The notes beneath the pieces were generated by a model. The model was given only the letters and a program-made list of their open reading frames with translations. It ran no database searches and was not told the DNA's origin. Positions 1 through 64,000 of a DNA stretch of 64,000 nt are shown here, piece after piece. The translations under genes were made by a program, and so were the position numbers. This DNA is from Cyclobacteriaceae bacterium (GTDB lineage: Bacteria > Bacteroidota > Bacteroidia > Cytophagales > Cyclobacteriaceae). The stretch spans positions 1-64,000 of the forward strand of contig JAHBUB010000013.1 in the NCBI GenBank assembly GCA_019638285.1, written 5' to 3'. How positions within the stretch are numbered: the stretch's first letter is position 1; the number at the start of each line of letters is the position of its first letter.

Positions 1-377
1 GCAATGGCGGGTTTGCCACCGTATGCTATTTTCACTTTTGTTTTTCCTGCTGCGAATGGTTTTGTGTCTGTGATGCGGATGAGATCATCTTCTCCGTGTT
101 GGAAAGACTTTTTCTTTCCATTCACCCATATCTGCGCTACGGTTAGGCCATGCCAAAAATCAAAAAGAAGGAGTGGCGTATCTTTGGAAAGAATGAGATC
201 AATCTCCGTGTATCCATCAATAGATTGTTGAACAGGATCAACATTTAAAGCCACTGTATAATGGCGGATGTCCATGATCGCCTGCTCAGGCTTAAGTTTT
301 CCTCCTGAACGAAGGTTCTGGGCCATGAGTGGACAGACAATAATTAATAGCAGAGAAGTGAGTTTGGAGTGCAGCAT
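1..377 (-). CDS. M1-family metalloaminopeptidase, N-terminal part (runs off the left edge)
   Basis: The gene starts at an ATG at 377 and reads leftward off the window, so only about 125 N-terminal residues are visible. It opens with a signal peptide (hydrophobic LTSLLLIIVCPLMAQ), which predicts export. It then shows the start of the M1 aminopeptidase beta-sandwich domain: RHYTVALNVDP, DGYTEIDLIL and a LFDFWHGLTVAQIWVNG stretch, a pattern typical of ERAP/LTA4-hydrolase-like enzymes. The HExxH zinc site would lie outside the window. The reading frame is open throughout the visible part. Family call is fairly secure from this fold signature; substrate is unknown. Confidence 0.7.
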   Translation of the reverse strand, partial: MLHSKLTSLLLIIVCPLMAQNLRSGGKLKPEQAIMDIRHYTVALNVDPVQQSIDGYTEIDLILSKDTPLLLFDFWHGLTVAQIWVNGKKKSFQHGEDDLIRITDTKPFAAGKTKVKIAYGGKPAI

Positions 378-491
378 AGGGTGATGATTTCCCGAAAAGT
401 ACTACCTATTGAACGAATGAACAAATGAATTTATTGATGGAAATGGGACTTGGTTCAATCGGTATGGGTCTTAAAGTAGTCAGTGGAAGAG

Positions 492-540
492 TTGAGTTGA
501 CAAAATTTTGTCAACTGATTTATTGTCAACTGTCAACTCT
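492..540. repeat. TTGTCAACTG-type intergenic inverted repeat, copy 1
   Basis: This contains a perfect 22-nt palindrome at 495-516 (arms AGTTGACAAAA / TTTTGTCAACT) followed by two more TGTCAACT units up to 540. It abuts the 3' end of the Ada-like gene and even supplies its TGA stop codon (inside AGTTGACA). The same unit, with the same order of inner and outer arms, recurs at 19498 and 26446. It could act as a hairpin terminator for the leftward gene or be a mobile extragenic palindrome. Confidence 0.6.
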
Positions 541-1387
541 GTTTGGCCATTTCCCAGCCAATCATACTTTTCTTCCTTGTTGCGCTCCATCGGTAGTCGC
601 CTAAAATGCCGTCTTTGCGAATAACACGATGGCAGGGGATTAGGTAGGCAATGTGGTTTGACCCTACTGCTGACCCTACCGCCTGCATGGCACGGGGTGA
701 GTCAATCTTTTCGGCAACATCTTGATAAGTGATTACGCCTCCCGTAGGAATTTTGAGCAAGGCATCCCATACTTTGATTTGAAAGTTGGTGCCTTTTACA
801 AACAAATGCAGTTTGGTTGGAGAAGAAATATTGTGATGAAAAATTTGTTGAACAAAAGTGAATGTGATATCCTGATTTTGATGAAAGACGGAATTGTGCC
901 AATGTGTTTTCATGTCCTCGATGCTGACTTTGGTATCATCCACAGTATTCAAAAAAGAAAGCCAGCAGATGCCTCTCTCTGTAACACCAATCAGGCAAAG
1001 GCCAAAGGGTGTTTCATGGATTCCATATTCAATGTGCAATCCTTCCCCTTGCTTTTTATATTCTTGTGGTGTCACCGCTTCCAGTGTAGTGAACAGATCA
1101 TACACTCTTGATTGACTGGAAAGTCCGGCAGACTCGGCCGCTTCAGAAAGATTTTTTGTTTCGTGTAGTTTTTGCTTCAAAAAGCCTACTGTAAGAAATT
1201 GCAAAAAACGTTTTGGACTAATCCCTGCCCATTCTGTAAATAAGCGCTGAAAGTGAAACGGACTCAAATGTACATTCTCGGCTACTTCATCCAATTCGGG
1301 CTGACGCTGGAAATTTTCCTCCAGAAACTGAATGGCCTGTTCTATGCGCTGATAATTGATATTGAACTCGTTGGCTGACACAATCAT
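533..1387 (-). CDS. ada: Ada-like AraC regulator fused to O6-methylguanine-DNA methyltransferase
   Basis: A 284-aa protein from the ATG at 1387 (an upstream TTG would add 8 residues). Residues about 10-105 form an AraC-type double helix-turn-helix (LDEVAENVHLSPFHFQRLF). The C-terminal third is an Ogt/Ada methyltransferase domain with the acceptor cysteine in IPCHRVI (about Cys252) and the following GxLGDYRW segment. The enzyme removes methyl groups from O6-methylguanine and O4-methylthymine by irreversible transfer to itself, and the AraC half should regulate alkylation-repair genes. The N-terminal Zn-binding phosphotriester-repair domain of classical Ada (four Cys) is absent; a free-standing version lies at 11461-11703. 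An Ada-box-like sequence sits 57 nt upstream. Confidence 0.85.
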   Translation of the reverse strand: MIVSANEFNINYQRIEQAIQFLEENFQRQPELDEVAENVHLSPFHFQRLFTEWAGISPKRFLQFLTVGFLKQKLHETKNLSEAAESAGLSSQSRVYDLFTTLEAVTPQEYKKQGEGLHIEYGIHETPFGLCLIGVTERGICWLSFLNTVDDTKVSIEDMKTHWHNSVFHQNQDITFTFVQQIFHHNISSPTKLHLFVKGTNFQIKVWDALLKIPTGGVITYQDVAEKIDSPRAMQAVGSAVGSNHIAYLIPCHRVIRKDGILGDYRWSATRKKSMIGWEMAKQS

Positions 1388-1443
1388 AAATTTATTGCTT
1401 TTGTTGAGCAAAACTGTAATACACGCCTTTCAATTTCAACCTG

Positions 1444-1452
1444 ATTCTTGCG
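1444..1452 (-). promoter_or_regulatory. Candidate Ada box upstream of ada
   Basis: On the minus strand this reads CGCAAGAAT, preceded three bases upstream by ATTAAA. The E. coli ada operator contains AATTAAAGCGCAAGA, so both halves resemble it, with slightly different spacing. The identical 9-mer in the same orientation lies 40 nt before the 2OG-oxygenase start (12428-12436). Function is inferred. Confidence 0.4.
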
Positions 1453-1603
1453 TTGTTTAATCAAGCGATTGCATTTTAAAGATTACTTAGCGCCAAATTT
1501 GTTATTTCTACATCCATTCCCTTCAGGTCGAAAGAACTATTATTACTACAATGCTCATACAATCAGAAGATTTTTGCTAGTAAGTATTGTGCGCTGGGCG
1601 TCT

Positions 1604-4600
1604 TTACGCAATTTTGACTCTCTTCTTCTCTCTTAAATGTAAGGCCTTGTGATATACAATGGGGAAAACCAACAATGTAAAAATAGTTGCGGTGACCAAT
1701 CCACCAATGATTACTACCGCAAGGGGCTTCTGACCTTCAGAGCCAATGCCAGTGCTGATGGCAGCAGGAAACAACCCAATGGCAGCCATCAGGGCAGTCA
1801 TTACAACGGGTCGGGTTCTGGCTTTTATAGCATTTACAATTGCCTGGTTGAGGCCCTTTACCGTTTTGGCCTGTTTGTGAAACTCGGAAATGAGAATCAC
1901 TCCGTTCTGAACACAAATGCCAAATAAAGCAATGAATCCTACACCTGCTGAAATCCCAAAATTGATGCCAGTAACATGCAAGGCAAGGATTCCCCCGATG
2001 AGAGCAAACGGAACATTAATTAAAACATAACCTGCATCTTTGGCATTGTTGAACATGACAAAAAGCAAAACGAAAATGAGTATTAAACTGATTGGAACAA
2101 CCTGTGACAAACGTTTGCTGGCCCTAACCTGATTTTCAAACTCCCCTGTCCATCCAATCTTGTAACCCTCTGATAATTTAATATTTGCTTTTATATTTTT
2201 TTGAGCTTCGGCAACAGTGCTTCCCAAATCTCTTTCACGAATAGAGAACTTGACACCAATGAATCTTTTGGTATTATCACGATAAATAAAGGCGGGCCCG
2301 GTGGCATGCTTAATGGTGGCTATTTCTTTGAGAGGGATCCTGTTTCCAGTAATGCTAGGGACCATTAGCATCAGGATGTCATTTTCATCTTTGCGGAAAT
2401 CTTTATCATATCGAATACGGATGTCAAACTTTCTTTCTCCTTCGTATTTTTGTGTGGCTGTTTTCCCTCCAATCGCCATTTCAATAACTGCTTGTGCTTC
2501 GGCTTTCGTAATGCCGTAAATCGCCATTTTCTCTTCATCCAATAAAATGCTTATTTCCGGCTGACCAATATTTCTTAAAATGCCCACGTCTTTTATTCCC
2601 CGCACATTTTTTATTTGCTCAATTATCTGATTGGCGTATTCATCTAATTTATCAAAATCATCTCCGTATATTTTTATGGCATTGGAAGCTTTCACTCCGG
2701 CAGCGGCTTCAGCCACATTATCAATAATCGGCTGAGAATAATTGTAAAGAATTCCCTGATATTTTGAAAGCTCATCATCCATTTCTTTTATAATATCATC
2801 CATATTAACACCACTTCTCCAATTGCTTTTTGGTATAAGGTCAACCTGAAACTGAACAAAATAAAATCCGTTAGGATCTGTGCCGTCATTGCTTCTTCCT
2901 GTTTGTGAGAGCACATTTTTTACTTCAGGGAATGTTTTAAGCTTACTTCGTAATTCTCCTGTAAGCTTTACACTTTCAGGTAATGACATGCTCATTGGCA
3001 GTTCAGCCGTCACCCATAATGCCCCTTCATTTAGTTGTGGTAAAAACTCAGTTCCGAGCCAACGGGTTGAAAAAATGGTCAATGCAAAACATCCAACCGC
3101 TATAAGCAGGGTTAATTTTTTTCGGGCAAACGTCCAATTAAAGCCCTTGGTCACAAGGTTGTTAACATTTCTTGTAAAAAAATTGTCTTTTTCTACCACA
3201 TTCTTTTTGAGCAACATGGCACTTAGGACCGGAACCAAAGTGAGTGCAAATAACAGTGCACCGAGTAAAGCAAAGCCGAGCGTCCATGCCAGCGGGGAGA
3301 ACATTTTGCCTTCTACTTTTTCAAATGAAAAGATCGGCAGCAGAGCAGAGATTATGATTAGTTTGGAGAAGAAAATTGCTTTACCCATTTGAATACCCGT
3401 AGTTTTAATCAATCCCATTTTGGCCAGACGATTAAAACGTTTCATGCCTACTTGCTTGGCCTTGTGGTCCAGGGCCACAAAAATTCCTTCCACCATTACC
3501 ACGGCACCGTCTATGATGATGCCGAAGTCAATAGCACCCAGGGAAATCAGGTTGGCACTCATACCTTTGAGGTGAAGCATAAAAAATGAAAAGAGCAAAG
3601 AAAGTGGAATAACGATAGCGACAATGAAGGTAGTTCGCCATTCAGCCATAAAGAGAAATACAATCACGGTAACGAATACTATTCCTTCCATTAGGTTATT
3701 CATTACTGTTCTGGTGGTGTACGACATGAGATCATCACGGTCGTAGAAAGTTTCCATCTTTACATTGGATGGCAAAATGGATGTATTGAGCTCGTTTATT
3801 TTTTCCTTTACTCTTGCCAATACTTCACTTGGATTTTCTCCTTTTCGCATTACGATAATCCCTTCCACCACATCATCATTATCGTCCAACCCCACCTGGC
3901 CTACCCGTGGTTTGCTTGCCTCCTGCACCACAGCCACATTTTTTACCAATAGTGGGTTTCCATTAAAAATATCTACAATGGTATTTTCAATATCTTCTTT
4001 GCTGTCTAGAAGCCCGATGCCTCTTACTACATAGGCTTGTCCATTTTTTTCAATCACATCACCGCCTACGTTCAGGTTGGATTTGGAGACTGCTTCATAA
4101 AGTTCAAGAGGCGTGAGGTCGTATTGTTGCAGCTTAACAGGGTTAACTGATATTTCATATATTTTTTCTTGTCCACCAAAATCAACAACATCAGCAACTC
4201 CAGGCACTCTGCGTAGCTCCCGATCTATTACCCAGTTTTGAATGGTAAGCAAGTCTCTCGTATCCCTCTCATCACTTCGTAAAATGTATCTAAAAATTTC
4301 ACCTGTTGGACCGTAAGGTGGCTGCACACTGTAATCAACGCCCTCAGGCAGCTCTACATTTACCAGTAGATTATTTACTTGCTGTCGTGCAAAAAAGTCC
4401 TCTACATCATCGTCAAAAATAATCTTGATCACAGACAAGCCAAACATGGTAATACTACGAACATTTGTTTTTCGCTGTACACTGTTCATTTCAATTTCAA
4501 TGGGCGTGGTAACAAAGCGTTCCACTTCTTCCGCGCTTCTACCGTACCATTGTGTTACGATGATAATTTGGGTATTAGTAACATCAGGAAAGGCTTCAAT

Positions 4601-4714
4601 TGGAATTTTAATAAAACTGATAGTTCCTGCAATAACCAGTACACCCACCCAGAAAAAAGTGAAGAATTTATTTTTGAGTGAGAAACTTATTATATTTTTT
4701 ATAAAATTATTCAT
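1604..4714 (-). CDS. Heavy-metal efflux RND transporter (CzcA/CusA family)
   Basis: This 1036-aa inner-membrane pump has the expected length for the family (about 1040-1060). It begins with one TM helix (FFWVGVLVIAGTISF) and the PIEAFPDVTNTQ periplasmic entry typical of the HME subclass. TM4 carries DFGIIIDGAVVMVE (about residues 396-409), the Asp-Asp-Glu proton-relay signature of metal-exporting RND pumps. It uses proton motive force to export mono- or divalent metal ions through a tripartite channel. It is the last gene of a five-gene leftward operon, 6 nt after the adaptor gene. Substrate metal (Cu/Ag or Co/Zn/Cd) cannot be fixed by eye. The C-terminal TolC fusion common in Bacteroidota is absent; a separate OMF gene is present. 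Confidence 0.9.
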   Translation of the reverse strand: MNNFIKNIISFSLKNKFFTFFWVGVLVIAGTISFIKIPIEAFPDVTNTQIIIVTQWYGRSAEEVERFVTTPIEIEMNSVQRKTNVRSITMFGLSVIKIIFDDDVEDFFARQQVNNLLVNVELPEGVDYSVQPPYGPTGEIFRYILRSDERDTRDLLTIQNWVIDRELRRVPGVADVVDFGGQEKIYEISVNPVKLQQYDLTPLELYEAVSKSNLNVGGDVIEKNGQAYVVRGIGLLDSKEDIENTIVDIFNGNPLLVKNVAVVQEASKPRVGQVGLDDNDDVVEGIIVMRKGENPSEVLARVKEKINELNTSILPSNVKMETFYDRDDLMSYTTRTVMNNLMEGIVFVTVIVFLFMAEWRTTFIVAIVIPLSLLFSFFMLHLKGMSANLISLGAIDFGIIIDGAVVMVEGIFVALDHKAKQVGMKRFNRLAKMGLIKTTGIQMGKAIFFSKLIIISALLPIFSFEKVEGKMFSPLAWTLGFALLGALLFALTLVPVLSAMLLKKNVVEKDNFFTRNVNNLVTKGFNWTFARKKLTLLIAVGCFALTIFSTRWLGTEFLPQLNEGALWVTAELPMSMSLPESVKLTGELRSKLKTFPEVKNVLSQTGRSNDGTDPNGFYFVQFQVDLIPKSNWRSGVNMDDIIKEMDDELSKYQGILYNYSQPIIDNVAEAAAGVKASNAIKIYGDDFDKLDEYANQIIEQIKNVRGIKDVGILRNIGQPEISILLDEEKMAIYGITKAEAQAVIEMAIGGKTATQKYEGERKFDIRIRYDKDFRKDENDILMLMVPSITGNRIPLKEIATIKHATGPAFIYRDNTKRFIGVKFSIRERDLGSTVAEAQKNIKANIKLSEGYKIGWTGEFENQVRASKRLSQVVPISLILIFVLLFVMFNNAKDAGYVLINVPFALIGGILALHVTGINFGISAGVGFIALFGICVQNGVILISEFHKQAKTVKGLNQAIVNAIKARTRPVVMTALMAAIGLFPAAISTGIGSEGQKPLAVVIIGGLVTATIFTLLVFPIVYHKALHLREKKRVKIA

Positions 4715-4720
4715 AAACGA

Positions 4721-5812
4721 TTAGTCGTTAATAGCATCATAAATCAATAAGCCATTCTTGGAGATGACAGTTTCCCCATCAGTTATTCCATTTTTAACAT
4801 AAGTGATGTCCCCCAGCTGTCTGTATATTTCAATTTTTCTTGTTTCAATGTTATGCCTGTCTTTAAATACCATTACCCAGTACTTGCTCTTATCAAAAAT
4901 TACTGAGGAAGTGGGAATGGTGACCATTCTTTTGTCTTCAGGATAGCTTACCGTAACCGTACAATTCATGTCTGGTTTCAATTGTAAGTTGTCATTGTTT
5001 ATTACTCCCCGGATCTTAATGGACTTGGTTTGAGGGTCGATGACGTTGTAGATTTTTTCAATTTTACTTTGATAAGTTATATCCGGAAAGGCAAGTGTCT
5101 TCACTGCAATATTTTGACCTTCTGCTATTTTGGAAATGTCACTTTCACTCACATAGGCAACTGCCCACATGTCTTTTGTGTCCGCAATGGAAAAAATAGC
5201 ATCCATATCGTCCGAACGGAGCAATTCATTGGTTACTATTTTTTTTGTGATTATGAAGCCACTGATGGGTGTAATAATATCAAATTGTGAACCTCCCTTT
5301 AGATTGTAAATCTTATGTATCTCTTCGATCCGATTCAATTCTGCCCTGGCGTTCTCCAGCTCTTTTTCCGCTAGAGCAACATCCCTTTCCGAATTCAATT
5401 TTCCAGCAAAAAGATCTCTCACTACTTGTAGGGTTTTTTCAGAAATGGTGACGCTATTTATTGCATCTAGCTTTTCTTTCTGAAATGAGGCCACCTCGAT
5501 ACTTTGCATACTTGCAAGGATTTGCCCTTGTTGCACATAATCTCCTAAGCCCACATGAATTGATTTTACTATTCCGCTCACCGTGGAGTGTACTTCCGCG
5601 ACCTTATTGTTATCTGCCTCAATTTTTCCAAATAACCGTATTTCGTTTTTTACCATCGTTTCTGTTGCTACAGAAAATTCACATCGACTGTACATGGTAT
5701 CGCTCATGGAATATATGACGTGATCTTCTTCCAGTTTTTGCTCTGCACAAGCATTTGCCAGGAATAAAATAAGAAATGATAGTACCCAAAAATGTTGTTT
5801 TGTAGCTTTCAT
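4721..5812 (-). CDS. RND efflux periplasmic adaptor (CusB/CzcB type), probable lipoprotein
   Basis: A 363-aa membrane-fusion protein. The N-terminus is a signal sequence ending LFLANACAEQ, a relaxed lipobox with a Cys around residue 22, so it is probably lipid-anchored. A barrel-sandwich/lipoyl-like half (IVKSIHVGLGDYVQQGQILA), an alpha-helical hairpin (residues about 115-170) and the matching half (FDIITPISGFI) follow in the usual order, then beta-barrel and membrane-proximal domains. It bridges the RND pump and the outer-membrane channel. It lies between those two genes with gaps of 6 and 16 nt. The N-terminal metal-binding Met triad of CusB is not obvious. Confidence 0.87.
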   Translation of the reverse strand: MKATKQHFWVLSFLILFLANACAEQKLEEDHVIYSMSDTMYSRCEFSVATETMVKNEIRLFGKIEADNNKVAEVHSTVSGIVKSIHVGLGDYVQQGQILASMQSIEVASFQKEKLDAINSVTISEKTLQVVRDLFAGKLNSERDVALAEKELENARAELNRIEEIHKIYNLKGGSQFDIITPISGFIITKKIVTNELLRSDDMDAIFSIADTKDMWAVAYVSESDISKIAEGQNIAVKTLAFPDITYQSKIEKIYNVIDPQTKSIKIRGVINNDNLQLKPDMNCTVTVSYPEDKRMVTIPTSSVIFDKSKYWVMVFKDRHNIETRKIEIYRQLGDITYVKNGITDGETVISKNGLLIYDAIND

Positions 5813-5828
5813 TATAATAACCTTCTAT

Positions 5829-7085
5829 TTAGTAGATACTTGCCCCTGTTAAAAAATTTAGCTTTTCTGCCGAGGAAACCAATTGTGTTTTGATTCTGGT
5901 GAGTTCGGTAAGCACTTCGTTGTGTGCCTCAAAGAAATCAATGAATTCAATAATGGAAACATTTTGTTTTTGAAAATTATCTGTCATGGCTTTAAGAGTT
6001 GTTTCAAAATCTTGATTGTATAATTTGTTAGACTTCTCATATTCAGAAACAGTTTGCATGTAGACCGTGTAGGCATTTTGAATTTCACTGGCTATTTCAT
6101 TTTGCACAGATTGAATTTGATAGTCCGTTTCCTGTAATTTGAATTGAGCGGCTTTTATGTTTCCCTGATTCCGATTCCATAAATGGAGAGGGATAGAAAT
6201 GCCGGCATCGATTTGATTTTGAAACGCCCCACTCCTTTGATCATAAGAGGTAAATAGATTAATGTCTGGGATTGCTAATTTTTTTTGATATTGTAGATAT
6301 TGTTTAGATAGAATATTGCTTTGCTGCATGATTAGTAAATCGGGTCGATGGGTCGATGCAGTGGATTGGATATCCGCTAAGGAAATGAGTTTTACATATC
6401 GTGAAATGTCTTCTTCAGAATACTCAAATTGTATAATGGAGGATACTTGAAGTATTTTTCGCAAAATGGATTGAGCTGCAAAATAATCCCGGAATAATTC
6501 AGCGCGGCCATTATTTAATTTAAGGTAAGCTCCTTTTAATCGCACCACTTCTTTAAGAGGAATATTACCTTTATCAGCTTGTACTTGATAGGTCGAAAGC
6601 AAACTGTCTAACAAAGTAAGTTGCTCATTGTATTTGTGCAGTAAAAATTCTTGTTGCCCGGCAGAATAGAGGTTGCTGTGTAACTGAAACTTAAGATTTT
6701 TTGCTAATTGTTGAAATTCCAATTCGGCAATGACAGTGTTGGTTTTGGCCATCTCAATTTCTGCTTTCCGTTTTCCTCCTAATAGTATGAGCTGTTCAAG
6801 CTGAAATACTTTCTGCCCTGTTTCTCCTATATGAAAAAATTTGTTGTTTTCCGAATCATAGGCATTTACATTTGCCGTGAAAATAGGATTGGGATATAGC
6901 TTAGCCTGTATTACCTGTGCTTTTTGTGCTTCTATGTTCATGGACGAAGCCAGGAGATAAAAGCTATTTTTTAAAAATATACTGTCGGCCTGACGAATGT
7001 TTATTTTTAAAGTATCCTGAGCTCTTACTTGAGTAGAGATAAGAAATAAAATAAAAAGAAACTTAGCGTTCTTGAGCATACCCAT
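5829..7085 (-). CDS. TolC-like outer-membrane efflux protein (CzcC/CusC family)
   Basis: A 418-aa outer-membrane factor. A signal peptide (KFLFILFLISTQVRAQ) precedes two related halves dominated by long amphipathic helices. Features include PNPIFTANVNAYDSENN in repeat 1, HRPDLLIMQQSNILSKQY in repeat 2 and IPLHLWNRNQGNIKAAQ, which is the P-L-x-x-x-N-R-N-x-G hallmark of metal-efflux OMFs. It provides the exit duct for the tripartite pump. The start at 7085 (MGMLKN) has an alternative ATG two codons on. A repeat resembling a response-regulator site lies 44 nt upstream, suggesting that the structural genes have their own promoter. Confidence 0.87.
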   Translation of the reverse strand: MGMLKNAKFLFILFLISTQVRAQDTLKINIRQADSIFLKNSFYLLASSMNIEAQKAQVIQAKLYPNPIFTANVNAYDSENNKFFHIGETGQKVFQLEQLILLGGKRKAEIEMAKTNTVIAELEFQQLAKNLKFQLHSNLYSAGQQEFLLHKYNEQLTLLDSLLSTYQVQADKGNIPLKEVVRLKGAYLKLNNGRAELFRDYFAAQSILRKILQVSSIIQFEYSEEDISRYVKLISLADIQSTASTHRPDLLIMQQSNILSKQYLQYQKKLAIPDINLFTSYDQRSGAFQNQIDAGISIPLHLWNRNQGNIKAAQFKLQETDYQIQSVQNEIASEIQNAYTVYMQTVSEYEKSNKLYNQDFETTLKAMTDNFQKQNVSIIEFIDFFEAHNEVLTELTRIKTQLVSSAEKLNFLTGASIY

Positions 7086-7128
7086 TATTGCTTCGCGATT
7101 AAGAATTGGCAGCGAAGATCAGGACAGC

Positions 7129-7150
7129 GACCTTTAAATGACCTTAAAGG
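7129..7150. promoter_or_regulatory. Candidate metal-response regulator site before the efflux genes
   Basis: Two head-to-tail GACCTTTAAAT / GACCTTAAAGG units with an 11-nt period, which also form an inverted CCTTTAA-N6-TTAAAGG. It lies between the kinase stop and the OMF start. OmpR-family regulators usually bind direct repeats with a period close to one helical turn, so this fits the adjacent CusR-like regulator. Binding is inferred. Confidence 0.4.
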
Positions 7151-7159
7151 GAATAAAAT

Positions 7160-8527
7160 TTAGCTTAATGGAAACCGCAGTTCAAAGATATTGAGATCTG
7201 CAGAAGGGTTTGAGTAAGCTATGTGGCCTAAGTTGAGATCAACTATTTCTTTTGTCAGAACCAGGCCCAATCCAAATCCTGCTTTGCCACGACTGTTTTC
7301 CCCTCTAAAAAAGTGGTTGAAGAGATATTTTTCTTCTTCTTTTAAAACAGGAACACTGTTATTACTGATCAATATTTTCAATTCTTTTTTCGGGGTACAA
7401 TCAATTTTTATTTCGGCTTTTCCATTATTACTGTAGGCAATACAATTGCTCAATAAATTTTGTATAGCTTGTCGGATAAGCATTTCATTCACATTTAAAA
7501 TAAGCTTATTGGCATCCGGATCTTGTGGTAAATAATTTACCTCAAAATTGAATTCAGGGTGAAGGACATTTAAAGTATCAATGCTATCAAAAATAATCTC
7601 GTCAATTCGTAGCCGTTCCCGAATTATTGGCTGTCCGGTTTCTACTTTTGAGATTTCAAGCAGTACGTTGATGATATCAGCCAATGATTTAGTTTTAATA
7701 ATTTGATTTTCAAGTTCTGACTTAATTTTTCGCGCATCCTCGCTACTTTTTATTCTTTCCAACTCTGAAATCAGAATGGTAATTGGGGTTTTTAGTTGAT
7801 GTGAAATGTGGTGGATAGAATCTTTTTGAAAAGCAAATGCGTCATCTGCTCTTTTAACAAGCTCATTGAATTTTTCATTGAGATAGGTAATCTCATACGT
7901 TGTTGTTTTAATATTCTCAGGTAATTGATTTTCTCCAAGCCTATAAGAATTCACGAGACCGGCTAAATCTGTTAAAGGTTTTGAGATTCTCTCAGCCAGA
8001 TAAAATGAAATTAATAGAACTGAAGCTGCAATGGCCATGAAGGCAAGAATGAGGATGTTGCGAAGGAAGTACAATTTGGTGTAACCAAAAGTATCGTAGG
8101 CTTTGCTGATTCCATAATAGGTGCTTCCGTTCTTATCTATATATGTCCCCACCACATCATACAGCCCATCCTTCGTCTCAATCCAATTATTTTTTGAATC
8201 TAACGCAGTAAGCATTTCTTTTGAAACAGGAATGGGCGTGTCATCCAGGCTAGAATAGATTAGCTCTTTTTTCTCGTTGAAGAGCAATAGCTTCTCATCG
8301 AAGAGATCGTTTATTGTTAATCGATCCAGTGCTTCAATCAATTCATTATCTGTTTTCTTTATTTCATAAAGAAATTCTAAGGTAGTTTTTATTTTCTGTT
8401 TCTGACGTTGCTGAAATTGTTCTTCCCGGTTGCCTGAGAAAACAACATAAATAGTGAAGAATGTAATTCCGGTTAGAAAAATTACAATGCTTGAAAAGTA
8501 AAAGAGTATTTTATTTCGAATCCTCAC
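7160..8527 (-). CDS. Sensor histidine kinase of the metal-efflux operon (CusS-like)
   Basis: A 455-aa membrane kinase. TM1 covers residues 8-30, a sensor domain of about 120 residues lies outside, and TM2 covers about 156-177. A HAMP linker follows, then the dimerisation helix with phospho-acceptor His243 (ISHQLKTPIT). The ATPase domain has an N box (NLLSNCIAYSNNG) and a G box (GFGLGLVLTKEIV). It should sense periplasmic metal and phosphorylate the adjacent regulator. It starts at a GTG whose bases overlap the regulator stop (GTGA), implying translational coupling. No metal-ligand cluster is evident in the sensor domain. Confidence 0.85.
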   Translation of the reverse strand: MRIRNKILFYFSSIVIFLTGITFFTIYVVFSGNREEQFQQRQKQKIKTTLEFLYEIKKTDNELIEALDRLTINDLFDEKLLLFNEKKELIYSSLDDTPIPVSKEMLTALDSKNNWIETKDGLYDVVGTYIDKNGSTYYGISKAYDTFGYTKLYFLRNILILAFMAIAASVLLISFYLAERISKPLTDLAGLVNSYRLGENQLPENIKTTTYEITYLNEKFNELVKRADDAFAFQKDSIHHISHQLKTPITILISELERIKSSEDARKIKSELENQIIKTKSLADIINVLLEISKVETGQPIIRERLRIDEIIFDSIDTLNVLHPEFNFEVNYLPQDPDANKLILNVNEMLIRQAIQNLLSNCIAYSNNGKAEIKIDCTPKKELKILISNNSVPVLKEEEKYLFNHFFRGENSRGKAGFGLGLVLTKEIVDLNLGHIAYSNPSADLNIFELRFPLS

Positions 8528-9204
8528 TCCACATTCAGATAATATCCATACCCAATTTTTGTTCTGATACTGTTTTTGTTGAAGGGCTTGTCAAGCTTAT
8601 TCCGCAAGAAGCTGATGTATACCTCAATTGTATTTGTATTGGCATCCATCGTTTTACCCCAAATCTCTTTCATCAATTCACCTTTTGATATTATCTCTCC
8701 GGAAGATTTGCAGAGTTTTATCAAAATTTGATATTCCCTTGGAGTGAGCGAAATCTCTTGACCTTGCCTTATAACTTTTTTGGCGGATTGATTAATTATT
8801 ATATCTCCTGCAATTATCTGCGTGTTTTCTTTGGGATTGTGATTTCTACTTCGCTTGATCAGTGCATTAACTCTTAAGATCAATTCTCGCATTAAAAATG
8901 GTTTTGTGAGATAATCATCTGCGCCACACTCGAAACCTTTTATTTTGTCATCAAGCTCACTAAATGCTGTAAGCATTAGTACGGGAGTTTTTGTATTAAA
9001 ATTTCTAAAATTACGACAGAGATCAAAGCCTGTTTTTCCGGGCAGGTTTACGTCCATTATAACACAATCGAAATTATCTTTCTTTAGCATCCTTTCTGCA
9101 AGCAATCCATCAAATATGCTTTCAACAATGAAATTTTCAGCACTCAATGCGGTTTTGATGTTTTTATTTAAAGTGATATCGTCTTCTATTACTAAAATAC
9201 TCAT
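8524..9204 (-). CDS. OmpR-family response regulator (CusR-like)
   Basis: A 226-aa regulator from the ATG at 9204; the frame extends two codons upstream to a TTG. The receiver domain has the acidic pair in VIEDD, phospho-acceptor Asp51 (VIMDVNLPG) and the conserved Lys in YLTKPF (about 101). The C-terminal winged helix (SLTPREYQILIKL, IEVYISFLRNKL) marks the OmpR/PhoB class. It is the first gene of the operon RR-HK-OMF-MFP-RND and probably activates it, perhaps through the repeat at 7129-7150. Confidence 0.87.
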   Translation of the reverse strand: MSILVIEDDITLNKNIKTALSAENFIVESIFDGLLAERMLKKDNFDCVIMDVNLPGKTGFDLCRNFRNFNTKTPVLMLTAFSELDDKIKGFECGADDYLTKPFLMRELILRVNALIKRSRNHNPKENTQIIAGDIIINQSAKKVIRQGQEISLTPREYQILIKLCKSSGEIISKGELMKEIWGKTMDANTNTIEVYISFLRNKLDKPFNKNSIRTKIGYGYYLNVE

Positions 9205-9286
9205 ATACAAAAAGTCAGCTATTGTTTACAACCTCAATAGAAGTATAAAGTTCACAAATCCATCACCTTATCTGGAAATTCGGCAT

Positions 9287-9673
9287 TTACCTCACGGTTA
9301 TGGTTGGCACGCGATAGGTCGTTGCAAACTTTAAAAGTTTAATCAAATCTGGGTTGGACAAATCATTGACGGATTTTACTTTATAGTGCCTGAATAATTT
9401 TCCCGTTCCCTCAAGCAGTTTTTTGGGATCGGGAAGTTCCGCTCCATAATTAAATCCCAAATTTACGTGGTTAGTCGCTGGCATAATCCAACAGAAGTGT
9501 TCAGTCTTTTTTTTAGGCCCCGTTCCGAATCCTGTATTTTTTTGTCTTACCCAAACGACCTCTACCACTTCGGGGAGCACTTTATAAATCAGCTTTCTTG
9601 TTTGACGTGCTATCCCCTTTATGTCATTCGAAAAGCTTTGGATGGCTTGCTCAAATTCTTTGCTGGTTTCCAT
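9287..9673 (-). CDS. DUF1801 / YdhG-like small protein
   Basis: A 128-aa cytoplasmic protein of the DUF1801 fold. Diagnostic stretches are IRQ-type TRKLIYKVLPEVVEVVW, the aromatic HFCWIMPATNHVNLGF and a C-terminal DLIKLLKFATTYR. Members are small alpha/beta proteins related to frataxin-like folds and have no settled function. It sits alone between the metal regulator and an M20 peptidase with 240 nt of non-coding sequence on its upstream side, so it is probably monocistronic. Confidence 0.65.
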   Translation of the reverse strand: METSKEFEQAIQSFSNDIKGIARQTRKLIYKVLPEVVEVVWVRQKNTGFGTGPKKKTEHFCWIMPATNHVNLGFNYGAELPDPKKLLEGTGKLFRHYKVKSVNDLSNPDLIKLLKFATTYRVPTITVR

Positions 9674-9860
9674 CTTTTATTGTTTTATAGATTTTGCATT
9701 TTGAAATGGAGGCCTCTGTTTTAGTTTCATCTGGTCATCGATCAAAGATAAGTTATTGAGATGGAAGGGAAAGAGTGGGATCGCAAAATAAGCAGATCAG
9801 TGACAATGCCGACAGTAAACAGAATGAGTAGGAATTGATTTTTGGACTTGGGATGTTAAT

Positions 9861-9890
9861 GTGGCGTCAGGTGTTAACACCTGACGCCAC
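9861..9890. repeat. Perfect 30-nt palindrome after the M20 peptidase gene
   Basis: Two 15-nt arms (GTGGCGTCAGGTGTT and its exact complement) meet with no loop. It lies 24 nt beyond the stop of the leftward M20 gene. There is no T-run after it, so it is a weak candidate for a classic terminator and a better one for an extragenic palindromic repeat. Nothing else in the 9674-9913 gap is recognisable. Confidence 0.55.
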
Positions 9891-9913
9891 TGGAATTCTT
9901 TAATATTATTATT

Positions 9914-11314
9914 CTACTTCTTCGAGCCCACCTTAATCGGCTGGGTGAGCTCTTTGGTCAATTGATACAAGAACTCCTGTCCCTCGTAGTAGGCTTTTAC
10001 ATTAATGCGCTCGTCCTTACCGTGGGCGCGCTTGTCGTCCATATCGCTGAAGAGGCCTGAAACACCGTAGGTAGGGATGCCTGCATTGCGGGTGAATGCG
10101 CCATCGGTAGCTCCGGTAGACATTACAGGGATCACTGGAACACCGGGCCACATTTTGGCTGTCACTTTTTCAATAGGCCCTACTACCTGCGGGTCGAGTG
10201 GGGAAGGGGGACTGGCTTTGGCCGGGGCTATGGGTGTAACGGAGATTCTGTTGTCGTCAAACACACTAATCAATTGCTGTTTTATTTTTGCCGGGTCTTC
10301 TCCCGGTAATATTCTGCAATTGACTACAGCAGTAGCTGTCTGTGGCAATGCGTTTTCTGCATGGCCTCCGCTCAGCATTGTGGCCACACAGGTGGTGCGC
10401 AACAACGCATTGTAATAGGGTTCTGCAGAGAATCTTTTCACTGCCCCTGCATCGGGAGGATTTTGAATAATTCCTTTCATATCTGCTGCCAACTGTCCTG
10501 TTTCTATTTTGGCTGAACGATCAAAGAAAGCGCGCGTGCCATCATTAAGTGTGATGGGAAAATCATAGCCGGACAGATTTGTCAGTGCTTTGGCCAAATG
10601 GTAAATGGGATTGTCCTTGCGTGGCAGGGAACTGTGCCCACCCGGGTCTTTGACCTCCAGCTGAAAACTTTGAAATACTTTTTCGCTCAGCTGCACACCA
10701 TTCAATATTTTCTTTCCGTCCTTGGACTGACCGCCACCACCTTCGTTGATGGCAAACTCTGCTGTTTTAAAGGGAGGATAATTTTCCAGCAGCCAGGCGA
10801 TACCGTTGTGATCGCCTCCTTCTTCATCGGCTGTCAATGCCACCATGATGTCGCGTTCGGGTTGGTAGTTTTCTTTTTTCAAGCTGATGAGGTTGGCAAT
10901 AAAAATGGAGGCCATGGCTTTGTCATCGCTGCTGCCCCGCGCATAGTAGTAGCCATCAATTTCTTGAAACTTAAATGGATCGATAGACCAGTCGGTGGGG
11001 TTGGCTTCCACCACATCGATGTGGGCCATAAGAATAACGGGTTTCTTTTTTCCGGTACCGTGTAGGGTGGCTACCAGGTTTCCTCTGTTGGGAGTAGGAC
11101 CGCCAATAAAGAGGTCTTTGTCTTCAAAGCCAGCTGCTTTGAGTCGCGCAGCCATGGCTTTGGCTGCCTCCGTAGTGTTGCCAGTAGAATGGGTGGTGTT
11201 GATTTCTATGAGTTCTTTGAAAATTTCGCGCGTAAGCGCCTGATCATTTTGGGCGTACGTCAATAGGCTACTGCTCAGGAACATTACAATGAGCATGGAT
11301 TGTATGGACTTCAT
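9914..11314 (-). CDS. Exported M20-family zinc metallopeptidase
   Basis: A 466-aa protein starting at the ATG at 11314, which places a clean signal peptide (MLIVMFLSSSLLTYAQ) at the N-terminus; the frame extends 12 codons upstream without support. M20 metal ligands are visible: MAHIDVVEA (first His), ARGSSDDKA (bridging Asp), ADEEGGDHNG (catalytic Glu pair) and the late STGATDGAFTR region with its Asp. A dimerisation lid domain (PGGHSSLPRKDNPIYHLA) sits in the middle. It is expected to cleave small peptides or acylated amino acids in the periplasm. A second, different M20 enzyme lies at 14999-16582. Confidence 0.85.
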   Translation of the reverse strand: MKSIQSMLIVMFLSSSLLTYAQNDQALTREIFKELIEINTTHSTGNTTEAAKAMAARLKAAGFEDKDLFIGGPTPNRGNLVATLHGTGKKKPVILMAHIDVVEANPTDWSIDPFKFQEIDGYYYARGSSDDKAMASIFIANLISLKKENYQPERDIMVALTADEEGGDHNGIAWLLENYPPFKTAEFAINEGGGGQSKDGKKILNGVQLSEKVFQSFQLEVKDPGGHSSLPRKDNPIYHLAKALTNLSGYDFPITLNDGTRAFFDRSAKIETGQLAADMKGIIQNPPDAGAVKRFSAEPYYNALLRTTCVATMLSGGHAENALPQTATAVVNCRILPGEDPAKIKQQLISVFDDNRISVTPIAPAKASPPSPLDPQVVGPIEKVTAKMWPGVPVIPVMSTGATDGAFTRNAGIPTYGVSGLFSDMDDKRAHGKDERINVKAYYEGQEFLYQLTKELTQPIKVGSKK

Positions 11315-11382
11315 AAGGAATAGGGTTTTATGAAGGCATAATTTACTCAAATGGATGGCAGGAGCAAATTGGGTATAGATTA

Positions 11383-11439
11383 ACCGCAGAGGCGCTGAGA
11401 CGCTAAGTTAGGGGCTTTGCGTCTTTGTGTCTTTGCGGT
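11383..11439. repeat. Stem-loop repeat with 21-nt arms (CCGCAGAGGCGC type)
   Basis: The left arm (11383-11403, starting ACCGCAGAGGCGC) and right arm (11419-11439, ending CTTTGCGGT) are inverted repeats whose differences are nearly all G-to-A, so an RNA copy would keep G-U pairs. It is followed by an AT-rich direct repeat (AATTTAAAATTC, then ATTTAAAATTG). Similar CCGCAGAGGCGC repeats are common between genes in many bacteria. It separates two leftward genes. Confidence 0.55.
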
Positions 11440-11460
11440 GAAAAATTTAAAATTCAACAT

Positions 11461-11703
11461 TTAAAATTGTGAAAGCCATAATCGATAGGCTGCTTTCAAA
11501 CAATGACCGCATGGTCGGTATCCAGCTTGAATAGCTTCTTTTTTATTCGCAAAGAAAACCCGGTTGCGCTGATGCATGCGCTTGCCCGATTTACAATTGA
11601 GTAAACCATAAATTTTTAAACGCGCATTTCCCCCAAGGGTAATAGCACCTGATTTGATCTGGAGAGATAATTGACTTTTGGATATGTTGCTATGCCGCAT
11701 CAT
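11461..11703 (-). CDS. Stand-alone Ada metal-binding domain protein
   Basis: An 80-aa protein (ATG at 11703 or 11700). Its second half matches the Zn-binding domain of Ada: LLNCKSGKRM, NRVFFANKKEAIQAGYRPC, then GHC. In Ada four Cys hold zinc and the first accepts methyl groups from DNA phosphotriesters. Here three Cys are visible (one in NCKSG, two in RPCGHC); the second ligand position has no Cys, so zinc ligation must use another residue or differ. It overlaps the 3' end of the oxygenase gene and is likely co-transcribed. Together with the Zn-less Ada at 533-1387 it looks like a split Ada system. Confidence 0.7.
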   Translation of the reverse strand: MMRHSNISKSQLSLQIKSGAITLGGNARLKIYGLLNCKSGKRMHQRNRVFFANKKEAIQAGYRPCGHCLKAAYRLWLSQF

Positions 11704-12388
11704 GGAAGACAATGCCTAAGGTATAACGCGTTCCTGATTTTACTTCGCTCACACCGTGTTTTACTTTAGCCCGATAATATCCTTTCGATCCCTGAATGGG
11801 TCTGAAGTTGGTGGTGATGATCACAGCATCACCTTTGTTGGCATGAATTACTTTTACTATGGATTGCGCTCTTGGGATTTGTTCTGTCAGCACCAATTCA
11901 CCCCCTTCGTAGTCAGTTCCTTTTTGGGTCAGCATAAAAATTACCTGAAAAGGAAAGAACACAGCACCGTATAAATCCTGGTGCAAAGTATTAAATCCAC
12001 CCGCTTCATATTTTAAAATGAGAGGAGTGGGGCGTACTTGTTGTACAGCATGACAGCTTTCAATAAAGGTGTTGTGTTCAGCGGGGAAGGAAGAATCTAT
12101 TTTGAGTAACCTCATCCATTGATTCGCAATGTGTGCGAGTGGTGTGTATAAGTTGGCTCTCAGTGCCTTCACAGTAGAAGGAAGCGGATAATCAAAATAT
12201 TTATATTCCCCTTTTCCAAATCGGTAGCGCTGCATATTGATGGTACTGCGGTATAGATGAGATTCATGGTATTGATGAATTAATGTTTCGCAGCCGAATG
12301 GATTCAAAATTTTTGGGAGTATGGCATAGCCCTTGTTATTGAGCGTAGAGGCAATGTCGTCCCAGTTTTGTGTTGTTAATGTATCCAT
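11690..12388 (-). CDS. 2-oxoglutarate/Fe(II)-dependent oxygenase
   Basis: A 232-aa protein from the ATG at 12388; a longer TTG frame would run into the divergent glycosylase gene. The jelly-roll iron site is visible as HQD (in NTLHQDLYG) and the distal His in KVKHGVSEV, with Arg (GTRYTLGI) to bind 2-oxoglutarate. The family includes prolyl hydroxylases and AlkB-like repair dioxygenases. Its position between an Ada-domain gene and an AlkA-like glycosylase suggests oxidative removal of alkyl lesions, but the substrate is inferred. A candidate Ada box lies 40 nt upstream of the start. Confidence 0.7.
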   Translation of the reverse strand: MDTLTTQNWDDIASTLNNKGYAILPKILNPFGCETLIHQYHESHLYRSTINMQRYRFGKGEYKYFDYPLPSTVKALRANLYTPLAHIANQWMRLLKIDSSFPAEHNTFIESCHAVQQVRPTPLILKYEAGGFNTLHQDLYGAVFFPFQVIFMLTQKGTDYEGGELVLTEQIPRAQSIVKVIHANKGDAVIITTNFRPIQGSKGYYRAKVKHGVSEVKSGTRYTLGIVFHDAA

Positions 12389-12427
12389 GGTACAAATTTG
12401 ATGAATTTGCCTTTTAAAGCTGACCCA

Positions 12428-12436
12428 ATTCTTGCG
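12428..12436 (-). promoter_or_regulatory. Candidate Ada box before the oxygenase/Ada-domain operon
   Basis: The minus strand reads CGCAAGAAT, identical to the site at 1444-1452 and in the same orientation to its gene. It lies in the 103-nt divergent gap shared with the glycosylase gene, so it could control both. It resembles the GCGCAAGA part of the E. coli Ada operator. Confidence 0.4.
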
Positions 12437-12491
12437 GATTGCATGCTTGAGTTGTGTGAATTCATCAACTTCCAGTAGACTTGAGAAAAGA

Positions 12492-13364
12492 ATGGAAATT
12501 TCCTTGCCACCAGAATTTAGCTTCAAAGAGTGCCTTCACTTTTTGGAACGCTCACCCAGAGAGCTTCTTCATAAGGTAGAAGGGGATGCGGTGTATAAAT
12601 TGGTGAATTACGAAAGTGAAAAGATCCTTTTTAAGGTTTCTTCCTCTGATTCAAGGCTAATCGTTGATTTTCCTATTGCCGTACCCAACGATGAAATCAA
12701 ACAGAAGATTGAACGCTATATAATAGAGTGGTTTGATATTGATAAGGATTTGAAGCCCTTTTATGAAATGGCGACAAAAGATCCTTTTTTGTCACATTTG
12801 GCTCAACAGCATTATGGCTATCGCATTGTAGGGATGCCCGATTTGTATGAATCGTTGGTGTGGGCAGTGATTGGACAACAAATTAATTTGAGTTTTGCTT
12901 ATACATTGAAACAACAGTTTGTGAGGGAGTATGGAAAGAAATTAGTGTTTAAGGACAAAGAATATTTTTTATTTCCTGAACCTGGTATCGTTGCTTATCT
13001 CTCAATGGAAGACTTATTAAAAATTCAATTCAGCAGGCAGAAGGCACGATATACCATTGGTATTTCAAAAGCGTTTTTGGATGGCACGATATCAAAAGAA
13101 AAATTGAAAGGATTGTCTTTAATAGATGCGAAAGAAAAACTAATGAAAATTAAGGGCATCGGCAACTGGACTGCCAACTATGCGTTGATGAAAACATTTC
13201 GCCATCCGGATGCCTTTCCATTGGAGGATGCTGCACTAAGTAACGCACTTCGTGTCTTTTTGCAATTGGATAGAAAACCCACATTGAACGAAATACGAGA
13301 GGTGTTTGTACGATACAAGGATTGGGAGGCCTATGCTACGCTCTATCTGTGGCGCAGTCTTTAG
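12492..13364 (+). CDS. alkA: AlkA-like DNA-3-methyladenine glycosylase
   Basis: A 290-aa HhH-GPD glycosylase. The chosen ATG (12492) removes a 20-residue TTG-started extension that would overlap the divergent gene. The helix-hairpin-helix reads LMKIKGIGNWTANYALM, and the catalytic Asp follows in FPLEDAALSNAL, at the position of E. coli AlkA Asp238. The N-terminal AlkA-like beta domain precedes it (residues about 1-95). It excises 3-methyladenine and other alkylated bases, starting base-excision repair. It is divergent from the oxygenase/Ada-domain pair, forming an alkylation-repair locus. Confidence 0.85.
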   Translation: MEISLPPEFSFKECLHFLERSPRELLHKVEGDAVYKLVNYESEKILFKVSSSDSRLIVDFPIAVPNDEIKQKIERYIIEWFDIDKDLKPFYEMATKDPFLSHLAQQHYGYRIVGMPDLYESLVWAVIGQQINLSFAYTLKQQFVREYGKKLVFKDKEYFLFPEPGIVAYLSMEDLLKIQFSRQKARYTIGISKAFLDGTISKEKLKGLSLIDAKEKLMKIKGIGNWTANYALMKTFRHPDAFPLEDAALSNALRVFLQLDRKPTLNEIREVFVRYKDWEAYATLYLWRSL

Positions 13365-13403
13365 GTTTCGATTAATAGCGATGAGGAACAAAAGACAGGC
13401 TAT

Positions 13404-14324
13404 TTATTTATACGATTGCGCTACTTCAGTCAGTCCATCCTTATAGAGAGTGGGGTGAATATTAAATACCCTTTCAAATTTGGTGCTGTCGAATAAATAA
13501 TCATACTCATTTTGATACAGCATTTCCACCGACTCTTTGATGTCACCATTAAAAAGCCCCGCCATTCGCACCATCCATTTTTTGAGTACCATATAATTGG
13601 GCTGTACGCCAAAAGCAGTTGCTGCCAATTCAAGAAATTCTTTACCTGTAGGTACGTTCTTGTCAGTAGGGATATGCCAAACCTGATTGTAGGCATGATC
13701 TGTATTCCCTAATAAGGCAGTTGCCTTTCCTGCATCTGGTGTGTAGGTGAAAGAATGTTTTATTTGATCGGACATGAACCATTGCGCCTTTTTTCCTTTA
13801 TCAAAATTGTCAAATACCATTGGTTTCAAAAAACTCACTGGCGCATGAGGACCATAAAAGTCTGCGGCTCTCACAATTTGTGCGTTGATGTTTTCTCTTT
13901 TTATTTCATCCAGTAATGTAAGTTCAATGTTGGCTCGCACTTCTCCCTTTTTACTACACGGATTGAAGGGAGTATTTTCAGTCATCCAGCCCTCCACCTT
14001 TCCGTAAGGGTAGACATTGCTGAAAAAGACAAGCTTAGCATTGTGTTGTTTACACCCTTCAATTACATTGTGCATCACAACTGGCCATTGTTTTTTCCAC
14101 ACTTCTGTTCGATAAGGGATGCCTATAGTGAGATAGGCTACTTTTGATCCCTTAATGGCCTCTGTAGTTTGTGAGGCATCCATTAGGTCCGCCTTCACCA
14201 ACTGATCTGTGTCATTTACTTTTTTTGGGTTCCTGCTTACCAATCTAATTTCGTGGGTGTACCCGGGTAGGTGCTTAGCAAGGTTATTGGCGATTATGCC
14301 ATTGGCTCCAAGAATAGTTTGCAT
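13404..14324 (-). CDS. NAD(P)-dependent epimerase/reductase (extended SDR family)
   Basis: A 306-aa Rossmann-fold protein. The nucleotide-binding loop is a variant GANGIIANNLA at the very N-terminus, followed by VSRNPKK (a cofactor-selecting Arg suggests NADP), ADLMDA and VAYLTIG. A Tyr-containing FFSNVYPYG segment occupies the active-site region, but the usual YxxxK is not clean. This resembles nucleoside-sugar epimerase/NmrA-like proteins of unknown substrate. It converges with the glycosylase gene with 39 nt between them. Confidence 0.65.
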   Translation of the reverse strand: MQTILGANGIIANNLAKHLPGYTHEIRLVSRNPKKVNDTDQLVKADLMDASQTTEAIKGSKVAYLTIGIPYRTEVWKKQWPVVMHNVIEGCKQHNAKLVFFSNVYPYGKVEGWMTENTPFNPCSKKGEVRANIELTLLDEIKRENINAQIVRAADFYGPHAPVSFLKPMVFDNFDKGKKAQWFMSDQIKHSFTYTPDAGKATALLGNTDHAYNQVWHIPTDKNVPTGKEFLELAATAFGVQPNYMVLKKWMVRMAGLFNGDIKESVEMLYQNEYDYLFDSTKFERVFNIHPTLYKDGLTEVAQSYK

Positions 14325-14410
14325 ATAAGTTTTTTAAACAATGATATTGTAATATAAGTATTATTGTAAGCTCATTAAATTGAAGATTATTTTATTAATA
14401 ATAAACTAGC

Positions 14411-14845
14411 ATGGCCCGTCTCACATTGGATTTACCCCCACAATTTATTTTTAGCACCACGTTTTCGGTACGTTCCAGCGATGTAAACTATGGAGGGCAT
14501 GTGGGGAATGACAGCATATTGACATTGATGCAGGAGGCCAGGATTGTTTTTTATCAGCAACTTGGCTTCAAAAATGAGTTGAGGTTTGAAGAGAGCATTG
14601 GACAAATTATTTCAGATGCACTGGTGCTCTATAAATCTGAATCTTTTCTGGGAGACAAGTTGAAAATCGAAATTGGAGTGAGCGATTTCAATAAATACGG
14701 ATTTGACATGGTCTATTTGATTACGAATCTCACCACTGGCAAGGAGGCAGCTCGGGGCAAGACAGGCATCGTGTGCTTTGATTATGATAAACGAAAAGTG
14801 GCATCCATTCCTGCGGTTTTATTGAAAAAGCTAGAAGGTATCTAA
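14411..14845 (+). CDS. Hotdog-fold acyl-CoA thioesterase (4HBT/YbgC-like)
   Basis: A 144-aa single hotdog domain. The N-terminal FSVRSSDVNYGGHVGNDSIL corresponds to the RxxDxDxxGHVNN active-site segment of YbgC/4-hydroxybenzoyl-CoA thioesterases, with an Asp in the catalytic position. The rest shows the expected FYQQLGF helix and a central beta-sheet. It should hydrolyse an acyl-CoA or acyl-ACP in the cytoplasm. It is divergent from the SDR gene and stands alone. Confidence 0.7.
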   Translation: MARLTLDLPPQFIFSTTFSVRSSDVNYGGHVGNDSILTLMQEARIVFYQQLGFKNELRFEESIGQIISDALVLYKSESFLGDKLKIEIGVSDFNKYGFDMVYLITNLTTGKEAARGKTGIVCFDYDKRKVASIPAVLLKKLEGI

Positions 14846-14998
14846 AGAACCAGACTTCAAAGGTTCATACCTCTTGAACCCAAATACTACCGATCATTTC
14901 AGAGTTGAGTATTTGATCGACTCAATTATCGGAAGGACACCCGGCAATTGTTAAATTGTTCGTTGGAAAATGATCGTCTAAAACTAAACCTACAGCAA

Positions 14999-16582
14999 AT
15001 GAAAGCACGACTATTACTGCTTTGTATGGTAGCCTCCGGACTTGCCTTTGCGCAAGCACCGAAGTTATCGGCAAAGAAAATTAATGCCTTAAAAAAAGAA
15101 GCATCAGAAAAAGTACAGGCAGATGCCAAAAGAATTCAAGTGATGGTGGATAAGATTTTCAGTTTCGCTGAATTGGGATTTCAGGAATATGAATCCAGTA
15201 AGTACCTGACAGGAATTCTTAAAGAAAATGGATTTAAAATAGAAATGGGTATTGCTGGCATACCTACTGCATGGATAGCCACCTGGGGAAGTGGAAAACC
15301 ATTGATTGCATTGGGCAGCGATGTAGATGATATCCCTAAGGCCTCTCAAAAGCCAGGCGTTGCTTATCATGATCCCATTGTAGAGGGAGCGCCCGGGCAT
15401 GGGGAAGGGCATAACTCGGGTATTCCATTAAATATTGCTGCGGCACTTGCGGTAAAAGATATTATGGAGCGGGAGAAGCTACCAGGTACGCTAATGCTTT
15501 GGCCAGGTATTGCAGAAGAGTTGGTAGGGACCAAAGCCTACTACACACGGGATGGATATTTTGATAATGTAGATATTTGTCTTTTCACACATGTGGGTTC
15601 AAATCTTGGCGTGTCTTATGGTAGGACTGGTGGAACAGGGCTCATTTCGGTGGAGTATACCTTTTTAGGTGAATCTGCTCACTCTGCAGGCTCACCGTGG
15701 AGAGGGCGTAGCGCAGCAGATGCTGTTGAATTAATGAATATTGGCTGGCAATATCAACGCGAACACTTAGAACCGTTGCAGCGCTCACACTCTGTAATTA
15801 CAGATGGAGGAGATCAACCCAACGTGGTTCCCTCAAAGGCATCCATCTGGTATTATTTCAGAGAGATGAGCTATCCGGCAATTATGGATCTGTATGCTCA
15901 GGGAAACCGAATAGCGGATGCAGCAGCCATGATGACCCAAACTTCCGTAACGCGGAGAACGCTAGGATCTGCATGGCCAGGTCATTTTAACAAACCAGTG
16001 GCGGAGGCTATGAATGAAAACATCAAGGTGGTAGGGCTTCCTACCTGGTCTGCTGAAGACCAACAATTAGCAAAAGCAGTTCAGAAGGAGGTGCAGGCAA
16101 AAGAAGACATTGATGGAATGCCTACCAAGCTGGATGAATTTAAGGCTCCGCCAAAAGAGCCAAAAAGTGGGGGTTCAGATGATATTGGTGATATTTCATG
16201 GAAGGTACCAACGGTTACCCTGCGCTATCCTGCCAATATTCCTGGTCTTCCTGGTCATAATTGGGCCAATGCCATTGCGATGGCTACACCCATTGCACAT
16301 AAGGGAGTGACTGCAGGTGCGAAGGTACAGGCAATGACGATCATTGACCTTTTAACAAATCCTGAACTGGTGGCCAACGCAAAAAATTATTTCCAGACTG
16401 AACAACTAGCAAAGCAACAGTATACACCTTTGGTTACTAAAGAGGACACGCCTGCGATTTATTTAAATAAAGAGATAATGAAAGAGTTTCGTCCGCAATT
16501 AGAGAAATACTATTATGATGAAACCAAGTATGATAGTTATTTAGAACAATTGGGGATTACTTACCCTACAATTAAGAAATAG
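14999..16582 (+). CDS. Exported M20-family amidohydrolase (AbgB-like)
   Basis: A 527-aa protein from the ATG at 14999, giving the signal peptide ARLLLLCMVASGLAFAQ; an earlier ATG adds 17 unlikely residues. The amidohydrolase core shows FSFAELGFQEYESSKYL, ALGSDVDDIP, HGEGHNSG (metal site), the EE pair in PGIAEELVGTKAY and the lid segment GESAHSAGSPWRGRSAADA. The length and the Gly-His patterns fit the p-aminobenzoyl-glutamate hydrolase subunit B branch. Substrate is uncertain, likely an amide-linked amino acid. It converges on the leu operon across a strong hairpin. Confidence 0.8.
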   Translation: MKARLLLLCMVASGLAFAQAPKLSAKKINALKKEASEKVQADAKRIQVMVDKIFSFAELGFQEYESSKYLTGILKENGFKIEMGIAGIPTAWIATWGSGKPLIALGSDVDDIPKASQKPGVAYHDPIVEGAPGHGEGHNSGIPLNIAAALAVKDIMEREKLPGTLMLWPGIAEELVGTKAYYTRDGYFDNVDICLFTHVGSNLGVSYGRTGGTGLISVEYTFLGESAHSAGSPWRGRSAADAVELMNIGWQYQREHLEPLQRSHSVITDGGDQPNVVPSKASIWYYFREMSYPAIMDLYAQGNRIADAAAMMTQTSVTRRTLGSAWPGHFNKPVAEAMNENIKVVGLPTWSAEDQQLAKAVQKEVQAKEDIDGMPTKLDEFKAPPKEPKSGGSDDIGDISWKVPTVTLRYPANIPGLPGHNWANAIAMATPIAHKGVTAGAKVQAMTIIDLLTNPELVANAKNYFQTEQLAKQQYTPLVTKEDTPAIYLNKEIMKEFRPQLEKYYYDETKYDSYLEQLGITYPTIKK

Positions 16583-16586
16583 GAAT

Positions 16587-16630
16587 AATCTTCATTGCGA
16601 TCCGCCAGTTGGCGGATCGCAATGAAGATT
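16587..16630. terminator. 21-bp perfect inverted repeat between convergent genes
   Basis: Arms at 16587-16607 and 16610-16630 (core GATCCGCCA / TGGCGGATC) pair perfectly around a two-base gap. It lies 4 nt from both the amidohydrolase and leuA stop codons, so it probably ends transcription from both sides. The CCGCCAGTTGGCGG core is also a typical extragenic repeat. Confidence 0.65.
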
Positions 16631-16634
16631 TATT

Positions 16635-17798
16635 TTAACCTTTAACCAGCACCGGCATCAAGCCCACCAACATCATCAGGTCCTCATCGCCAATCATTTT
16701 CTTCTCATCTGCCATTGTGAGGAAATTTTCATACAGATGATTTAGCTCTTCTCCTTCCAGGCGATGGCCTAACAATTCCATTCTATGTTTAAGCGCTGCC
16801 CGTCCACTTCGAGCCGTCAATACGATAGAAGAGGAAGGAACCCCCACTTTATCAGGGCTGATGATTTCGTAGTTTTCTGAATGTTTCAAAAACCCGTCCT
16901 GATGAATGCCAGAGCTGTGCGCAAAAGCATTGCTACCGACTATCGCTTTGTTGGGCTGTACAGGCATACGCATCATGCCAGACACCAATTTACTTAATGC
17001 ATAGATTTTTTCTGTTTTTATGTTGGTGTGTAATTTCAAGTCCTGGTGTGTATTGATAATCATAGTGACTTCTTCCAGAGATGTGTTTCCTGCCCGTTCT
17101 CCAATTCCATTGATAGTCACTTCCGCTTGTTGGGCTCCATTGCAAAGACCGGCAATGGTATTGGCGGTCGCCAGGCCCAGATCATTATGACAATGAACAG
17201 AAATGATGGCTTTGTCGATATTGCTCACGTGTTCTGCTAAATACTTTATTCGCTTTCCGAAGGAATCAGGAAGGCAATAACCGGTAGTGTCTGGAATATT
17301 CACAACGTCTGCTCCTGCAGCGATTACAGATTCAATCAGCTGGGCAAGAAATTTAAGATCTGCTCGGCCTGCGTCTTCTGCATAGAACTCTACCTCGTGC
17401 CCTTTTTCTTTGGCGTAGGCCACTGCCCAGGCTCCTTGCTCTAACACCTGCTCTCTGGTGCTATAAAATTTGTTTTTGATATGCACATCAGAAGCACCTA
17501 TGCCGGTATGAATTCTGCCACGTTTCGCATAGCGTAAAGCTTCTGCAGCCACATCGATATCTTCTTTTTTCGCGCGGGTAAGCGCACATATCACGGCATC
17601 TTTTATGGTTTTTGTTAGCGCTACTACAGAATTAAAATCACCCGGACTTGAAATTGGAAATCCAGCCTCTATTACGTCCACACCTAATGCTTCCAGCTCT
17701 CGTGCAATAATTATTTTTTCTTCTGTCTTGAGTTGACAGCCGGGTACTTGTTCGCCATCGCGAAGAGTAGTGTCAAATATTTGAATTTTTTTACTCAT
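16635..17798 (-). CDS. leuA: 2-isopropylmalate synthase, short form without the leucine-sensing domain
   Basis: A 387-aa DRE-TIM metallolyase that condenses acetyl-CoA with 2-oxoisovalerate, the committed step to leucine. [12 protein letters not shown] at residues 9-20 holds the metal/substrate Arg-Asp, HCHNDLGLA is the conserved metal-binding His pair, and [14 protein letters not shown] is the family signature. Classical LeuA is about 500 residues with a C-terminal allosteric domain for leucine; this protein stops shortly after the catalytic barrel and subdomain I. It is the last gene of leuC-D-B-A, 8 nt after leuB. Confidence 0.9.
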
Positions 17799-17806
17799 AA
17801 TATTTA

Positions 17807-18904
17807 TTAGTTAGCAAGTACAGTTTTGTTTGCGTGGATGCGATGGGAGACTTTAATTCCCATTTGTTCAGTACTTAAGATTTTATCTTTTGCCGTATTC
17901 GAATCAGCAATATCAACCGTTCTGAATCCGGCTTTTAGAGTTTGAGATACAGCGTCAATTACAGACTCCGACTCTTCTTTTAGCCCGAAAGAGATATCGA
18001 GCATTAACGCTGTTGAAAGAATAGAAGCCAACGGATTGGCAATGCCTTTACCTGTGATGTCGTGCGCACTTCCATGGATAGGTTCATACAAACCGACTGT
18101 GTCACCAATGGAAGCAGAGGCAAGCATGCCCATCGATCCTGCAATTTGTGAGGCTTCATCAGTGAGTATATCTCCGAACAGATTTCCAGTGAGCACTACA
18201 TCAAAACTTCTTGGATCCTGAATCAACTTCATGGCGGCAGCGTCTACAAATAGGTGACTGAGCTGAACATCGGGATAATCTTTACCAACTTCCTGTACAA
18301 CAGATCGCCAAAGTCTTGAGCTTTCCAGTACATTGGCTTTGTCTACAGATACTAATTTTTTCTTTCTGGTTTGGGCTGCTGCGAATGCTTTGTGTGCGAT
18401 ACGCTCTATTTCGTACTTGGAATAGATCATCACATCATAGGCTGTAGTGTCATTGTCTTTTCTTCCTTTCTCACCGAAGTACACATCGCCAGTAAGTTCT
18501 CTGAAGAATAGAATATCCGATCCTTTCAATATTTCTGGTTTGATACTGGAAGCGTCAAGAAGTTCATCGAATAATTTGATAGGGCGTAGGTTTGCGTACA
18601 GACCCAGTTCTTTTCTCATTTTTAATAGTCCTTGTTCGGGTCTTACCTTTAGAGAAGGATTGTTGTCGTAATAAGGATGACCGACTGCACCAAATAATAT
18701 GGCGTCAGCTTGTTTCAGTATTGACAATGTTTCGTCCGGCAATGAAGTGCCAGTTGCTTCAATGGCCTCGTGACCAATGAGAGCTTCTTTAAACTCAAAC
18801 TGATGCCTGAATTCATGCGCCACCTTTTCCAGGACTTTTCTTCCTTGGGCAGTCACTTCTTTTCCGATGCCATCACCAGGCAGTATGATTATTAATTTCT
18901 TCAC
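17807..18904 (-). CDS. leuB: 3-isopropylmalate dehydrogenase
   Basis: A 365-aa enzyme that oxidises and decarboxylates 3-isopropylmalate to 2-oxoisocaproate with NAD. Motifs include [10 protein letters not shown] near the N-terminus, [22 protein letters not shown]-type substrate residues, the metal Asp region ([15 protein letters not shown]) and the NAD-binding [14 protein letters not shown]. It starts with a GTG overlapping the leuD stop (GTGA), so the two are translationally coupled. Confidence 0.93.
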
Positions 18905-19485
18905 GATTGCTGTAATTCAAATTGTTTAATGTCTTCCGTCAGGCTCAATAGATAATCAATGTCATCATAGCCATTAATCATACATGATTTTTTGTAGGGA
19001 TTGATCTCAAACGTTTCTTCCTTCCCTTTGAAAGCGATAGTTTGATTTTCAAAATCTACTATAATAGGAGTGTTGGGATTGGTACTAATCCCTTTCAGTA
19101 TGGTTTGCAGAAATTCATCAGATACGACTACTGGAAGCAGTCGGTTGTTGAGTGCATTGTTTTTAAAGATATCTGCGAAAAAACTGGAGACCACTACACG
19201 AAAGCCATAATCATACAACGCCCATGCAGCGTGTTCGCGACTACTACCGCAACCGAAGTTTTTACCTGCTACTAGAATCCTGCCGTTGTAAGTTGGGTTG
19301 TTTAGTACAAAATCAACTACCGGTTGATTGTTGTCATCGTATCGCCAGTCCCTGAATAAGTTTTCACCAAAGCCTTCACGCGTAGTTGCCTTAAGAAACC
19401 TGGCGGGAATAATTTGATCGGTGTCCACGTTCTCGTTGGGAAGGGGGATTCCTGTACTTTTTATTATGTTAAACTTCTCTTTCAT
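18901..19485 (-). CDS. leuD: 3-isopropylmalate dehydratase small subunit
   Basis: A 194-aa swivel domain that pairs with LeuC to isomerise 2- to 3-isopropylmalate. The signatures [16 protein letters not shown] and [17 protein letters not shown] are present. I chose the ATG at 19485; a GTG two codons upstream is also in frame. The gap to leuC holds a TTGTCAACTG-type inverted repeat, and its stop overlaps the leuB start. Confidence 0.93.
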
Positions 19486-19497
19486 CTTCACATAATT

Positions 19498-19557
19498 AGT
19501 TGATAGTTTACAGAGACCAATTGACAGTACTTTGTCAATTGCTTTTTGTCAACTGTT
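19498..19557. repeat. TTGTCAACTG-type inverted repeat, copy 2, inside the leu operon
   Basis: It nearly fills the leuC-leuD gap. The inner arms are CAATTGACA (19518-19526) and TGTCAATTG (19533-19541), perfect 9-nt complements; the outer arms are AGTTGATA near 19500 and TTGTCAACTGTT at 19547. The order matches copies at 492 and 26446, and it again touches the stop codon of the gene upstream (leuC). Confidence 0.65.
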
Positions 19558-20962
19558 AATTGGTTATCAGTTCGCGCACATCAGTTACCCGCCCCGTAAT
19601 AGCGGCAGCCGCTGCACTCAATGGACTTGCTAAAAATGTTCTCGATTTTGGTCCTTGCCTTCCTTCGAAATTTCTATTCGATGTGGAGATGCAATATTTT
19701 CCCGGAGGAATCTTGTCTTCATTCATTCCCAAACAGGCAGAACATCCGGGACTTCTCAACTCAAAACCTGCTGCTTCGAAAATTTTGTCGAGGCCCTCCT
19801 TGCGTGCCTGCTCTTCCACCTGCTTTGATCCTGGCACCACCCACACTTCTACACCCTCGGCTTTTTTCTTTCCTTTCACTATGGAAGCCACTAATCGCAA
19901 GTCTTCGATTCGTGCGTTGGTACAACTTCCTATAAAAACATAGTCGATGTGTTTGCCCATCAATTGAGAGCCAGGTTCAAGCCCCATATAATTCAACGAC
20001 TTAATAAATGACGGTTGTTCGCTAATATCTTTGAGTTCTTCCGGTGTTGGAATGCGATCTGTTATTTTAATACCCATGCCCGGATTGGTACCATATGTAA
20101 TCATGGGCCCGATGTCCGTGGCATCAAAGACCAACACTTTGTCAAACGTTGCGTCCTCATCTGACTTTAACGTTTTCCATTGTTCTATTTTTTTATGCAG
20201 TTCAGCGCCCTGTGGCGCAAATTTTTTTCCTTTGATATAATCGAATGTGACTTCATCTGGAGCAATGAGCCCACCTCTTGCACCCATTTCAATGCTCATG
20301 TTGCAAATGGTCATGCGTGCCTCCATCGATAGATTTTCGATTGTGTCACCTGCATATTCTACAAAATATCCTGTTGCACCACTGGAAGAAATTTTGGAGA
20401 TGATGTAGAGGATGATGTCCTTGGCCAAAACTCCTTTACTCAACGGTCCATTGATTTCGATTTTCATCCGTTTAGGCTTGTATTGGAGAATGCATTGCGT
20501 AGCCAATACTTGCTCCACTTCGCTGGTACCAATGCCAAAAGCGATGGAACCAAAGGCGCCATGGGTAGAGGTATGACTATCTCCACACACGATGGTCATG
20601 CCGGGCAGCGTTAATCCTAACTCTGGACCGATAATGTGAACGATCCCTTGAAAAGGATGGCCGAGGTCGTAAAGTGTCACACCAAAGTCTTTACAATTTT
20701 TCCTTAGTGCCTCTACCTGATGTCTTGAGAGCGCCTCTTTAATTGGAAGATGTTGGTCTTTTGTAGGAACATTATGATCCGCAGTAGCTGTAGTGCGCTC
20801 GGTGTTGAAGACACCTATTCCTCTTTTCTTTAATCCGTCAAAAGCTTGAGGGCTAGTGACCTCATGAATAAAATGACGATCTATAAAAAGAGGATCCGGG
20901 TATCCTTCTTTTTTCTTTACAATGTGTGAGTCCCAGATTTTATCGAAAAGTGTTCTTGACAT
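19556..20962 (-). CDS. leuC: 3-isopropylmalate dehydratase large subunit
   Basis: A 468-aa aconitase-family subunit carrying a [4Fe-4S] cluster. The cluster Cys lie in [12 protein letters not shown] and [23 protein letters not shown] and [11 protein letters not shown] are family signatures. With LeuD it isomerises isopropylmalate in the cytoplasm. It is the first gene of the leu operon and is preceded by a terminator hairpin and a 14-nt element shared with the ilv operon, so it is probably controlled by premature termination. Confidence 0.95.
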
Positions 20963-20971
20963 AAAAAATAT

Positions 20972-20985
20972 AACAATCGTTAGTT
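20972..20985 (-). promoter_or_regulatory. 14-nt element before leuC, shared with ilvE
   Basis: The minus strand reads AACTAACGATTGTT, ending 9 nt before the leuC ATG. The identical 14-mer sits 7 nt before ilvE at 32269-32282. It is a near-palindrome (10 of 14 positions) where a ribosome-binding site would be, between the attenuator hairpin and the start codon. Its role is unknown. Confidence 0.5.
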
Positions 20986-20997
20986 CGGAATGCCCTT

Positions 20998-21038
20998 AAA
21001 AAACGAAAACCGCCCCGATAGAGTCGGGACGGTTTTCG
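20998..21038 (-). terminator. Leader terminator (probable attenuator) of the leu operon
   Basis: In the leftward RNA a 15-bp stem (5' CGAAAACCGTCCCGA, loop CTCTA, matching 3' arm with one G-U pair) is followed by TTTTTTAA, 36 nt before leuC. A strong intrinsic terminator before the first gene implies attenuation. The upstream leader (21039-21267) holds no ATG-started peptide. A TTG-started 21-residue frame at 21074-21139 has Leu at FLLNSL but is weak. Nothing else in that stretch was recognised. Confidence 0.75.
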
Positions 21039-21267
21039 AATGAGTTGTATTTTAGTTTATCTACATCTTGTTTTCAATGTGACGACAAGGTGTAAAAACT
21101 TGCTGAACGGTTCAACGAATTCAACAAAAAGATTTTCAAAAACTGACGAGTGTTTGGTAGCCTATGCTTAACTTTAAAATTCTATTTTGACTTATTGCAA
21201 ATAAAATTTTAATGGCTTTAGAGCTTCTGTTGTTTACCTTTCATTATTTGAGACTCTTGTTTAACCT

Positions 21268-23178
21268 ATGAGATGTCTGTTTTTCCTTTTACTCCTTTCT
21301 CTATTATCGTTTGATGGATCTTCACAAAGTTTTGAAGTGCTATTAGACAGTGCATTAAGCTCACAAAATAATGATGCTACTTATTTCAGTGAAGCGAGAA
21401 AGAAAATTGAGACAAACAATGATTCTCTTAATTTCTTATTCACAAAAATCAAGCACTCGTACAGAAACAAGGTAAGTGACTCAACACTGTATTATGGAGC
21501 GCAATTTCTTAAACATTCCGGTATCGATAACGTTCCGGAAAAATGTTTCTTGATTTGCCGATGGATAGGCCGTACTTATCTTGACCTTGGTGTGTATGAG
21601 GAATCGCTGGCATACTCTCAACAAGGGTTAGATTGGGCAAAGAAGGCGGATGACATTAATGCGGTAGCTTATCAGCTCGCTGATATAGCAATTATTTATC
21701 ACGAGTTCAAAGACTTTAAGAAGGGTATTGAATATGGGAAGGTATGTTTTAATACTGCAGTTGAAGGTGGGGCAGACAGTATGCATAAAGCCATTTGCCT
21801 TAATGCTATAGGAATAAATTTTGATGATTGGAATAAACCTGACTCAGCATTATTCTATCATTTCAAGATCTTCGAATTGGATCCCGTTCCTGATTCGCTC
21901 GATATAAAGTTTACCTTCAATAATATTGGCAACACACTGATGAAAATGCAACGGTATGTTCAAGCGGAACAATATTTATTGATTTCATTGAAATGGGCAC
22001 GAAAAATTGATAGCCCATATAATTATGCCGGATCCTTCACCAACCTGGGGCAATTAAAAACAAAACAGAAGGATTTTCGTCAGGCTAAAATATATTTTGA
22101 TAGCGCACTACACTATGCATTGGTATCCCAAAGTCTCGAAAAAATTCGGGATACTTATTTTGATTTATACACTTTTAACAAGGAGCGGGGTGATTTGTCG
22201 CAGGCTATCTATTATCAGGATAAGTTTTACGTTTTAAAAGATTCCATCTTCAAAACTGAACGACTGAAAACAGTAAGTGAATTGGAAACTAAATACCAGA
22301 CCTCCATTAAGGACAACCAGATTCTGGAGCAGAATACGGAATTGATGGAAAGGGAGGCTCAGTTTAACAGGGCAGTAATAGTAGCTGTATTCCTAATTGT
22401 ACTTATTGGAATGCTCGTGATCATTCTTTGGCTCAATAAAAGTCGTTTCAAAAAAAAGCAAGAGCTTTTGGAGAAGGAATTAGAAATTCAATTGCAAGAA
22501 GCATCCATTCAGGCGGCCCTATCATCTCAGGAATTGGAACGGAAACGATTTGCACAGGATCTGCATGATGGAATGGGACAGCTGATTTCTTCTTTGAGGT
22601 TGCTGTTGGGGAATATTAACTCTAATTCTTCCATGGAATCGAGAATAGAGGTTGTGTCGAAATCAGAAAAGGTTATCGATGAGATGCAAAAGGAAATCAG
22701 AGGAATTGCTTTTAATCTGATGCCACAAACTTTAATTCAATATGGATTGGTTCCCGCCTTAAAAGAAATGGCACTCCGAATCACGTCTTCAGGTCAAGTT
22801 AACGTTTCGGTGATTTCATTTGATATACCAAAAAGATTGCCAGAAATACAGGAAATTTCTCTTTACCGTATTATACAGGAGTGGGTCAACAATGTTTTGA
22901 AATATGGGCAAGCACCAAAAATAGAGATACAATTGGTGGGCCATGAAAACGAGTTAAGTATTACTATTGAGGATACGGGCAAGGGGTTCGACACTGGCGT
23001 ATTGGAACTGGGCAGCGGAAATGGATGGCGGAACATCTTGTCAAGAGTAAAGTTGATTCATGGCGAACTGGAAATTGATTCTCATCCTAACCGATCGGGC
23101 ACCACACTTATCATTAGGGTTCCATTAGAAGGTGTCCCGGAAGAGCAACAGGCAGAAAAACTGAAAAATACCCTATAG
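21268..23178 (+). CDS. TPR-containing sensor histidine kinase (NarX/DesK type)
   Basis: A 636-aa protein. A signal peptide (FFLLLLSLLSFDGSSQ) is followed by about five to six TPR-like helical repeats (residues 80-330) that would lie in the periplasm. A TM helix follows (about 370-391, VIVAVFLIVLIGMLVIILWL), then a coiled coil. The HisKA_3 box has phospho-acceptor His433 (RFAQDLHDGMGQLISSL), and the ATPase domain shows IIQEWVNNVLKYG and EDTGKGFD. This architecture is widespread in Bacteroidota. It is followed 93 nt later by its likely partner regulator. The stimulus is unknown. Confidence 0.85.
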   Translation: MRCLFFLLLLSLLSFDGSSQSFEVLLDSALSSQNNDATYFSEARKKIETNNDSLNFLFTKIKHSYRNKVSDSTLYYGAQFLKHSGIDNVPEKCFLICRWIGRTYLDLGVYEESLAYSQQGLDWAKKADDINAVAYQLADIAIIYHEFKDFKKGIEYGKVCFNTAVEGGADSMHKAICLNAIGINFDDWNKPDSALFYHFKIFELDPVPDSLDIKFTFNNIGNTLMKMQRYVQAEQYLLISLKWARKIDSPYNYAGSFTNLGQLKTKQKDFRQAKIYFDSALHYALVSQSLEKIRDTYFDLYTFNKERGDLSQAIYYQDKFYVLKDSIFKTERLKTVSELETKYQTSIKDNQILEQNTELMEREAQFNRAVIVAVFLIVLIGMLVIILWLNKSRFKKKQELLEKELEIQLQEASIQAALSSQELERKRFAQDLHDGMGQLISSLRLLLGNINSNSSMESRIEVVSKSEKVIDEMQKEIRGIAFNLMPQTLIQYGLVPALKEMALRITSSGQVNVSVISFDIPKRLPEIQEISLYRIIQEWVNNVLKYGQAPKIEIQLVGHENELSITIEDTGKGFDTGVLELGSGNGWRNILSRVKLIHGELEIDSHPNRSGTTLIIRVPLEGVPEEQQAEKLKNTL

Positions 23179-23271
23179 CACGGATGGTTTTACCTTTAGC
23201 AGGAATGTATTCTTGCTCCTATGCACAAGGCAGGTATCTTTGATTTTTGGCGAAAACGTAGAGGGTTAAGA

Positions 23272-23886
23272 ATGAAGGTACTTCTGGTCGATGATCATGT
23301 AATTTTAAGTGACGGGGTAAAAAGCCTGTTGGAAAATGAGGATTATGAAGTTGTATTTCAGGCAGACAGCGCTGAACGCGCTTTGGAATTTCTGAAAGGA
23401 AACGAAGCTGACCTGTTGATTACCGATTTTAATATGCCAGGCATGGATGGGCTTTCGCTGATCCATTTGGTGAAAAGGATCAATCAAAACATAAAAATTA
23501 TAGTATTGAGTATGCATGATGAAGTGCACCTGGTGAAGGAAATACTTAAAGCGGGGGTGAATGGTTATGTACTTAAGAAGGATACACGGAACGAATTGTT
23601 GCAGGCCATTCGTGAAGTTCAGGTTGGGAAAGTTTTTCTCAGTAACGATATCAATAAAATGTTAATCGTTAACCTTCAAAATCCAGATGAAGGCAAATTA
23701 TTGACTGATCGTGAGCGAGAAATTTTAAAATTAATTGCCAGAGAGTTTACAAATAAACAGATTGCAGAAGAACTGTTCATCAGTGAAAGAACAGTAGAGA
23801 CTCATCGAAAGAATATTTTTAAAAAGACGGGAACGAACTCATTGGTCGGTCTGATCAAGTTTGCCTACGCCAACAACCTCATCTAA
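23272..23886 (+). CDS. NarL/LuxR-family response regulator
   Basis: A 204-aa regulator; the ATG at 23272 starts exactly at the receiver domain (MKVLLVDDHVILSDG), while an earlier ATG adds 17 residues with no fold. Phospho-acceptor Asp52 lies in LITDFNMPG, and the conserved Lys is in VLKKD. The C-terminal LuxR helix-turn-helix reads TDREREILKLIAREFTNKQI, with ERTVETHRKNIFKK as recognition helix. It is paired with the TPR kinase upstream and may control the secreted protein that follows. Confidence 0.87.
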   Translation: MKVLLVDDHVILSDGVKSLLENEDYEVVFQADSAERALEFLKGNEADLLITDFNMPGMDGLSLIHLVKRINQNIKIIVLSMHDEVHLVKEILKAGVNGYVLKKDTRNELLQAIREVQVGKVFLSNDINKMLIVNLQNPDEGKLLTDREREILKLIAREFTNKQIAEELFISERTVETHRKNIFKKTGTNSLVGLIKFAYANNLI

Positions 23887-23985
23887 TTCTTGCGGGTTCA
23901 CGGTATACTGAAATGCCGGAAGTAGGGTATAAGAATCCCTAAACCCATTGCCCACCTTTATACTTTGAAATCAAAACTAATCTTT

Positions 23986-25044
23986 ATGGAACAGAATAGA
24001 ATAGTACAAAAAATAGTGATCATATTATTTGCTTTTGGAATATCTATGAGTGTTAATGCTCAAATGATTACAGACAAGCAGATTGATGTTAACCAGATGA
24101 ATTCGAAAGACCTTAATGAGGCACCCAAGAAGGTGTTTATTAAAAATTTCAAAGTGTATTACCAAATGATTGCTGAAGCAGAGAAAACCATTCAGGGCGG
24201 ACGTCAGTTTGGTGGAGGTACTTATACGGGTGATGCTACTGCTCGATTAGTAGTGGGTGTAGAAGGAATAGAACCAGAAGACCTTCAGCAATTGACGAAT
24301 AGCCTATACAATGACTACGTGACTAAATTGAAAAATCTTGGATTGGAAGTGTACAGCTCCAAAGATTATCCAAATCTGGAATCTTTTGCTGATGATGAAT
24401 TGTTGGACGGCCCAAGGATTAACGAGGAGCAAATAGAAGGAAGCTTAATGGTGGTGCCAGATGGATTTTCTTACTATGTAAAAAAGGTGACCAAAAAAGG
24501 AAAGGAAAAAGGTGGGTTCATTTCTAACTTGGGTGGTTCTGGAGTCTCTGAATTTACTTCGTCCATTAATCACAAAGGGCTTCCAAAGGTTTCACAGGAA
24601 TTAGACGATATGATTGTCGTAGATGTTGCTGTAAATGTTCCCAGCATGTATATGGATCAGAAGGCCGCATTAGGCTCCGTGAAAATTAAAGGAGGTTCTG
24701 ATTTAAGGCTGGAAAATGCAAGGGCTACTTATGGATCTGGTAAGCTAAATAAACCAGGTGCTGCCACACCTGATAAATACATTGAGATGATGCTGAAAGA
24801 GCCAATAAAAATTAAGGGTGTTTTTGCTGAACAAGAATTTAAATCTCAGGCAAAGAGACAAACTACTTCTGTTCCGTCTTACTCTTCATATTTTTCTGTA
24901 GGAAATTCAAAAATGGAGTTAAGTAATACAATTAAGTGCAATTCTGAAGACTATACCCGCGAGGTAGGCAAGGCAGTGACTGAATTTTTAGACTTATCGA
25001 TTGATAAATTAAAAATTGGTATGAGTGGAGAAAAGGTGAAATAA
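23986..25044 (+). CDS. Secreted protein of unknown function
   Basis: A 352-aa protein (ATG at 23986) with a signal peptide (IVIILFAFGISMSVNAQ). The mature part starts with DKQIDVNQMN, then VFIKNFKVYYQM, a Gly-rich RQFGGGTYTGDATARLVVGV, and later DDMIVVDVAVNVPSMYMD. The overall alternation of beta strands with a FIKNFxV start recalls periplasmic or outer-membrane-attached beta-proteins such as the CsgG-like group, but I do not recognise a named family. It follows a kinase/regulator pair by 99 nt and ends in a strong terminator. Confidence 0.5.
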   Translation: MEQNRIVQKIVIILFAFGISMSVNAQMITDKQIDVNQMNSKDLNEAPKKVFIKNFKVYYQMIAEAEKTIQGGRQFGGGTYTGDATARLVVGVEGIEPEDLQQLTNSLYNDYVTKLKNLGLEVYSSKDYPNLESFADDELLDGPRINEEQIEGSLMVVPDGFSYYVKKVTKKGKEKGGFISNLGGSGVSEFTSSINHKGLPKVSQELDDMIVVDVAVNVPSMYMDQKAALGSVKIKGGSDLRLENARATYGSGKLNKPGAATPDKYIEMMLKEPIKIKGVFAEQEFKSQAKRQTTSVPSYSSYFSVGNSKMELSNTIKCNSEDYTREVGKAVTEFLDLSIDKLKIGMSGEKVK

Positions 25045-25067
25045 TAGTTGGCGCTATAAGTGAAAAA

Positions 25068-25100
25068 TGCCCATCAGCGTAACTTGATGGGTATTTTTTT
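25068..25100 (+). terminator. Rho-independent terminator
   Basis: TGCCCATCA and TGATGGGTA form a 9-bp stem around an 8-nt loop, followed by seven T. It lies 24 nt after the secreted-protein stop and ends the kinase/regulator/secreted-protein unit. Confidence 0.85.
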
Positions 25101-25185
25101 AAGGTTCAAGGTCACTGTTGTACGCTTTCATAGAAATGAAGAAGTCAGAGGCTTTGATCATAGTTAAGCCCTCTTATTCGCTCTA

Positions 25186-26436
25186 CTACACCAAATACTC
25201 AAACAAATTTTCGTTCTCGTTGATGAGTGTATAGTTGATTTTTTCTGAATTCATTTTATTTACCAGCGCATGGAAATCTGCTTCGTCTTTCACTTCAATA
25301 CCAATTAAAGCCGGCCCCGTTTCCTTGTTGTGTTTTTTAATGAATTCAAAGCGAACGATATCATCATCGGAGCCTAAAATATGATTTACAAATTCCTTCA
25401 ACGCCCCCGGACGTTGTGCGAAACGAATAATGAAATAGTGTTTTAATCCTTCGTATAACAGCGACCGCTCTTTGATTTCCTGCATGCGATCAATGTCGTT
25501 ATTGCCCCCGCTGATCACACAAACTACGGTTTTACCTTTTAGATGATTGGCATACTGCTCCAGCGCTGCAATGCTGAGTGCTCCTGCAGGCTCGGCTACA
25601 ATGGCATCTTCCGTATAAAGTTGAATAATTGTAGAGCTTACTTTTCCTTCGGGCACCAAGAGCATTTCATGGATTGTGTCTTTACACAACTCAAAAGTAA
25701 TATCACCTACTTTCTTTACAGATGCACCATCCACAAAACTTTGAATTTTGTCTAACACTACCGGATGACCCGCATTCAATGCTTCGGTCATCGATGGCGC
25801 TCCATGTGGCTCTACACCAATGATTTTTGTTTGAGGAGAAAAGGTTTTAAAATAACTGGATACACCAGCACATAAACCACCACCGCCAATTGGCACAAAA
25901 ATAAAATCAATATTTTTTTGATCAGCCAGAATTTCTTTTGCTACAGTTCCCTGACCTTCAATTATTTTTAAATGATCGAAAGGTGGAATGAATTCCATTC
26001 TATGATTTTTGGCATGAAGCAAGGCATGGTATTGGCACTCATCAAAAGTATCTCCAATCAAAATGATTTCAACATTCTCACCACCGAACATTTTTACCTG
26101 ATTGATCTTTTGCTTAGGGGTAATAGAAGGCATGTAAATTATCCCTTGAATCCCTAATTCACGACAAGAAAAGGCAACACCTTGTGCGTGGTTGCCCGCA
26201 CTTGCACAGACAACACCATTCTTTCGCTGGTCTTGAGAAAGACTTTGAATGAGATTATAGGCACCCCGAATTTTATAAGAGCGTACATTTTGTAAATCTT
26301 CTCGTTTCAAATACAGATCACATCCGTATTTTTCAGATAGCTTACGGTGGTACTGCAGTGGAGTTTTGATCACTACCTTTTGTAGTACCTCCGCAGCTGC
26401 GTTAATATCTAGTTGATTTAGGCCTATGTTTATCAT
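25186..26436 (-). CDS. ilvA: Threonine dehydratase (biosynthetic)
   Basis: A 416-aa PLP enzyme converting threonine to 2-oxobutanoate, the entry to isoleucine. The PLP lysine lies in VRSYKIRGAYN, the Asn-containing ASAGNHAQGVAFSC loop and the phosphate-binding GGGGLCAG follow. The C-terminal part (about 330-416, KHYFIIRFAQRPGALKEFV) is a single ACT-like regulatory segment, shorter than the double ACT of E. coli IlvA (514 aa). It is the last gene of the ilv operon, separated from ilvC by a repeat. Confidence 0.9.
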   Translation of the reverse strand: MINIGLNQLDINAAAEVLQKVVIKTPLQYHRKLSEKYGCDLYLKREDLQNVRSYKIRGAYNLIQSLSQDQRKNGVVCASAGNHAQGVAFSCRELGIQGIIYMPSITPKQKINQVKMFGGENVEIILIGDTFDECQYHALLHAKNHRMEFIPPFDHLKIIEGQGTVAKEILADQKNIDFIFVPIGGGGLCAGVSSYFKTFSPQTKIIGVEPHGAPSMTEALNAGHPVVLDKIQSFVDGASVKKVGDITFELCKDTIHEMLLVPEGKVSSTIIQLYTEDAIVAEPAGALSIAALEQYANHLKGKTVVCVISGGNNDIDRMQEIKERSLLYEGLKHYFIIRFAQRPGALKEFVNHILGSDDDIVRFEFIKKHNKETGPALIGIEVKDEADFHALVNKMNSEKINYTLINENENLFEYLV

Positions 26437-26445
26437 TATTCAAGG

Positions 26446-26512
26446 AGTTGACAGTTGAAACCTGGTCAATTGACAAATAACTGAGTGTCAATTGTTTATT
26501 GTCAACTGTTAT
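26446..26512. repeat. TTGTCAACTG-type inverted repeat, copy 3, inside the ilv operon
   Basis: Nested arms: outer AGTTGACA (26446-26453) with TGTCAACT (26500-26507), inner CAATTGACA (26467-26475) with TGTCAATTG (26486-26494). It fills the ilvC-ilvA gap. Its right half (TGTCAATTG, TTTATTG, TCAACTGTTAT) nearly matches the leu-operon copy. In RNA it would form a two-tier hairpin able to affect ilvA expression. Confidence 0.65.
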
Positions 26513-26518
26513 TTGATT

Positions 26519-27589
26519 TTAATCCAGCATACTCGCTTCCACTGTTGCCTTTTCTGGCCTCAACTGACGTACGGCAGCTCCTGCCTGCCACAACTCACTT
26601 TCACGCAATTCCTTCAGTTCTTCTCCAAGTTTTTCACGGTAGTCGGGCTGGCTACATTTATCAATAGTGCGTTGTGCTTCTGCTCCACTCTCTACACTAT
26701 CATATAGTTCTTTGAACACAGGAAGGGTTGCTGCTTTGAATTTTTTCTTCCAGTCCAAGGCGCCTCGTTGTGCAGTGGTAGAACAATTGGCGTACATCCA
26801 ATCCATTCCGTTTTCTGCCACGAGTGGCATAAGGCTTTGCGTAAGTTCTTCTACCGTTTCGTTGAATGCTTCAGACGGAGAATGTCCCTTGGACCGAAGT
26901 ACTTCATATTGCGCTTCAAAAATTCCTGCAATAGCGCCCATGAGCGTGCCTCGCTCTCCGGTCAAATCAGAATATACTTCTTTCTTGAAATCTGTTTTGA
27001 ACAAATAGCCGGAGCCCACGCCTATTCCTAAGGCAATTGCTCTTTCCTCAGCTTTTCCTGTAGCATTCTGAAAAACAGCATAACTGGAGTTGATTCCTTT
27101 TCCTTGTTGAAATAATCTTCTTACAGAAGTCCCAGAACCTTTTGGCGCAGCCAACACTACATCAATGTCAGCAGGTGGAACGATTCCTGTTTTCTCTTTA
27201 AAGGTAATTCCAAATCCATGGGAGAAATACAATGTTTTTCCCGCGGTGAGGTGTGGTTTTATTGTTGGCCACAACGTAATTTGACCTGCATCAGAAAGTA
27301 AATATTCAATTACTGTACCTTGTCGCACGGCTTCTTCAATTTCAAAAAGTGTTTCCCCTGGTACCCAACCGTGTGAAACTGCCTTGTCCCATGTTTTAGA
27401 TCCTTTTCTCTGTCCTACAATTACATTGAATCCGTTATCACGTAAGTTCAAGGCCTGTGCTGGTCCTTGTACACCATATCCAATTATTGCAATTGTTTCA
27501 TCTTTCAATACATCCAATGCCTTTTCCATGGGAAACTCTTCGCGGGTAACTACTTCTTCTAATGTTCCACCAAAATTAATTTGTGCCAT
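26519..27589 (-). CDS. ilvC: Ketol-acid reductoisomerase
   Basis: A 356-aa enzyme that isomerises and reduces acetolactate and acetohydroxybutyrate. The N-terminal Rossmann domain has IIGYGVQGPAQALNLRD with the cofactor loop VGQRKGSKTWD; Arg and Ser residues there favour NADPH. The Mg-binding knotted C-terminal domain shows YSDLTGERGTLMGAI and MDWMYANCSTTAQRGALDW. Its length is close to class I enzymes. It follows ilvN by 34 nt in the operon. Confidence 0.93.
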   Translation of the reverse strand: MAQINFGGTLEEVVTREEFPMEKALDVLKDETIAIIGYGVQGPAQALNLRDNGFNVIVGQRKGSKTWDKAVSHGWVPGETLFEIEEAVRQGTVIEYLLSDAGQITLWPTIKPHLTAGKTLYFSHGFGITFKEKTGIVPPADIDVVLAAPKGSGTSVRRLFQQGKGINSSYAVFQNATGKAEERAIALGIGVGSGYLFKTDFKKEVYSDLTGERGTLMGAIAGIFEAQYEVLRSKGHSPSEAFNETVEELTQSLMPLVAENGMDWMYANCSTTAQRGALDWKKKFKAATLPVFKELYDSVESGAEAQRTIDKCSQPDYREKLGEELKELRESELWQAGAAVRQLRPEKATVEASMLD

Positions 27590-27623
27590 AATTCTATCTT
27601 TAAAAGTTTGGTTTACTGTTTAA

Positions 27624-27923
27624 TTAACTAACTACTACTTCTTTATTATTTCTGTTATTTATTTCATCGAATACGTCACTACCAGGGTAGTAGTTGGCAT
27701 AATCTACTTCAATCAATTTTTCTAATTGATGTTTTACTTTTTCCATCATTTCTGAGGTAGTATAGATCAGTAGTAGTGCACCTCCTTTACGAAAATCATC
27801 ACTGATTTCATGTGCAATTAATTTTTTAATGCGTACCCGTCTTCTGTTGAGCACATTGACAATCCTGTTCAGTATTGAGAAATTATTTTCTGCTGATAAT
27901 TCAAGTGTATATTCTTGTTTCAT
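27624..27923 (-). CDS. ilvN: Acetolactate synthase regulatory subunit, single ACT domain
   Basis: A 99-aa small subunit from the ATG at 27923; a TTG-started form would overlap ilvB. It consists of one ACT domain (YTLELSAENNFSILNRIVNVL followed by RRVRIKKLIAHE) that activates the catalytic subunit and mediates valine feedback. It resembles the 96-residue E. coli IlvN and lacks the second half of the 160-residue IlvH type. It lies 7 nt after ilvB. Confidence 0.85.
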   Translation of the reverse strand: MKQEYTLELSAENNFSILNRIVNVLNRRRVRIKKLIAHEISDDFRKGGALLLIYTTSEMMEKVKHQLEKLIEVDYANYYPGSDVFDEINNRNNKEVVVS

Positions 27924-27930
27924 GGTTTTA

Positions 27931-29676
27931 TTATTCAACTTTTTCTAATAAAATGTCAGCTACTCCAGCTCCGGTCGGTATCATGGGAAATACGTTTTCT
28001 TCCTTGCCCACTACTACTTCCAGAAAATATGCGGATTCAGATTCAAGCATTTCTTTTAGTGAGGAAACAAGTTCACTGCGGTCGCTTACTTTCTTTGCTG
28101 GAATGTCGTAGGCTTGTGCCAATTTGATAAAATCAGGATTTGTCATTTCTGTACAGGAGTACCGCTTCTCATGAAATAACTCTTGCCATTGGCGAACCAT
28201 TCCCAAAAAGCAATTATTGAGTACGAGTACTTTTACGGGGATTTTATATTGCATAATAGTTCCTAATTCCTGGGGCGTCATTTGAAATCCTCCATCTCCA
28301 ATTACAGCTATTACCTGTTGGTTTGGTTTTGCCAGCTTGGCACCCATTGCTGCGGGTAACGCAAATCCCATGGTGCCCGCTCCCCCTGAAGTAACATTGG
28401 TTCTGGGGTCTTTGTAAGCATAATAGCGTGCGGCAACCATTTGATGTTGACCAACATCCGTCACTAAGATTGCTTTTCCGTTTGTCAAAGATGAAAGATG
28501 ATTGATTACCTCTGCCATTTTTAATTCACCACTAGGATTAAACTCTCTGCTAATTACCTTTTCATGTTCCTTATAACTTAAAGCCTCAAAACTTTTGATC
28601 CATGAATTATGATTACCGGCTTTACAAAGTTTTGTTAACTCTGTCAGTGCTTCTTTGGCATCGGCATGTATGCCCACATCGGCCTTAATGATTTTATTAA
28701 TTTCAGCTCTTTCAATTTCAATGTGGACTACTTTAGCCTGAGTAGCATATTTGGCTACGTTTCCAGTAACACGGTCATCAAAGCGCATGCCTACGGCAAT
28801 TAATACATCACATTCATTGGTATTAACATTCGGGCCATAGTTGCCGTGCATGCCTAGAAACCCGACATAATTAGGATGATCCGTTGGGAAAGCCCCCAGT
28901 CCCAGTAGGGTACATGCCACGGGAATTCCAGTTTTCTCTGAAAAAGCAACTAATTCATCAGTCGCTGTTGCAAGTAGTACACCTTGACCCACCAACAGAT
29001 AGGGCCTTTTTGCAAGATTTATAAGATCAGCAGCATCTTCCACTTGCGAAAACTGCAAAACAGGTTTGGGCTTATACGTTCTTATCTGTTCACATTTTTT
29101 ATACTCAAACTGATCAATCAACTCATTTTGTGCATTCTTTGTGATGTCAATCAGCACGGGGCCTGGTCTGCCAGAGCGTGCGATAAAAAATGCTTTTGCA
29201 ACGGATTCGGCAATATCTTTTCCTTCGGTGATTTGTACATTCCATTTGGTGACCGGGTTAGTGGTATTGATCACATCAATTTCTTGAAAGGCATCTGTAC
29301 CCAATAAGTGAGCGAATACCTGTCCGGTAATGCAAACGATAGGGGTTGAATCTATTAATGCATCTGCTAATCCAGTGATGAGATTGGTGGCCCCTGGTCC
29401 AGAAGTGGCAAGGGCCACACCGACTTCACCAGAAACCCGTGCATAACCTTGTGCTGCATGAACAGCTCCTTGTTCGTGGCGAACCAGAATGTGTTTTAAT
29501 TTATCTGCATATTGATATAGTGAATCATACACTGGCATGATAGCACCACCCGGGTAGCCAAATAAAGTATTGACTCCCTCGCCAATCAGGCATTGAAGTA
29601 AGGCTTCAGATCCTGAAATCTTTTGTTGAGTTAATGTTTGATTCTCTTTTTTAGTCTTCGTCAGTAACGCATCCAT
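27931..29676 (-). CDS. ilvB: Acetolactate synthase catalytic subunit
   Basis: A 581-aa thiamine-diphosphate enzyme that makes 2-acetolactate (Val/Leu branch) and 2-aceto-2-hydroxybutyrate (Ile branch). Visible are the N-terminal [13 protein letters not shown] with the following catalytic Glu ([19 protein letters not shown]), the central FAD-binding domain ([11 protein letters not shown]) and the ThDP motif [15 protein letters not shown] ending at VLVLNN. Its first 26 nt overlap the end of ilvD, suggesting translational coupling. Confidence 0.93.
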
Positions 29677-31330
29677 CAGCAGCAGTTTTTACTTGTTTTG
29701 CATATTTATAAAGTACTCCATTTTTTACCCGTAGTTCAGGCTTTTTGAAAGTGGACTTTCTAATCACTAAAGCTTTTTCATCCACTAATAAATTCAGTTG
29801 ATGTTTTTTTACATCGATTTCAATCCAATCGCCATCTTCAACCAATGATAACAAGCCACCCTCAAACGCTTCTGGCGTGATATGGCCCACCACAAATCCA
29901 TGTGTGCCCCCGGAGAATCTCCCGTCTGTGATCAATGCTACATTTTTTCCTAAACCTGCGCCCATAATAGCACTTGTAGGTTTTAACATTTCAGGCATAC
30001 CCGGTGCTCCTTTTGGCCCTACGTATCGGATTACTACCACATCGCCCTCTTTAACTTTACCAGAGGTGATGCCTTTGATCAGTTCAAATTCACCATTAAA
30101 CACACGTGCAGTTCCTTTAAATTTCTCACCTTCTTTTCCGGTAATCTTGGCTACAGAACCCTTTTCAGCAAGGTTGCCATACAAGATTTGAATATGTCCT
30201 GATTTTTTAATTGGCTTTTCAAGCGGAACGATAATACTCTGCTTTTCAAAGTCAATGGCCATCACGTCTTTTAAATTTTCAGCGATTGTTTTGCCAGTGA
30301 CGGTGAGGCAATCGCCATGAAGGAGGCCTTTGTCAAGAAGATATTTCATCACCATAGGAGTACCGCCTATTTTGTGAAGATCTTCCATTAAATACTTTCC
30401 GCTTGGTTTGAGATCGGCAATCAGTGGTGTGCTATCTGAGATGCGCTGAAAGTCTTCCTGAGTTACTTTTAACCCAACTGATCTCGCCATAGCGATTAAA
30501 TGCAACACCGCATTGGTAGAACCACCCAATGCCATTACTATTGTCATTGCATTTTCGAAACCCTTCATCGTCATGATATCGCGGGGCTTGATGTCTTTTT
30601 CCAATAAAAGAAGAATGGCTTCACTGGCAGCTTTACATTCAGCAGATTTCTCTTTACTTAGTGCTGGATTTGATGAAGAGTACGGAAGTGACATACCCAA
30701 TGCCTCAATGGCGGAGGCCATTGTGTTGGCGGTGTACATACCACCACATGCACCAGCACCGGGACAAGCATTTTGAATAATGCCCTTGAAGTCATCATCA
30801 GAAAGTTTGTTGGCCATTTTTTCTCCTAATGCCTCGAATGCGGAAACAATATTCAATGACTTTCCTTTCCAGTGACCACCGGCAATCGTTCCGCCATACA
30901 GCATGATGGCCGGACGGTTCAATCGACCCATAGCAATCAGGGAGCCAGGCATGTTTTTATCACAACCCACAACAGCAATCAACCCATCATAGTATTGTGC
31001 ATTACAAACTGTCTCGATGGAGTCAGCAATTACTTCGCGACTTACTAAAGAATAACGCATTCCTTCCGTACCATTAGAGATGCCGTCACTTACACCTATG
31101 GTATGGAAAACCAACCCCACCAATTCCTGATCCCATACGGCTTGCTTTACTTCTTGCGCCAAAGCATTAAGATGCATGTTACAAGTATTACCATCAAAAC
31201 CAGTACTTACTATTCCCACTTGAGCCTTTTTTAGATCATGCTCAGTTAAGCCAATGCCGTACAACATTGCTTGCGCTGCTGGTAGGGTCGGGTCTTGTGT
31301 GATCGTCTTACTATATTTATTAAGTTCCAT
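29651..31330 (-). CDS. ilvD: Dihydroxy-acid dehydratase
   Basis: A 559-aa iron-sulphur dehydratase producing the 2-oxo acid precursors of valine and isoleucine. Cluster cysteines are in [10 protein letters not shown] and in [18 protein letters not shown]; the early GNTCNMHL supplies another. [17 protein letters not shown] is the C-terminal family signature. It lies 43 nt after ilvE and overlaps ilvB by 26 nt. Confidence 0.95.
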
Positions 31331-31373
31331 TTTTCTTTTGATTCAAGGTTTAAAGCTTATGCGATTTTCAACT

Positions 31374-32261
31374 TTAAACGATTACGTAACTGTAGCTCTT
31401 GTCCAAAACCAGGCATTGATAGGCTTCCTGAACAATAGCACCTAAGGATTCTTTCCATGGCTTATTAAATTTTTGTCCCTCGATGGATTCAATCCCAATG
31501 ACTTCTGCTGCAGTACCACAGAAGAATGCACTGTCAGCTTCAAATAGATCTTCCGGCTTGAAATGTTTTTCTACTACCTTTAAATCCAACTCAGCACAAA
31601 TTTCCAATACGGTTTGCCGTGTAATGCCGGGAAGAATACTTCCACGTGGTGGAGTGTAGAGCACGCCTCCTTTCTCATAGAAAAAATTTGCTCCTGGACC
31701 TTCCGCAACAAACCCATCAATGTCCAAGAGAAGTCCCTCATCAAAACCACGTTGCTTGGCTTCTGTGGTAGCCAAAATTGAGTTCACATAATGACCACAT
31801 GCCTTTGCTTCTACTTTAAAGGATTTTGGATTGGGCCTTTGATATGAAGAAATGCAAACCTTGAGTAATTGATCTCCCAGGTATTTGTCCCATTTCCAGG
31901 TGGCAATCATCAGAGACACTTCATGCGGGCTGGTGAGTGACATATTGGGACTGCAAAAAACCAATGGACGTATGTAGGCATTGCTTTGATTATTTCTTGC
32001 AAGCACTTCGTAAGTGGCTTGTGTGAGTTCTTCCGGATCATAGTTGAGCGGTATGCCTATCAGTGAGGCGCTACGGATTAATCGCTCATAGTGTTCATGA
32101 GCTTTAAAAATTTTCACACCATTTACAGTTTGATAAGCGCGTATTCCTTCGAATACGCCATATCCATAGTGAAGTGTTTGACTGAAGAGGTCGGTCTTTG
32201 CGTCTGCTGCTTTTACGAATTTTCCATTTAGGAAAAGGGTCGTGTCGTTAGTGTAGTACAT
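31374..32261 (-). CDS. ilvE: Branched-chain amino acid aminotransferase
   Basis: A 295-aa fold-type IV PLP aminotransferase catalysing the last step to Val, Leu and Ile. The PLP lysine lies in VEAKACGHYVNSILA; EGPGANFFYEKGG and PPRGSILPGITRQTVLEI are class IV signatures, as is YGVFEGIRAY near the start. It is the first structural gene of the ilv operon and sits directly behind an attenuator with its own leader peptide. Confidence 0.93.
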   Translation of the reverse strand: MYYTNDTTLFLNGKFVKAADAKTDLFSQTLHYGYGVFEGIRAYQTVNGVKIFKAHEHYERLIRSASLIGIPLNYDPEELTQATYEVLARNNQSNAYIRPLVFCSPNMSLTSPHEVSLMIATWKWDKYLGDQLLKVCISSYQRPNPKSFKVEAKACGHYVNSILATTEAKQRGFDEGLLLDIDGFVAEGPGANFFYEKGGVLYTPPRGSILPGITRQTVLEICAELDLKVVEKHFKPEDLFEADSAFFCGTAAEVIGIESIEGQKFNKPWKESLGAIVQEAYQCLVLDKSYSYVIV

Positions 32262-32268
32262 ACTTTAG

Positions 32269-32282
32269 AACAATCGTTAGTT
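32269..32282 (-). promoter_or_regulatory. 14-nt element before ilvE, shared with leuC
   Basis: AACTAACGATTGTT on the minus strand, ending 7 nt before the ilvE ATG. It matches the leuC element in all 14 positions, and the bases further upstream are also alike (GGGCA about 10-13 nt before it). It lies after the attenuator hairpin, so it is present only in read-through mRNA leader. Confidence 0.5.
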
Positions 32283-32296
32283 TGTTAGTGCCCATA

Positions 32297-32340
32297 TAAA
32301 ACAAAACCGCCCCATCCCGATGTATCGGGATGGGGCGGTT
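32297..32340 (-). terminator. Attenuator terminator of the ilv operon
   Basis: The leftward RNA forms a perfect 16-bp GC-rich stem (32325-32340 with 32305-32320, loop TACA) followed by TTTGTTTTA. It lies between the leader peptide stop (32359) and ilvE. The leader segment 32371-32385 (minus strand CGGGATGATGGTGGT) can pair with the 5' arm over about 12 bp, allowing an alternative antiterminator. Confidence 0.85.
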
Positions 32341-32358
32341 GAAATTTTTCAGTTTCTT

Positions 32359-32478
32359 CTAAATTATTAGACCACCATCATCCCGGTTTGGGAGAATAAT
32401 AATGCTAATAATGACCAGCACACCCGTGATCGAATTGATCAGGGAGTTAGTTATTTCGTATCGCTGCGTTGTGTTCAT
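32359..32478 (-). CDS. ilv operon leader peptide (attenuation)
   Basis: A 39-codon frame from ATG at 32478 to TAG at 32359. Sixteen of 39 residues are Ile, Leu or Val, with a dense run VLVIISIIIL at residues 20-29, followed by PNRDDGGLII; E. coli IlvL has a comparable Val/Ile/Leu run. The codons for RDDGG coincide with the segment able to pair with the terminator 5' arm. A ribosome stalled in the run would leave that segment free (antitermination); one reaching the stop would cover it (termination). The rest of the upstream gap, 32479-32827, holds only the divergent HigBA control region. Confidence 0.8.
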   Translation of the reverse strand: MNTTQRYEITNSLINSITGVLVIISIIILPNRDDGGLII

Positions 32479-32740
32479 CTTCACTTTTTGCTTGTGCTGT
32501 GGTACAAGGATGGAAATTTTTTCTCTGAGATTCAACAAACAATCGAAAAATAATTTAAGCGGAAGGGTAACAAACGTTAGGTAAGGATAAGCAGATGTTG
32601 AGAAGTTTGGATTTTCTAAAGGGTTATTTTTTTGAAATATTCTATTTCTTAATGATTGGAATTGGGCATTTTTTGAGGGAAAAAATGGTATTCGAGTATC
32701 CTTACATTGCTAATTCAAAAAATATTGCCCACATTTGTAA

Positions 32741-32756
32741 TGTGTTACGTTACACA
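32741..32756. promoter_or_regulatory. Candidate HigA operator
   Basis: TGTGTTACGTTACACA is palindromic except for two positions and is centred on ACGT, 72 nt before higB. HigA-type antitoxins bind palindromes overlapping their own promoter. The assignment rests on position and symmetry only. Confidence 0.35.
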
Positions 32757-32827
32757 GAACGTTGATTAAAAGGTAAGGCCAGCTAACCAAGATAGCAGGC
32801 GATATTAAATCCCACGATCATGAAATT

Positions 32828-33109
32828 ATGATTGAATCGTTTAAGCATAAGGGGCTCAAGGAGCTCTTTATTGATGGAAAGACCAAAAAACTTCCACAGG
32901 AACGCCTCAGAAAGATTAAAATGATACTGGCTATTATTGATGCGGCCGTATCGCTGGAAGATTTGAATGTTCCGGCTTTTAGATTACATAAACTTAAAGC
33001 ACCGCCTTATCAAGGTTATTGGTCAATTGATGTTTCTGGTAATTACAGGATTATCTTTGAGTTCACGGATGGTAAGGCGACAAGTATTGATTACTTAGAC
33101 ACCCATTAA
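32828..33109 (+). CDS. higB: HigB-type mRNA-interferase toxin (RelE/ParE superfamily)
   Basis: A 93-aa toxin of the HigB fold: MIESFKHKGLKELF at the N-terminus, RLHKLKAPPYQGYWSIDV in the middle and NYRIIFEFTDGKATSIDYLD at the end are characteristic. HigB cleaves mRNA on the ribosome. It precedes the antitoxin gene, the usual reversed order for HigBA, and the TAA is directly followed by the antitoxin ATG. Confidence 0.85.
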   Translation: MIESFKHKGLKELFIDGKTKKLPQERLRKIKMILAIIDAAVSLEDLNVPAFRLHKLKAPPYQGYWSIDVSGNYRIIFEFTDGKATSIDYLDTH

Positions 33110-33409
33110 ATGAAAAAATTTATTCAACATAATCCCCCGCACCCAGGAGAGATTTTGTTAGAATTCTATCTTGATCCTCTTGGCTTAACTGTTACAGAAG
33201 CCAGTGATAAGCTACTTATCACTCGGCCTAATTTGTCTACCATTGTTAATAAAAGAGCAGGGATCTCCCCACTTATGGCTCTTAAACTTGCCCGTGCTTT
33301 TAAAACCACTCCTCACTACTGGATGAATTTACAGGCAAATTATGACCTATGGCATGCTATGAATAACAATAAAAGCGTGACCGATCGGGTGGAACAACTT
33401 GTAAAATAG
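33110..33409 (+). CDS. higA: HigA-type antitoxin (XRE family)
   Basis: A 99-aa antitoxin. It begins with the typical PPHPGEILLEFYLDPLGLT, then a helix-turn-helix (EASDKLLITRPNLSTIVN, ISPLMALKLARAF) and ends PHYWMNLQANYDL, a HigA signature. It neutralises HigB and represses the operon. It starts at the base after the higB stop. Both genes look intact. Confidence 0.88.
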   Translation: MKKFIQHNPPHPGEILLEFYLDPLGLTVTEASDKLLITRPNLSTIVNKRAGISPLMALKLARAFKTTPHYWMNLQANYDLWHAMNNNKSVTDRVEQLVK

Positions 33410-33477
33410 TTTCAGCTTTAAAAGAATTAATACACTTACTATCAGATAGTTAACTGAATTTGCGAATCCTCCAATCA

Positions 33478-33503
33478 TTTAGTAAATACTAAAATATTTA
33501 GTA
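33478..33503 (+). promoter_or_regulatory. Triple TTTAGTA palindromic array before dinB
   Basis: Three alternating copies, TTTAGTA-AA-TACTAAA-ATA-TTTAGTA, form two overlapping perfect palindromes that end 10 nt before the dinB ATG. The position suits a repressor of the polymerase pair, for example a LexA-like SOS regulator, but no known box is matched with certainty. Confidence 0.45.
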
Positions 33504-33513
33504 ATATTGCTTA

Positions 33514-34701
33514 ATGGATACCCGCAATGTCATACACATGGATTTGGATGCCTTCTTTGTGGCAGTAGAATGTAAGCTGCACAAGGAGCTCAAAAACAGA
33601 CCTTTAATAATAGGGGGAAGCAGTGGACGTGGGGTAGTGGCGGCTTGTAGTTATGAAGCTCGAACATTTGGTGTGCATTCTGCCATGCCCATGTATCTGG
33701 CACTGCAATTGTGTCCTGATGCCAAGGTGATCTCTGGAGATATGGAGGCTTACAGCAAGCACTCTCACCTGGTTACTGAAATCATTGCTAATTCTGCTCC
33801 TGCTTTTGAGAAAGCCTCTATCGATGAATTTTATATCGATGCCTCGGGCATGGATCGCTACTTCGGGGCTTTCAAGTGGGCGGTGGAATTGCGTAAAAAG
33901 GTGATAAAGGATAGCGGTCTCACTATTTCTATGGGTATGTCAGTGAATAAACTGGTGTCCAAGGTGGCTACAGGAGAGTTTAAACCCAATGCGGAGAAGC
34001 ATATTCCGGCAGGAGAAGAGAGGGATTTTTTGGCGCCTTTGTCGGTAGAGAAAATTCCTATGATAGGAAAACAGACCGCTTCTTTCCTTTATGACATGGG
34101 CGTGAGAAAAGTGGCCACCTTGCGGGAGATGCCTTTGAAATTTTTGGTGAGTGCTTTTGGTAAAAATGGCATCAGCCTTTGGAACAAAGCGCATGGCATC
34201 GATAACTCCCCGATTGTTTCCTACAGCGAGCAAAAATCGGTTTCTACAGAAAGCACTTTTGATCAGGACTCTATTGACGTGAAAGGGATCAAATCCATTT
34301 TAATTGCCATGATTGAGAAGGTGGCGTTTACTCTTCGCGAGCAAAAAAAACTTACTTCTTGTGTGACGGTAAAAATTCGCTATGCCAATTTTGATACGGA
34401 AACAAAACAAGTGCATATTCCCTATACATCTTCTGACCACATATTACTTCGGGTTGTATTAGAATTGTTTGAGCGACTTTATAATAGAAGAATGCTCATC
34501 CGGTTGGTAGGGGTTCGCCTAAGCAGCTTGGTGTATGGCAGTCACCAGATCAGTTTGTTTGATGACACAGAAGAGAGCATCAGCCTTTATGAAGCGATGG
34601 ACCGAATGAAACACAAACATGGAGTAGATAAATTGGTTCGCGCCACCACACTGAATGTGAATAAACGGGTGAGAATGGAAATGAATGCGTTCAAAGGGTA
34701 A
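33514..34701 (+). CDS. dinB: Y-family DNA polymerase IV
   Basis: A 395-aa translesion polymerase. Catalytic residues are intact: Asp10 in HMDLDAFF and Asp104-Glu105 in SIDEFYID, so it is an active DinB and not the inactive ImuB type. The thumb has IGKQTASFLYDMGV (HhH), the little finger extends to about residue 350, and the C-terminus has QISLFDD, a beta-clamp-binding-type motif. It bypasses template lesions with low fidelity. It is followed at 74 nt by a DnaE-type polymerase, forming a mutagenesis cassette. Confidence 0.9.
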   Translation: MDTRNVIHMDLDAFFVAVECKLHKELKNRPLIIGGSSGRGVVAACSYEARTFGVHSAMPMYLALQLCPDAKVISGDMEAYSKHSHLVTEIIANSAPAFEKASIDEFYIDASGMDRYFGAFKWAVELRKKVIKDSGLTISMGMSVNKLVSKVATGEFKPNAEKHIPAGEERDFLAPLSVEKIPMIGKQTASFLYDMGVRKVATLREMPLKFLVSAFGKNGISLWNKAHGIDNSPIVSYSEQKSVSTESTFDQDSIDVKGIKSILIAMIEKVAFTLREQKKLTSCVTVKIRYANFDTETKQVHIPYTSSDHILLRVVLELFERLYNRRMLIRLVGVRLSSLVYGSHQISLFDDTEESISLYEAMDRMKHKHGVDKLVRATTLNVNKRVRMEMNAFKG

Positions 34702-34775
34702 TTATAATGTGATGATGAGTTGATGTGATAATTAGTTGATTGTCCTCTCCAACACCACATCAGCTAATTAAAAAT

Positions 34776-37700
34776 ATGTTTCTCAATTGTCATACCGCTT
34801 TCAGTTTTAAATACGGCACCTTACAGGTGGAGGATCTTTTTAACGAAGCAAAGCGATGTGGTGTGCACAAACTGATTCTGACGGAGATCAACAACACCGC
34901 TTCCTACATAGAGATGTTGAGGCTTTGCGTGGAGAAAACTCCTGTTAACGGGAGTATGCTTACTGCTTTTGGTAAGGAAGCGTACGAACTGGAGATAGCG
35001 GTGGGGGTAGAATTCAGAAGCGAGGATCAATTGCTTTTCATTGCTATTGCACAGAACAATGATGGGTTTGAGGAGATCAACAGGTTCTTGTCCCATCACA
35101 ACTTAAATAATAAAGCCTTACCGAATCGCGCTCCTGTATTTGGAAACGTTTTTGTAATCTATCCATTTGGGCTATTGGAACCTGGCCTTCTTCGCCCGCA
35201 CGAATTTCTGGGTGTTCGTATTCATCAACTCAATCATTTGAGGGTTTATACTTCTTACAAAACACACAAGGAAAAATTTGTGATTCATCATCCCGTCACT
35301 TTTGCCAATAAAATTCATTTTAACGTTCATCGGCTGTTGAGGGCCATTGATAAGAATACACTGCTCAGTAAACTAGCAGAGGAACAACAAGCATTACCCG
35401 ATGAAATCATGATGCCAGAAGAAAAACTGGCAGAGGTGTTTTCCGACTATCCAGGCCTGATTGAAAACACGCAGCAGTTGATGAATAGGTGTTCAATCGA
35501 CTTTGAGCTGAAAAGGGATAAAAATAAAAAAACATTAACCGGAAGTGAAGAAAGTGATTGGGACTTGTTGGTAACAAAAGCATGGGAAGGATTTCAAAAA
35601 CGATATGATGTAAGTCAACAGGATCTAAGAGAACGTTTCCAAAGAGAGCTCAATATTATTAAGAGTAAGGGGTTTTGTGCTTATTACCTTATTGTCTATA
35701 ACTTGCTTCAGTTTGCCAGGCAGCGGGGTTTTGATTATGTGGGGCGGGGGAGCGGAGCCAATAGCGTGGTGGCTTACTGTCTGGAGATTACCAATGTAGA
35801 TCCCATTGAGCTGGATTTATATTTCGAAAGATTTTTAAACGCTGAACGCTCCACGCCACCCGACTTTGATATTGATTTTTCGTGGGACAACAGGGATGCT
35901 ATCTATAATTATATCTTTTCGAAATACGGAAGTGATCATGTTTGTTTGTTGGGGACACACGTCACTTATCAAAAACGATCGGTGTTGCGCGAACTGGGGA
36001 AAGTATTTGGTTTGCCCAAAGAAGAGATTGACGCTATCGTAGAAGAACCGGATCGACATAAAAACCGGGATCATATTACGGAGCTGATCTTTAAATATGC
36101 AGAGTATATTAAGGACCTGCCTGCTAATATCTCAATTCATGCTGGCGGTGTATTGATTACTGAAAAACCAATTTATGCGTATACCGCTATCCAGTTTCCA
36201 CCCAAAGGTTATCCTGTCTCTCATTTTGAAATGCACAATGCCGAAGACATGGGCATTTTTAAGTTTGATATTTTAAGCCAGCGCGGGTTAGGTCACTTGA
36301 AAGAAACGGTAAAACATGTAAAACGCAATCGGGGAATAGATGTGAACATTCACCGGTTTCATGATTTTAAGAAAGATGAAAAAATAAAAAAATTATTGCG
36401 CGACAGCAAAGCGATGGGTTGCTTTTATGTGGAGTCACCCGCCATGCGCATGTTGTTAGGCAAGTTACGTTGTGAAGACTATCTCACACTGGTAGCGGCC
36501 AGTTCTATTATTCGTCCGGGCGTGGCGCGATCGGGAATGATGCGCACCTATATCGAGCGGTTTCATTTGGTAAGCAACGGGGGTAAGTATGAGGTCATTC
36601 ATGAGAAGATAAATGAGCTCATGAAGGAAACGTATGGTGTGATGGTGTATCAGGAGGATGTAATTAAAGTGGCGCATCATTTTGCTAACATGACTTTGAC
36701 GGAAGCGGATGTATTGCGCAGGGGAATGTCAGGTAAATTTCGCTCGAGGGAAGAGTTTCAACGGATAGAGGAAAGTTTTTTTACAAATTGTAAAAAATTG
36801 GGATATGAGCAACATGTGATCGATCGGGTGTGGTATGAGATAGAAAGCTTTTCAGGCTATTCTTTTTCTAAAGGACACTCTGCCAGCTATGCAGTGGAGA
36901 GTTATCAGAGTTTGTTTTTAAAAGCACATTACCCGCTGGAGTTCATGGTGGGGGTAATTAACAATTTTGGGGGCTTTTACCGCACCGAATTCTATTTTCA
37001 TGAGGCGCGTATGAGTGGAGCGAAAATCAATGCGCCTTGTGTGAACCATAGCGATCACCTCACTACTATATATGGTGATGAAATATTTATGGGATTCATT
37101 CATTTAAAAAGCCTGGAGAATAAAGTCGCCAAACTGGTACCGGGGGAGCGGCAACGCAATGGTGATTACACCAGTTTGGATAATTTTTTAAAACGAATAC
37201 CTATAAGTTTGGAGCAAGTACGCATTCTCATTCGATTGGGGGCATTCCGGTTTACCAACAAAACAAAACAGCGGCTGTTGTGGGAGGCGATGCTTTATTT
37301 GAGTAATCAGAATGCAAACAAAAGAAAAGTACAATCGACTGCATTGTTTAATACAGAGCCCAAAGAGTATCCACTGCCTGTATTGAACCGCCTGCCGCTG
37401 GAAGATGCGTTTGATGAAATTGAGTTGCTGGGGTTTCCGCTATGCGATCCGTTTCTTCTGTTGGACACACCAAAACGAGGTGACACTGTTGCAAAAGAAT
37501 TGATGCAAAAGATTGGTAAGACAGTGACGATTGTGGGCTATGTAGTGACTACCAAAAATACAAGTACGCTAAAGGGTGAACCTATGCACTTCGGCACTTT
37601 TTATGATAAAGATGGAGAAGTGTTTGATACGGTTCATTTCCCGAATATCACAAAAATGTATCCGTTTCGAGGTCGCGGTTTTTATGGAATGCAAGGAAAG

Positions 37701-37814
37701 GTGGTAGAGGATTTTGGGATTGCCTCCATTGAGGTAGACTACATGAAAAAGTTACCCATGGTAAGTAAGAGGATTGAGCAGACGAAGGAGTTTGTGGAAT
37801 TTGGTAATCGGTAG
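34776..37814 (+). CDS. dnaE2: Error-prone DNA polymerase III alpha subunit (DnaE2-like)
   Basis: A 1012-aa C-family polymerase; the ATG at 34776 starts the PHP-like domain, while a TTG 12 codons earlier is unlikely. The palm has PPDFDIDFSWDNRD with both catalytic Asp, GRGSGANSVVAYCL precedes it, and KGHSASYAVESYQSLFLKAHYP is the conserved finger region. The PHP metal site is degenerate (NCHTAFSFKYGT, LTEINN in place of TDH). At 1012 residues it is shorter than replicative DnaE (about 1160). It probably extends lesions together with the adjacent Pol IV. Confidence 0.85.
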   Translation: MFLNCHTAFSFKYGTLQVEDLFNEAKRCGVHKLILTEINNTASYIEMLRLCVEKTPVNGSMLTAFGKEAYELEIAVGVEFRSEDQLLFIAIAQNNDGFEEINRFLSHHNLNNKALPNRAPVFGNVFVIYPFGLLEPGLLRPHEFLGVRIHQLNHLRVYTSYKTHKEKFVIHHPVTFANKIHFNVHRLLRAIDKNTLLSKLAEEQQALPDEIMMPEEKLAEVFSDYPGLIENTQQLMNRCSIDFELKRDKNKKTLTGSEESDWDLLVTKAWEGFQKRYDVSQQDLRERFQRELNIIKSKGFCAYYLIVYNLLQFARQRGFDYVGRGSGANSVVAYCLEITNVDPIELDLYFERFLNAERSTPPDFDIDFSWDNRDAIYNYIFSKYGSDHVCLLGTHVTYQKRSVLRELGKVFGLPKEEIDAIVEEPDRHKNRDHITELIFKYAEYIKDLPANISIHAGGVLITEKPIYAYTAIQFPPKGYPVSHFEMHNAEDMGIFKFDILSQRGLGHLKETVKHVKRNRGIDVNIHRFHDFKKDEKIKKLLRDSKAMGCFYVESPAMRMLLGKLRCEDYLTLVAASSIIRPGVARSGMMRTYIERFHLVSNGGKYEVIHEKINELMKETYGVMVYQEDVIKVAHHFANMTLTEADVLRRGMSGKFRSREEFQRIEESFFTNCKKLGYEQHVIDRVWYEIESFSGYSFSKGHSASYAVESYQSLFLKAHYPLEFMVGVINNFGGFYRTEFYFHEARMSGAKINAPCVNHSDHLTTIYGDEIFMGFIHLKSLENKVAKLVPGERQRNGDYTSLDNFLKRIPISLEQVRILIRLGAFRFTNKTKQRLLWEAMLYLSNQNANKRKVQSTALFNTEPKEYPLPVLNRLPLEDAFDEIELLGFPLCDPFLLLDTPKRGDTVAKELMQKIGKTVTIVGYVVTTKNTSTLKGEPMHFGTFYDKDGEVFDTVHFPNITKMYPFRGRGFYGMQGKVVEDFGIASIEVDYMKKLPMVSKRIEQTKEFVEFGNR

Positions 37815-37823
37815 GCGTACAGG

Positions 37824-39242
37824 TTACCGAGTACTGATCAAAGACAGACTAACCACATTTTCCACATGAATCGTATGCGGAAACATATCTACTGGCTGAA
37901 CAACGTTGATCTCGTATTTTTCTGATAGTATTTTGAGGTCGCGGGCCTGCGTAGCGGGGTTGCAGCTGACATAAACAATCCGTTGTGGCTCTGCCTTTAA
38001 TATCATTTTACAAACATCTTCATGCATACCTGCTCTCGGTGGATCGGTAATAATTACATCGGGCCTTCCATATGTATTTAAGAAGGAATCATTAAGTAAA
38101 TCTTTTATGTCTCCCGCAAAAAACTCGGTATTGGTAATTCCATTGATTTGTGAATTTACTTTGGCGTCTTCAATGGCATCGACTACATATTCCAACCCAA
38201 TTACTTTTTTGGCATTGGCTGCTACAAAATTGGCGATCGTACCCGTGCCAGTATAAAGATCGTAAACAAGTTCATCGCCTTTTAGATCAGCCAGTTGCCA
38301 AGCGATTTTGTATAGTTCATGTGCCTGATCAGAATTGGTCTGATAGAAAGATTTTGGACCCACCCTAAACTGAAGTTCTCCATTGCCATTTGGTCTTGGC
38401 ATTAGTTCAGTGATATAGGGATTGCCTTTCCATGTAATTACATCTAAATCATTGAAAGTGTCATTTCTTTTGTTATTGATGATATAGTTGATAGAGGTGA
38501 GTTGCGGAAATTTATCGGATAGCATTTGAAGAAGCGACTCAATCCATTCCATGTTATTTTGTGTCACCTGTAAAATAACCATTGCTTCACCGGAAGTGGA
38601 GGTGCGAATGGTTACTGTCCTCAAAAAACCTTCCTGACTCCTCAAATCGAAGAAGGGAATTTTCATTTTGAGGGCTGTTTTTTTTAATGCAAGCCGAATA
38701 CCATTGGATGGATCAGGTTGTAGATGACATTCTATTACATCAAAAACCTTATCAAACATTTTTGGGATATGAAAACCCAGGGCAGGTCCTTTTACTTTAT
38801 CACTTTGTAGGTCTTCCCACGGGAGCCATTCACTGTGTGTAAAAGTAAAGTCAAGTTTGTTGCGATATAATTTTGTTTTGGCTGAGCCGAGAATGGGTCT
38901 GATGTTTGGAATATTTAAATCTCCAATTCGTTCTAGATTATCCTGAACTTGTTTTTGTTTATAAAATAATTGTGTCTCGTAGTTGATATGCTGCCAGGTA
39001 CATCCACCACAGGTGCCAAAATGAGAACAAAAGGGTTGAATGCGCTGATTAGATTCCTTAACTACCTGGGTTACCCGGGCCTCTATAAAGCTTTTTTTCT
39101 TATGAGTAATAGTCGCGTTTACCACATCTCCAGGGGCACCTCCTGTTAGAAATATCACCAACCCGTCTATTTTGGCAATGCATTTCCCTTCCGCAGCCAT
39201 GGTTTCTATGTATACGTTTTCCAGTAAGTCCCCTTTCTTCAT
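37824..39242 (-). CDS. rlmD: 23S rRNA (uracil-5-)-methyltransferase RlmD
   Basis: A 472-aa SAM-dependent RNA methyltransferase. An N-terminal TRAM domain (residues about 1-60) is followed by Fe-S cysteines in FCSHFGTCGGCTWQHI. The SAM site reads VYDLYTGTGTIANFVA and the catalytic region TDPPRAGMHEDV plus VYVSCNPATQARDL contains the nucleophilic Cys. It methylates a uracil of 23S rRNA at C5. It converges with dnaE2 (9 nt between stops) and diverges from the T9SS gene. Confidence 0.9.
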   Translation of the reverse strand: MKKGDLLENVYIETMAAEGKCIAKIDGLVIFLTGGAPGDVVNATITHKKKSFIEARVTQVVKESNQRIQPFCSHFGTCGGCTWQHINYETQLFYKQKQVQDNLERIGDLNIPNIRPILGSAKTKLYRNKLDFTFTHSEWLPWEDLQSDKVKGPALGFHIPKMFDKVFDVIECHLQPDPSNGIRLALKKTALKMKIPFFDLRSQEGFLRTVTIRTSTSGEAMVILQVTQNNMEWIESLLQMLSDKFPQLTSINYIINNKRNDTFNDLDVITWKGNPYITELMPRPNGNGELQFRVGPKSFYQTNSDQAHELYKIAWQLADLKGDELVYDLYTGTGTIANFVAANAKKVIGLEYVVDAIEDAKVNSQINGITNTEFFAGDIKDLLNDSFLNTYGRPDVIITDPPRAGMHEDVCKMILKAEPQRIVYVSCNPATQARDLKILSEKYEINVVQPVDMFPHTIHVENVVSLSLISTR

Positions 39243-39353
39243 ATGGGTGCGAAAATACTATGAAATAGCAAGTATCCCGAATAATTCAAAATACACTATT
39301 ATGGGGGTTTCTTGCCCCAGGTGCAATCCTTATATTTCGAATTGGTATCAGCT

Positions 39354-42062
39354 ATGAGGAGATTTTTTATTGTTTTACTGTGTCTATGCGGTCTACAGGC
39401 TAATGCATCTCATATTGTTGGAGGTGAATTTGAATTACTCCATATCAGTGGTTCAACCTATAGACTCAATCTCATCATTTACTTCGATAAAATCAACGGA
39501 GCTGTAGGAGCGAAAGACCCTTCGGCAACAGCCTCTATTTTTCGTAAGAGTACGAATACCTTTATCTCCAGTGTGGTCTTACTATTGAGCAGCGAGAGCA
39601 ATGTGGCCTATACGCAACTGGAGTGCTCCAGCGGAGAAATAATTACCGATAGACTTGTTTATACCACTACACTCAACTTAAGTCCTTCTCTGTTTAATGA
39701 ACCGGAGGGATATTACGTAACCTGGGAAAGGTGTTGCAGGAATTACGCTATCACTAATATTTATAGCGATGACCCGGATCCACAAAATGGAGGAATATCG
39801 GCTGGACAAACTTTTTTATTGGAGTTTCCTCCAGTGGTGAAAGATGGCAAGCCCTTTCTCAATTCTTCCCCCAGATTATTTCCTCCGCTCAATGATTATG
39901 CCTGTCCGGGAAGGCCCTATTATGTCGACTTTGCCGGTATTGATGACGATGGGGATTCGCTCGTGTATACCCTCACCACTCCCCTCAATACACACGAATC
40001 CACAGCCCTCCCGAAAATTTTACCCAAGCCCTACCCATTGGTGCAATGGCGTCCCGGTTTTGATATTGACCACGTAATAGGCGGAGATCCTGATCTCAAA
40101 ATAAGCAAGAAGGGGCTACTCACGACTACCCCCGCGATTCAGGGATTATTTGTATTTGCAGTTAAGATAGAGGAGTATAGAAATAAGGAACTGATAGGTA
40201 TATCACGAAGAGATTTTCAAATGCTAGTGGTGGATGGTTGTGCGGATGCAGTGCCGCCAAAGATCACAGGACCTACCAATGTGACGTTGACCGCAGCAGA
40301 TATGGGGCAGGACAGGTGCATTACAGTAACCGTGTCTGACGAAGATTCTGAAAAATTGGCACATAACTTTACTGAGAACATCCGCATACGTGCTGTGGGT
40401 ATTAATTTTAACAATAAGAACTTAACAGAAATCTTACCAGCAGAGGTGACTGCTACACTGACTCATGGCCGTACAAAGGACTTTACTATTTGTTTCCCAG
40501 TTTGCCCATTCTTTATTGGTGGACCTTATGAAGTGGGTATCATTGCGATGGATGATGCCTGTAGTCTTCCGCTACTGGATACGCTAAAAGTGACGGTTAA
40601 CGTGACGCCTCCACCCAATACCGATCCTTATTTTGACGATGCCACCCCCGTATTTTTAACGTTGCAAGAGGGCCAGAGTACTAAAGACCCATTGCTAAAT
40701 CCACCATTACCTCCGGGGTTACTTGAGTTTGAAATAAGAGATGATGAGGCCGATGAAATGCTTGTGTCAGTACTCACAGATGGTTTTATTTTGGAGGATG
40801 CCGGGTTTACATTTTCAATGAGCCAGGTGCCTGGTTCAGGGTTGGTTCAGGGAAAGCTTGAGTGGGATGCATTTTGTGATATTTATGATTTTACTAAGAG
40901 AACGAGTTTTAAAGTTACTATTCAGGTGGATGATTTGGATGAGTGTGGCTTGAATGAACCGATTAAGCTTGACTATAACTTTACTATTAATTTGCCGCAC
41001 AACGGTCCTCCTATTATAGATACTAATCTCACTCCAGCCTTAAATGAAAGAGTGGTATCCGGTATTCAGCGTAGAATTTATGAGAATTTAAATTTTATTG
41101 TTACAGCGAAAGATCCGAACGCTTCCGATTATCTGGTACTTGATTTGTTGGGAAGCAACCAATTAAGTGCAGATTCCCTGCGAGGACTGGGAATCATTTT
41201 TACAAAAACGGAAGGTGTTTCACCCATCCAATCTCAATTCAACTGGAACCTGAACTGCGATAAACTGGACTTGGATAAACAGGATAGTTTTGATCTTCAG
41301 TTTCTGGTGGTGGATAGTTTAAATAAATGCAGAATTTACCAGGCAGACACGGTGGAGGTAGAGGTAAAGGTTTTACCTCCTCTTAATGCAATGCCATTGC
41401 TTACTGTCAATAATCTAAATTCAGATATGAAAATGGTTAATAATCAAATACAGGCGATTCGCGGCAATCAGATTGTACTCGGGTTGAAGGGCACGGATGC
41501 TGATAATTTGCCACAGGATTTTATTAAGTTAGAAATGATTAAGGCCGAGGGAAATGTGGTTCCGAAGGGTTATGTTTTTGATACAGCGGAGGGCAAAGGA
41601 TCTGTTTCGAGTACCTTCAGTTGGAACCCGGATTGTTCCATTTTTGAAAATGGGATATTCGAGAATGACTACACCTTTACTTTTCGTGTGAAAGACGACC
41701 GCTGTTTCAATGCAAAGGCTGATACAGTAGCAGTAAATATAAAAATCAAAGATATAGATGGAGGCGACAATGGCTTTACTCCTATCAACTACTTTTCACC
41801 CAATGATGATGGCGTGAATGATTATTACGCCATGGAGATCAAAAATCCGAAAACGGGTGATATAGAGAATATTCTACCATTGGATAATTGTGTTTCGGAA
41901 TTTCAGGCCATCCGAATTTATAATCGGTGGGGCAAGGAGGTTTTTGAGAGTACAGATAGAAATTTCAAATGGTTTGGAAAAGGAGAGGCAGCCGGTATTT
42001 ATTACTATCTAATCAAATATTCTAATAAAGAATATAAGGGCCCTCTTTCAATTCGTTATTGA
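39354..42062 (+). CDS. T9SS-secreted surface protein with gliding-motility type C-terminal domain
   Basis: A 902-aa protein; the ATG at 39354 begins a signal peptide (RRFFIVLLCLCGLQANASH). HIVGGEFEL at the mature start is typical of Bacteroidota surface proteins of this type. The middle has repeated beta-sandwich units (about 300-800) with PPNTDPYF, GPPIIDTNL and INAMP-like junctions. The C-terminus is a type B sorting domain: NYFSPNDDGVNDYYAM, IRIYNRWGKEVFES, AGIYYYLIKY. It should be exported by the type IX system and kept at the cell surface. Ligand unknown. Confidence 0.85.
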   Translation: MRRFFIVLLCLCGLQANASHIVGGEFELLHISGSTYRLNLIIYFDKINGAVGAKDPSATASIFRKSTNTFISSVVLLLSSESNVAYTQLECSSGEIITDRLVYTTTLNLSPSLFNEPEGYYVTWERCCRNYAITNIYSDDPDPQNGGISAGQTFLLEFPPVVKDGKPFLNSSPRLFPPLNDYACPGRPYYVDFAGIDDDGDSLVYTLTTPLNTHESTALPKILPKPYPLVQWRPGFDIDHVIGGDPDLKISKKGLLTTTPAIQGLFVFAVKIEEYRNKELIGISRRDFQMLVVDGCADAVPPKITGPTNVTLTAADMGQDRCITVTVSDEDSEKLAHNFTENIRIRAVGINFNNKNLTEILPAEVTATLTHGRTKDFTICFPVCPFFIGGPYEVGIIAMDDACSLPLLDTLKVTVNVTPPPNTDPYFDDATPVFLTLQEGQSTKDPLLNPPLPPGLLEFEIRDDEADEMLVSVLTDGFILEDAGFTFSMSQVPGSGLVQGKLEWDAFCDIYDFTKRTSFKVTIQVDDLDECGLNEPIKLDYNFTINLPHNGPPIIDTNLTPALNERVVSGIQRRIYENLNFIVTAKDPNASDYLVLDLLGSNQLSADSLRGLGIIFTKTEGVSPIQSQFNWNLNCDKLDLDKQDSFDLQFLVVDSLNKCRIYQADTVEVEVKVLPPLNAMPLLTVNNLNSDMKMVNNQIQAIRGNQIVLGLKGTDADNLPQDFIKLEMIKAEGNVVPKGYVFDTAEGKGSVSSTFSWNPDCSIFENGIFENDYTFTFRVKDDRCFNAKADTVAVNIKIKDIDGGDNGFTPINYFSPNDDGVNDYYAMEIKNPKTGDIENILPLDNCVSEFQAIRIYNRWGKEVFESTDRNFKWFGKGEAAGIYYYLIKYSNKEYKGPLSIRY

Positions 42063-42063
42063 G

Positions 42064-42798
42064 CTATAACTCAATCATTAATATTTGATCTTCCTTCACA
42101 TACACGTCCTGATTCATCCATTTCGTATGAATCCACACATCCTTTTTGCCCATGATATTTAACAGATGACCTTCATCTATGATTCCAACTACTGAAGCTC
42201 CTGCAGATGGGCCACTCATAAGATAGGTTGAGTTATGATGTACAATGCCCGAATGGGTAGTTTGACTAAGATTAACTTGAAAAAAGAGTAAACCAAGAAA
42301 TACTACTATAGAAATAGCCACAGGCATTCTATTCATCTCTTTTCTTCTCAAATAAATTAATAGGGCAACTAAAAGAATGATAATGGTGAGCAATAATTTG
42401 GAAATAACGCCATAGTATTTTTTGAATAAGAGGGATATCTGCTGCGATTGACTCGATTCGTAACCTTGAAGGCGGTGTTTCTTAGCCAATTCTTCCATTT
42501 TGGATTTGGCCAAGGCATCATCCGAAGCCAAGTGATATAGATTGAGGAAATACAAGGCTTCACTAATCTTTCCCAGTCCCTCTTGAATAAAGGCCATTTT
42601 AAGCAGCATGGACTCCGAGTATTCGTGCTTCTTTAATACCTCTTTATAGAGTTCAAGCGATTGTGTGTATTGTTTGGCAGTGAAAAGTGAATCTGCTTTT
42701 GTAATCAGGCTGGCAGTTGACTGGGACAATGCGAGAATAGGGATAAGAAATAGTATAAGAATCAGAATATTTGAAATCGTCTTTTGCTTATTTTTCAT
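42064..42798 (-). CDS. TPR / SH3 membrane protein (BatE-like)
   Basis: A 244-aa protein with a signal peptide (LILFLIPILALSQ). Two TPR-like units follow (LITKADSLFTAKQYTQSLELY, EALYFLNLYHLAS), then two TM helices (about 130-150 and 158-175). The C-terminal 70 residues form a bacterial SH3-like domain (STYLMSGPSAGASVVGIIDEGHLLNIMGK). This order is like BatE of Bacteroides aerotolerance operons, but no other bat genes are adjacent. It converges with the T9SS gene, with one base between the stops. Confidence 0.6.
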   Translation of the reverse strand: MKNKQKTISNILILILFLIPILALSQSTASLITKADSLFTAKQYTQSLELYKEVLKKHEYSESMLLKMAFIQEGLGKISEALYFLNLYHLASDDALAKSKMEELAKKHRLQGYESSQSQQISLLFKKYYGVISKLLLTIIILLVALLIYLRRKEMNRMPVAISIVVFLGLLFFQVNLSQTTHSGIVHHNSTYLMSGPSAGASVVGIIDEGHLLNIMGKKDVWIHTKWMNQDVYVKEDQILMIEL

Positions 42799-42855
42799 AA
42801 CCTGTTACCTTTGTGCCCTCAAATCAGGGGAGCCTCAAATTTAGGCAAGATTGAT

Positions 42856-42870
42856 AAGATTCCGTAGCTC
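42856..42870 (+). repeat. 15-nt duplication of the tRNA-Lys 5' end
   Basis: AAGATTCCGTAGCTC here is repeated exactly at 42910-42924, where it begins the tRNA. Between the copies TCCCGAA and TTTCGGGA form an inverted repeat. It may be a remnant of a partial tRNA duplication or an integration event. Confidence 0.5.
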
Positions 42871-42911
42871 TCCCGAAGGGCTGTCGTGATGAGAGAAAGA
42901 TTTCGGGAAAA

Positions 42912-42984
42912 GATTCCGTAGCTCAGCTGGTAGAGCATAACACTTTTAATGTTAGGGTCCTGGGTTCGAATCCCAGCGGGATCA
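42912..42984 (+). tRNA. tRNA-Lys(TTT)
   Basis: The 73-nt cloverleaf folds cleanly: acceptor stem GATTCCG/CGGGATC (one G-U), D arm GCTCAGCTGGTAGAGC, anticodon stem TAACA/TGTTA with loop CTTTTAA (anticodon TTT, decoding AAA/AAG), and T arm CTGGG-TTCGAAT-CCCAG. The discriminator base is A and CCA is not encoded. A terminator follows 26 nt downstream. Confidence 0.95.
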
Positions 42985-43010
42985 CACGCTTGATAAGCAG
43001 GTTGAATCAA

Positions 43011-43047
43011 ACCCTCGAAACGCAACGTTTTGAGGGTTTTTTGTTTT
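43011..43047 (+). terminator. Rho-independent terminator of tRNA-Lys
   Basis: CCCTCGAAACG and CGTTTTGAGGG form an 11-bp stem with one G-U pair and a CAA loop, followed by six T and TTTT after one G. It ends the tRNA transcript. The remaining gap to 43265 shows nothing recognisable. Confidence 0.85.
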
Positions 43048-43265
43048 ATGCCTATCCAGATCATTTTTATTTGTCCATCTTTTCCGTCTCCGTTGACGTG
43101 TAAGGATTAAACGAGTCAAACTCCAAGAACGATGTATTGATCATGTTACTGGTGATTTTCTCCCCCTCGCAAACTCATTGACACCTTGTAAATAGGCAAT
43201 ACCATTATCAAGAACAATGAAAACATTTGGTCTACCCAACAATTAAACTGTATGTAAAGACATCC

Positions 43266-45542
43266 TTAGAAAGAGAATTTTACTCCTGTTTTGATGAATG
43301 TAGGATCTCCTGGAGTAAATGTAAGTTCAGAAATACCTGCTGTTTCCCCTGGTAGCCGGGTGAGTGTATCAAATTGAGCTTCGTTCCAGTTACGGTTTAG
43401 AAGATTCGTAGCAGATAAGCTCCATTCAAACCGTGATTTGGAATAAGTGACTACGGCATCAAGGAGAAAGTACCCTTTGGCAGTGACAGAGTTGTCTTCA
43501 TCGGCAGGTCGGTCGGAGACCAATCGATAGCGAAGGCTGGCATGAAGTCCATTCTTTAATGAAAGAGTTATGCCAGCGATACTGGTGAGGGTGGGAGCCA
43601 ATGGAATATAATTCTCACCTTCGGGATCATTGATGGATCGTCCATGGGAATAGTTGCCATCGAAATCCAAAAATAAATGATTTAGTGGCTGGTAACGCAA
43701 TGAAAAATCAACGCCATAGCGCTGCGTTTCACCACTTGGCTCTACAACTGCCTCGTCCCCTACATAAACGAACTCCTGCTCCATGTATAATTGCCATACG
43801 GCAAAATTGATAAGAAGATTTTTTATTGGTTTGACAAATAAGCCAACATCTGTTCCAAAGGCCCTTGGTAGAATTTGGTTTCCTTGTTGTGCTACCACTA
43901 CACGAGCATCATTGGAATGAAAACCAAATCCAGACTTAATATAGAATTGAAGATCGTTGCTGGTATTATAAAATAGATTCAGTTTCGGATTGACAATAGA
44001 AGCCGTTTGTGATTGTCGATTGTATAAACTGTCGAGCTTGTTAGCATATTGAAAAGAAAAAGCATCAATCCTTACACCAGCATTTAGTATAAGTTTAGGT
44101 GATAAATTGAATTTCAAGTCAGCATAAGTGCTCGCATTGATTTGGTCTACTTCACCCAGTGCAATTGGATTAATAAATTTGTACCTGGCTTTAACGTGCG
44201 ACAATTCATTGTTATTAATGTCATCATACCGAAGGCCCACACCAAATTCAGACTGGATAACTTTATTGCCTATGTGGAATTCTTTCTGATAGGAGCCATT
44301 GTATCCGTAAATGATTCGCTTCTCTTTTTGCTTGATCTCGTCTCCATTGATGGAGTCATTTAATAGATAAGTGAAATTTGAGTACAATTCAAAATTGTAA
44401 CTACTCAGGTAGAACTGATTCTTAAAACTAGATCCATCTTCAAGAAATTTAACAAGTGAAAAATTGGCATTACTTCTTCCTGTATAACCTCCTTCCGTGT
44501 TATCAAGCGCACCAAAACGGCTGATCAAACCCGAGGAAACAGCCCGTTCTGGAACTTGTCCGGAAGCATCCCATTCGCTTTTAAAAGTTGATACAGATGC
44601 AGTAAAGAATTTATCCGATCCGATTTGACCATTGAATTTTCCAAACAAGTTGATGCGATTGAAATTTTGAGGACTTACAAATGGTCCATTTGTATACTGG
44701 TATTCGGTGGCCAAATAAGCATTCTGATTTTTAGGAGAGTCACTGAGAAGGTCAAACAAACCTACTAAACGGTATGTGTCAAATCGTCCAGCCTCCAGCT
44801 TCACACTACTTCTATCAAGAGAATTCTTTGTTTGAAAATTTGCGTATCCTGCGGTATTAAAATCTCCAATGGATGAATAATAGGGACCTTTATTGAAATT
44901 GACAAAGTCAATGATCTCGGGTGTGAGAAAATGAAGGTCTGCATACCCTTGCCCATGCGCATGGGAAACCATATTGACGGGCATTCCGTCTACGGCAAGA
45001 CTCAGGTCTGTTCCATGATCAATATCAAAACCCCTCAGAAATATCTGTTCTGCCTTTCCGCCACCAGCGTGTTGAGAGGTGACCACACCAGGGATCATGC
45101 GCAATATCTCCTGAGATGATTTAACTGGTCGCAAGGCTATGTCTATTTTTGAAATATTAGTCATAGTGGTTTCTGTGGTAGCTGCACCACTCACAATGAT
45201 TTCGTTCAGATTCAATGTAGAGTGGGCCATCAAAACCTTCACATCTACAGTTTCATTTTCACGGAGTCCAACGGTTATCTCCTGAGGAGCATATCCAATG
45301 TAGGTCACTCGAAGGGTATACGTACCTGTAGTAAGATTGTCAAACTTAAAATTACCCAATTGGTCTGTTGATGTAATCTGTTGATTGCCATTCAACACAA
45401 CCGATGCACCATATAGTGAGGTGTGTGAGAGAGAGTCTGAGACATTGCCTTTGATAAGCGCCCCATGTGCGCTGGCATGCAGAAGGGAGCCCAAAATAAG
45501 AAAGAAAAATAGACAGTTTTTTTGAAATAAAACTTTTGCCAT
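43266..45542 (-). CDS. TonB-dependent outer-membrane receptor
   Basis: A 758-aa receptor. The ATG at 45542 begins a signal peptide (LFFFLILGSLLHASAHG); the upstream extension is unsupported. A carboxypeptidase-regulatory-like domain (residues about 25-110, GNVSDSLSHTSLYGASVVLNG) precedes the plug (ILRMIPGVVTSQHAGGGKAE, then IFLRGFDIDHGTD) and a 22-strand barrel ending GVKFSF with terminal Phe. The plug contains a His-rich VSHAHGQGYADLHFL. It imports an unknown substrate with TonB energy; no SusD partner is adjacent. Confidence 0.87.
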   Translation of the reverse strand: MAKVLFQKNCLFFFLILGSLLHASAHGALIKGNVSDSLSHTSLYGASVVLNGNQQITSTDQLGNFKFDNLTTGTYTLRVTYIGYAPQEITVGLRENETVDVKVLMAHSTLNLNEIIVSGAATTETTMTNISKIDIALRPVKSSQEILRMIPGVVTSQHAGGGKAEQIFLRGFDIDHGTDLSLAVDGMPVNMVSHAHGQGYADLHFLTPEIIDFVNFNKGPYYSSIGDFNTAGYANFQTKNSLDRSSVKLEAGRFDTYRLVGLFDLLSDSPKNQNAYLATEYQYTNGPFVSPQNFNRINLFGKFNGQIGSDKFFTASVSTFKSEWDASGQVPERAVSSGLISRFGALDNTEGGYTGRSNANFSLVKFLEDGSSFKNQFYLSSYNFELYSNFTYLLNDSINGDEIKQKEKRIIYGYNGSYQKEFHIGNKVIQSEFGVGLRYDDINNNELSHVKARYKFINPIALGEVDQINASTYADLKFNLSPKLILNAGVRIDAFSFQYANKLDSLYNRQSQTASIVNPKLNLFYNTSNDLQFYIKSGFGFHSNDARVVVAQQGNQILPRAFGTDVGLFVKPIKNLLINFAVWQLYMEQEFVYVGDEAVVEPSGETQRYGVDFSLRYQPLNHLFLDFDGNYSHGRSINDPEGENYIPLAPTLTSIAGITLSLKNGLHASLRYRLVSDRPADEDNSVTAKGYFLLDAVVTYSKSRFEWSLSATNLLNRNWNEAQFDTLTRLPGETAGISELTFTPGDPTFIKTGVKFSF

Positions 45543-45902
45543 GAAACATGTAATTGTAAGAATAAAAGTATCAAATGATTTTGGTTTGATAAACCCGTTT
45601 GCATAAAAGCACAATTCTTATTTATTTCGAAATCGAAAACTATAGATCAATGAATACTCAACGATCCTTATTAATATCAGCAGCAGGATCCTCGTTGTAG
45701 TTTTGATACGAGGGGTGTTTGTAGTTAACCTTGACAGAATATCTTTGAAAAATACGTTTCCAATTCTTCACTAACGAATAGTGGTGAATCTCCTCTATTA
45801 AGTTAAATGTAATCTGTTGGCGGAAACACCTAAATGAATGCTTGAGCAGCATATATAATGGTATACTGGAGTAGAGATCATTTTGAGTATCCTTTTAAAT
45901 AA
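45543..45902. other. Intergenic region between the TonB receptor and the rrf2 cluster
   Basis: Besides the rrf2 operator just to its right, this 360-nt stretch shows only a 64-codon leftward frame (45658-45852) rich in aromatic and basic residues, with no recognisable fold or signal peptide. It presumably holds the receptor promoter; no clear promoter motif was seen. Confidence 0.4.
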
Positions 45903-45936
45903 TTTTTAAATCGGATGTTATTGTCCGATTTAAAAA
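45903..45936 (+). promoter_or_regulatory. Operator for the Rrf2 regulator (autoregulatory site)
   Basis: A perfect 13-bp inverted repeat (TTTTTAAATCGGA and its complement) with an 8-nt spacer, 32 nt before the rrf2 start. A second, partly degenerate copy with the same 8-nt spacing lies before the oxidase operon at 46417-46440. Rrf2/NsrR-type dimers bind such inverted repeats. Confidence 0.6.
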
Positions 45937-45968
45937 ATCTATCTATTTTGCGGGAATAAAGACAAATT

Positions 45969-46403
45969 ATGTTTTCTAAGTCCTGCGAATATGGAATAAG
46001 AGCAACCGCATTTATAGCAGTTCAGGCAACTATGAGTAAGCGAGCTTGTTTAAAGGACATTGCGAAGGCCATTGATTCACCCGTAGCATTTACAGCCAAG
46101 ATTCTCCAGCAGTTGGCGAGGACAGGAATTATTCACTCTGTACAAGGTGCGGCAGGAGGGTTTGAAATGGATGAATCCAGAATACATAAAATTATGTTGA
46201 GTCAGATTGTGGCGGCCATTGATGGCGATAATATATACAAAGGTTGTGGACTTGGGCTAGGGACTTGCAATGCCAGCAAACCATGCCCCGTTCATGATAA
46301 GTTTGTTATCATCAGGGAGGAGTTAAAAGATATGTTGGAGGGCACTTCTGTTCAAGACCTTACGTTGGGTTTAAGAAATGGACTTACCTATTTAAAACGG
46401 TAA
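45969..46403 (+). CDS. Rrf2-family Fe-S transcription regulator (NsrR/RsrR-like)
   Basis: A 144-aa regulator. The N-terminal winged helix has CEYGIRATAFIAVQA and the recognition region SPVAFTAKILQQLARTGII, with the wing VQGAAGGFEM. Three cysteines at 93, 100 and 106 (GCGLGLGTCNASKPCPVHD) match the cluster-binding pattern of NsrR, which senses nitric oxide through an Fe-S centre. The downstream genes for RIC and hemerythrin support an NO or redox signal. It probably represses itself and the oxidase operon, 41 nt downstream. Confidence 0.85.
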   Translation: MFSKSCEYGIRATAFIAVQATMSKRACLKDIAKAIDSPVAFTAKILQQLARTGIIHSVQGAAGGFEMDESRIHKIMLSQIVAAIDGDNIYKGCGLGLGTCNASKPCPVHDKFVIIREELKDMLEGTSVQDLTLGLRNGLTYLKR

Positions 46404-46416
46404 AAAAATTAAATAC

Positions 46417-46440
46417 AAATCGGATGTTTTTATCCTGCTT
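46417..46440 (+). promoter_or_regulatory. Second Rrf2-type operator before the oxidase operon
   Basis: AAATCGGA-TGTTTTTA-TCCTGCTT repeats the left arm and spacer length of the rrf2 operator; the right arm keeps TCC...TT. It ends 4 nt before the chosen oxidase start, so a bound regulator would block both transcription and initiation. Confidence 0.5.
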
Positions 46441-46444
46441 AAAA

Positions 46445-48250
46445 ATGAATAGTAGAAAGTTTAGTTATCTCTTTGTCATGATGGCAATGCTATTGCCAAA
46501 CTTGGTATTTGCACAATCTGCTCCTAACCCTGAAAATTGGCTCACCAGTCCTGGGATAATTGGAACATTTTTTCTTATTGCAATTGTATTGATCATTGCT
46601 ATTGTCATTGCATTATTTCGAGCCAGTTCATATATCGGAACTGTAAAGGCAAAAAAATTGAATGCGGAAAAAATGGCCTTCAATGAGGATCTGATAGGGC
46701 TGAGCGAGTCAGAGATAGACGAAATACTGTTGAAGCGTAAGCAGGCATTAAAGTTTAAATTGGCAGGAGAGGAGTTGGGTAGTGCAGAACAAGCTTTGGA
46801 TGAGAAAGGATTGGTCTCTAAAGTGAGTCACGATCCTGGGGCTCCACTCGTGGATGAAAAAAGAAAATCACCTCTTATTTTTGAGACACCGCCTGACCTG
46901 AAGAAGATTATTATTTTTTACTTGGGGGCATCCGTATTCTGGTTGGTCTTTGGTACACTGGTGGGGCAGTATGTCGGAATGAAGTTTGTTTGGCCTGATA
47001 TGGATCACGTGGCCTGGTTATCTTTTGGCCGTTTAAGGCCTGTGCATACCAATACAGTTTTTTGGGGTTGGGCCTCCATGGCAATGATTGGGTTGGGCTA
47101 TTTTGTAATAGCCAGAACATCTAACACTACAATTCACAGTTATAAGTGGGCGTGGACTGCCTGGTGGTTTCTGAATTTATCCGTCTTGATGGGAAACTAT
47201 TTTCTTATGATTGGAATCAACAATGGAGGAGGTGAATACCGTGAATATATTTGGCCAATTACTTTAATTTTTGCGCTTGGCTTAGTGATTACATTCTTCA
47301 ATTATTACAAGACGGTAGCCAATCGAAAGATATCTGAAATCTACATATCCAATTGGTATATTCTTGCCGCACTTATTTGGACTATAGTACTCGTTACTAT
47401 TGGCTACATACCGACTTATCAGGATGGTTTAGGGGAAACTGTTATTCAGGGATATTATATGCATCAGGGCGTGGGCATGTGGTTTATGACATTTACATTG
47501 GGTTTAACTTATTATTATCTTCCCTCTTCGTTAAACAAACCAATCTATTCTTATTCATTGGGTGTTTTGGCATTCTGGACACAGATGTTGTTTTATACAA
47601 TGATAGGATCGCACCACTTTGTGTTTAGCCCACTGCCTTGGTGGTTGCAAACAGTTGCCATTGTCTTTAGTGCAGGTATGTTTATCCCGGTGGTAGCAGG
47701 CACTACAAACTTTTTGATGACGATGAAGGGAAGTTGGAATCACATTTCGAAAAGCTATGTTTTACCTTTTTTCCTTGTGGGTGTAGTGTTCTACTTTGTG
47801 GGCTCTACCCAAGGGAGCCTTCAGGCATTCCGATTTACCAACTATGTATGGCACTTCACCGATTTTAATGTGGCGCACTCTCACATGACTATGTATGGTA
47901 TCATTTCTTTTTTATTATGGGCTAGTATTTATGCGATTCTTCCAAAAATTACGGGCAAAGAGCCAAAACAACTTTTTGTAGGAGTGCATTTTTGGATGGC
48001 TTTCATTGGATTGTTTGCCTATATGATTTCAATGATGGCAGGGGGAACTCTGAGAGGTTTGAGTTGGATTGAAGGGAATTATTTTATTCAATCCGTTGTG
48101 CTTATGAAACCATATTGGGTGTGGCGCGCCATTGGCGGGTCGCTTATGTTTCTTTCACATCTCATGTTTGCGTACAATTTCTACGTGATGACAAGAAGGC
48201 CGCTCGTTCTTGCAGATCAAACTAAAAAATTAGATACTATAACAGCTTAA
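46445..48250 (+). CDS. ccoN: cbb3-like haem-copper oxidase catalytic subunit with N-terminal extension
   Basis: A 601-aa protein (ATG at 46445, beside the operator). Unusually, it begins with a signal peptide, a TM helix (GTFFLIAIVLIIAIVIALF) and a charged linker of about 90 residues before the 12-helix CcoN core. The core keeps the low-spin haem His (GRLRPVHTN), the CuB His in YYMHQGVGMW, His390-His391 (GSHHF) and the two haem His in FNVAHSHMT. Tyr384 sits six residues before HH as in CcoN, and the Glu typical of NO reductase is absent, which favours O2 reduction. NO reduction remains possible given the neighbours. Confidence 0.8.
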   Translation: MNSRKFSYLFVMMAMLLPNLVFAQSAPNPENWLTSPGIIGTFFLIAIVLIIAIVIALFRASSYIGTVKAKKLNAEKMAFNEDLIGLSESEIDEILLKRKQALKFKLAGEELGSAEQALDEKGLVSKVSHDPGAPLVDEKRKSPLIFETPPDLKKIIIFYLGASVFWLVFGTLVGQYVGMKFVWPDMDHVAWLSFGRLRPVHTNTVFWGWASMAMIGLGYFVIARTSNTTIHSYKWAWTAWWFLNLSVLMGNYFLMIGINNGGGEYREYIWPITLIFALGLVITFFNYYKTVANRKISEIYISNWYILAALIWTIVLVTIGYIPTYQDGLGETVIQGYYMHQGVGMWFMTFTLGLTYYYLPSSLNKPIYSYSLGVLAFWTQMLFYTMIGSHHFVFSPLPWWLQTVAIVFSAGMFIPVVAGTTNFLMTMKGSWNHISKSYVLPFFLVGVVFYFVGSTQGSLQAFRFTNYVWHFTDFNVAHSHMTMYGIISFLLWASIYAILPKITGKEPKQLFVGVHFWMAFIGLFAYMISMMAGGTLRGLSWIEGNYFIQSVVLMKPYWVWRAIGGSLMFLSHLMFAYNFYVMTRRPLVLADQTKKLDTITA

Positions 48251-48262
48251 AATAATTTACGC

Positions 48263-49261
48263 ATGTTCAATTTGCATAAAAACCATCGAAACTTAGTTGC
48301 AATTTCATTTGTCGTATTTGTGCTGTTAAGCCTTTTTATTGCTGTTATGCCGGCTTATCAATTGCAAGAAGTGTCCCCCTTGCCCGATCAGCCTGAGTTA
48401 ACTACCAGTGAGCTCAATGGATTGCATATTTTTATAAGTGAAGGGTGTGTGGCCTGTCACACACAACAAGTTAGAAACATTGAAATGGATAAAATGTGGG
48501 GAAGCCGCCCTTCTATTCCTTCAGATTATTACTATAGTAAACAACGATTGGATGTTTGGAGGCAATCACCTTCTCTTCTAGGAAGCGAACGAACTGGACC
48601 TGATCTAACAAATGTTGGTGTAAGGCAGCCCGCTGATCAATGGCATTTGTTACACTTATATAACCCGCGAAGTGTGGTAGATGAGTCCATTATGCCTGCC
48701 TACCCCTGGTTGTTTGAGGGGAAAGAGAACCCAGGTCAAAAGGATGTAGTGGTTCCTGTTCCGGCTAAATTTTTAAAGTCAGATAAGACTAAAATTATTG
48801 CTACAAAAGAAGCCATGGACTTAGTTGCTTACCTGCAGTCATTGAAGCAAGCACCAATGCCTTCAACTTCAACTTCAGAGTTTATACCTTCTACAAAAAA
48901 GAAAGAGGTTGCTGCGCTAGGTGAAAAGTCAATGTTGCCAGACGGTGAACAGCTATATATGCAGACTTGTGTAGCCTGCCATCAGGCTAACGGTCAGGGA
49001 CTAGTGGGAGCATTCCCTCCACTGGCGGGCAGCAAAATTGTAAATGACGAAAATCCTGAGATGATGATACAAATAATTCTTATGGGTTATGATGCAAGGG
49101 AGGAATATGCCGTGATGGTGGGCTTTGCGGATCAGCTCACAGACGAAGAGATAGCAGCAATCGCCAACCATGAGCGAACCAGTTGGGGGAACAACGCACC
49201 CAAAATTACTGTTGAAGAAGTAACCAAAATAAGAAGCTATACCTTATCACTAAATAAATAG
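48263..49261 (+). CDS. ccoO: CcoO-type monohaem subunit fused to a cytochrome c domain
   Basis: A 332-aa membrane-anchored dihaem protein. A TM anchor (LVAISFVVFVLLSLFIAVM) is followed by a CcoO domain with haem motif CVACH at 62-66, MWGSRPSIPSDYYY and a Met ligand near IMPAYPW. A Pro/Ser/Thr linker (about 195-210) joins a second class-I cytochrome c domain with CVACHQANGQG at 236. This fuses the roles of CcoO and CcoP, passing electrons to the catalytic subunit. It follows ccoN by 12 nt. Confidence 0.85.
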   Translation: MFNLHKNHRNLVAISFVVFVLLSLFIAVMPAYQLQEVSPLPDQPELTTSELNGLHIFISEGCVACHTQQVRNIEMDKMWGSRPSIPSDYYYSKQRLDVWRQSPSLLGSERTGPDLTNVGVRQPADQWHLLHLYNPRSVVDESIMPAYPWLFEGKENPGQKDVVVPVPAKFLKSDKTKIIATKEAMDLVAYLQSLKQAPMPSTSTSEFIPSTKKKEVAALGEKSMLPDGEQLYMQTCVACHQANGQGLVGAFPPLAGSKIVNDENPEMMIQIILMGYDAREEYAVMVGFADQLTDEEIAAIANHERTSWGNNAPKITVEEVTKIRSYTLSLNK

Positions 49262-49265
49262 AACA

Positions 49266-49496
49266 ATGGAAAAAGAGAATTACTTACCCACTTTAATAAC
49301 TGCTACCCCTATGGAGGGACGTGAATTGGCCATTAAGCTTTCCCGAAAGTCTATTGCAGCAATTCAAACAGATCCAGAGATAAGGAAGAAACTCAGAGCA
49401 GACTATGCAAATGATACCAAACAGCTCATTGCTTCTGCGGAGGTGATTGCAATAGAATTTCAAACCATTGCAGCGGCAAACAATTATTGGAGATGA
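49266..49496 (+). CDS. Small uncharacterised protein in the oxidase operon
   Basis: A 76-aa soluble, mostly helical protein (GRELAIKLSRKSIAAIQ, then KLRADYANDTKQLIASAEVIAIEF). No signal peptide, cysteine or metal motif is visible. It starts 4 nt after the CcoO fusion and its stop overlaps the next start (ATGA), so it is surely co-expressed. Possible roles are assembly or regulation of the oxidase; I do not recognise the family. Confidence 0.6.
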   Translation: MEKENYLPTLITATPMEGRELAIKLSRKSIAAIQTDPEIRKKLRADYANDTKQLIASAEVIAIEFQTIAAANNYWR

Positions 49497-49774
49497 GTAA
49501 GAGAAATTGGATAAAATCATTTTTTGTTTTATTGGCCACAGTTCTGATTCCGGGTAATGCGTTTGCATGTGAATTATGCAAGAAAAATCAACCTAAAGTA
49601 TTGGAAGGCATTACCCATGGACCTGGGCCACAGGGTGATATGGACTATATCATCATCGGAGTGGCTATTGTAATAGTGGGTATCACTTTGTTCTTGAGTT
49701 TAAAATTTTTAATTAAACCAGACGAGGGCAACCCTGATCATATTAAAAATATTGTATTAGATACAAATACGTGA
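49493..49774 (+). CDS. Small exported CxxC membrane protein
   Basis: A 93-aa protein whose ATG at 49493 overlaps the previous stop. A signal peptide (FFVLLATVLIPGNAFA) leads into CELCKKNQPKVLEGITHGPG with a CxxC pair, then a TM helix (IIIGVAIVIVGITLFLSLKF) and a short cytoplasmic tail. The mature N-terminal CxxC is followed only by a short loop, so it is not a cytochrome (no CxxCH). It may bind metal or serve in redox chemistry of the oxidase complex. Function unknown. Confidence 0.6.
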   Translation: MSKRNWIKSFFVLLATVLIPGNAFACELCKKNQPKVLEGITHGPGPQGDMDYIIIGVAIVIVGITLFLSLKFLIKPDEGNPDHIKNIVLDTNT

Positions 49775-49778
49775 GTGC

Positions 49779-50201
49779 ATGGAAGATAATCGAATCATAA
49801 AGGTGTTTATGGATGAGGAAACGAGGCCATTTGCAGAATTTTCTCCACCTGTAAAATTTATTCTGGACACCACCAAGATTCCGGATGGCAAGCATCAACT
49901 CAAAATTGTAGCTAAGTCTTCAGGCGGCCTTGAAGGCGTAAAGACCATTCCTTTCGAGGTTCGCAATGGTCCCGCAATTTCTGTGGTTGGGTTGAAAAGA
50001 AATGAAATTGTGGAAGATCAAATTCCTATTACTATCAATGCCTATGGTAGCGAGGGTAATGATGTTTTTGTAGTGAAGGGTTCCGAAACGCCCAAGGGGA
50101 TTCCAGCGTGGGTGTGGGCCCTAGTTATCGCCTTTGTGGGCTTTGCGTTGTTCTACATTATCATGTATTGGAGTCCTGAATTTTACAAATCATTTGTTTG
50201 A
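49779..50201 (+). CDS. Single-pass membrane protein with Ig-like domain, oxidase operon
   Basis: A 140-aa protein: a beta-rich domain (residues about 1-100, FILDTTKIPDGKHQLKIVAKSSGG, then IPFEVRNGPAISVVGL) and one C-terminal TM helix (PAWVWALVIAFVGFALFYIIMYW). There is no N-terminal signal, so the topology is uncertain. It is the last gene before a 110-nt gap and may be an accessory subunit. I recall similar sequences joined to cytochrome c in other Bacteroidota but cannot confirm this. Confidence 0.55.
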   Translation: MEDNRIIKVFMDEETRPFAEFSPPVKFILDTTKIPDGKHQLKIVAKSSGGLEGVKTIPFEVRNGPAISVVGLKRNEIVEDQIPITINAYGSEGNDVFVVKGSETPKGIPAWVWALVIAFVGFALFYIIMYWSPEFYKSFV

Positions 50202-50311
50202 AAAAACGAACTATGGAATCAATAAGAACACCTCATATTGAAACGCCATTTAGAGGAGCTTTCTCTAATGTATAGGAGGAGGCGAATTAATCATCATAAA
50301 AATAATTGATT

Positions 50312-51052
50312 ATGAAAAATATATCAGAGAGAACAATTGGTGAGATCGTAGCGGAAGATTACCGTGCTGCTCAAGTATTTAAAAATCATCGAATAGATTT
50401 TTGCTGCAATGGAAACAGAAGTGTAGCAGAGGCTTGCAAGGATAAAAATGTAGAACTGAATAAACTTGTTGAGGAGATTGAATCGGTGCAAAAGGATAGA
50501 CCAGGCAATACCACCGATTTCAAATCCTGGCCATTAGATTTATTGGCGGATTATATTGAGAAGACACACCACCGGTATGTGGAAGAAAAGCTACCTATAC
50601 TCAAGCAGTACCTTAAAAAACTTTGCGAGGTACATGGCAATAATCATCCTGAATTATTTGAGATTTATGATGAGTTTAGTGCATCTGCCGGAGAGTTGGC
50701 TGCTCATATGAAAAAGGAAGAGTTTATTTTGTTTCCCTATATTCGTAAGATGGTAAAAGTTAAGAGTAGTAAAACTGCTCTGGCGGCACCCAATTTTGGT
50801 ACGGTGAAAAATCCTGTGCAAATGATGATGGATGAACACACAACAGAAGGTGATCGTTTTGAGAAAATATCTAAACTAAGCAATAACTATACGCCACCTG
50901 CTGATGGATGCAACACCTACAAAGTGACCTATGCTTTGTTGAATGAATTCGAAGAGGATTTGCACCTACATATTCACTTGGAAAACAACATCTTGTTTCC
51001 CAAGGCCATTGAGATGGAAAAGGAACTATCACCTCAAGCACAACATTCGTAA
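50312..51052 (+). CDS. ric: Di-iron protein for repair of Fe-S centres (RIC/YtfE/ScdA)
   Basis: A 246-aa protein (ATG at 50312). The N-terminal ScdA domain reads VFKNHRIDFCCNGNRSVAEAC (the CC motif). The hemerythrin-like part holds the di-iron ligands: THHRYVEEKLP, HMKKEEFILFPYI, MDEHTTEGDRF and HLHIHLENNILFP. RIC proteins restore iron-sulphur clusters damaged by NO or oxidants, or act on NO itself. In the 110-nt gap before it a 20-codon frame (50213-50275) and an AGGAGGAGG run are visible, with unclear meaning. It is followed by a cupin gene 2 nt later. Confidence 0.88.
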   Translation: MKNISERTIGEIVAEDYRAAQVFKNHRIDFCCNGNRSVAEACKDKNVELNKLVEEIESVQKDRPGNTTDFKSWPLDLLADYIEKTHHRYVEEKLPILKQYLKKLCEVHGNNHPELFEIYDEFSASAGELAAHMKKEEFILFPYIRKMVKVKSSKTALAAPNFGTVKNPVQMMMDEHTTEGDRFEKISKLSNNYTPPADGCNTYKVTYALLNEFEEDLHLHIHLENNILFPKAIEMEKELSPQAQHS

Positions 51053-51054
51053 GA

Positions 51055-51387
51055 ATGAAAACTAAAGTTAAGCCTGGATCTATGGAGTGGACGGCTAGTA
51101 ATGTAAAGGGATTTTGTGGAAAACAGCTGCTCGGTATGGACAATGGTTCCGTGAAGTTGGTTCGAGTAGAACCACAATCCGACTACCCTTTGAACAGGCA
51201 TCCTGATAAAACAGAATACGCTTATGTAGTAGATGGCAATCTGGAGTTTACCATTGATAATGAGGCTTACCATGGCGCACCTGGTGATTTTTTTATTTTT
51301 CTGGCTATGATCATGTATGCTATCCACAACAGGACAAATGAACCAGGAACCCTTTTAGTAGGTGCAATTATAGAGACTAAGCAATGA
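51055..51387 (+). CDS. Small cupin-domain protein
   Basis: A 110-aa single cupin barrel. Motif 1 is NRHPDKTEYAYVVDGNLEFTI and motif 2 is GDFFIFLAMIMYAIHNR, with a metal-binding His (RHP) and a late His (AIHN). Such proteins bind a metal and small ligands; no function is fixed. The neighbours suggest a part in the NO/redox response. It overlaps the next gene by 4 nt (ATGA). Confidence 0.65.
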   Translation: MKTKVKPGSMEWTASNVKGFCGKQLLGMDNGSVKLVRVEPQSDYPLNRHPDKTEYAYVVDGNLEFTIDNEAYHGAPGDFFIFLAMIMYAIHNRTNEPGTLLVGAIIETKQ

Positions 51388-51710
51388 AGCACTTTGAAAA
51401 TTTGCCGCAAGTGTTAAGCGCCCTTACAGAAAGGGGATATACTTCGGATTTTTCAGTGCATGCCAGTAAGGATTGTTTAGTGTGTAAAATGACAACCCGC
51501 CATCTTTTACATGACGAGTTTGAAGTTGATGAAGTCTACCACATTATTGGGACAACAAATACAGACGAAGAAACAGTAGTATTCGCACTTTCATCAAAGA
51601 AATACAATATAAAGGGAGTTATGGTGAACGCGTTTGGAGAATTCAGCGAGAAGTCCAAATTGAAAATTATTGAAAAACTTAAAACGAACTTGAAAAACCA
51701 ATGGAGCTGA
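51384..51710 (+). CDS. Conserved small Bacteroidota protein of unknown function
   Basis: A 108-aa cytoplasmic protein: VLSALTERGYTSDFSV, then a CLVCKM pair, EFEVDEVYHIIG, TVVFALSSKKYNIKGVMVNAFGEF. I recall similar proteins labelled (without proof) as phosphoribosylpyrophosphate-synthetase-like in Bacteroidota. Its 3' end overlaps the next frame by 10 nt. Confidence 0.55.
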   Translation: MKHFENLPQVLSALTERGYTSDFSVHASKDCLVCKMTTRHLLHDEFEVDEVYHIIGTTNTDEETVVFALSSKKYNIKGVMVNAFGEFSEKSKLKIIEKLKTNLKNQWS

Positions 51711-51997
51711 TCGAACGATTGGTGACGTATTTTAAGCAACCGGAGGAAGAAACGAAGAACAAAGCTCCGAAAGGAGTTTGTCCGGCTTGCTGGGGACGTC
51801 AGGAGTACGGTCATAAGTAAAGGGGGGGTTATAAAGACAAAAAAATTGATGTTAACAACCATCAGGCTAGTTATATGTTCATTAAGGATTTTGTGGTTCA
51901 ACATATAGATGGGATTAGATTAAAGAAGGGGGAGATTCATGAGTGCCCTAATTACGGTGACCCTCAGGACCACTCAAGAAAGGATACGGATGGATAA
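51701..51997 (+). pseudogene. CPxCWG small protein gene with an in-frame stop
   Basis: The frame starts MELIERLVTYFKQPEEE, reaches GVCPACWGRQEYGHK (39 aa) and meets TAA at 51818-51820. The same frame then continues, open, as YKDKKIDVNNHQASYMF, IKDFVVQHIDGIRLKKG, EIHECPNYG and stops at 51995. The whole looks like one small Bacteroidota protein with a CPxC...CPxC zinc-ribbon-like pair, where a nonsense codon has arisen and the last Cys has become Tyr. A G7 run follows the stop. It could be a true pseudogene, a sequencing artefact or a short functional product. Confidence 0.55.
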
Positions 51998-52460
51998 AGC
52001 GCTGCCAATTAAAAGAATTGATGCCCTTCAACCATTAAGCCATGATCATCATCATGGACTATTGCTGTCATGGAAGATAAGAACAGGATTTAAAAAAGGA
52101 ATTGATCCTGCTCGGATAAAAAAATATGCAGATTGGGTTTTCACTGAGCAATTGCTGCCTCATTTTGAGATAGAGGAGGAATATGTTTTTCCAGTATTGG
52201 GTGAACACAATGATCTTGCAAAGAGGGCACTTGCCGAGCATCGAAAACTCAAAAGATTATTTCTTTCAAAAATAGACATTGCGAAAAATCTTGTTTTGAT
52301 TGAAGAGAAGTTGGAGAGTCATATTCGCTTTGAAGAACGAGTTTTGTTTAATGAAGTACAACAAGTAGCCTCCACTGAAGAGTTGAATCGTATTGCATCA
52401 GTGCACACACCTTCTGCTGGCCTTGCAGATGAGAAATGGAAGGACGAGTTTTGGAAATGA
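51990..52460 (+). CDS. Hemerythrin-domain protein
   Basis: A 156-aa four-helix di-iron protein from the ATG at 51990; a longer frame begins 17 codons earlier. Ligands are visible as LSHDHHHGLLLSW, HFEIEEEYVFPVL, AEHRKLKRLF and SHIRFEERVLFNEV. Hemerythrin-like proteins bind O2, NO or iron. It ends the NO-response cluster, 44 nt before a strong hairpin that separates it from htrA. Confidence 0.8.
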   Translation: MDKALPIKRIDALQPLSHDHHHGLLLSWKIRTGFKKGIDPARIKKYADWVFTEQLLPHFEIEEEYVFPVLGEHNDLAKRALAEHRKLKRLFLSKIDIAKNLVLIEEKLESHIRFEERVLFNEVQQVASTEELNRIASVHTPSAGLADEKWKDEFWK

Positions 52461-52503
52461 GGACTTCAGTCAGGTAAACCATAGACTTGATTATAAAGTA
52501 AAA

Positions 52504-52539
52504 TTGAATAACCATTGTGTAAACACAACGGTTATTCAA
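52504..52539. terminator. Bidirectional hairpin between hemerythrin and htrA genes
   Basis: Sixteen-nt arms (TTGAATAACCATTGTG and its complement with one mismatch) around a TAAA loop, in the 102-nt gap between convergent genes. It is positioned to end transcription from both sides, although the T-runs are short. Confidence 0.6.
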
Positions 52540-52562
52540 CCCTGATACATTGTCTTAGATTA

Positions 52563-54050
52563 TTAGGACAAAGAAAATCCGTAAAACACTTTTTGATTTG
52601 GATTTTGAGGGTAGATGCCTTGAATCAAAACACCTTCATTGGACCTTTTCAATTCTGCAATTAGATCATCTACATTGGATATCGCTTTATTATTTACCGA
52701 AGTAATAATGAACCCTTCCTGGATGTCGGTTTGTTGAGTAAGTTTTCCCAAGTTAAGATGAATAACCTTCACCCCACCTTTACCTTCGAGTCCCAATTTA
52801 GCTTTTTCACCTTTTGAAAGGTTTTCAAATTCAGCCCCTAGCCCTTTCAAGATATCATCTTTATAGGCCTTGGTGATCTCAGTGTTACCGGAGTTGTTTT
52901 TCAAATCTACATTGATTGTTTTTTCCTTTCCTTGACGAAATATGGTTAGATTGATTTTGTCTCCGGGTTTATGGCGTGCAATTCCTTCTTGCAGCTGTGA
53001 GGAACTTTTGATTGCATTTTCATCCAACTTGGTAATAACATCTCCTGGCTTAATGCCCGCAGTATTTGCGGCACCCTCTTCCATCACGCTGTCAACATAG
53101 ATACCTTCATTAATCGATATATTTTTTTCTTTCGCGAGTTTGCTGTCAAGATTATGGATCATCACCCCGAGATAAGCTCTTTGCACCTTTCCGTAATTAA
53201 TAAGATCGTCTATCACCTTTTTCATCAAATTGGAGGGGACAGCAAATCCATATCCTGCATAAACACCAGTAGGCGTAGCGATGGCGGTATTTATTCCAAT
53301 AAGGTTTCCATTAAGATCTACCAATGCACCCCCGCTGTTACCTGGATTAATTGCTGCATCTGTTTGTATAAAGGATTCAATAGCAGACCTGTCTTCATAG
53401 ATATTAATATTGCGACCTTTGGCACTCACAATTCCAGCGGTTACGGTAGATTCGAGATTGAAAGGATTGCCAACGGCCAGTACCCATTCCCCTACTTTAG
53501 CTGCATCGGAATCACCAATAGGCATCGATGGAAGATCTTTAGCATCAATTCGAATCAAAGCCATATCTGTATTGGGATCGGTGCCTACCACTTCTGCATT
53601 AAAGGTGCGATTGTCATTAAGAGTAACCTCTATTTTTGAGGCCTCCGCCACAACATGATTATTGGTAACGATGTATCCATCTGGACGAATGATGACTCCT
53701 GAGCCACTGGCAACCTCCGGTTCAGGCTTTTGTTGCAGATTATTTCCAAGATTGCCACCAAAGAAATCTCTGAAGGATTCTGGAATTTGTAATTGCTGCA
53801 TAGAGGGTGTTTCTTTCACTGTTGACCTGATATGGACTACACTTGGAATTGTTTTCTCTGCAGCACTTGTAAAATCAAAGTCCATGGGAGCCCTAAAAGC
53901 ATTTGCATTGTAGCTGGCTTGAACAGCATTGTGGGTAGGTGTATCCACATAACGTATTTGACTACCAGGCTCGTCTATTGCTCTCCAAATGCCGATTGAT
54001 AATACGCCACCGATTAGGGCGGCACTAATTAGTTTCAGTACATTTTTCAT
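52563..54050 (-). CDS. htrA: HtrA/DegP-family periplasmic serine protease
   Basis: A 495-aa protease-chaperone. An N-terminal anchor or signal segment (LISAALIGGVLSIGIW) precedes the trypsin-like domain with His132 (VTNNHVVAE), Asp162 (NTDMALIRID) and Ser239 (NPGNSGGALVD). Two PDZ domains follow (residues about 290-380 and 400-490). It degrades or refolds misfolded envelope proteins. Its upstream region carries GTGAC-N16-CATC, the ECF-type promoter shared with three other genes here. Confidence 0.92.
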   Translation of the reverse strand: MKNVLKLISAALIGGVLSIGIWRAIDEPGSQIRYVDTPTHNAVQASYNANAFRAPMDFDFTSAAEKTIPSVVHIRSTVKETPSMQQLQIPESFRDFFGGNLGNNLQQKPEPEVASGSGVIIRPDGYIVTNNHVVAEASKIEVTLNDNRTFNAEVVGTDPNTDMALIRIDAKDLPSMPIGDSDAAKVGEWVLAVGNPFNLESTVTAGIVSAKGRNINIYEDRSAIESFIQTDAAINPGNSGGALVDLNGNLIGINTAIATPTGVYAGYGFAVPSNLMKKVIDDLINYGKVQRAYLGVMIHNLDSKLAKEKNISINEGIYVDSVMEEGAANTAGIKPGDVITKLDENAIKSSSQLQEGIARHKPGDKINLTIFRQGKEKTINVDLKNNSGNTEITKAYKDDILKGLGAEFENLSKGEKAKLGLEGKGGVKVIHLNLGKLTQQTDIQEGFIITSVNNKAISNVDDLIAELKRSNEGVLIQGIYPQNPNQKVFYGFSLS

Positions 54051-54084
54051 ATTGTTTAGCTTATTTAGTTAGCTTTTTTAATTA

Positions 54085-54109
54085 GATGTCTGAAAACGTG
54101 GATTGTCAC
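54085..54109 (-). promoter_or_regulatory. ECF-sigma-type promoter of htrA
   Basis: On the minus strand GTGAC, 16 nt, CATC, ending 34 nt before the htrA start. The two boxes and spacing recur before 54203, 57075 and 59278. The layout fits -35/-10 elements of ECF sigma factors. Confidence 0.55.
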
Positions 54110-54158
54110 TATTATGCCCGTTGTTTTTCTCTTTTTCGTCTATAAATTAGAATGAAGT

Positions 54159-54182
54159 GTGACCTTTTGTAAAAGGATCATC
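54159..54182 (+). promoter_or_regulatory. ECF-sigma-type promoter of the first PepSY-like gene
   Basis: GTGAC, 15 nt (CTTTTGTAAAAGGAT), CATC, 20 nt before the ATG. The spacer is one base shorter than in the other three copies. The stretch GTGAC-TTTTGTAA also matches the copy before 57075. Confidence 0.5.
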
Positions 54183-54202
54183 CAAAGGCGAAAAAACAAC
54201 AA

Positions 54203-54742
54203 ATGAAAAAATCCCTAACATCCACAGCACTTGCCCTTCTGATAGTGACAGGTGGATATGCACAGAGTGCGCAAATAAAAATAAGGATAAAGGAGAATGA
54301 GGTACCCGCAGTGGTAGTTCAGTCATTTAAGCAAAATTTCAAAGATGACCATTCTGAAGGATGGGCAATTGTTCCTGTGGCTATTCTTGATGATGAATAT
54401 ATTGTTTCCGAGCATAATAATTTGATTGGTGAAAAACCTATATTTTATGTGGTGAAGATTAAGGGGCAACAAGTAAGGGGTGAAGCGGTTTATGACCATG
54501 ATGGTAGTTTGAAATATTCAAAGGAGGTAATTAAAGACACGGCTTTGCCTATGGCAGTAAGAGATGCCATTGCTAAAAAATATCCAGGTTATACCTTTCT
54601 AAAAGATCAAGAGACTGTGAAAGACGGAAAATTCAAATTTATTCATTACAGGGTCTTAATTGAAAATGACAAGGAAAAGATTGCCTTAGCTGTAGATAGC
54701 AGTGGAGAGATATTACGAGAGAAAAGAGTAAGGTCTATATAG
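54203..54742 (+). CDS. Secreted PepSY-like protein, copy 1
   Basis: A 179-aa periplasmic protein with signal peptide (STALALLIVTGGYAQ). Two related alpha/beta units follow (VPAVVVQSFKQNF...; ALPMAVRDAIAKKYPGYTFL), each with the helix-then-sheet look of PepSY-like/DUF2874 domains (VxxAVxxAIxKKYPGY). Such proteins are thought to bind or inhibit periplasmic enzymes, but no activity is established. A paralogue lies at 57075. Both carry the ECF-type promoter, so they are probably envelope-stress products. Confidence 0.65.
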   Translation: MKKSLTSTALALLIVTGGYAQSAQIKIRIKENEVPAVVVQSFKQNFKDDHSEGWAIVPVAILDDEYIVSEHNNLIGEKPIFYVVKIKGQQVRGEAVYDHDGSLKYSKEVIKDTALPMAVRDAIAKKYPGYTFLKDQETVKDGKFKFIHYRVLIENDKEKIALAVDSSGEILREKRVRSI

Positions 54743-54813
54743 GTATTGAGTTGTAATACCTAAAGGTCCCAAAATAAAGAGTACCTTATTGATTCATTTA
54801 TAGATATTTTATT

Positions 54814-55671
54814 ATGTGTCGGTTTATTGCATACCAGGGTACTCCTGAGGTGATGGGTTCGATGCTTTTTGCTCCAGTGAATTCAATCATCAAACAAAGT
54901 TATGCCGCTACTGAGATTGAAGAACCCCTGAATGGAGATGGTTTCGGTGTGGGTTGGTTTGTACCGGATATTGACCACTTACCAGGCGTTTTTGTGTCTA
55001 TCTCTCCGGCATGGAATAACAGAAACCTTCAATACATTTCTCAAAAAATAAGATCGAATTGTATGGTAGCCCATGTAAGAGCGGCTAGCGTAGGAGCAGT
55101 CTCAGAAGCCAATTGCCATCCTTTTCACTACGATCGTTATCTGATGATGCATAATGGAGGCATAGAGCACTTTGAATTAATTAAACGAAGTATTGTGGAC
55201 AGGCTATCAACAGAAATGTATGCATGGATTCAGGGACAAACGGACTCAGAACACTTTTTTGCACTTTTTTTGGATAAGTTGAAGAAGCAATCGCCTCAAC
55301 CATCCACTGAAGAAATTGCGAGTTGCCTTGAACTTACTTTTGCAGAGATCCTTCAACTTATGAATGAGTTTGGTATCTCCGACCCCGCTTATTTCAACCT
55401 GGTGGTTGTCGATGGCAAAAAGATGGTGGGAAGCAGATTTGTAAGCCACAAAGGCATTAAGCCCCTCTCGTTACATCATTCTGAATGCGGAAAATTTATA
55501 TGTGAAAATGGGGTGACGTTTCTTTTAAGAGATAGCTCCAATGAAAGAGGTGTTATATTGGCTTCAGAAAAACTTACCAAAGAACAAAGCGATTGGAAAA
55601 TGGTACCAGAACATCACTTCGTTTTAGTGGAAGAAAACCTTAATGTTCACTTTAGGGTTATAAAGGCATAA
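54814..55671 (+). CDS. Class II glutamine amidotransferase (YafJ-like)
   Basis: A 285-aa N-terminal-nucleophile amidohydrolase. The nucleophile Cys2 directly follows the initiator Met (MCRFIAYQG). GDGFGVGWFVPD, AHVRAAS (oxyanion/substrate Arg) and FMLMHNGGIEHF-like HNGG complete the glutaminase signature. The synthase partner domain is absent, as in YafJ/DUG3-like proteins, so the substrate may be a gamma-glutamyl compound. It starts a small rightward group with the next two genes. Confidence 0.8.
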   Translation: MCRFIAYQGTPEVMGSMLFAPVNSIIKQSYAATEIEEPLNGDGFGVGWFVPDIDHLPGVFVSISPAWNNRNLQYISQKIRSNCMVAHVRAASVGAVSEANCHPFHYDRYLMMHNGGIEHFELIKRSIVDRLSTEMYAWIQGQTDSEHFFALFLDKLKKQSPQPSTEEIASCLELTFAEILQLMNEFGISDPAYFNLVVVDGKKMVGSRFVSHKGIKPLSLHHSECGKFICENGVTFLLRDSSNERGVILASEKLTKEQSDWKMVPEHHFVLVEENLNVHFRVIKA

Positions 55672-55723
55672 AGGGATTGGCCAACTATGAATGACATGAA
55701 AAATCACACTTTATAGAAAAGCT

Positions 55724-55987
55724 ATGAGTATAGTATCAGAAAATATAATACCTGGTGGCTATGGGAGAATATTTGGTACAGATGCTACCACCAAAACAGA
55801 ATTGAATAGAATAGCTGAGGCATTAAGAAGGGTTAATGGTGTGAAAGACGTGATTGTGGATTATGAAATCTTTCCACACGAGTTTACCATTCACTCTAAT
55901 ACGGTGGTTAAGATCGAAGAGATTCAAAATGCTGCTATTCAACAAGGTTTTCACGTAATACCTAAGAGCCTTTTTAAATTACTCTGA
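55724..55987 (+). CDS. Small HMA-like ferredoxin-fold protein without CxxC
   Basis: An 87-aa protein whose pattern (TKTELNRIAEALRRVNGVKDVIVDYE, then FTIHSNTVVKIEEIQNAAIQQGFHV) fits the beta-alpha-beta-beta-alpha-beta fold of heavy-metal-associated domains. The metal-binding CxxC is missing, so it probably does not carry copper. It lies 52 nt after the amidotransferase and 14 nt before mtfA. Confidence 0.5.
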   Translation: MSIVSENIIPGGYGRIFGTDATTKTELNRIAEALRRVNGVKDVIVDYEIFPHEFTIHSNTVVKIEEIQNAAIQQGFHVIPKSLFKLL

Positions 55988-56001
55988 TTCCAGATATATA
56001 A

Positions 56002-56812
56002 ATGATAGGCTTTGCATCTATTTTTTGTGCTGTAGCGGGGTTGATTATTATATTCTTTTATTGGCTTTGGAAACGAAGAAAGAATAGAAAAAACGAAGTC
56101 AATCGTTTTCCCGAATCATGGAAGGTCATTCTTAAGAAACGAGTATCATTTTATGATCAATTACTGGAAAAAGACAGGCAACTGTTTGAGAATAGGATAG
56201 GTCGTTTTCTTACTTCTAAACATATTGAAGCCATTGATACAGAAATAGATGATGCTATCAAGCTGATGGTGGCCTCCAGTGCTATTATCCCAACCTTTGC
56301 TTTTTCGGAATATAATTATCCTAACGTACAGACGGTATTAATCTATCCTAATAGTTTTGATGAACAGTTTCAAACTCAACGATTTGATGGACATCAGGAA
56401 TTCATTACAGGGATGGTGGGCAATCGATTTATGAACGGCACTGTTATTTTATCCAAGCCTGATTTAGTAAAGGCATTTGATGGGGTGAAGCATAATGAGA
56501 ATGTTGGCATCCATGAATTTGTCCATTTGTTGGATAAAGAGGATGGAGCAATTGATGGTGTTCCAGAATTGCTATTGCAACACAGATATGTGGGAGCATG
56601 GCTACATGAAATAAAAAATGAAATGGCAAGAATCAGAAAGGGTGATTCAGACATCAATCCTTATGCACTTACTAACAATGCAGAGTTTTTGGCAGTGGGT
56701 TAGCGAATATTTTTTTTCAAACCCTCAATCCTTTCAAGGGAAACATCCGAAACTCTTCAAGCTTCTCTCGTCAGTGTATAATACAGATAAGTATAACACA
56801 ACGGTTGAATAA
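56002..56812 (+). pseudogene. mtfA: MtfA-like zinc peptidase, frameshifted near the C-terminus
   Basis: A signal-anchor helix (FCAVAGLIIIFFYWLW) is followed by an MtfA/SpoVT-like metallopeptidase with the zinc motif HEFVHLLDKEDG. The frame ends early with AEFLAVG at 56701-56703, but the +1 frame continues with VSEYFFSNPQSFQGKHPKLF to a stop at 56810-56812, which is the expected conserved end of MtfA (NxAEFFAVVSEYFF). One extra G in the GGG at 56697-56699 would explain this. Intact it would be about 269 aa. MtfA in E. coli titrates the Mlc repressor. It may be a sequencing error. Confidence 0.75.
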
Positions 56813-57027
56813 AAAAATCCTCAATTTTACTTAACATTTAACTGGCTGCGTTGTAAAGTAGGCACCCTGCTTTCATCATGCCGCAGCAGCCAACCAGATG
56901 ATTCATTCTGCCACTTCCTAAACGCCTGATACAGGTGCTTTTGTGTTTTTTTTAGATGAATATAGTTACATGATGCTAAGTTGGAAAGCATTCATTTTCT
57001 AGAGATTCAAAAAAGACTTTTCCGAAT

Positions 57028-57052
57028 GTGACTTTTGTAATTTTTGATCATC
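57028..57052 (+). promoter_or_regulatory. ECF-sigma-type promoter of the second PepSY-like gene
   Basis: GTGAC, 16 nt, CATC, 22 nt before the ATG. TGTGACTTTTGTAA and GATCATC match the copy at 54159 almost base for base. The region 56813-57027 otherwise shows nothing recognisable. Confidence 0.5.
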
Positions 57053-57074
57053 AAATGGACAAAAAAATACTACT

Positions 57075-57620
57075 ATGAAAAAATTAATTTTAGTTATTTT
57101 ATTTGCCCTGTCAGGGATGGTGATGGTGCAAGCGCAAAGCGAGACATTGATTTTAAAGCCAGTTAAAAAAGGAGAAGAACCCAAAGCGGTAATGGATGCG
57201 ATCAAAAAAGATTTTCCAAAGGCCATAGTTGGAGATTTAACATTTTTACCTGCTAAGCTTTATGGCGAACAGTGGTCTGCTGACTTTGAGAGCAATATGA
57301 ATAGTGCTCCAGATTTATACAGAGTAAAGCTTAAAGAGGGCACCGCAACCTATAATGCGATTTATGATAAATCCGGAAATGTCATTTCCTCAATGACCAT
57401 CATTAAGATGGCGCAATTACCAAAGGAAATCACCAAAGGGATAGCCACAAAATATCCAGGATGGAAGATCGTAAATGATGTAGAAAAGATTACGTACCGC
57501 AAAGGTGCTGCAAAAGAGGCATTTCGAGTTCAGATTCAGGAGAATAAATTACATAGAAGCTTACTTCTGAATGGTTCTGGGAATATTCTTAAAGACAAAT
57601 TGATGAATCACACAGTCTGA
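57075..57620 (+). CDS. Secreted PepSY-like protein, copy 2
   Basis: A 181-aa paralogue of the protein at 54203 with signal peptide (LILVILFALSGMVMVQAQ). It has the same two-unit plan: PKAVMDAIKKDFPKAIVG, then LPKEITKGIATKYPGWKIVND, with a shared Y-x-x-I/V-x-D-K/H-x-G turn between. The two differ in most residues, so they diverged long ago. It has its own ECF-type promoter and its own terminator. Confidence 0.65.
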   Translation: MKKLILVILFALSGMVMVQAQSETLILKPVKKGEEPKAVMDAIKKDFPKAIVGDLTFLPAKLYGEQWSADFESNMNSAPDLYRVKLKEGTATYNAIYDKSGNVISSMTIIKMAQLPKEITKGIATKYPGWKIVNDVEKITYRKGAAKEAFRVQIQENKLHRSLLLNGSGNILKDKLMNHTV

Positions 57621-57645
57621 TGGAATGCGATTAGAATGAATATAG

Positions 57646-57674
57646 GCCACTCTGAATTTTAGAGTGGCTTTTTT
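57646..57674 (+). terminator. Rho-independent terminator
   Basis: GCCACTCT and AGAGTGGC form a perfect 8-bp stem with a 7-nt loop, followed by six T. It ends the second PepSY-like gene and lies before the convergent sigma-factor gene. Confidence 0.85.
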
Positions 57675-57731
57675 ATGATCACAATGTTGCTGGTATTGGC
57701 AATGATTATTTATAAGACAAAAACGGATGGA

Positions 57732-58301
57732 TCAGCTCATGGCCAATGCCAAAGGAAATGATTGATTCAATTTTTCTTTTGATCTTTTTAATCTCATTTT
57801 AATGGCGCTTGAAGAAATTTGATATATTTTCTGCAATGTTTTGATAGACTCACCTTTATAATATTTCTGTATTAGTAATTCCCTTTCTTCCGCAGGTAAA
57901 TGATTAATCAGGCCAAACATAATATCGTTTGCCTCTGTCTGATCTATTGATTCATTGATGTACTCAGTCTGATTGTCTGGTTCCTTACTCAAGATGAAAT
58001 TATCAACATATACGATGTTCTTACTTCTTTTCCGTAAAGCCTGCAGGCAGCAACGATGTGTAATGATGTATAACCATGTCGAAAAAGTAGAATCTCCTCT
58101 AAAATACTTCAAACCATCAAAAGCTTTCAATATGGCCTCCTGAGCTAAATCAAAAGCCTCGTCATCGTCTTTAACCATTGATACACACTTGTTAAAGGCC
58201 ACATGATAATAACGACTGTACAACTCACCTTGGGCCTCGTGGTCGTTTTGAAGAATCTTTTCAATCAATTCTTCATCTGATTTTTTATCAAAATTTTTCA
58301 T
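57732..58301 (-). CDS. ECF-type RNA polymerase sigma factor
   Basis: A 189-aa sigma factor (ATG at 58301). Region 2 shows YYHVAFNKCVSMVKDDDEAFDLAQEAILKAF and STFSTWLYIITHRCCLQALRK; region 4 shows LPAEERELLIQKYYKGESIKTLQ and SSSAIKMRLKRSKEKL. It would direct RNA polymerase to short -35/-10 promoters. No anti-sigma gene is adjacent. The shared GTGAC-N15/16-CATC upstream of four surrounding genes is its likely target; its own upstream region lacks a copy. A Cys pair (HRCCL) in region 2 is notable. Confidence 0.88.
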   Translation of the reverse strand: MKNFDKKSDEELIEKILQNDHEAQGELYSRYYHVAFNKCVSMVKDDDEAFDLAQEAILKAFDGLKYFRGDSTFSTWLYIITHRCCLQALRKRSKNIVYVDNFILSKEPDNQTEYINESIDQTEANDIMFGLINHLPAEERELLIQKYYKGESIKTLQKIYQISSSAIKMRLKRSKEKLNQSFPLALAMS

Positions 58302-58439
58302 CACTTTAATTTATTATAAAATTGCACAGTAAAAATGCGCGTTCTAAAGTTCTTGGGTAAGAGCTAAAAATGGTATTTTATAAAATGAGCTTTAGCCGTA
58401 TTACCGTAGGCAATAAGTAGTAGGGGTACGTAATACTAC

Positions 58440-59084
58440 CTAGAGAAGTCCATTCTCCATGGCGTATTTGACGAGGCCAGCTGTATTCCTGGCCTGAATC
58501 TTTTCCATAATATTTCTGCGATGGGTGTCTACGGTTCGAACACTGATAAAGAGTTTTTCAGCGATTTTCTGGTTGGACAATTCTTGCGCAATTAGTCCGA
58601 TCACTTCCTTTTCTCTGTCGGTGAGTACGGACTCTGACGTAACTGTTGATTTTTTTCGTGAATTATTCAGCACTCTTATTAGGGCAGCCGAGACGCCTTG
58701 ACTAAAATATTTTTCACCTTTTACAACGGCAAAGATGGATGCTACCAACTCTTCCCTGCTACAATTTTTGATTAGATAGCCATTGGCACCGGCATCAAGC
58801 ATGGCAAGAATCAGGTCGTGTTCCTCATGTTGAGTTAGCGCTAGGATACTGATATCAGGATAGAGTTGCTTGATCTCCCTTGTTAAAACGACACCATTAG
58901 AGTTTCCCAGGTCGATATCCATTAGTATCACGTCCACCACTTGCTTCTTTAAAATGGTGTGAAGATGATGCGCGTCATCTGCTTCAGTCACTATTTCAAT
59001 TTCAGGTTCATTTTCCAATAAGGCTTTAATGCCTATTCTCAATATCCTGTGATCATCAGCAATCACGACTTTTATTTTTTCCAT
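58440..59084 (-). CDS. NarL/LuxR-family response regulator, orphan
   Basis: A 214-aa regulator: receiver with VVIADDHRILRIG and phospho-acceptor Asp56 (VILMDIDLGN), then a LuxR helix-turn-helix (LTDREKEVIGLIAQELSNQ, RTVDTHRRNIMEK). No kinase lies in the same operon; the CHASE3 kinase at 60077 is nearby but belongs to a different class (HisKA). It is divergent from the lipoprotein gene across 187 nt. Confidence 0.87.
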   Translation of the reverse strand: MEKIKVVIADDHRILRIGIKALLENEPEIEIVTEADDAHHLHTILKKQVVDVILMDIDLGNSNGVVLTREIKQLYPDISILALTQHEEHDLILAMLDAGANGYLIKNCSREELVASIFAVVKGEKYFSQGVSAALIRVLNNSRKKSTVTSESVLTDREKEVIGLIAQELSNQKIAEKLFISVRTVDTHRRNIMEKIQARNTAGLVKYAMENGLL

Positions 59085-59235
59085 AACTGAAGAGCATTCA
59101 CCGATTCAATTTAAGTCCAATTTGCGACTTTTTTATGCCAATGCATTTTGAAGGACTCCTAAATTGGGAATGTATATAGAAAAGTGAACCGCATAAACAA
59201 AAAATCGAGTTGTGAAGCTATAAATAAGACTTGGT

Positions 59236-59260
59236 GTGACTTAAATGCACTTTTTGCATC
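59236..59260 (+). promoter_or_regulatory. ECF-sigma-type promoter of the lipoprotein gene
   Basis: GTGAC, 16 nt, CATC, ending 17 nt before the chosen ATG. An ATG inside the spacer (59245) could start a longer frame, but that would lie within the promoter, which supports the later start. Confidence 0.5.
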
Positions 59261-59277
59261 AAAAGGAAAAAATGAAC

Positions 59278-59949
59278 ATGAAACTAAGAACTATTTCTAT
59301 TTGGGCTCTTGCACTTGCAGGAGGCTTGCAGTCTTGTCAGACAAAAGAAAGTAAACAAGATGATACCAACTCCGATGCTGTGGCTACTGTTGTCTCCACA
59401 GATGTTGAGCCTGATCAATCATTTGAAAATGCACTGGTGTATTTTGCACAGGAAAAATATGATAGTAGCGCAAATAGTGTAGAACACGCTGCTAGCTTCA
59501 TGGAACAAATGTCCAATTCACTTCCTGAGAAGAGGGATGAAGCAATTGATTCTTGTGTTGCAGACCTCCGCGACCTGGCTACATCGATAGCTACCGATCA
59601 TGTATATGGAATCGGAGAACTCAATTATTATTTCGGAAAAACTGGACGGGCATTGGCTGGTTACACAATGACTATTACCGATGAGAAATTCACTAGCCTT
59701 ACTCCAAAAGAGGCGGGATTATTCTTTCAAGCAGCAATAGATAAGATGGAAAAAAGCGCGCGCTATCACCAGCGGGAACTAAGTATTGAAGAGAGTGGCC
59801 TACTTGAAAGAGCGAAAAATATGCGGGATAGACTTGAAAAAGGGGAAGCAATTGATAAGGCAGAAACCTTGAAAATGATTTCAGAATTAAGGGCGCAACT
59901 GGATAAATGGGAACTGGAATTCAAAGCAAAGCATGATGCACAGAAATGA
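59278..59949 (+). CDS. Helical lipoprotein of unknown function
   Basis: A 223-aa lipoprotein: signal peptide KLRTISIWALALAGGLQSC with the lipobox LQSC. The mature part is acidic and then helical (FENALVYFAQEKYDSSANSV, LPEKRDEAIDSCVADLRDLA), ending in a long charged helix (MISELRAQLDKWELEF). No known domain is recognised. The ECF-type promoter groups it with htrA and the PepSY-like proteins as an envelope component. Confidence 0.6.
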   Translation: MKLRTISIWALALAGGLQSCQTKESKQDDTNSDAVATVVSTDVEPDQSFENALVYFAQEKYDSSANSVEHAASFMEQMSNSLPEKRDEAIDSCVADLRDLATSIATDHVYGIGELNYYFGKTGRALAGYTMTITDEKFTSLTPKEAGLFFQAAIDKMEKSARYHQRELSIEESGLLERAKNMRDRLEKGEAIDKAETLKMISELRAQLDKWELEFKAKHDAQK

Positions 59950-60076
59950 ATAAGTATCCAGGCGTACTAATTAATGTTTCCTGAAAGTATGATTGATGTG
60001 AAATTAGAAGACACATAGCGCTTGCGGAAACACGGTTATTGCCTTACATTGATAGTCTGGCAAAGGATCAAGTGCT

Positions 60077-61510
60077 ATGATTAATAAATTTAAACTTGTT
60101 TATTTCTTACTGACCCTTTCTATCATACTGACCGTGCTTAGTGGCATAATTACCTATTACAACGGTTTGCAAAATAAGGAAGTGGTGAATGCCATTATTC
60201 ACGCCTACAATGTAATTCACCAAAGTGAAAAAACAGTATCGGCCTTGAGAGATATGGAGACAGGGCAACGTGGGTTCTCAATTTCTAATGACAGCAGTTA
60301 TCTTGAGACTTATTTAGTAGGAAAGGCCAATATAAAATTTTACCTCGATACGCTCACGTCACTGGTGGGTGATGATCCCCGACAACTTTTGTTGCTTGAA
60401 AATCACATCAAACCATCGGCCGCCCTTAAGGAAGCAATTACAGATACTACCATATCTCTTTTTAAAAATCATGGGTTACAATCAGCAATTCATATTATCT
60501 CAAATAAAGAAGGGAAGGCAGTAATGGATACGATCCGATTATTGATGGCAGATGTAGCGCAATTAGAAGGATCCCTTTTGAATACGCGCACCCTAAGATG
60601 GAATAACATTAAATATTGGGAGGATGCCATTCGATTCTCAAGCTTTGGTCTTATTGGGCTCACCTCATTTATCGCATTGATAAGCCTGAAAAGAAAGAAT
60701 GAACAGAATCGGAACCTTCTTAATTCTTTAAAGGGAATGAACGAAGATCTGGAAAACAAAGTCGTGCAACGAACGAAAGAGCTTCAGAGTGAGAGGGATA
60801 AAATCACGAAATTAAATGAAGAGCTAAAGGCGCTTAATCAAGAAAAGGATCACTTTATTGGTGTAGCCTCTCATGATCTGAAGGCTCCGATCATTGGGAT
60901 TCAAAGGATGGTGGAGGTAATCCGATTACAAAGAGAAAATCCAATAAAGACACTTGAATACATTTCCTACATTGATGAATCTTGTCAGAGTTTGCAGCGC
61001 CTCATTACCAATTTATTAGATATTAATAAGATAGAACAAGGGTTATTTGTTATTGAAAAAGAGACAATTGAGATTAAACCATTTATCGCAAAACTACTTA
61101 AGCCATTTGAGACGTTGGCAGAGCTTAAGAAAATAAAAATTGAAGTGGCCTGTGAAATAGAGAAGGCAAACTCAGATGAAGATGTGTTGAAGCGAATACT
61201 TGATAATCTGGTATCCAATGCAATAAAATTCTCACGACCCAATAGCAAAATCGTATTGAAACTTTCTGAAGGCGATGGAAAGTTGATAGTGGAAATAAAG
61301 GACCAAGGTATAGGCATAAGGGATGATGAATTGGCTCTTGTTTTTAGAAAATTTTCAAAATTGAGCAACAAACCAACGGGTGGTGAGGGATCAACAGGTT
61401 TGGGTCTTGCAATCGCAAAGGAGTTGGTGGAACAATTGGAAGGAGAAATCTCTATTGCAAGTGAACAAAATGTGGGGACGACAGTGACACTTACATTTTC
61501 TAATGGATAA
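60077..61510 (+). CDS. CHASE3-domain sensor histidine kinase
   Basis: A 477-aa kinase. TM1 (about 8-26) and TM2 (about 190-208) flank a periplasmic CHASE3 domain with SALRDMETGQRGFSISND. A coiled coil (about 210-260) leads to the HisKA box with His266 (FIGVASHDLKAPIIG). The ATPase domain has LDNLVSNAIKFSRPN, DQGIGIRDDE and GLGLAIAKELV. There is no receiver domain. Its partner could be a regulator elsewhere. It is monocistronic. Confidence 0.87.
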   Translation: MINKFKLVYFLLTLSIILTVLSGIITYYNGLQNKEVVNAIIHAYNVIHQSEKTVSALRDMETGQRGFSISNDSSYLETYLVGKANIKFYLDTLTSLVGDDPRQLLLLENHIKPSAALKEAITDTTISLFKNHGLQSAIHIISNKEGKAVMDTIRLLMADVAQLEGSLLNTRTLRWNNIKYWEDAIRFSSFGLIGLTSFIALISLKRKNEQNRNLLNSLKGMNEDLENKVVQRTKELQSERDKITKLNEELKALNQEKDHFIGVASHDLKAPIIGIQRMVEVIRLQRENPIKTLEYISYIDESCQSLQRLITNLLDINKIEQGLFVIEKETIEIKPFIAKLLKPFETLAELKKIKIEVACEIEKANSDEDVLKRILDNLVSNAIKFSRPNSKIVLKLSEGDGKLIVEIKDQGIGIRDDELALVFRKFSKLSNKPTGGEGSTGLGLAIAKELVEQLEGEISIASEQNVGTTVTLTFSNG

Positions 61511-61673
61511 GCACATTCTCTTGTCGAAGCAGAAGATTACTCATTCCAGATGAAAGGGATGCAATATTGTGAGTATCACTCCATACAGGTTGCTAAAAAT
61601 AATTCTGTGGACAGCCTGAGAAATGAGTAAAATTAATAGGCGCTAGTTTCGAGTTGTAATTTCTGGTTCAGTA

Positions 61674-62078
61674 TTAATGCAATGTGTTGCCACTCTTAAA
61701 TAATACTTTACTCACTGAATATTTTCCACCACCTGTAAGCATAAGACAAAGGCCAACCGTCAGGTATAGGAGTGCTTTCTCTTTGGTGCCGAATGGATCT
61801 TCTGCGTGCCTGATGAAAGCAGCCGTTGCCATGGTACATACGATGAAAAAGGCAGCCGGCCTTGTAAATAGACCTAATGCAATTAACAATCCACCCAGAA
61901 ATTCCGATAAACCCGCCATCCAGCCGAAAAAGGAAGGCATTGGGAAACCGAGCTTTTCAACGCCACTGATGAATCCTTCTGAAGGGGGCATTTTTCCCAA
62001 TCCATGACCAAACGCGATAAACAAACCAGTGCCTATCCTTAATATTAATAATCCTAAATCAGTGTATAACCTATTCAT
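61674..62078 (-). CDS. DoxX-family membrane protein
   Basis: A 134-aa four-helix membrane protein: LGLLILRIGTGLFIAFGHGLGKM at the start, then GWMAGLSEFLGGLLIALGLFTRPAAFFIV and LLYLTVGLCLMLTGGGKYSV. These are DoxX signatures. Family members are linked to thiol stress or act as small membrane oxidoreductase subunits. It follows no other gene in its direction within 110 nt. Confidence 0.8.
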   Translation of the reverse strand: MNRLYTDLGLLILRIGTGLFIAFGHGLGKMPPSEGFISGVEKLGFPMPSFFGWMAGLSEFLGGLLIALGLFTRPAAFFIVCTMATAAFIRHAEDPFGTKEKALLYLTVGLCLMLTGGGKYSVSKVLFKSGNTLH

Positions 62079-62188
62079 TGGGTTTGTTGATGTTTAACTA
62101 ATCTTCAAAATTAGAAAATAGACACTTCACGTAAGAATGCTTTTTGTGTAGGCGGTGCTATATACTCTTGAGTTAATGGGGTTGCTGC

Positions 62189-63826
62189 CTATTTAACCAA
62201 ATTCCTATTTTTAAGCTCCTGGGCAAGCTTAACGGCTTCATAAAGGTTGATCAATCCACCTGTGCTACTTAACTGACTAAATTCTACTTCACCCTTTCCT
62301 CCAGGAGCATTAATTTTAAGATTGTCAAATTTTCGTGTGGATTGACGGATGATTTCCTTTACTTCCAGCGCGGTAAACTCAGGAAAATAAGACATGATAA
62401 CAGCAGCCACTCCCGCAGTCACTGGACTCGCCATGCTGGTGCCATCCAAATCTTTGTATTGGTTGTTGGGGAGTGTAGAATAAATTTCTACACCGGGCGC
62501 AAAGAGATCAACAGACTTTTTTCCGTAGTTGGAAAAGCTTCCTACAAGATCTTTATCAGCTCCCCATGAGGATGCGCCTACTTCAATCCAGTTCTTGGCC
62601 TCCGACCCATCTGCATAGTAGCGTGTTGGATAATTTTTTTCTACATCAATATTTTCTGATTCATTGCCAGCTGCATGGACCAGAAGTACTCCCTTCTGCA
62701 TTGCATACTTTACGGCCTTGTCCACCGCTTCTTTTCTTGGGGAGATAGATTTCCCAAAGCTCATATTAATAATTTGTGCACCATTGTCCACCGCGTATAA
62801 GATGGCATTAGCTACGTCTTTGTCGCGTTCATCTCCATTAGGGACTGCACGCACCGACATGATCTTTACATTATCGGCAATTCCTTTTATACCTATGTCG
62901 TTTTTTCTATTTGCTGCAATAATGCCAGCTACATGTGTACCATGCATTGGATCAGGACCTTTGACATCATTATTGCCATACCCTTTTTCGTACGGATCGT
63001 TGTAATTATCGCCTACGATGTGCCGTGGATCAAAATTCTCATTGTAACCATAGTTCACCACCTCTTTAAAATGATCTGCAGCTTCTTTGAGTTCGGAAAG
63101 AAAATCTTCCATGCTATTTTCGGAGCCGATATTTCTGTAGATGTTAAGCACAAAGCCTTTTGCGAAAAGCAGGTTGGGTTCGGAGGACTCAAAACCCTGA
63201 ACCAACTCCTGAGTGAGTGTGTCGACCATAAGAAGTGCCTTGAGTGTATCTACACTTTGACTTATATTATTGTAGAGGTTACTATAAAGCTCATATTGTT
63301 CTTTATTTTTTACTACTAATTTTTCAAATTTTTCCTTCGACTTTATATATTCTGCGTAAGCAGCTTTATCTTTTTTACTAATTTTTTTCTCATCGACTCC
63401 TTCAAATTGTTTTTTTAGTTTCACATAGGCTCTGGTAAATTCATCCGTATCCTGGTTGACATTGCCTTCGTTTCCACCGATAAAATTCCAGCCATGTACA
63501 TCATCGATATAGCCATTATTATCATCGTCAATTCCATTATCCGGAATTTCACCATCATTGGTCCAAATCACACTGTCCAAATCTTCATGATCAATATCAA
63601 TACCTGAATCGATTATGGCTACAATTACGGTTCGTGAAGGTTGGTTTTTCAACAGGGTCTGATAAGCCTTTTCAGCACTAATGCCCTGTACCTGATCTGT
63701 TTCAGGATCTTTTAAGTGCCAGCCTTTTGGCACAGGACCATTTTCTAACCGTTGTGAATGGGCTTGAAGGGTGATTGAAACCCAGATTATTGGTAAGAAA
63801 AGGTATTTTATCACTCGATTTATCAT
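62189..63826 (-). CDS. Exported subtilisin-like serine protease (S8 family)
   Basis: A 545-aa protease. A signal peptide (YLFLPIIWVSITLQAHSQ) and a short region lead to the catalytic Asp73 (IVAIIDSGIDIDHEDL), the His in HGTHVAGIIAA and the Ser in DGTSMASPVTAGVAAV. A long helical insert (about 130-240, rich in Lys/Glu) separates Asp and His, which is unusual for S8 and typical of some Bacteroidota members. No sorting domain is present at the C-terminus, so it is probably periplasmic. The 174 nt upstream to the window end show no gene. Confidence 0.88.
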   Translation of the reverse strand: MINRVIKYLFLPIIWVSITLQAHSQRLENGPVPKGWHLKDPETDQVQGISAEKAYQTLLKNQPSRTVIVAIIDSGIDIDHEDLDSVIWTNDGEIPDNGIDDDNNGYIDDVHGWNFIGGNEGNVNQDTDEFTRAYVKLKKQFEGVDEKKISKKDKAAYAEYIKSKEKFEKLVVKNKEQYELYSNLYNNISQSVDTLKALLMVDTLTQELVQGFESSEPNLLFAKGFVLNIYRNIGSENSMEDFLSELKEAADHFKEVVNYGYNENFDPRHIVGDNYNDPYEKGYGNNDVKGPDPMHGTHVAGIIAANRKNDIGIKGIADNVKIMSVRAVPNGDERDKDVANAILYAVDNGAQIINMSFGKSISPRKEAVDKAVKYAMQKGVLLVHAAGNESENIDVEKNYPTRYYADGSEAKNWIEVGASSWGADKDLVGSFSNYGKKSVDLFAPGVEIYSTLPNNQYKDLDGTSMASPVTAGVAAVIMSYFPEFTALEVKEIIRQSTRKFDNLKINAPGGKGEVEFSQLSSTGGLINLYEAVKLAQELKNRNLVK

Positions 63827-64000
63827 GAACTAACTTTGTTTAAATATACTGTGAAAGTGCTAATAGGATGCCAATTATTAGATTTTTGGACTCCTTTTAC
63901 TTTTTGAGCGAGGCATTTCTTACAAAAAATATAAAGATATTACCCCTGTTGTCTGTCTCCATTGATTGCGGAACTTCATTCCAACATTTTTTGGAACTTT

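Follow-up and report, generated by a model that had tools for sequence, protein, structure and literature searches.

A predicted ECF sigma factor promoter box before envelope genes in a Cyclobacteriaceae genome

To our knowledge, few promoters recognised by ECF sigma factors are known in Bacteroidota. A paper published in 2020 stated that none was then known for any ECF factor of B. thetaiotaomicron (PMC7366714). Four known systems come closest to the one described here. In Porphyromonas gingivalis, also of the Bacteroidota, a two-component system acts through an ECF factor (PorY-PorX-SigP); the genes for PorX and PorY lie at separate places, SigP is bound directly by PorX, and a different motif marks the type IX secretion genes that are targeted (PMC4800418). 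The Bacteroides ECF21 factors Das1 and Das2, which act on the envelope, are encoded beside the membrane anti-sigma factor Dma (PMC13088901). In F. psychrophilum, the ECF-type promoter class SM6, defined from mapped starts, carries CGT as its −10 box, and its members include type IX secretion genes as well as an ECF/anti-sigma pair (PMC9723704). Finally, sigE of Streptomyces coelicolor (sigE-cseA-cseB-cseC) lies beside two-component genes and a lipoprotein gene, its product has no anti-sigma factor and does not target the promoter of its own gene, and about half of its targets, which carry AAC...CGTC-like promoters, are envelope genes (PMC6767563).

Four boxes and an ECF gene in one window

We analysed a 64,000-nt stretch of DNA (the window), for which an earlier note had proposed an ECF sigma regulon with a GTGAC-N15/16-CATC box before four envelope genes. 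All four boxes were recovered exactly, on the strands and with the spacers claimed (three of 16 nt and one of 15 nt), and the ECF gene was found between them as the note had said (Table 1). We consider it likely that the boxes are promoters of this linked ECF factor, and that a signal would pass from a kinase to a response regulator, on to transcription of the ECF gene and from there to the envelope genes. The predicted promoter would consist of GTGAC, often in the form GTGACTTT, as the −35 element, a spacer of 15–16 nt, and CATC as the −10 element.

Table 1. Features of the locus, in window coordinates
Feature	Position	Strand	Basis or remark
htrA/degP-type serine protease, predicted regulon member in this genome	52563-54050	-	TIGR02037 457.7 bits, cut-off 416.2
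Predicted promoter box GTGAC-N16-CATC, htrA side	54085-54109	-	weakest of the four by conservation
Predicted promoter box GTGAC-N15-CATC, PepSY-like gene 1 side	54159-54182	+	pattern scan
PepSY-like periplasmic protein 1, predicted regulon member	54203-54742	+	PF11396 23.1 bits, cut-off 28.3; signal peptide by eye
Predicted promoter box GTGAC-N16-CATC, PepSY-like gene 2 side	57028-57052	+	pattern scan
PepSY-like periplasmic protein 2, predicted regulon member	57075-57620	+	PF11396 19.6 bits, under cut-off 28.3
ECF sigma factor, 189 aa, proposed box reader	57732-58301	-	Sigma70_r2 51.3 bits, Sigma70_r4_2 31.9 bits
TAnnTTTG-like box, here CATTTTTA (poor match), proposed primary-sigma promoter of the ECF gene	58330-58337	-	ortholog comparison
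AAAAT block, part of the conserved element before the ECF gene, proposed regulator site	58375-58379	-	ortholog comparison
Imperfect inverted repeat GTATTACCGTA ... TACGTAATAC, possible regulator site	58398-58436	.	read by eye
LuxR/NarL-type response regulator, proposed activator of the ECF gene	58440-59084	-, toward ECF gene	Response_reg + GerE
Predicted promoter box GTGAC-N16-CATC, helical lipoprotein side	59236-59260	+	pattern scan
Helical lipoprotein, predicted regulon member	59272-59949 (ATG 59278 possible start)	+	lipobox by eye
CHASE3 histidine kinase, proposed sensor	60077-61510	+	CHASE3 + HisKA + HATPase_c

The window contained seven matches to GTGAC-N15-17-CATC against 0.87 expected, a number (at least seven) reached in none of 100 shuffles. 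Besides the four boxes, the remaining three matches (20656, 36413 and 58967) all fell within predicted genes, and a one-mismatch scan (spacers of 15 and 16, nine fixed bases, outside predicted genes and at most 100 nt before a start) recovered exactly the four boxes in the 64 kb. From CATC to the start codon there are 34 bases for htrA, 20 for PepSY1 and 22 for PepSY2. For the lipoprotein, the gap is 17 bases if translation starts at ATG 59278, in which case the previously claimed range of 17–34 nt holds, and 11 bases if it starts at ATG 59272, in which case it does not.

The description of the targets as envelope genes was supported. The protease belongs to the DegP/HtrA Do proteases, with TIGR02037 above cut-off and matches to Trypsin_2 and PDZ domains; the two PepSY-like proteins are homologous (28% identity), and the lipoprotein had no family match above cut-off in the profile search. 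The sigma factor itself is a short protein with regions 2 and 4 above cut-off (TIGR02937 90.8 bits, cut-off 42.9), as expected for the ECF group (group 4). We saw no anti-sigma gene adjoining it, either by eye in the gene lists of the window and the orthologous loci or among the neighbours searched against Pfam; in several relatives the ECF gene is followed by a small gene that had no Pfam match. Neither the ECF gene nor the regulator gene of the window has a box within 100 nt before its start, one mismatch allowed, and we rejected autoregulation of the ECF gene through the same box in the window. Elsewhere, one-mismatch sites were found before the ECF gene in G023 and before the regulator gene in G442.

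Distribution of the box among relatives

The ECF clade is present in Ohtaekwangia (Cytophagales) and in the genus of the window. An order-wide ECF-profile search gave matches at E <= 1e-30 in 97 of 390 genomes, and the 12 ECF orthologs formed a single clade (support 100/99) in a tree that, among the loci fetched in this search, included only the window's own ECF. The only locus outside the genus that we looked at from these matches (L119) had no box. The orthologous locus of Ohtaekwangia koreensis contains five exact boxes in 16.6 kb, preceding the lipoprotein, PepSY1, PepSY2, a DUF3300-like gene and an outer-membrane-efflux-like gene, and the same two-part, narrow-spaced, promoter-like pattern thus stands before four genes here and five there. 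The PepSY1 ortholog (47% identical) has a box in front, that of PepSY2 (44%) a box 67 nt from the start, and that of the lipoprotein (28%) a box 90 nt from the called start. No box was found in the gene's own direction at the PepSY1 ortholog of G015, nor at the loci examined for lipoprotein relatives in G060, G076 and G238.

Genome-wide, no excess was found: the plain pattern had 56 matches in the window genome, 48 of them inside predicted genes, against 65 for the reversed control, and in O. koreensis it was little commoner than its control (103 against 90). We therefore rejected a global regulon. A simple genome count looks negative, and the absence of an excess points to a small local regulon whose signal lies in position and context. 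Membership is doubtful for two further genes: a cyclophilin gene on C29, with its box (d 36) inside repetitive sequence resembling GTGGCTTTGTGGC, and a kinase gene on C34, with a spacer of 17 and d 1. The missing genome-wide excess would also fit a chance run of a short motif; we regard this as highly improbable given the shuffles, the boxes at O. koreensis orthologs whose proteins are only 28–48% identical, and the following contrast between ECF-carrying and ECF-lacking genomes.

With p values that are optimistic because the genomes are related, GTGACTTT-N12/13-CATC lay outside genes at 10 of 15 classified sites in the ECF-carrying genomes of the genus versus 1 of 18 in the others (62 genomes, 10 of them ECF-carrying; p 0.00045), and at 8 of 12 in ECF-carrying genomes when the window genome was left out (p 0.0006). 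Under the same reservation, GTGACYTT-N12/13-CATC lay outside genes at 13 of 25 sites in nine ECF-carrying genomes versus 0 of 6 in ten genomes without the clade (Fisher p 0.028; per megabase p 0.0001), a contrast of 8 of 16 versus 0 of 6 once both O. koreensis and the window genome were set aside (p 0.051; per megabase 0.001); ten of the 13 sites were within 100 nt before a start. Counted at all positions against reversed patterns, the GTGACYTT form gave 25 versus 23 and the GTGACTTT form 16 versus 11 in ECF-carrying genomes, and 6 versus 16 and 19 versus 29, respectively, in ECF-lacking genomes. As the narrow patterns are hardly commoner than their reversed forms in ECF-carrying genomes, the argument depends on where the sites lie and on how ECF-lacking genomes differ. 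Of the ten genomes in the genus that carry the ECF gene, G441 and G021 had no GTGACTTT site and G006 a single one, inside a gene; in G006, a one-mismatch box also precedes the gene for a small secreted protein. In a relaxed scan, the ECF-ortholog loci (78 kb) had five upstream sites and control stretches from the window genome (91 kb) none.

Since the boxes recur in O. koreensis and track the ECF clade outside genes, there is good support for taking the box as an ECF promoter used by the linked sigma factor. Promoter types can be common to several ECF factors, and the window genome contains further ECF genes (16 matches at E <= 0.001), one of which might read the boxes while the linked gene is a bystander. 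We think this unlikely, as boxes outside genes follow this particular clade across the genus and lie close to the linked ECF gene in the window, O. koreensis and G444, whereas genomes that lack the clade also have other genes of ECF type (G020 with 22 matches and G009 with 23 are examples).

The earlier note had further read the gene set as an envelope-stress response, and the stress part of this reading was only partly supported. The exact box was absent at all 24 htrA-like loci from eight other ECF-carrying genomes (30 htrA-like matches, 24 with loci; 200 nt before the called start, fewer for L233, and with a start for L237 that looks wrong), and a relaxed scan of 98 kb of htrA loci gave no upstream sites. 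We therefore rejected htrA, the sole classic stress gene of the set, as a conserved regulon member, and envelope stress is the weakest part of the interpretation. A box pointing away from PepSY1 is also present in O. koreensis (L031 2503-2527, minus strand) and G015 (L153 128-151, minus strand).

A proposed sensor pair and proposed control of the ECF gene

The response regulator and the kinase accompanying the ECF gene had gone unmentioned in the earlier note. At most orthologous loci, a regulator homolog adjoins the ECF gene or lies close by: tblastn placed the regulator at the locus in five of seven relatives, and it is also found at L161, L164 and L166; at L163 its 3' end lies at the edge of the examined stretch, and at L034 and L037 no regulator gene adjoins the ECF gene. 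The kinase is present in the window and in four of the seven relatives (L033, L035, L036 and L037; tblastn), the window protein being 40% identical to that of the G006 locus, and had no tblastn match in the O. koreensis DNA examined.

Before the ECF gene, an upstream block (AAAAT in the window) precedes by 36–38 nt (37 nt in the window) a loosely TAnnTTTG-like box (consensus from PMC7366714) in 12 of 12 ECF orthologs versus 1 of 24 other ECF genes, the pattern having been derived from the same orthologs on which the 12 were counted. The TA..TTT[GA] form of this −7 box occurs in nine of the 12 and is missing from the window, O. koreensis and L032. In the intergenic region that contains the inverted repeat in the window (Table 1), O. 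koreensis, L032 and G444 have TACGCTTTTTAGCGTA.

We propose that the CHASE3 kinase would sense a signal at the membrane and phosphorylate the LuxR-type regulator, which would then activate the ECF gene from a primary-sigma promoter in front of it. In this way the sensor pair would probably turn on the sigma factor, with control exerted through its synthesis and not by an anti-sigma factor, and the ECF factor would switch on the lipoprotein, both PepSY-like proteins and, in this genome, htrA. From the sequence, we infer three links: recognition of the box by the ECF protein, binding of the regulator to the element, and signalling from this kinase to this regulator. In a manner like that proposed for CseA, the lipoprotein may in turn act on the kinase.

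Alternatively, the ECF factor might be controlled by an anti-sigma factor that is encoded elsewhere or escaped recognition, or by the regulator binding it directly, as PorX binds SigP (PMC4800418). This arrangement is less probable but deserves weight, given that the TAnnTTTG-like box is poor in both the window and O. koreensis. Against it, the regulator carries a DNA-binding GerE domain, and the near-constant spacing of the element points to transcriptional control. The regulator might instead bind the GTGAC...CATC boxes themselves as activator sites. Because it is usually co-inherited with the ECF gene, co-occurrence fits this equally well and cannot tell the two apart. We nevertheless find such a role quite improbable, since the box is asymmetric with two parts 15–16 nt apart like −35 and −10 elements, a different conserved element precedes the ECF gene, and CATC ends 9–36 nt before many starts, which leaves little room for a separate downstream promoter.

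Taking sigma promoters under regulator-driven ECF synthesis as the preferred reading, we tentatively extend it to an ECF clade free of anti-sigma factors, in which the CHASE3 kinase and LuxR-type regulator might set the ECF level through the fixed-spacing element and the sigma factor might read GTGACTTT/CATC, an unusual promoter. Core targets (the lipoprotein and the paired PepSY-like proteins) would be common to the window and O. koreensis, and others (htrA, DUF3300, DUF4136, DoxX and VTT-domain genes) would have been recruited by gaining a box.

Comparison with known systems

Our literature search gave no title or abstract on the locus, the box or an Ohtaekwangia sigma factor among the matches listed, and the ECF clade was not found described in the literature searched. 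The one paper that matched GTGAC in an ECF context concerns Shewanella. The present analysis uses sequence to name a sigma factor together with its likely promoter, a number of targets and a likely sensor pair, and the cultured relative O. koreensis DSM 25262 makes the predictions testable. If true, the locus would provide an example from beyond Streptomyces in which an adjacent two-component system, in place of an anti-sigma factor, governs an ECF factor by way of its transcription, as well as an example of regulon change through box gain.

The locus does not belong with PorXY-SigP, as its genes are linked, its regulator has a LuxR-type (GerE) DNA-binding domain and its predicted targets are small envelope proteins. 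It shares with Das1/Das2 a Bacteroidota ECF factor with a predicted envelope role, but membership of the ECF21/Dma type is not indicated, as no Dma-like neighbour was seen by eye in the gene lists of the window or the orthologous loci. Its box, like SM6, would represent an ECF-type promoter class of Bacteroidota, with CATC in place of CGT. The closest parallel in layout, sigE-cseABC, comes from another phylum and is drawn without protein sequence comparison: both loci have an ECF gene beside two-component genes and a lipoprotein gene, and a sigma gene promoter that is not its own target; sigE works without an anti-sigma factor, and here none was seen by eye beside the ECF gene. Unlike in S. 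coelicolor, the predicted target promoters here are GTGAC...CATC, and the lipoprotein gene is divergent from the regulator gene and has an ECF-type box of its own.

Boxes in the window and its genome

The earlier note had placed four GTGAC-N15/16-CATC boxes, before htrA, two genes for PepSY-like proteins (PepSY1 and PepSY2) and the gene for a helical lipoprotein, and its coordinates agree with the sequence. The window holds seven matches to GTGAC-N15-17-CATC where 0.87 were expected, a number reached in none of 100 shuffles; three of the seven fall within predicted genes. When the entire window was scanned for sites that deviate at no more than one of the nine fixed bases (spacers of 15 and 16 nt, outside genes, at most 100 nt upstream of a start), exactly these four boxes and no other site were recovered.

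Across the 3.98 Mb of the window genome (85 contigs), the motif stands out by position and context rather than by number. The plain pattern was not in excess (56 matches versus 65 for the reversed motif), but 8 of the 56 motif sites lay outside predicted genes and 48 within, versus 2 and 37 of the 39 reversed-control sites whose surroundings were examined, with gene calls from a simple codon-usage finder inspected on the window. Besides the four claimed boxes, the eight comprise a divergent pair on contig 1 and one site each upstream of a cyclophilin gene and a kinase gene; both outside-gene control sites were without a called start downstream on their own strand. The starts beside the contig-1 pair had been missed or misplaced by the finder, and box positions were taken from re-reading. 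The DUF998 and VTT-domain genes at this pair are likely further regulon members, and exact-box sites outside genes point to a regulon of about four to seven genes. The in-frame stop in the VTT-domain gene is either real or an assembly error. An MtfA-like frame in the window seems to stop early, with peptide that resembles its missing remainder going on in another frame, and seems to be either a disrupted gene or a sequencing error.

Features and box sites (G, genomes; L, loci from such genomes; C1, contig 1 of the window genome)
Feature	Location	Position	Detail
ECF gene	window	57732-58301 (-)	
LuxR-type response regulator gene	window	58440-59084 (-)	
CHASE3 kinase gene	window	60077-61510 (+)	
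MtfA-like peptidase frame	window	56002-56703	name by eye
Divergent box pair	L040 (C1, 115500-118100)	1222-1320	
Box, DUF998 gene (75.7 bits)	C1		73 nt upstream of re-read start
Box, VTT-domain gene (piece past stop 43.6 bits)	C1		18 nt upstream of re-read start
Box, lipoprotein	L031		90 nt to called start
Box, PepSY1	L031		24 nt to start
Box, PepSY2	L031		67 nt to start
Box, DUF3300-like gene	L031		divergent from PepSY1; 22.0 bits, under cut-off 25
Box, outer-membrane-efflux-like gene	L031		93 nt to start; name by eye
Outside-gene site	G023		before DUF4136 protein
Outside-gene site	G428		before DUF6265 lipoprotein
Outside-gene site	G015		before DoxX-like protein
Outside-gene site	G015		before ABC-transporter-like gene (by eye)
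Outside-gene site	G442		before Rho-like gene (by eye)
Outside-gene site	G444		before gene directly after ECF gene
Exact box	L166 (G444)	1474-1498	covers final four bases of ECF gene; 9 nt upstream of next gene
Outside-gene sites	L167 (G428), L213 (G028)		>200 nt from start
Outside-gene site	L188 (G015)		no called gene

Box sites in genomes with and without the ECF clade

A genome-collection scan returned two loci, one in Ohtaekwangia koreensis (L031) and one in a MAG (L032). Both hold the regulator-ECF pair, the lipoprotein and both PepSY-like genes inside about 6 kb, in an order different from that of the window, and their proteins are 28-59% identical to the window counterparts. The MAG is titled 'uncultured Bacteroides sp.', a label that looks wrong because its locus is nearly identical to that of O. 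koreensis. The 16.6-kb L031 carries five exact boxes; in the whole O. koreensis genome, 103 plain-pattern matches versus 90 controls gave no clear global excess. Elsewhere in the genus, strong PepSY-like ortholog scores were found in G015 only, where the box near the gene points away from it and none was found in the gene's own direction; a box pointing away from PepSY1 is present in O. koreensis too. At two further loci (L149 and L150, from G060 and G076), relatives of the helical lipoprotein adjoin genes that look, by eye, like the DUF3300-like gene of O. koreensis, without a box, and this pairing may be older than the regulon.

The plain pattern was scanned genome-wide in the window genome and O. 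koreensis (the latter as a listing), and narrow patterns in other whole genomes. A profile from eight ECF orthologs, run against 62 genomes in the genus, detected the ECF factor in 10 (E <= 1e-40). GTGACYTT-N12/13-CATC had 25 sites in nine genomes with the ECF factor (O. koreensis and eight from the genus, 42.6 Mb), 13 of them outside genes and 10 of these at most 100 nt upstream of a start, versus six sites, all within genes, in ten ECF-lacking genomes (43.1 Mb; 13/25 versus 0/6, Fisher p = 0.028, this and the other p values of these contrasts being optimistic because the genomes are related). Without the window genome and O. koreensis, the values were 8/16 versus 0/6 (p = 0.051; per megabase, 0.001). 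Raw counts show no contrast by themselves, with 23 and 16 reversed controls, respectively, which are total counts, the position classes covering motif sites. In all 62 genomes, GTGACTTT had 35 sites (16 versus 11 controls with the ECF factor, and 19 versus 29 without it), and loci were classified for 33. Among classified sites, 10/15 versus 1/18 lay outside genes (p = 0.00045) and 7 versus none at most 100 nt upstream of a start (p = 0.0015). ECF-carrying G441 and G021 had no GTGACTTT site; G006 had one, within a gene, and also a one-mismatch box upstream of a gene for a small secreted protein, which lies between the genes for the regulator and the ECF factor. We consider it highly probable that the linked ECF factor reads the boxes.

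The proposed switch upstream of the ECF gene

In a tree with 24 other ECF proteins, the 12 ECF orthologs form a single clade (support 100/99). A LuxR-type regulator gene adjoins the ECF gene or is close to it in the window and, by tblastn, in five of seven relatives; gene lists place it also in L161, L164 and L166, and the examined L163 stretch stops within it, at its 3' end. The CHASE3 kinase is close by in the window and four of the seven, and had no match in the O. koreensis DNA examined around the locus. No ECF-gene neighbour appeared anti-sigma-like, by eye in gene lists or by Pfam among those scanned. In L033 and L035 (ECF loci of G023 and G006), the regulator-ECF-kinase unit is flanked by metal-efflux-like RND transporter genes (by eye) and adjoins an Omp85-type gene (Pfam for L035), a setting that suggests another signal or role.

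Upstream of the ECF gene, an AAAT-type block followed 36-38 nt on by a loosely TAnnTTTG-like box was present in 12/12 orthologs and 1/24 other ECF genes. TAnnTTTG is given as the -7 box of the Bacteroidota primary sigma factor in PMC7366714. The stricter form TA..TTT[GA] was found in 9/12 and 0/24; the three orthologs without it are those of the window, O. koreensis and L032. In addition, TACGCTTTTTAGCGTA lies upstream of the ECF gene in O. koreensis, L032 and G444, and an imperfect inverted repeat does so in the window. We infer that the regulator probably activates transcription of the ECF gene at a primary-sigma promoter. Control by the regulator is moderately probable, a judgement lowered in view of the poor match of the -7-like box in both the window and O. 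koreensis. The one-mismatch scan found no box upstream of the ECF or regulator gene in the window, which makes autoregulation of the ECF factor improbable in this genome.

Proposed cascade and known systems

In the proposed cascade, the CHASE3 kinase would act on the LuxR-type regulator and the regulator on the ECF gene, whose product would use the GTGAC/CATC promoters to express envelope proteins. The envelope-stress response proposed in the earlier note is evenly balanced in our judgement, because the envelope targets common to the loci are uncharacterised small proteins and no box was found at any of 24 htrA-like loci inspected in eight other genomes, although O. koreensis and G015 do have a box directed away from PepSY1.

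A literature search, with most subscription papers and bioRxiv preprints outside its coverage, returned nothing on this locus or box. The window system does not fit PorXY-SigP or ECF21/Dma, and the -10 box in the SM6 motif of F. psychrophilum is CGT, as against CATC here. In its working, the proposed cascade resembles Streptomyces sigE-cseABC, where, according to PMC6767563, a two-component system sets ECF gene transcription, there is no anti-sigma factor and a lipoprotein gene adjoins.
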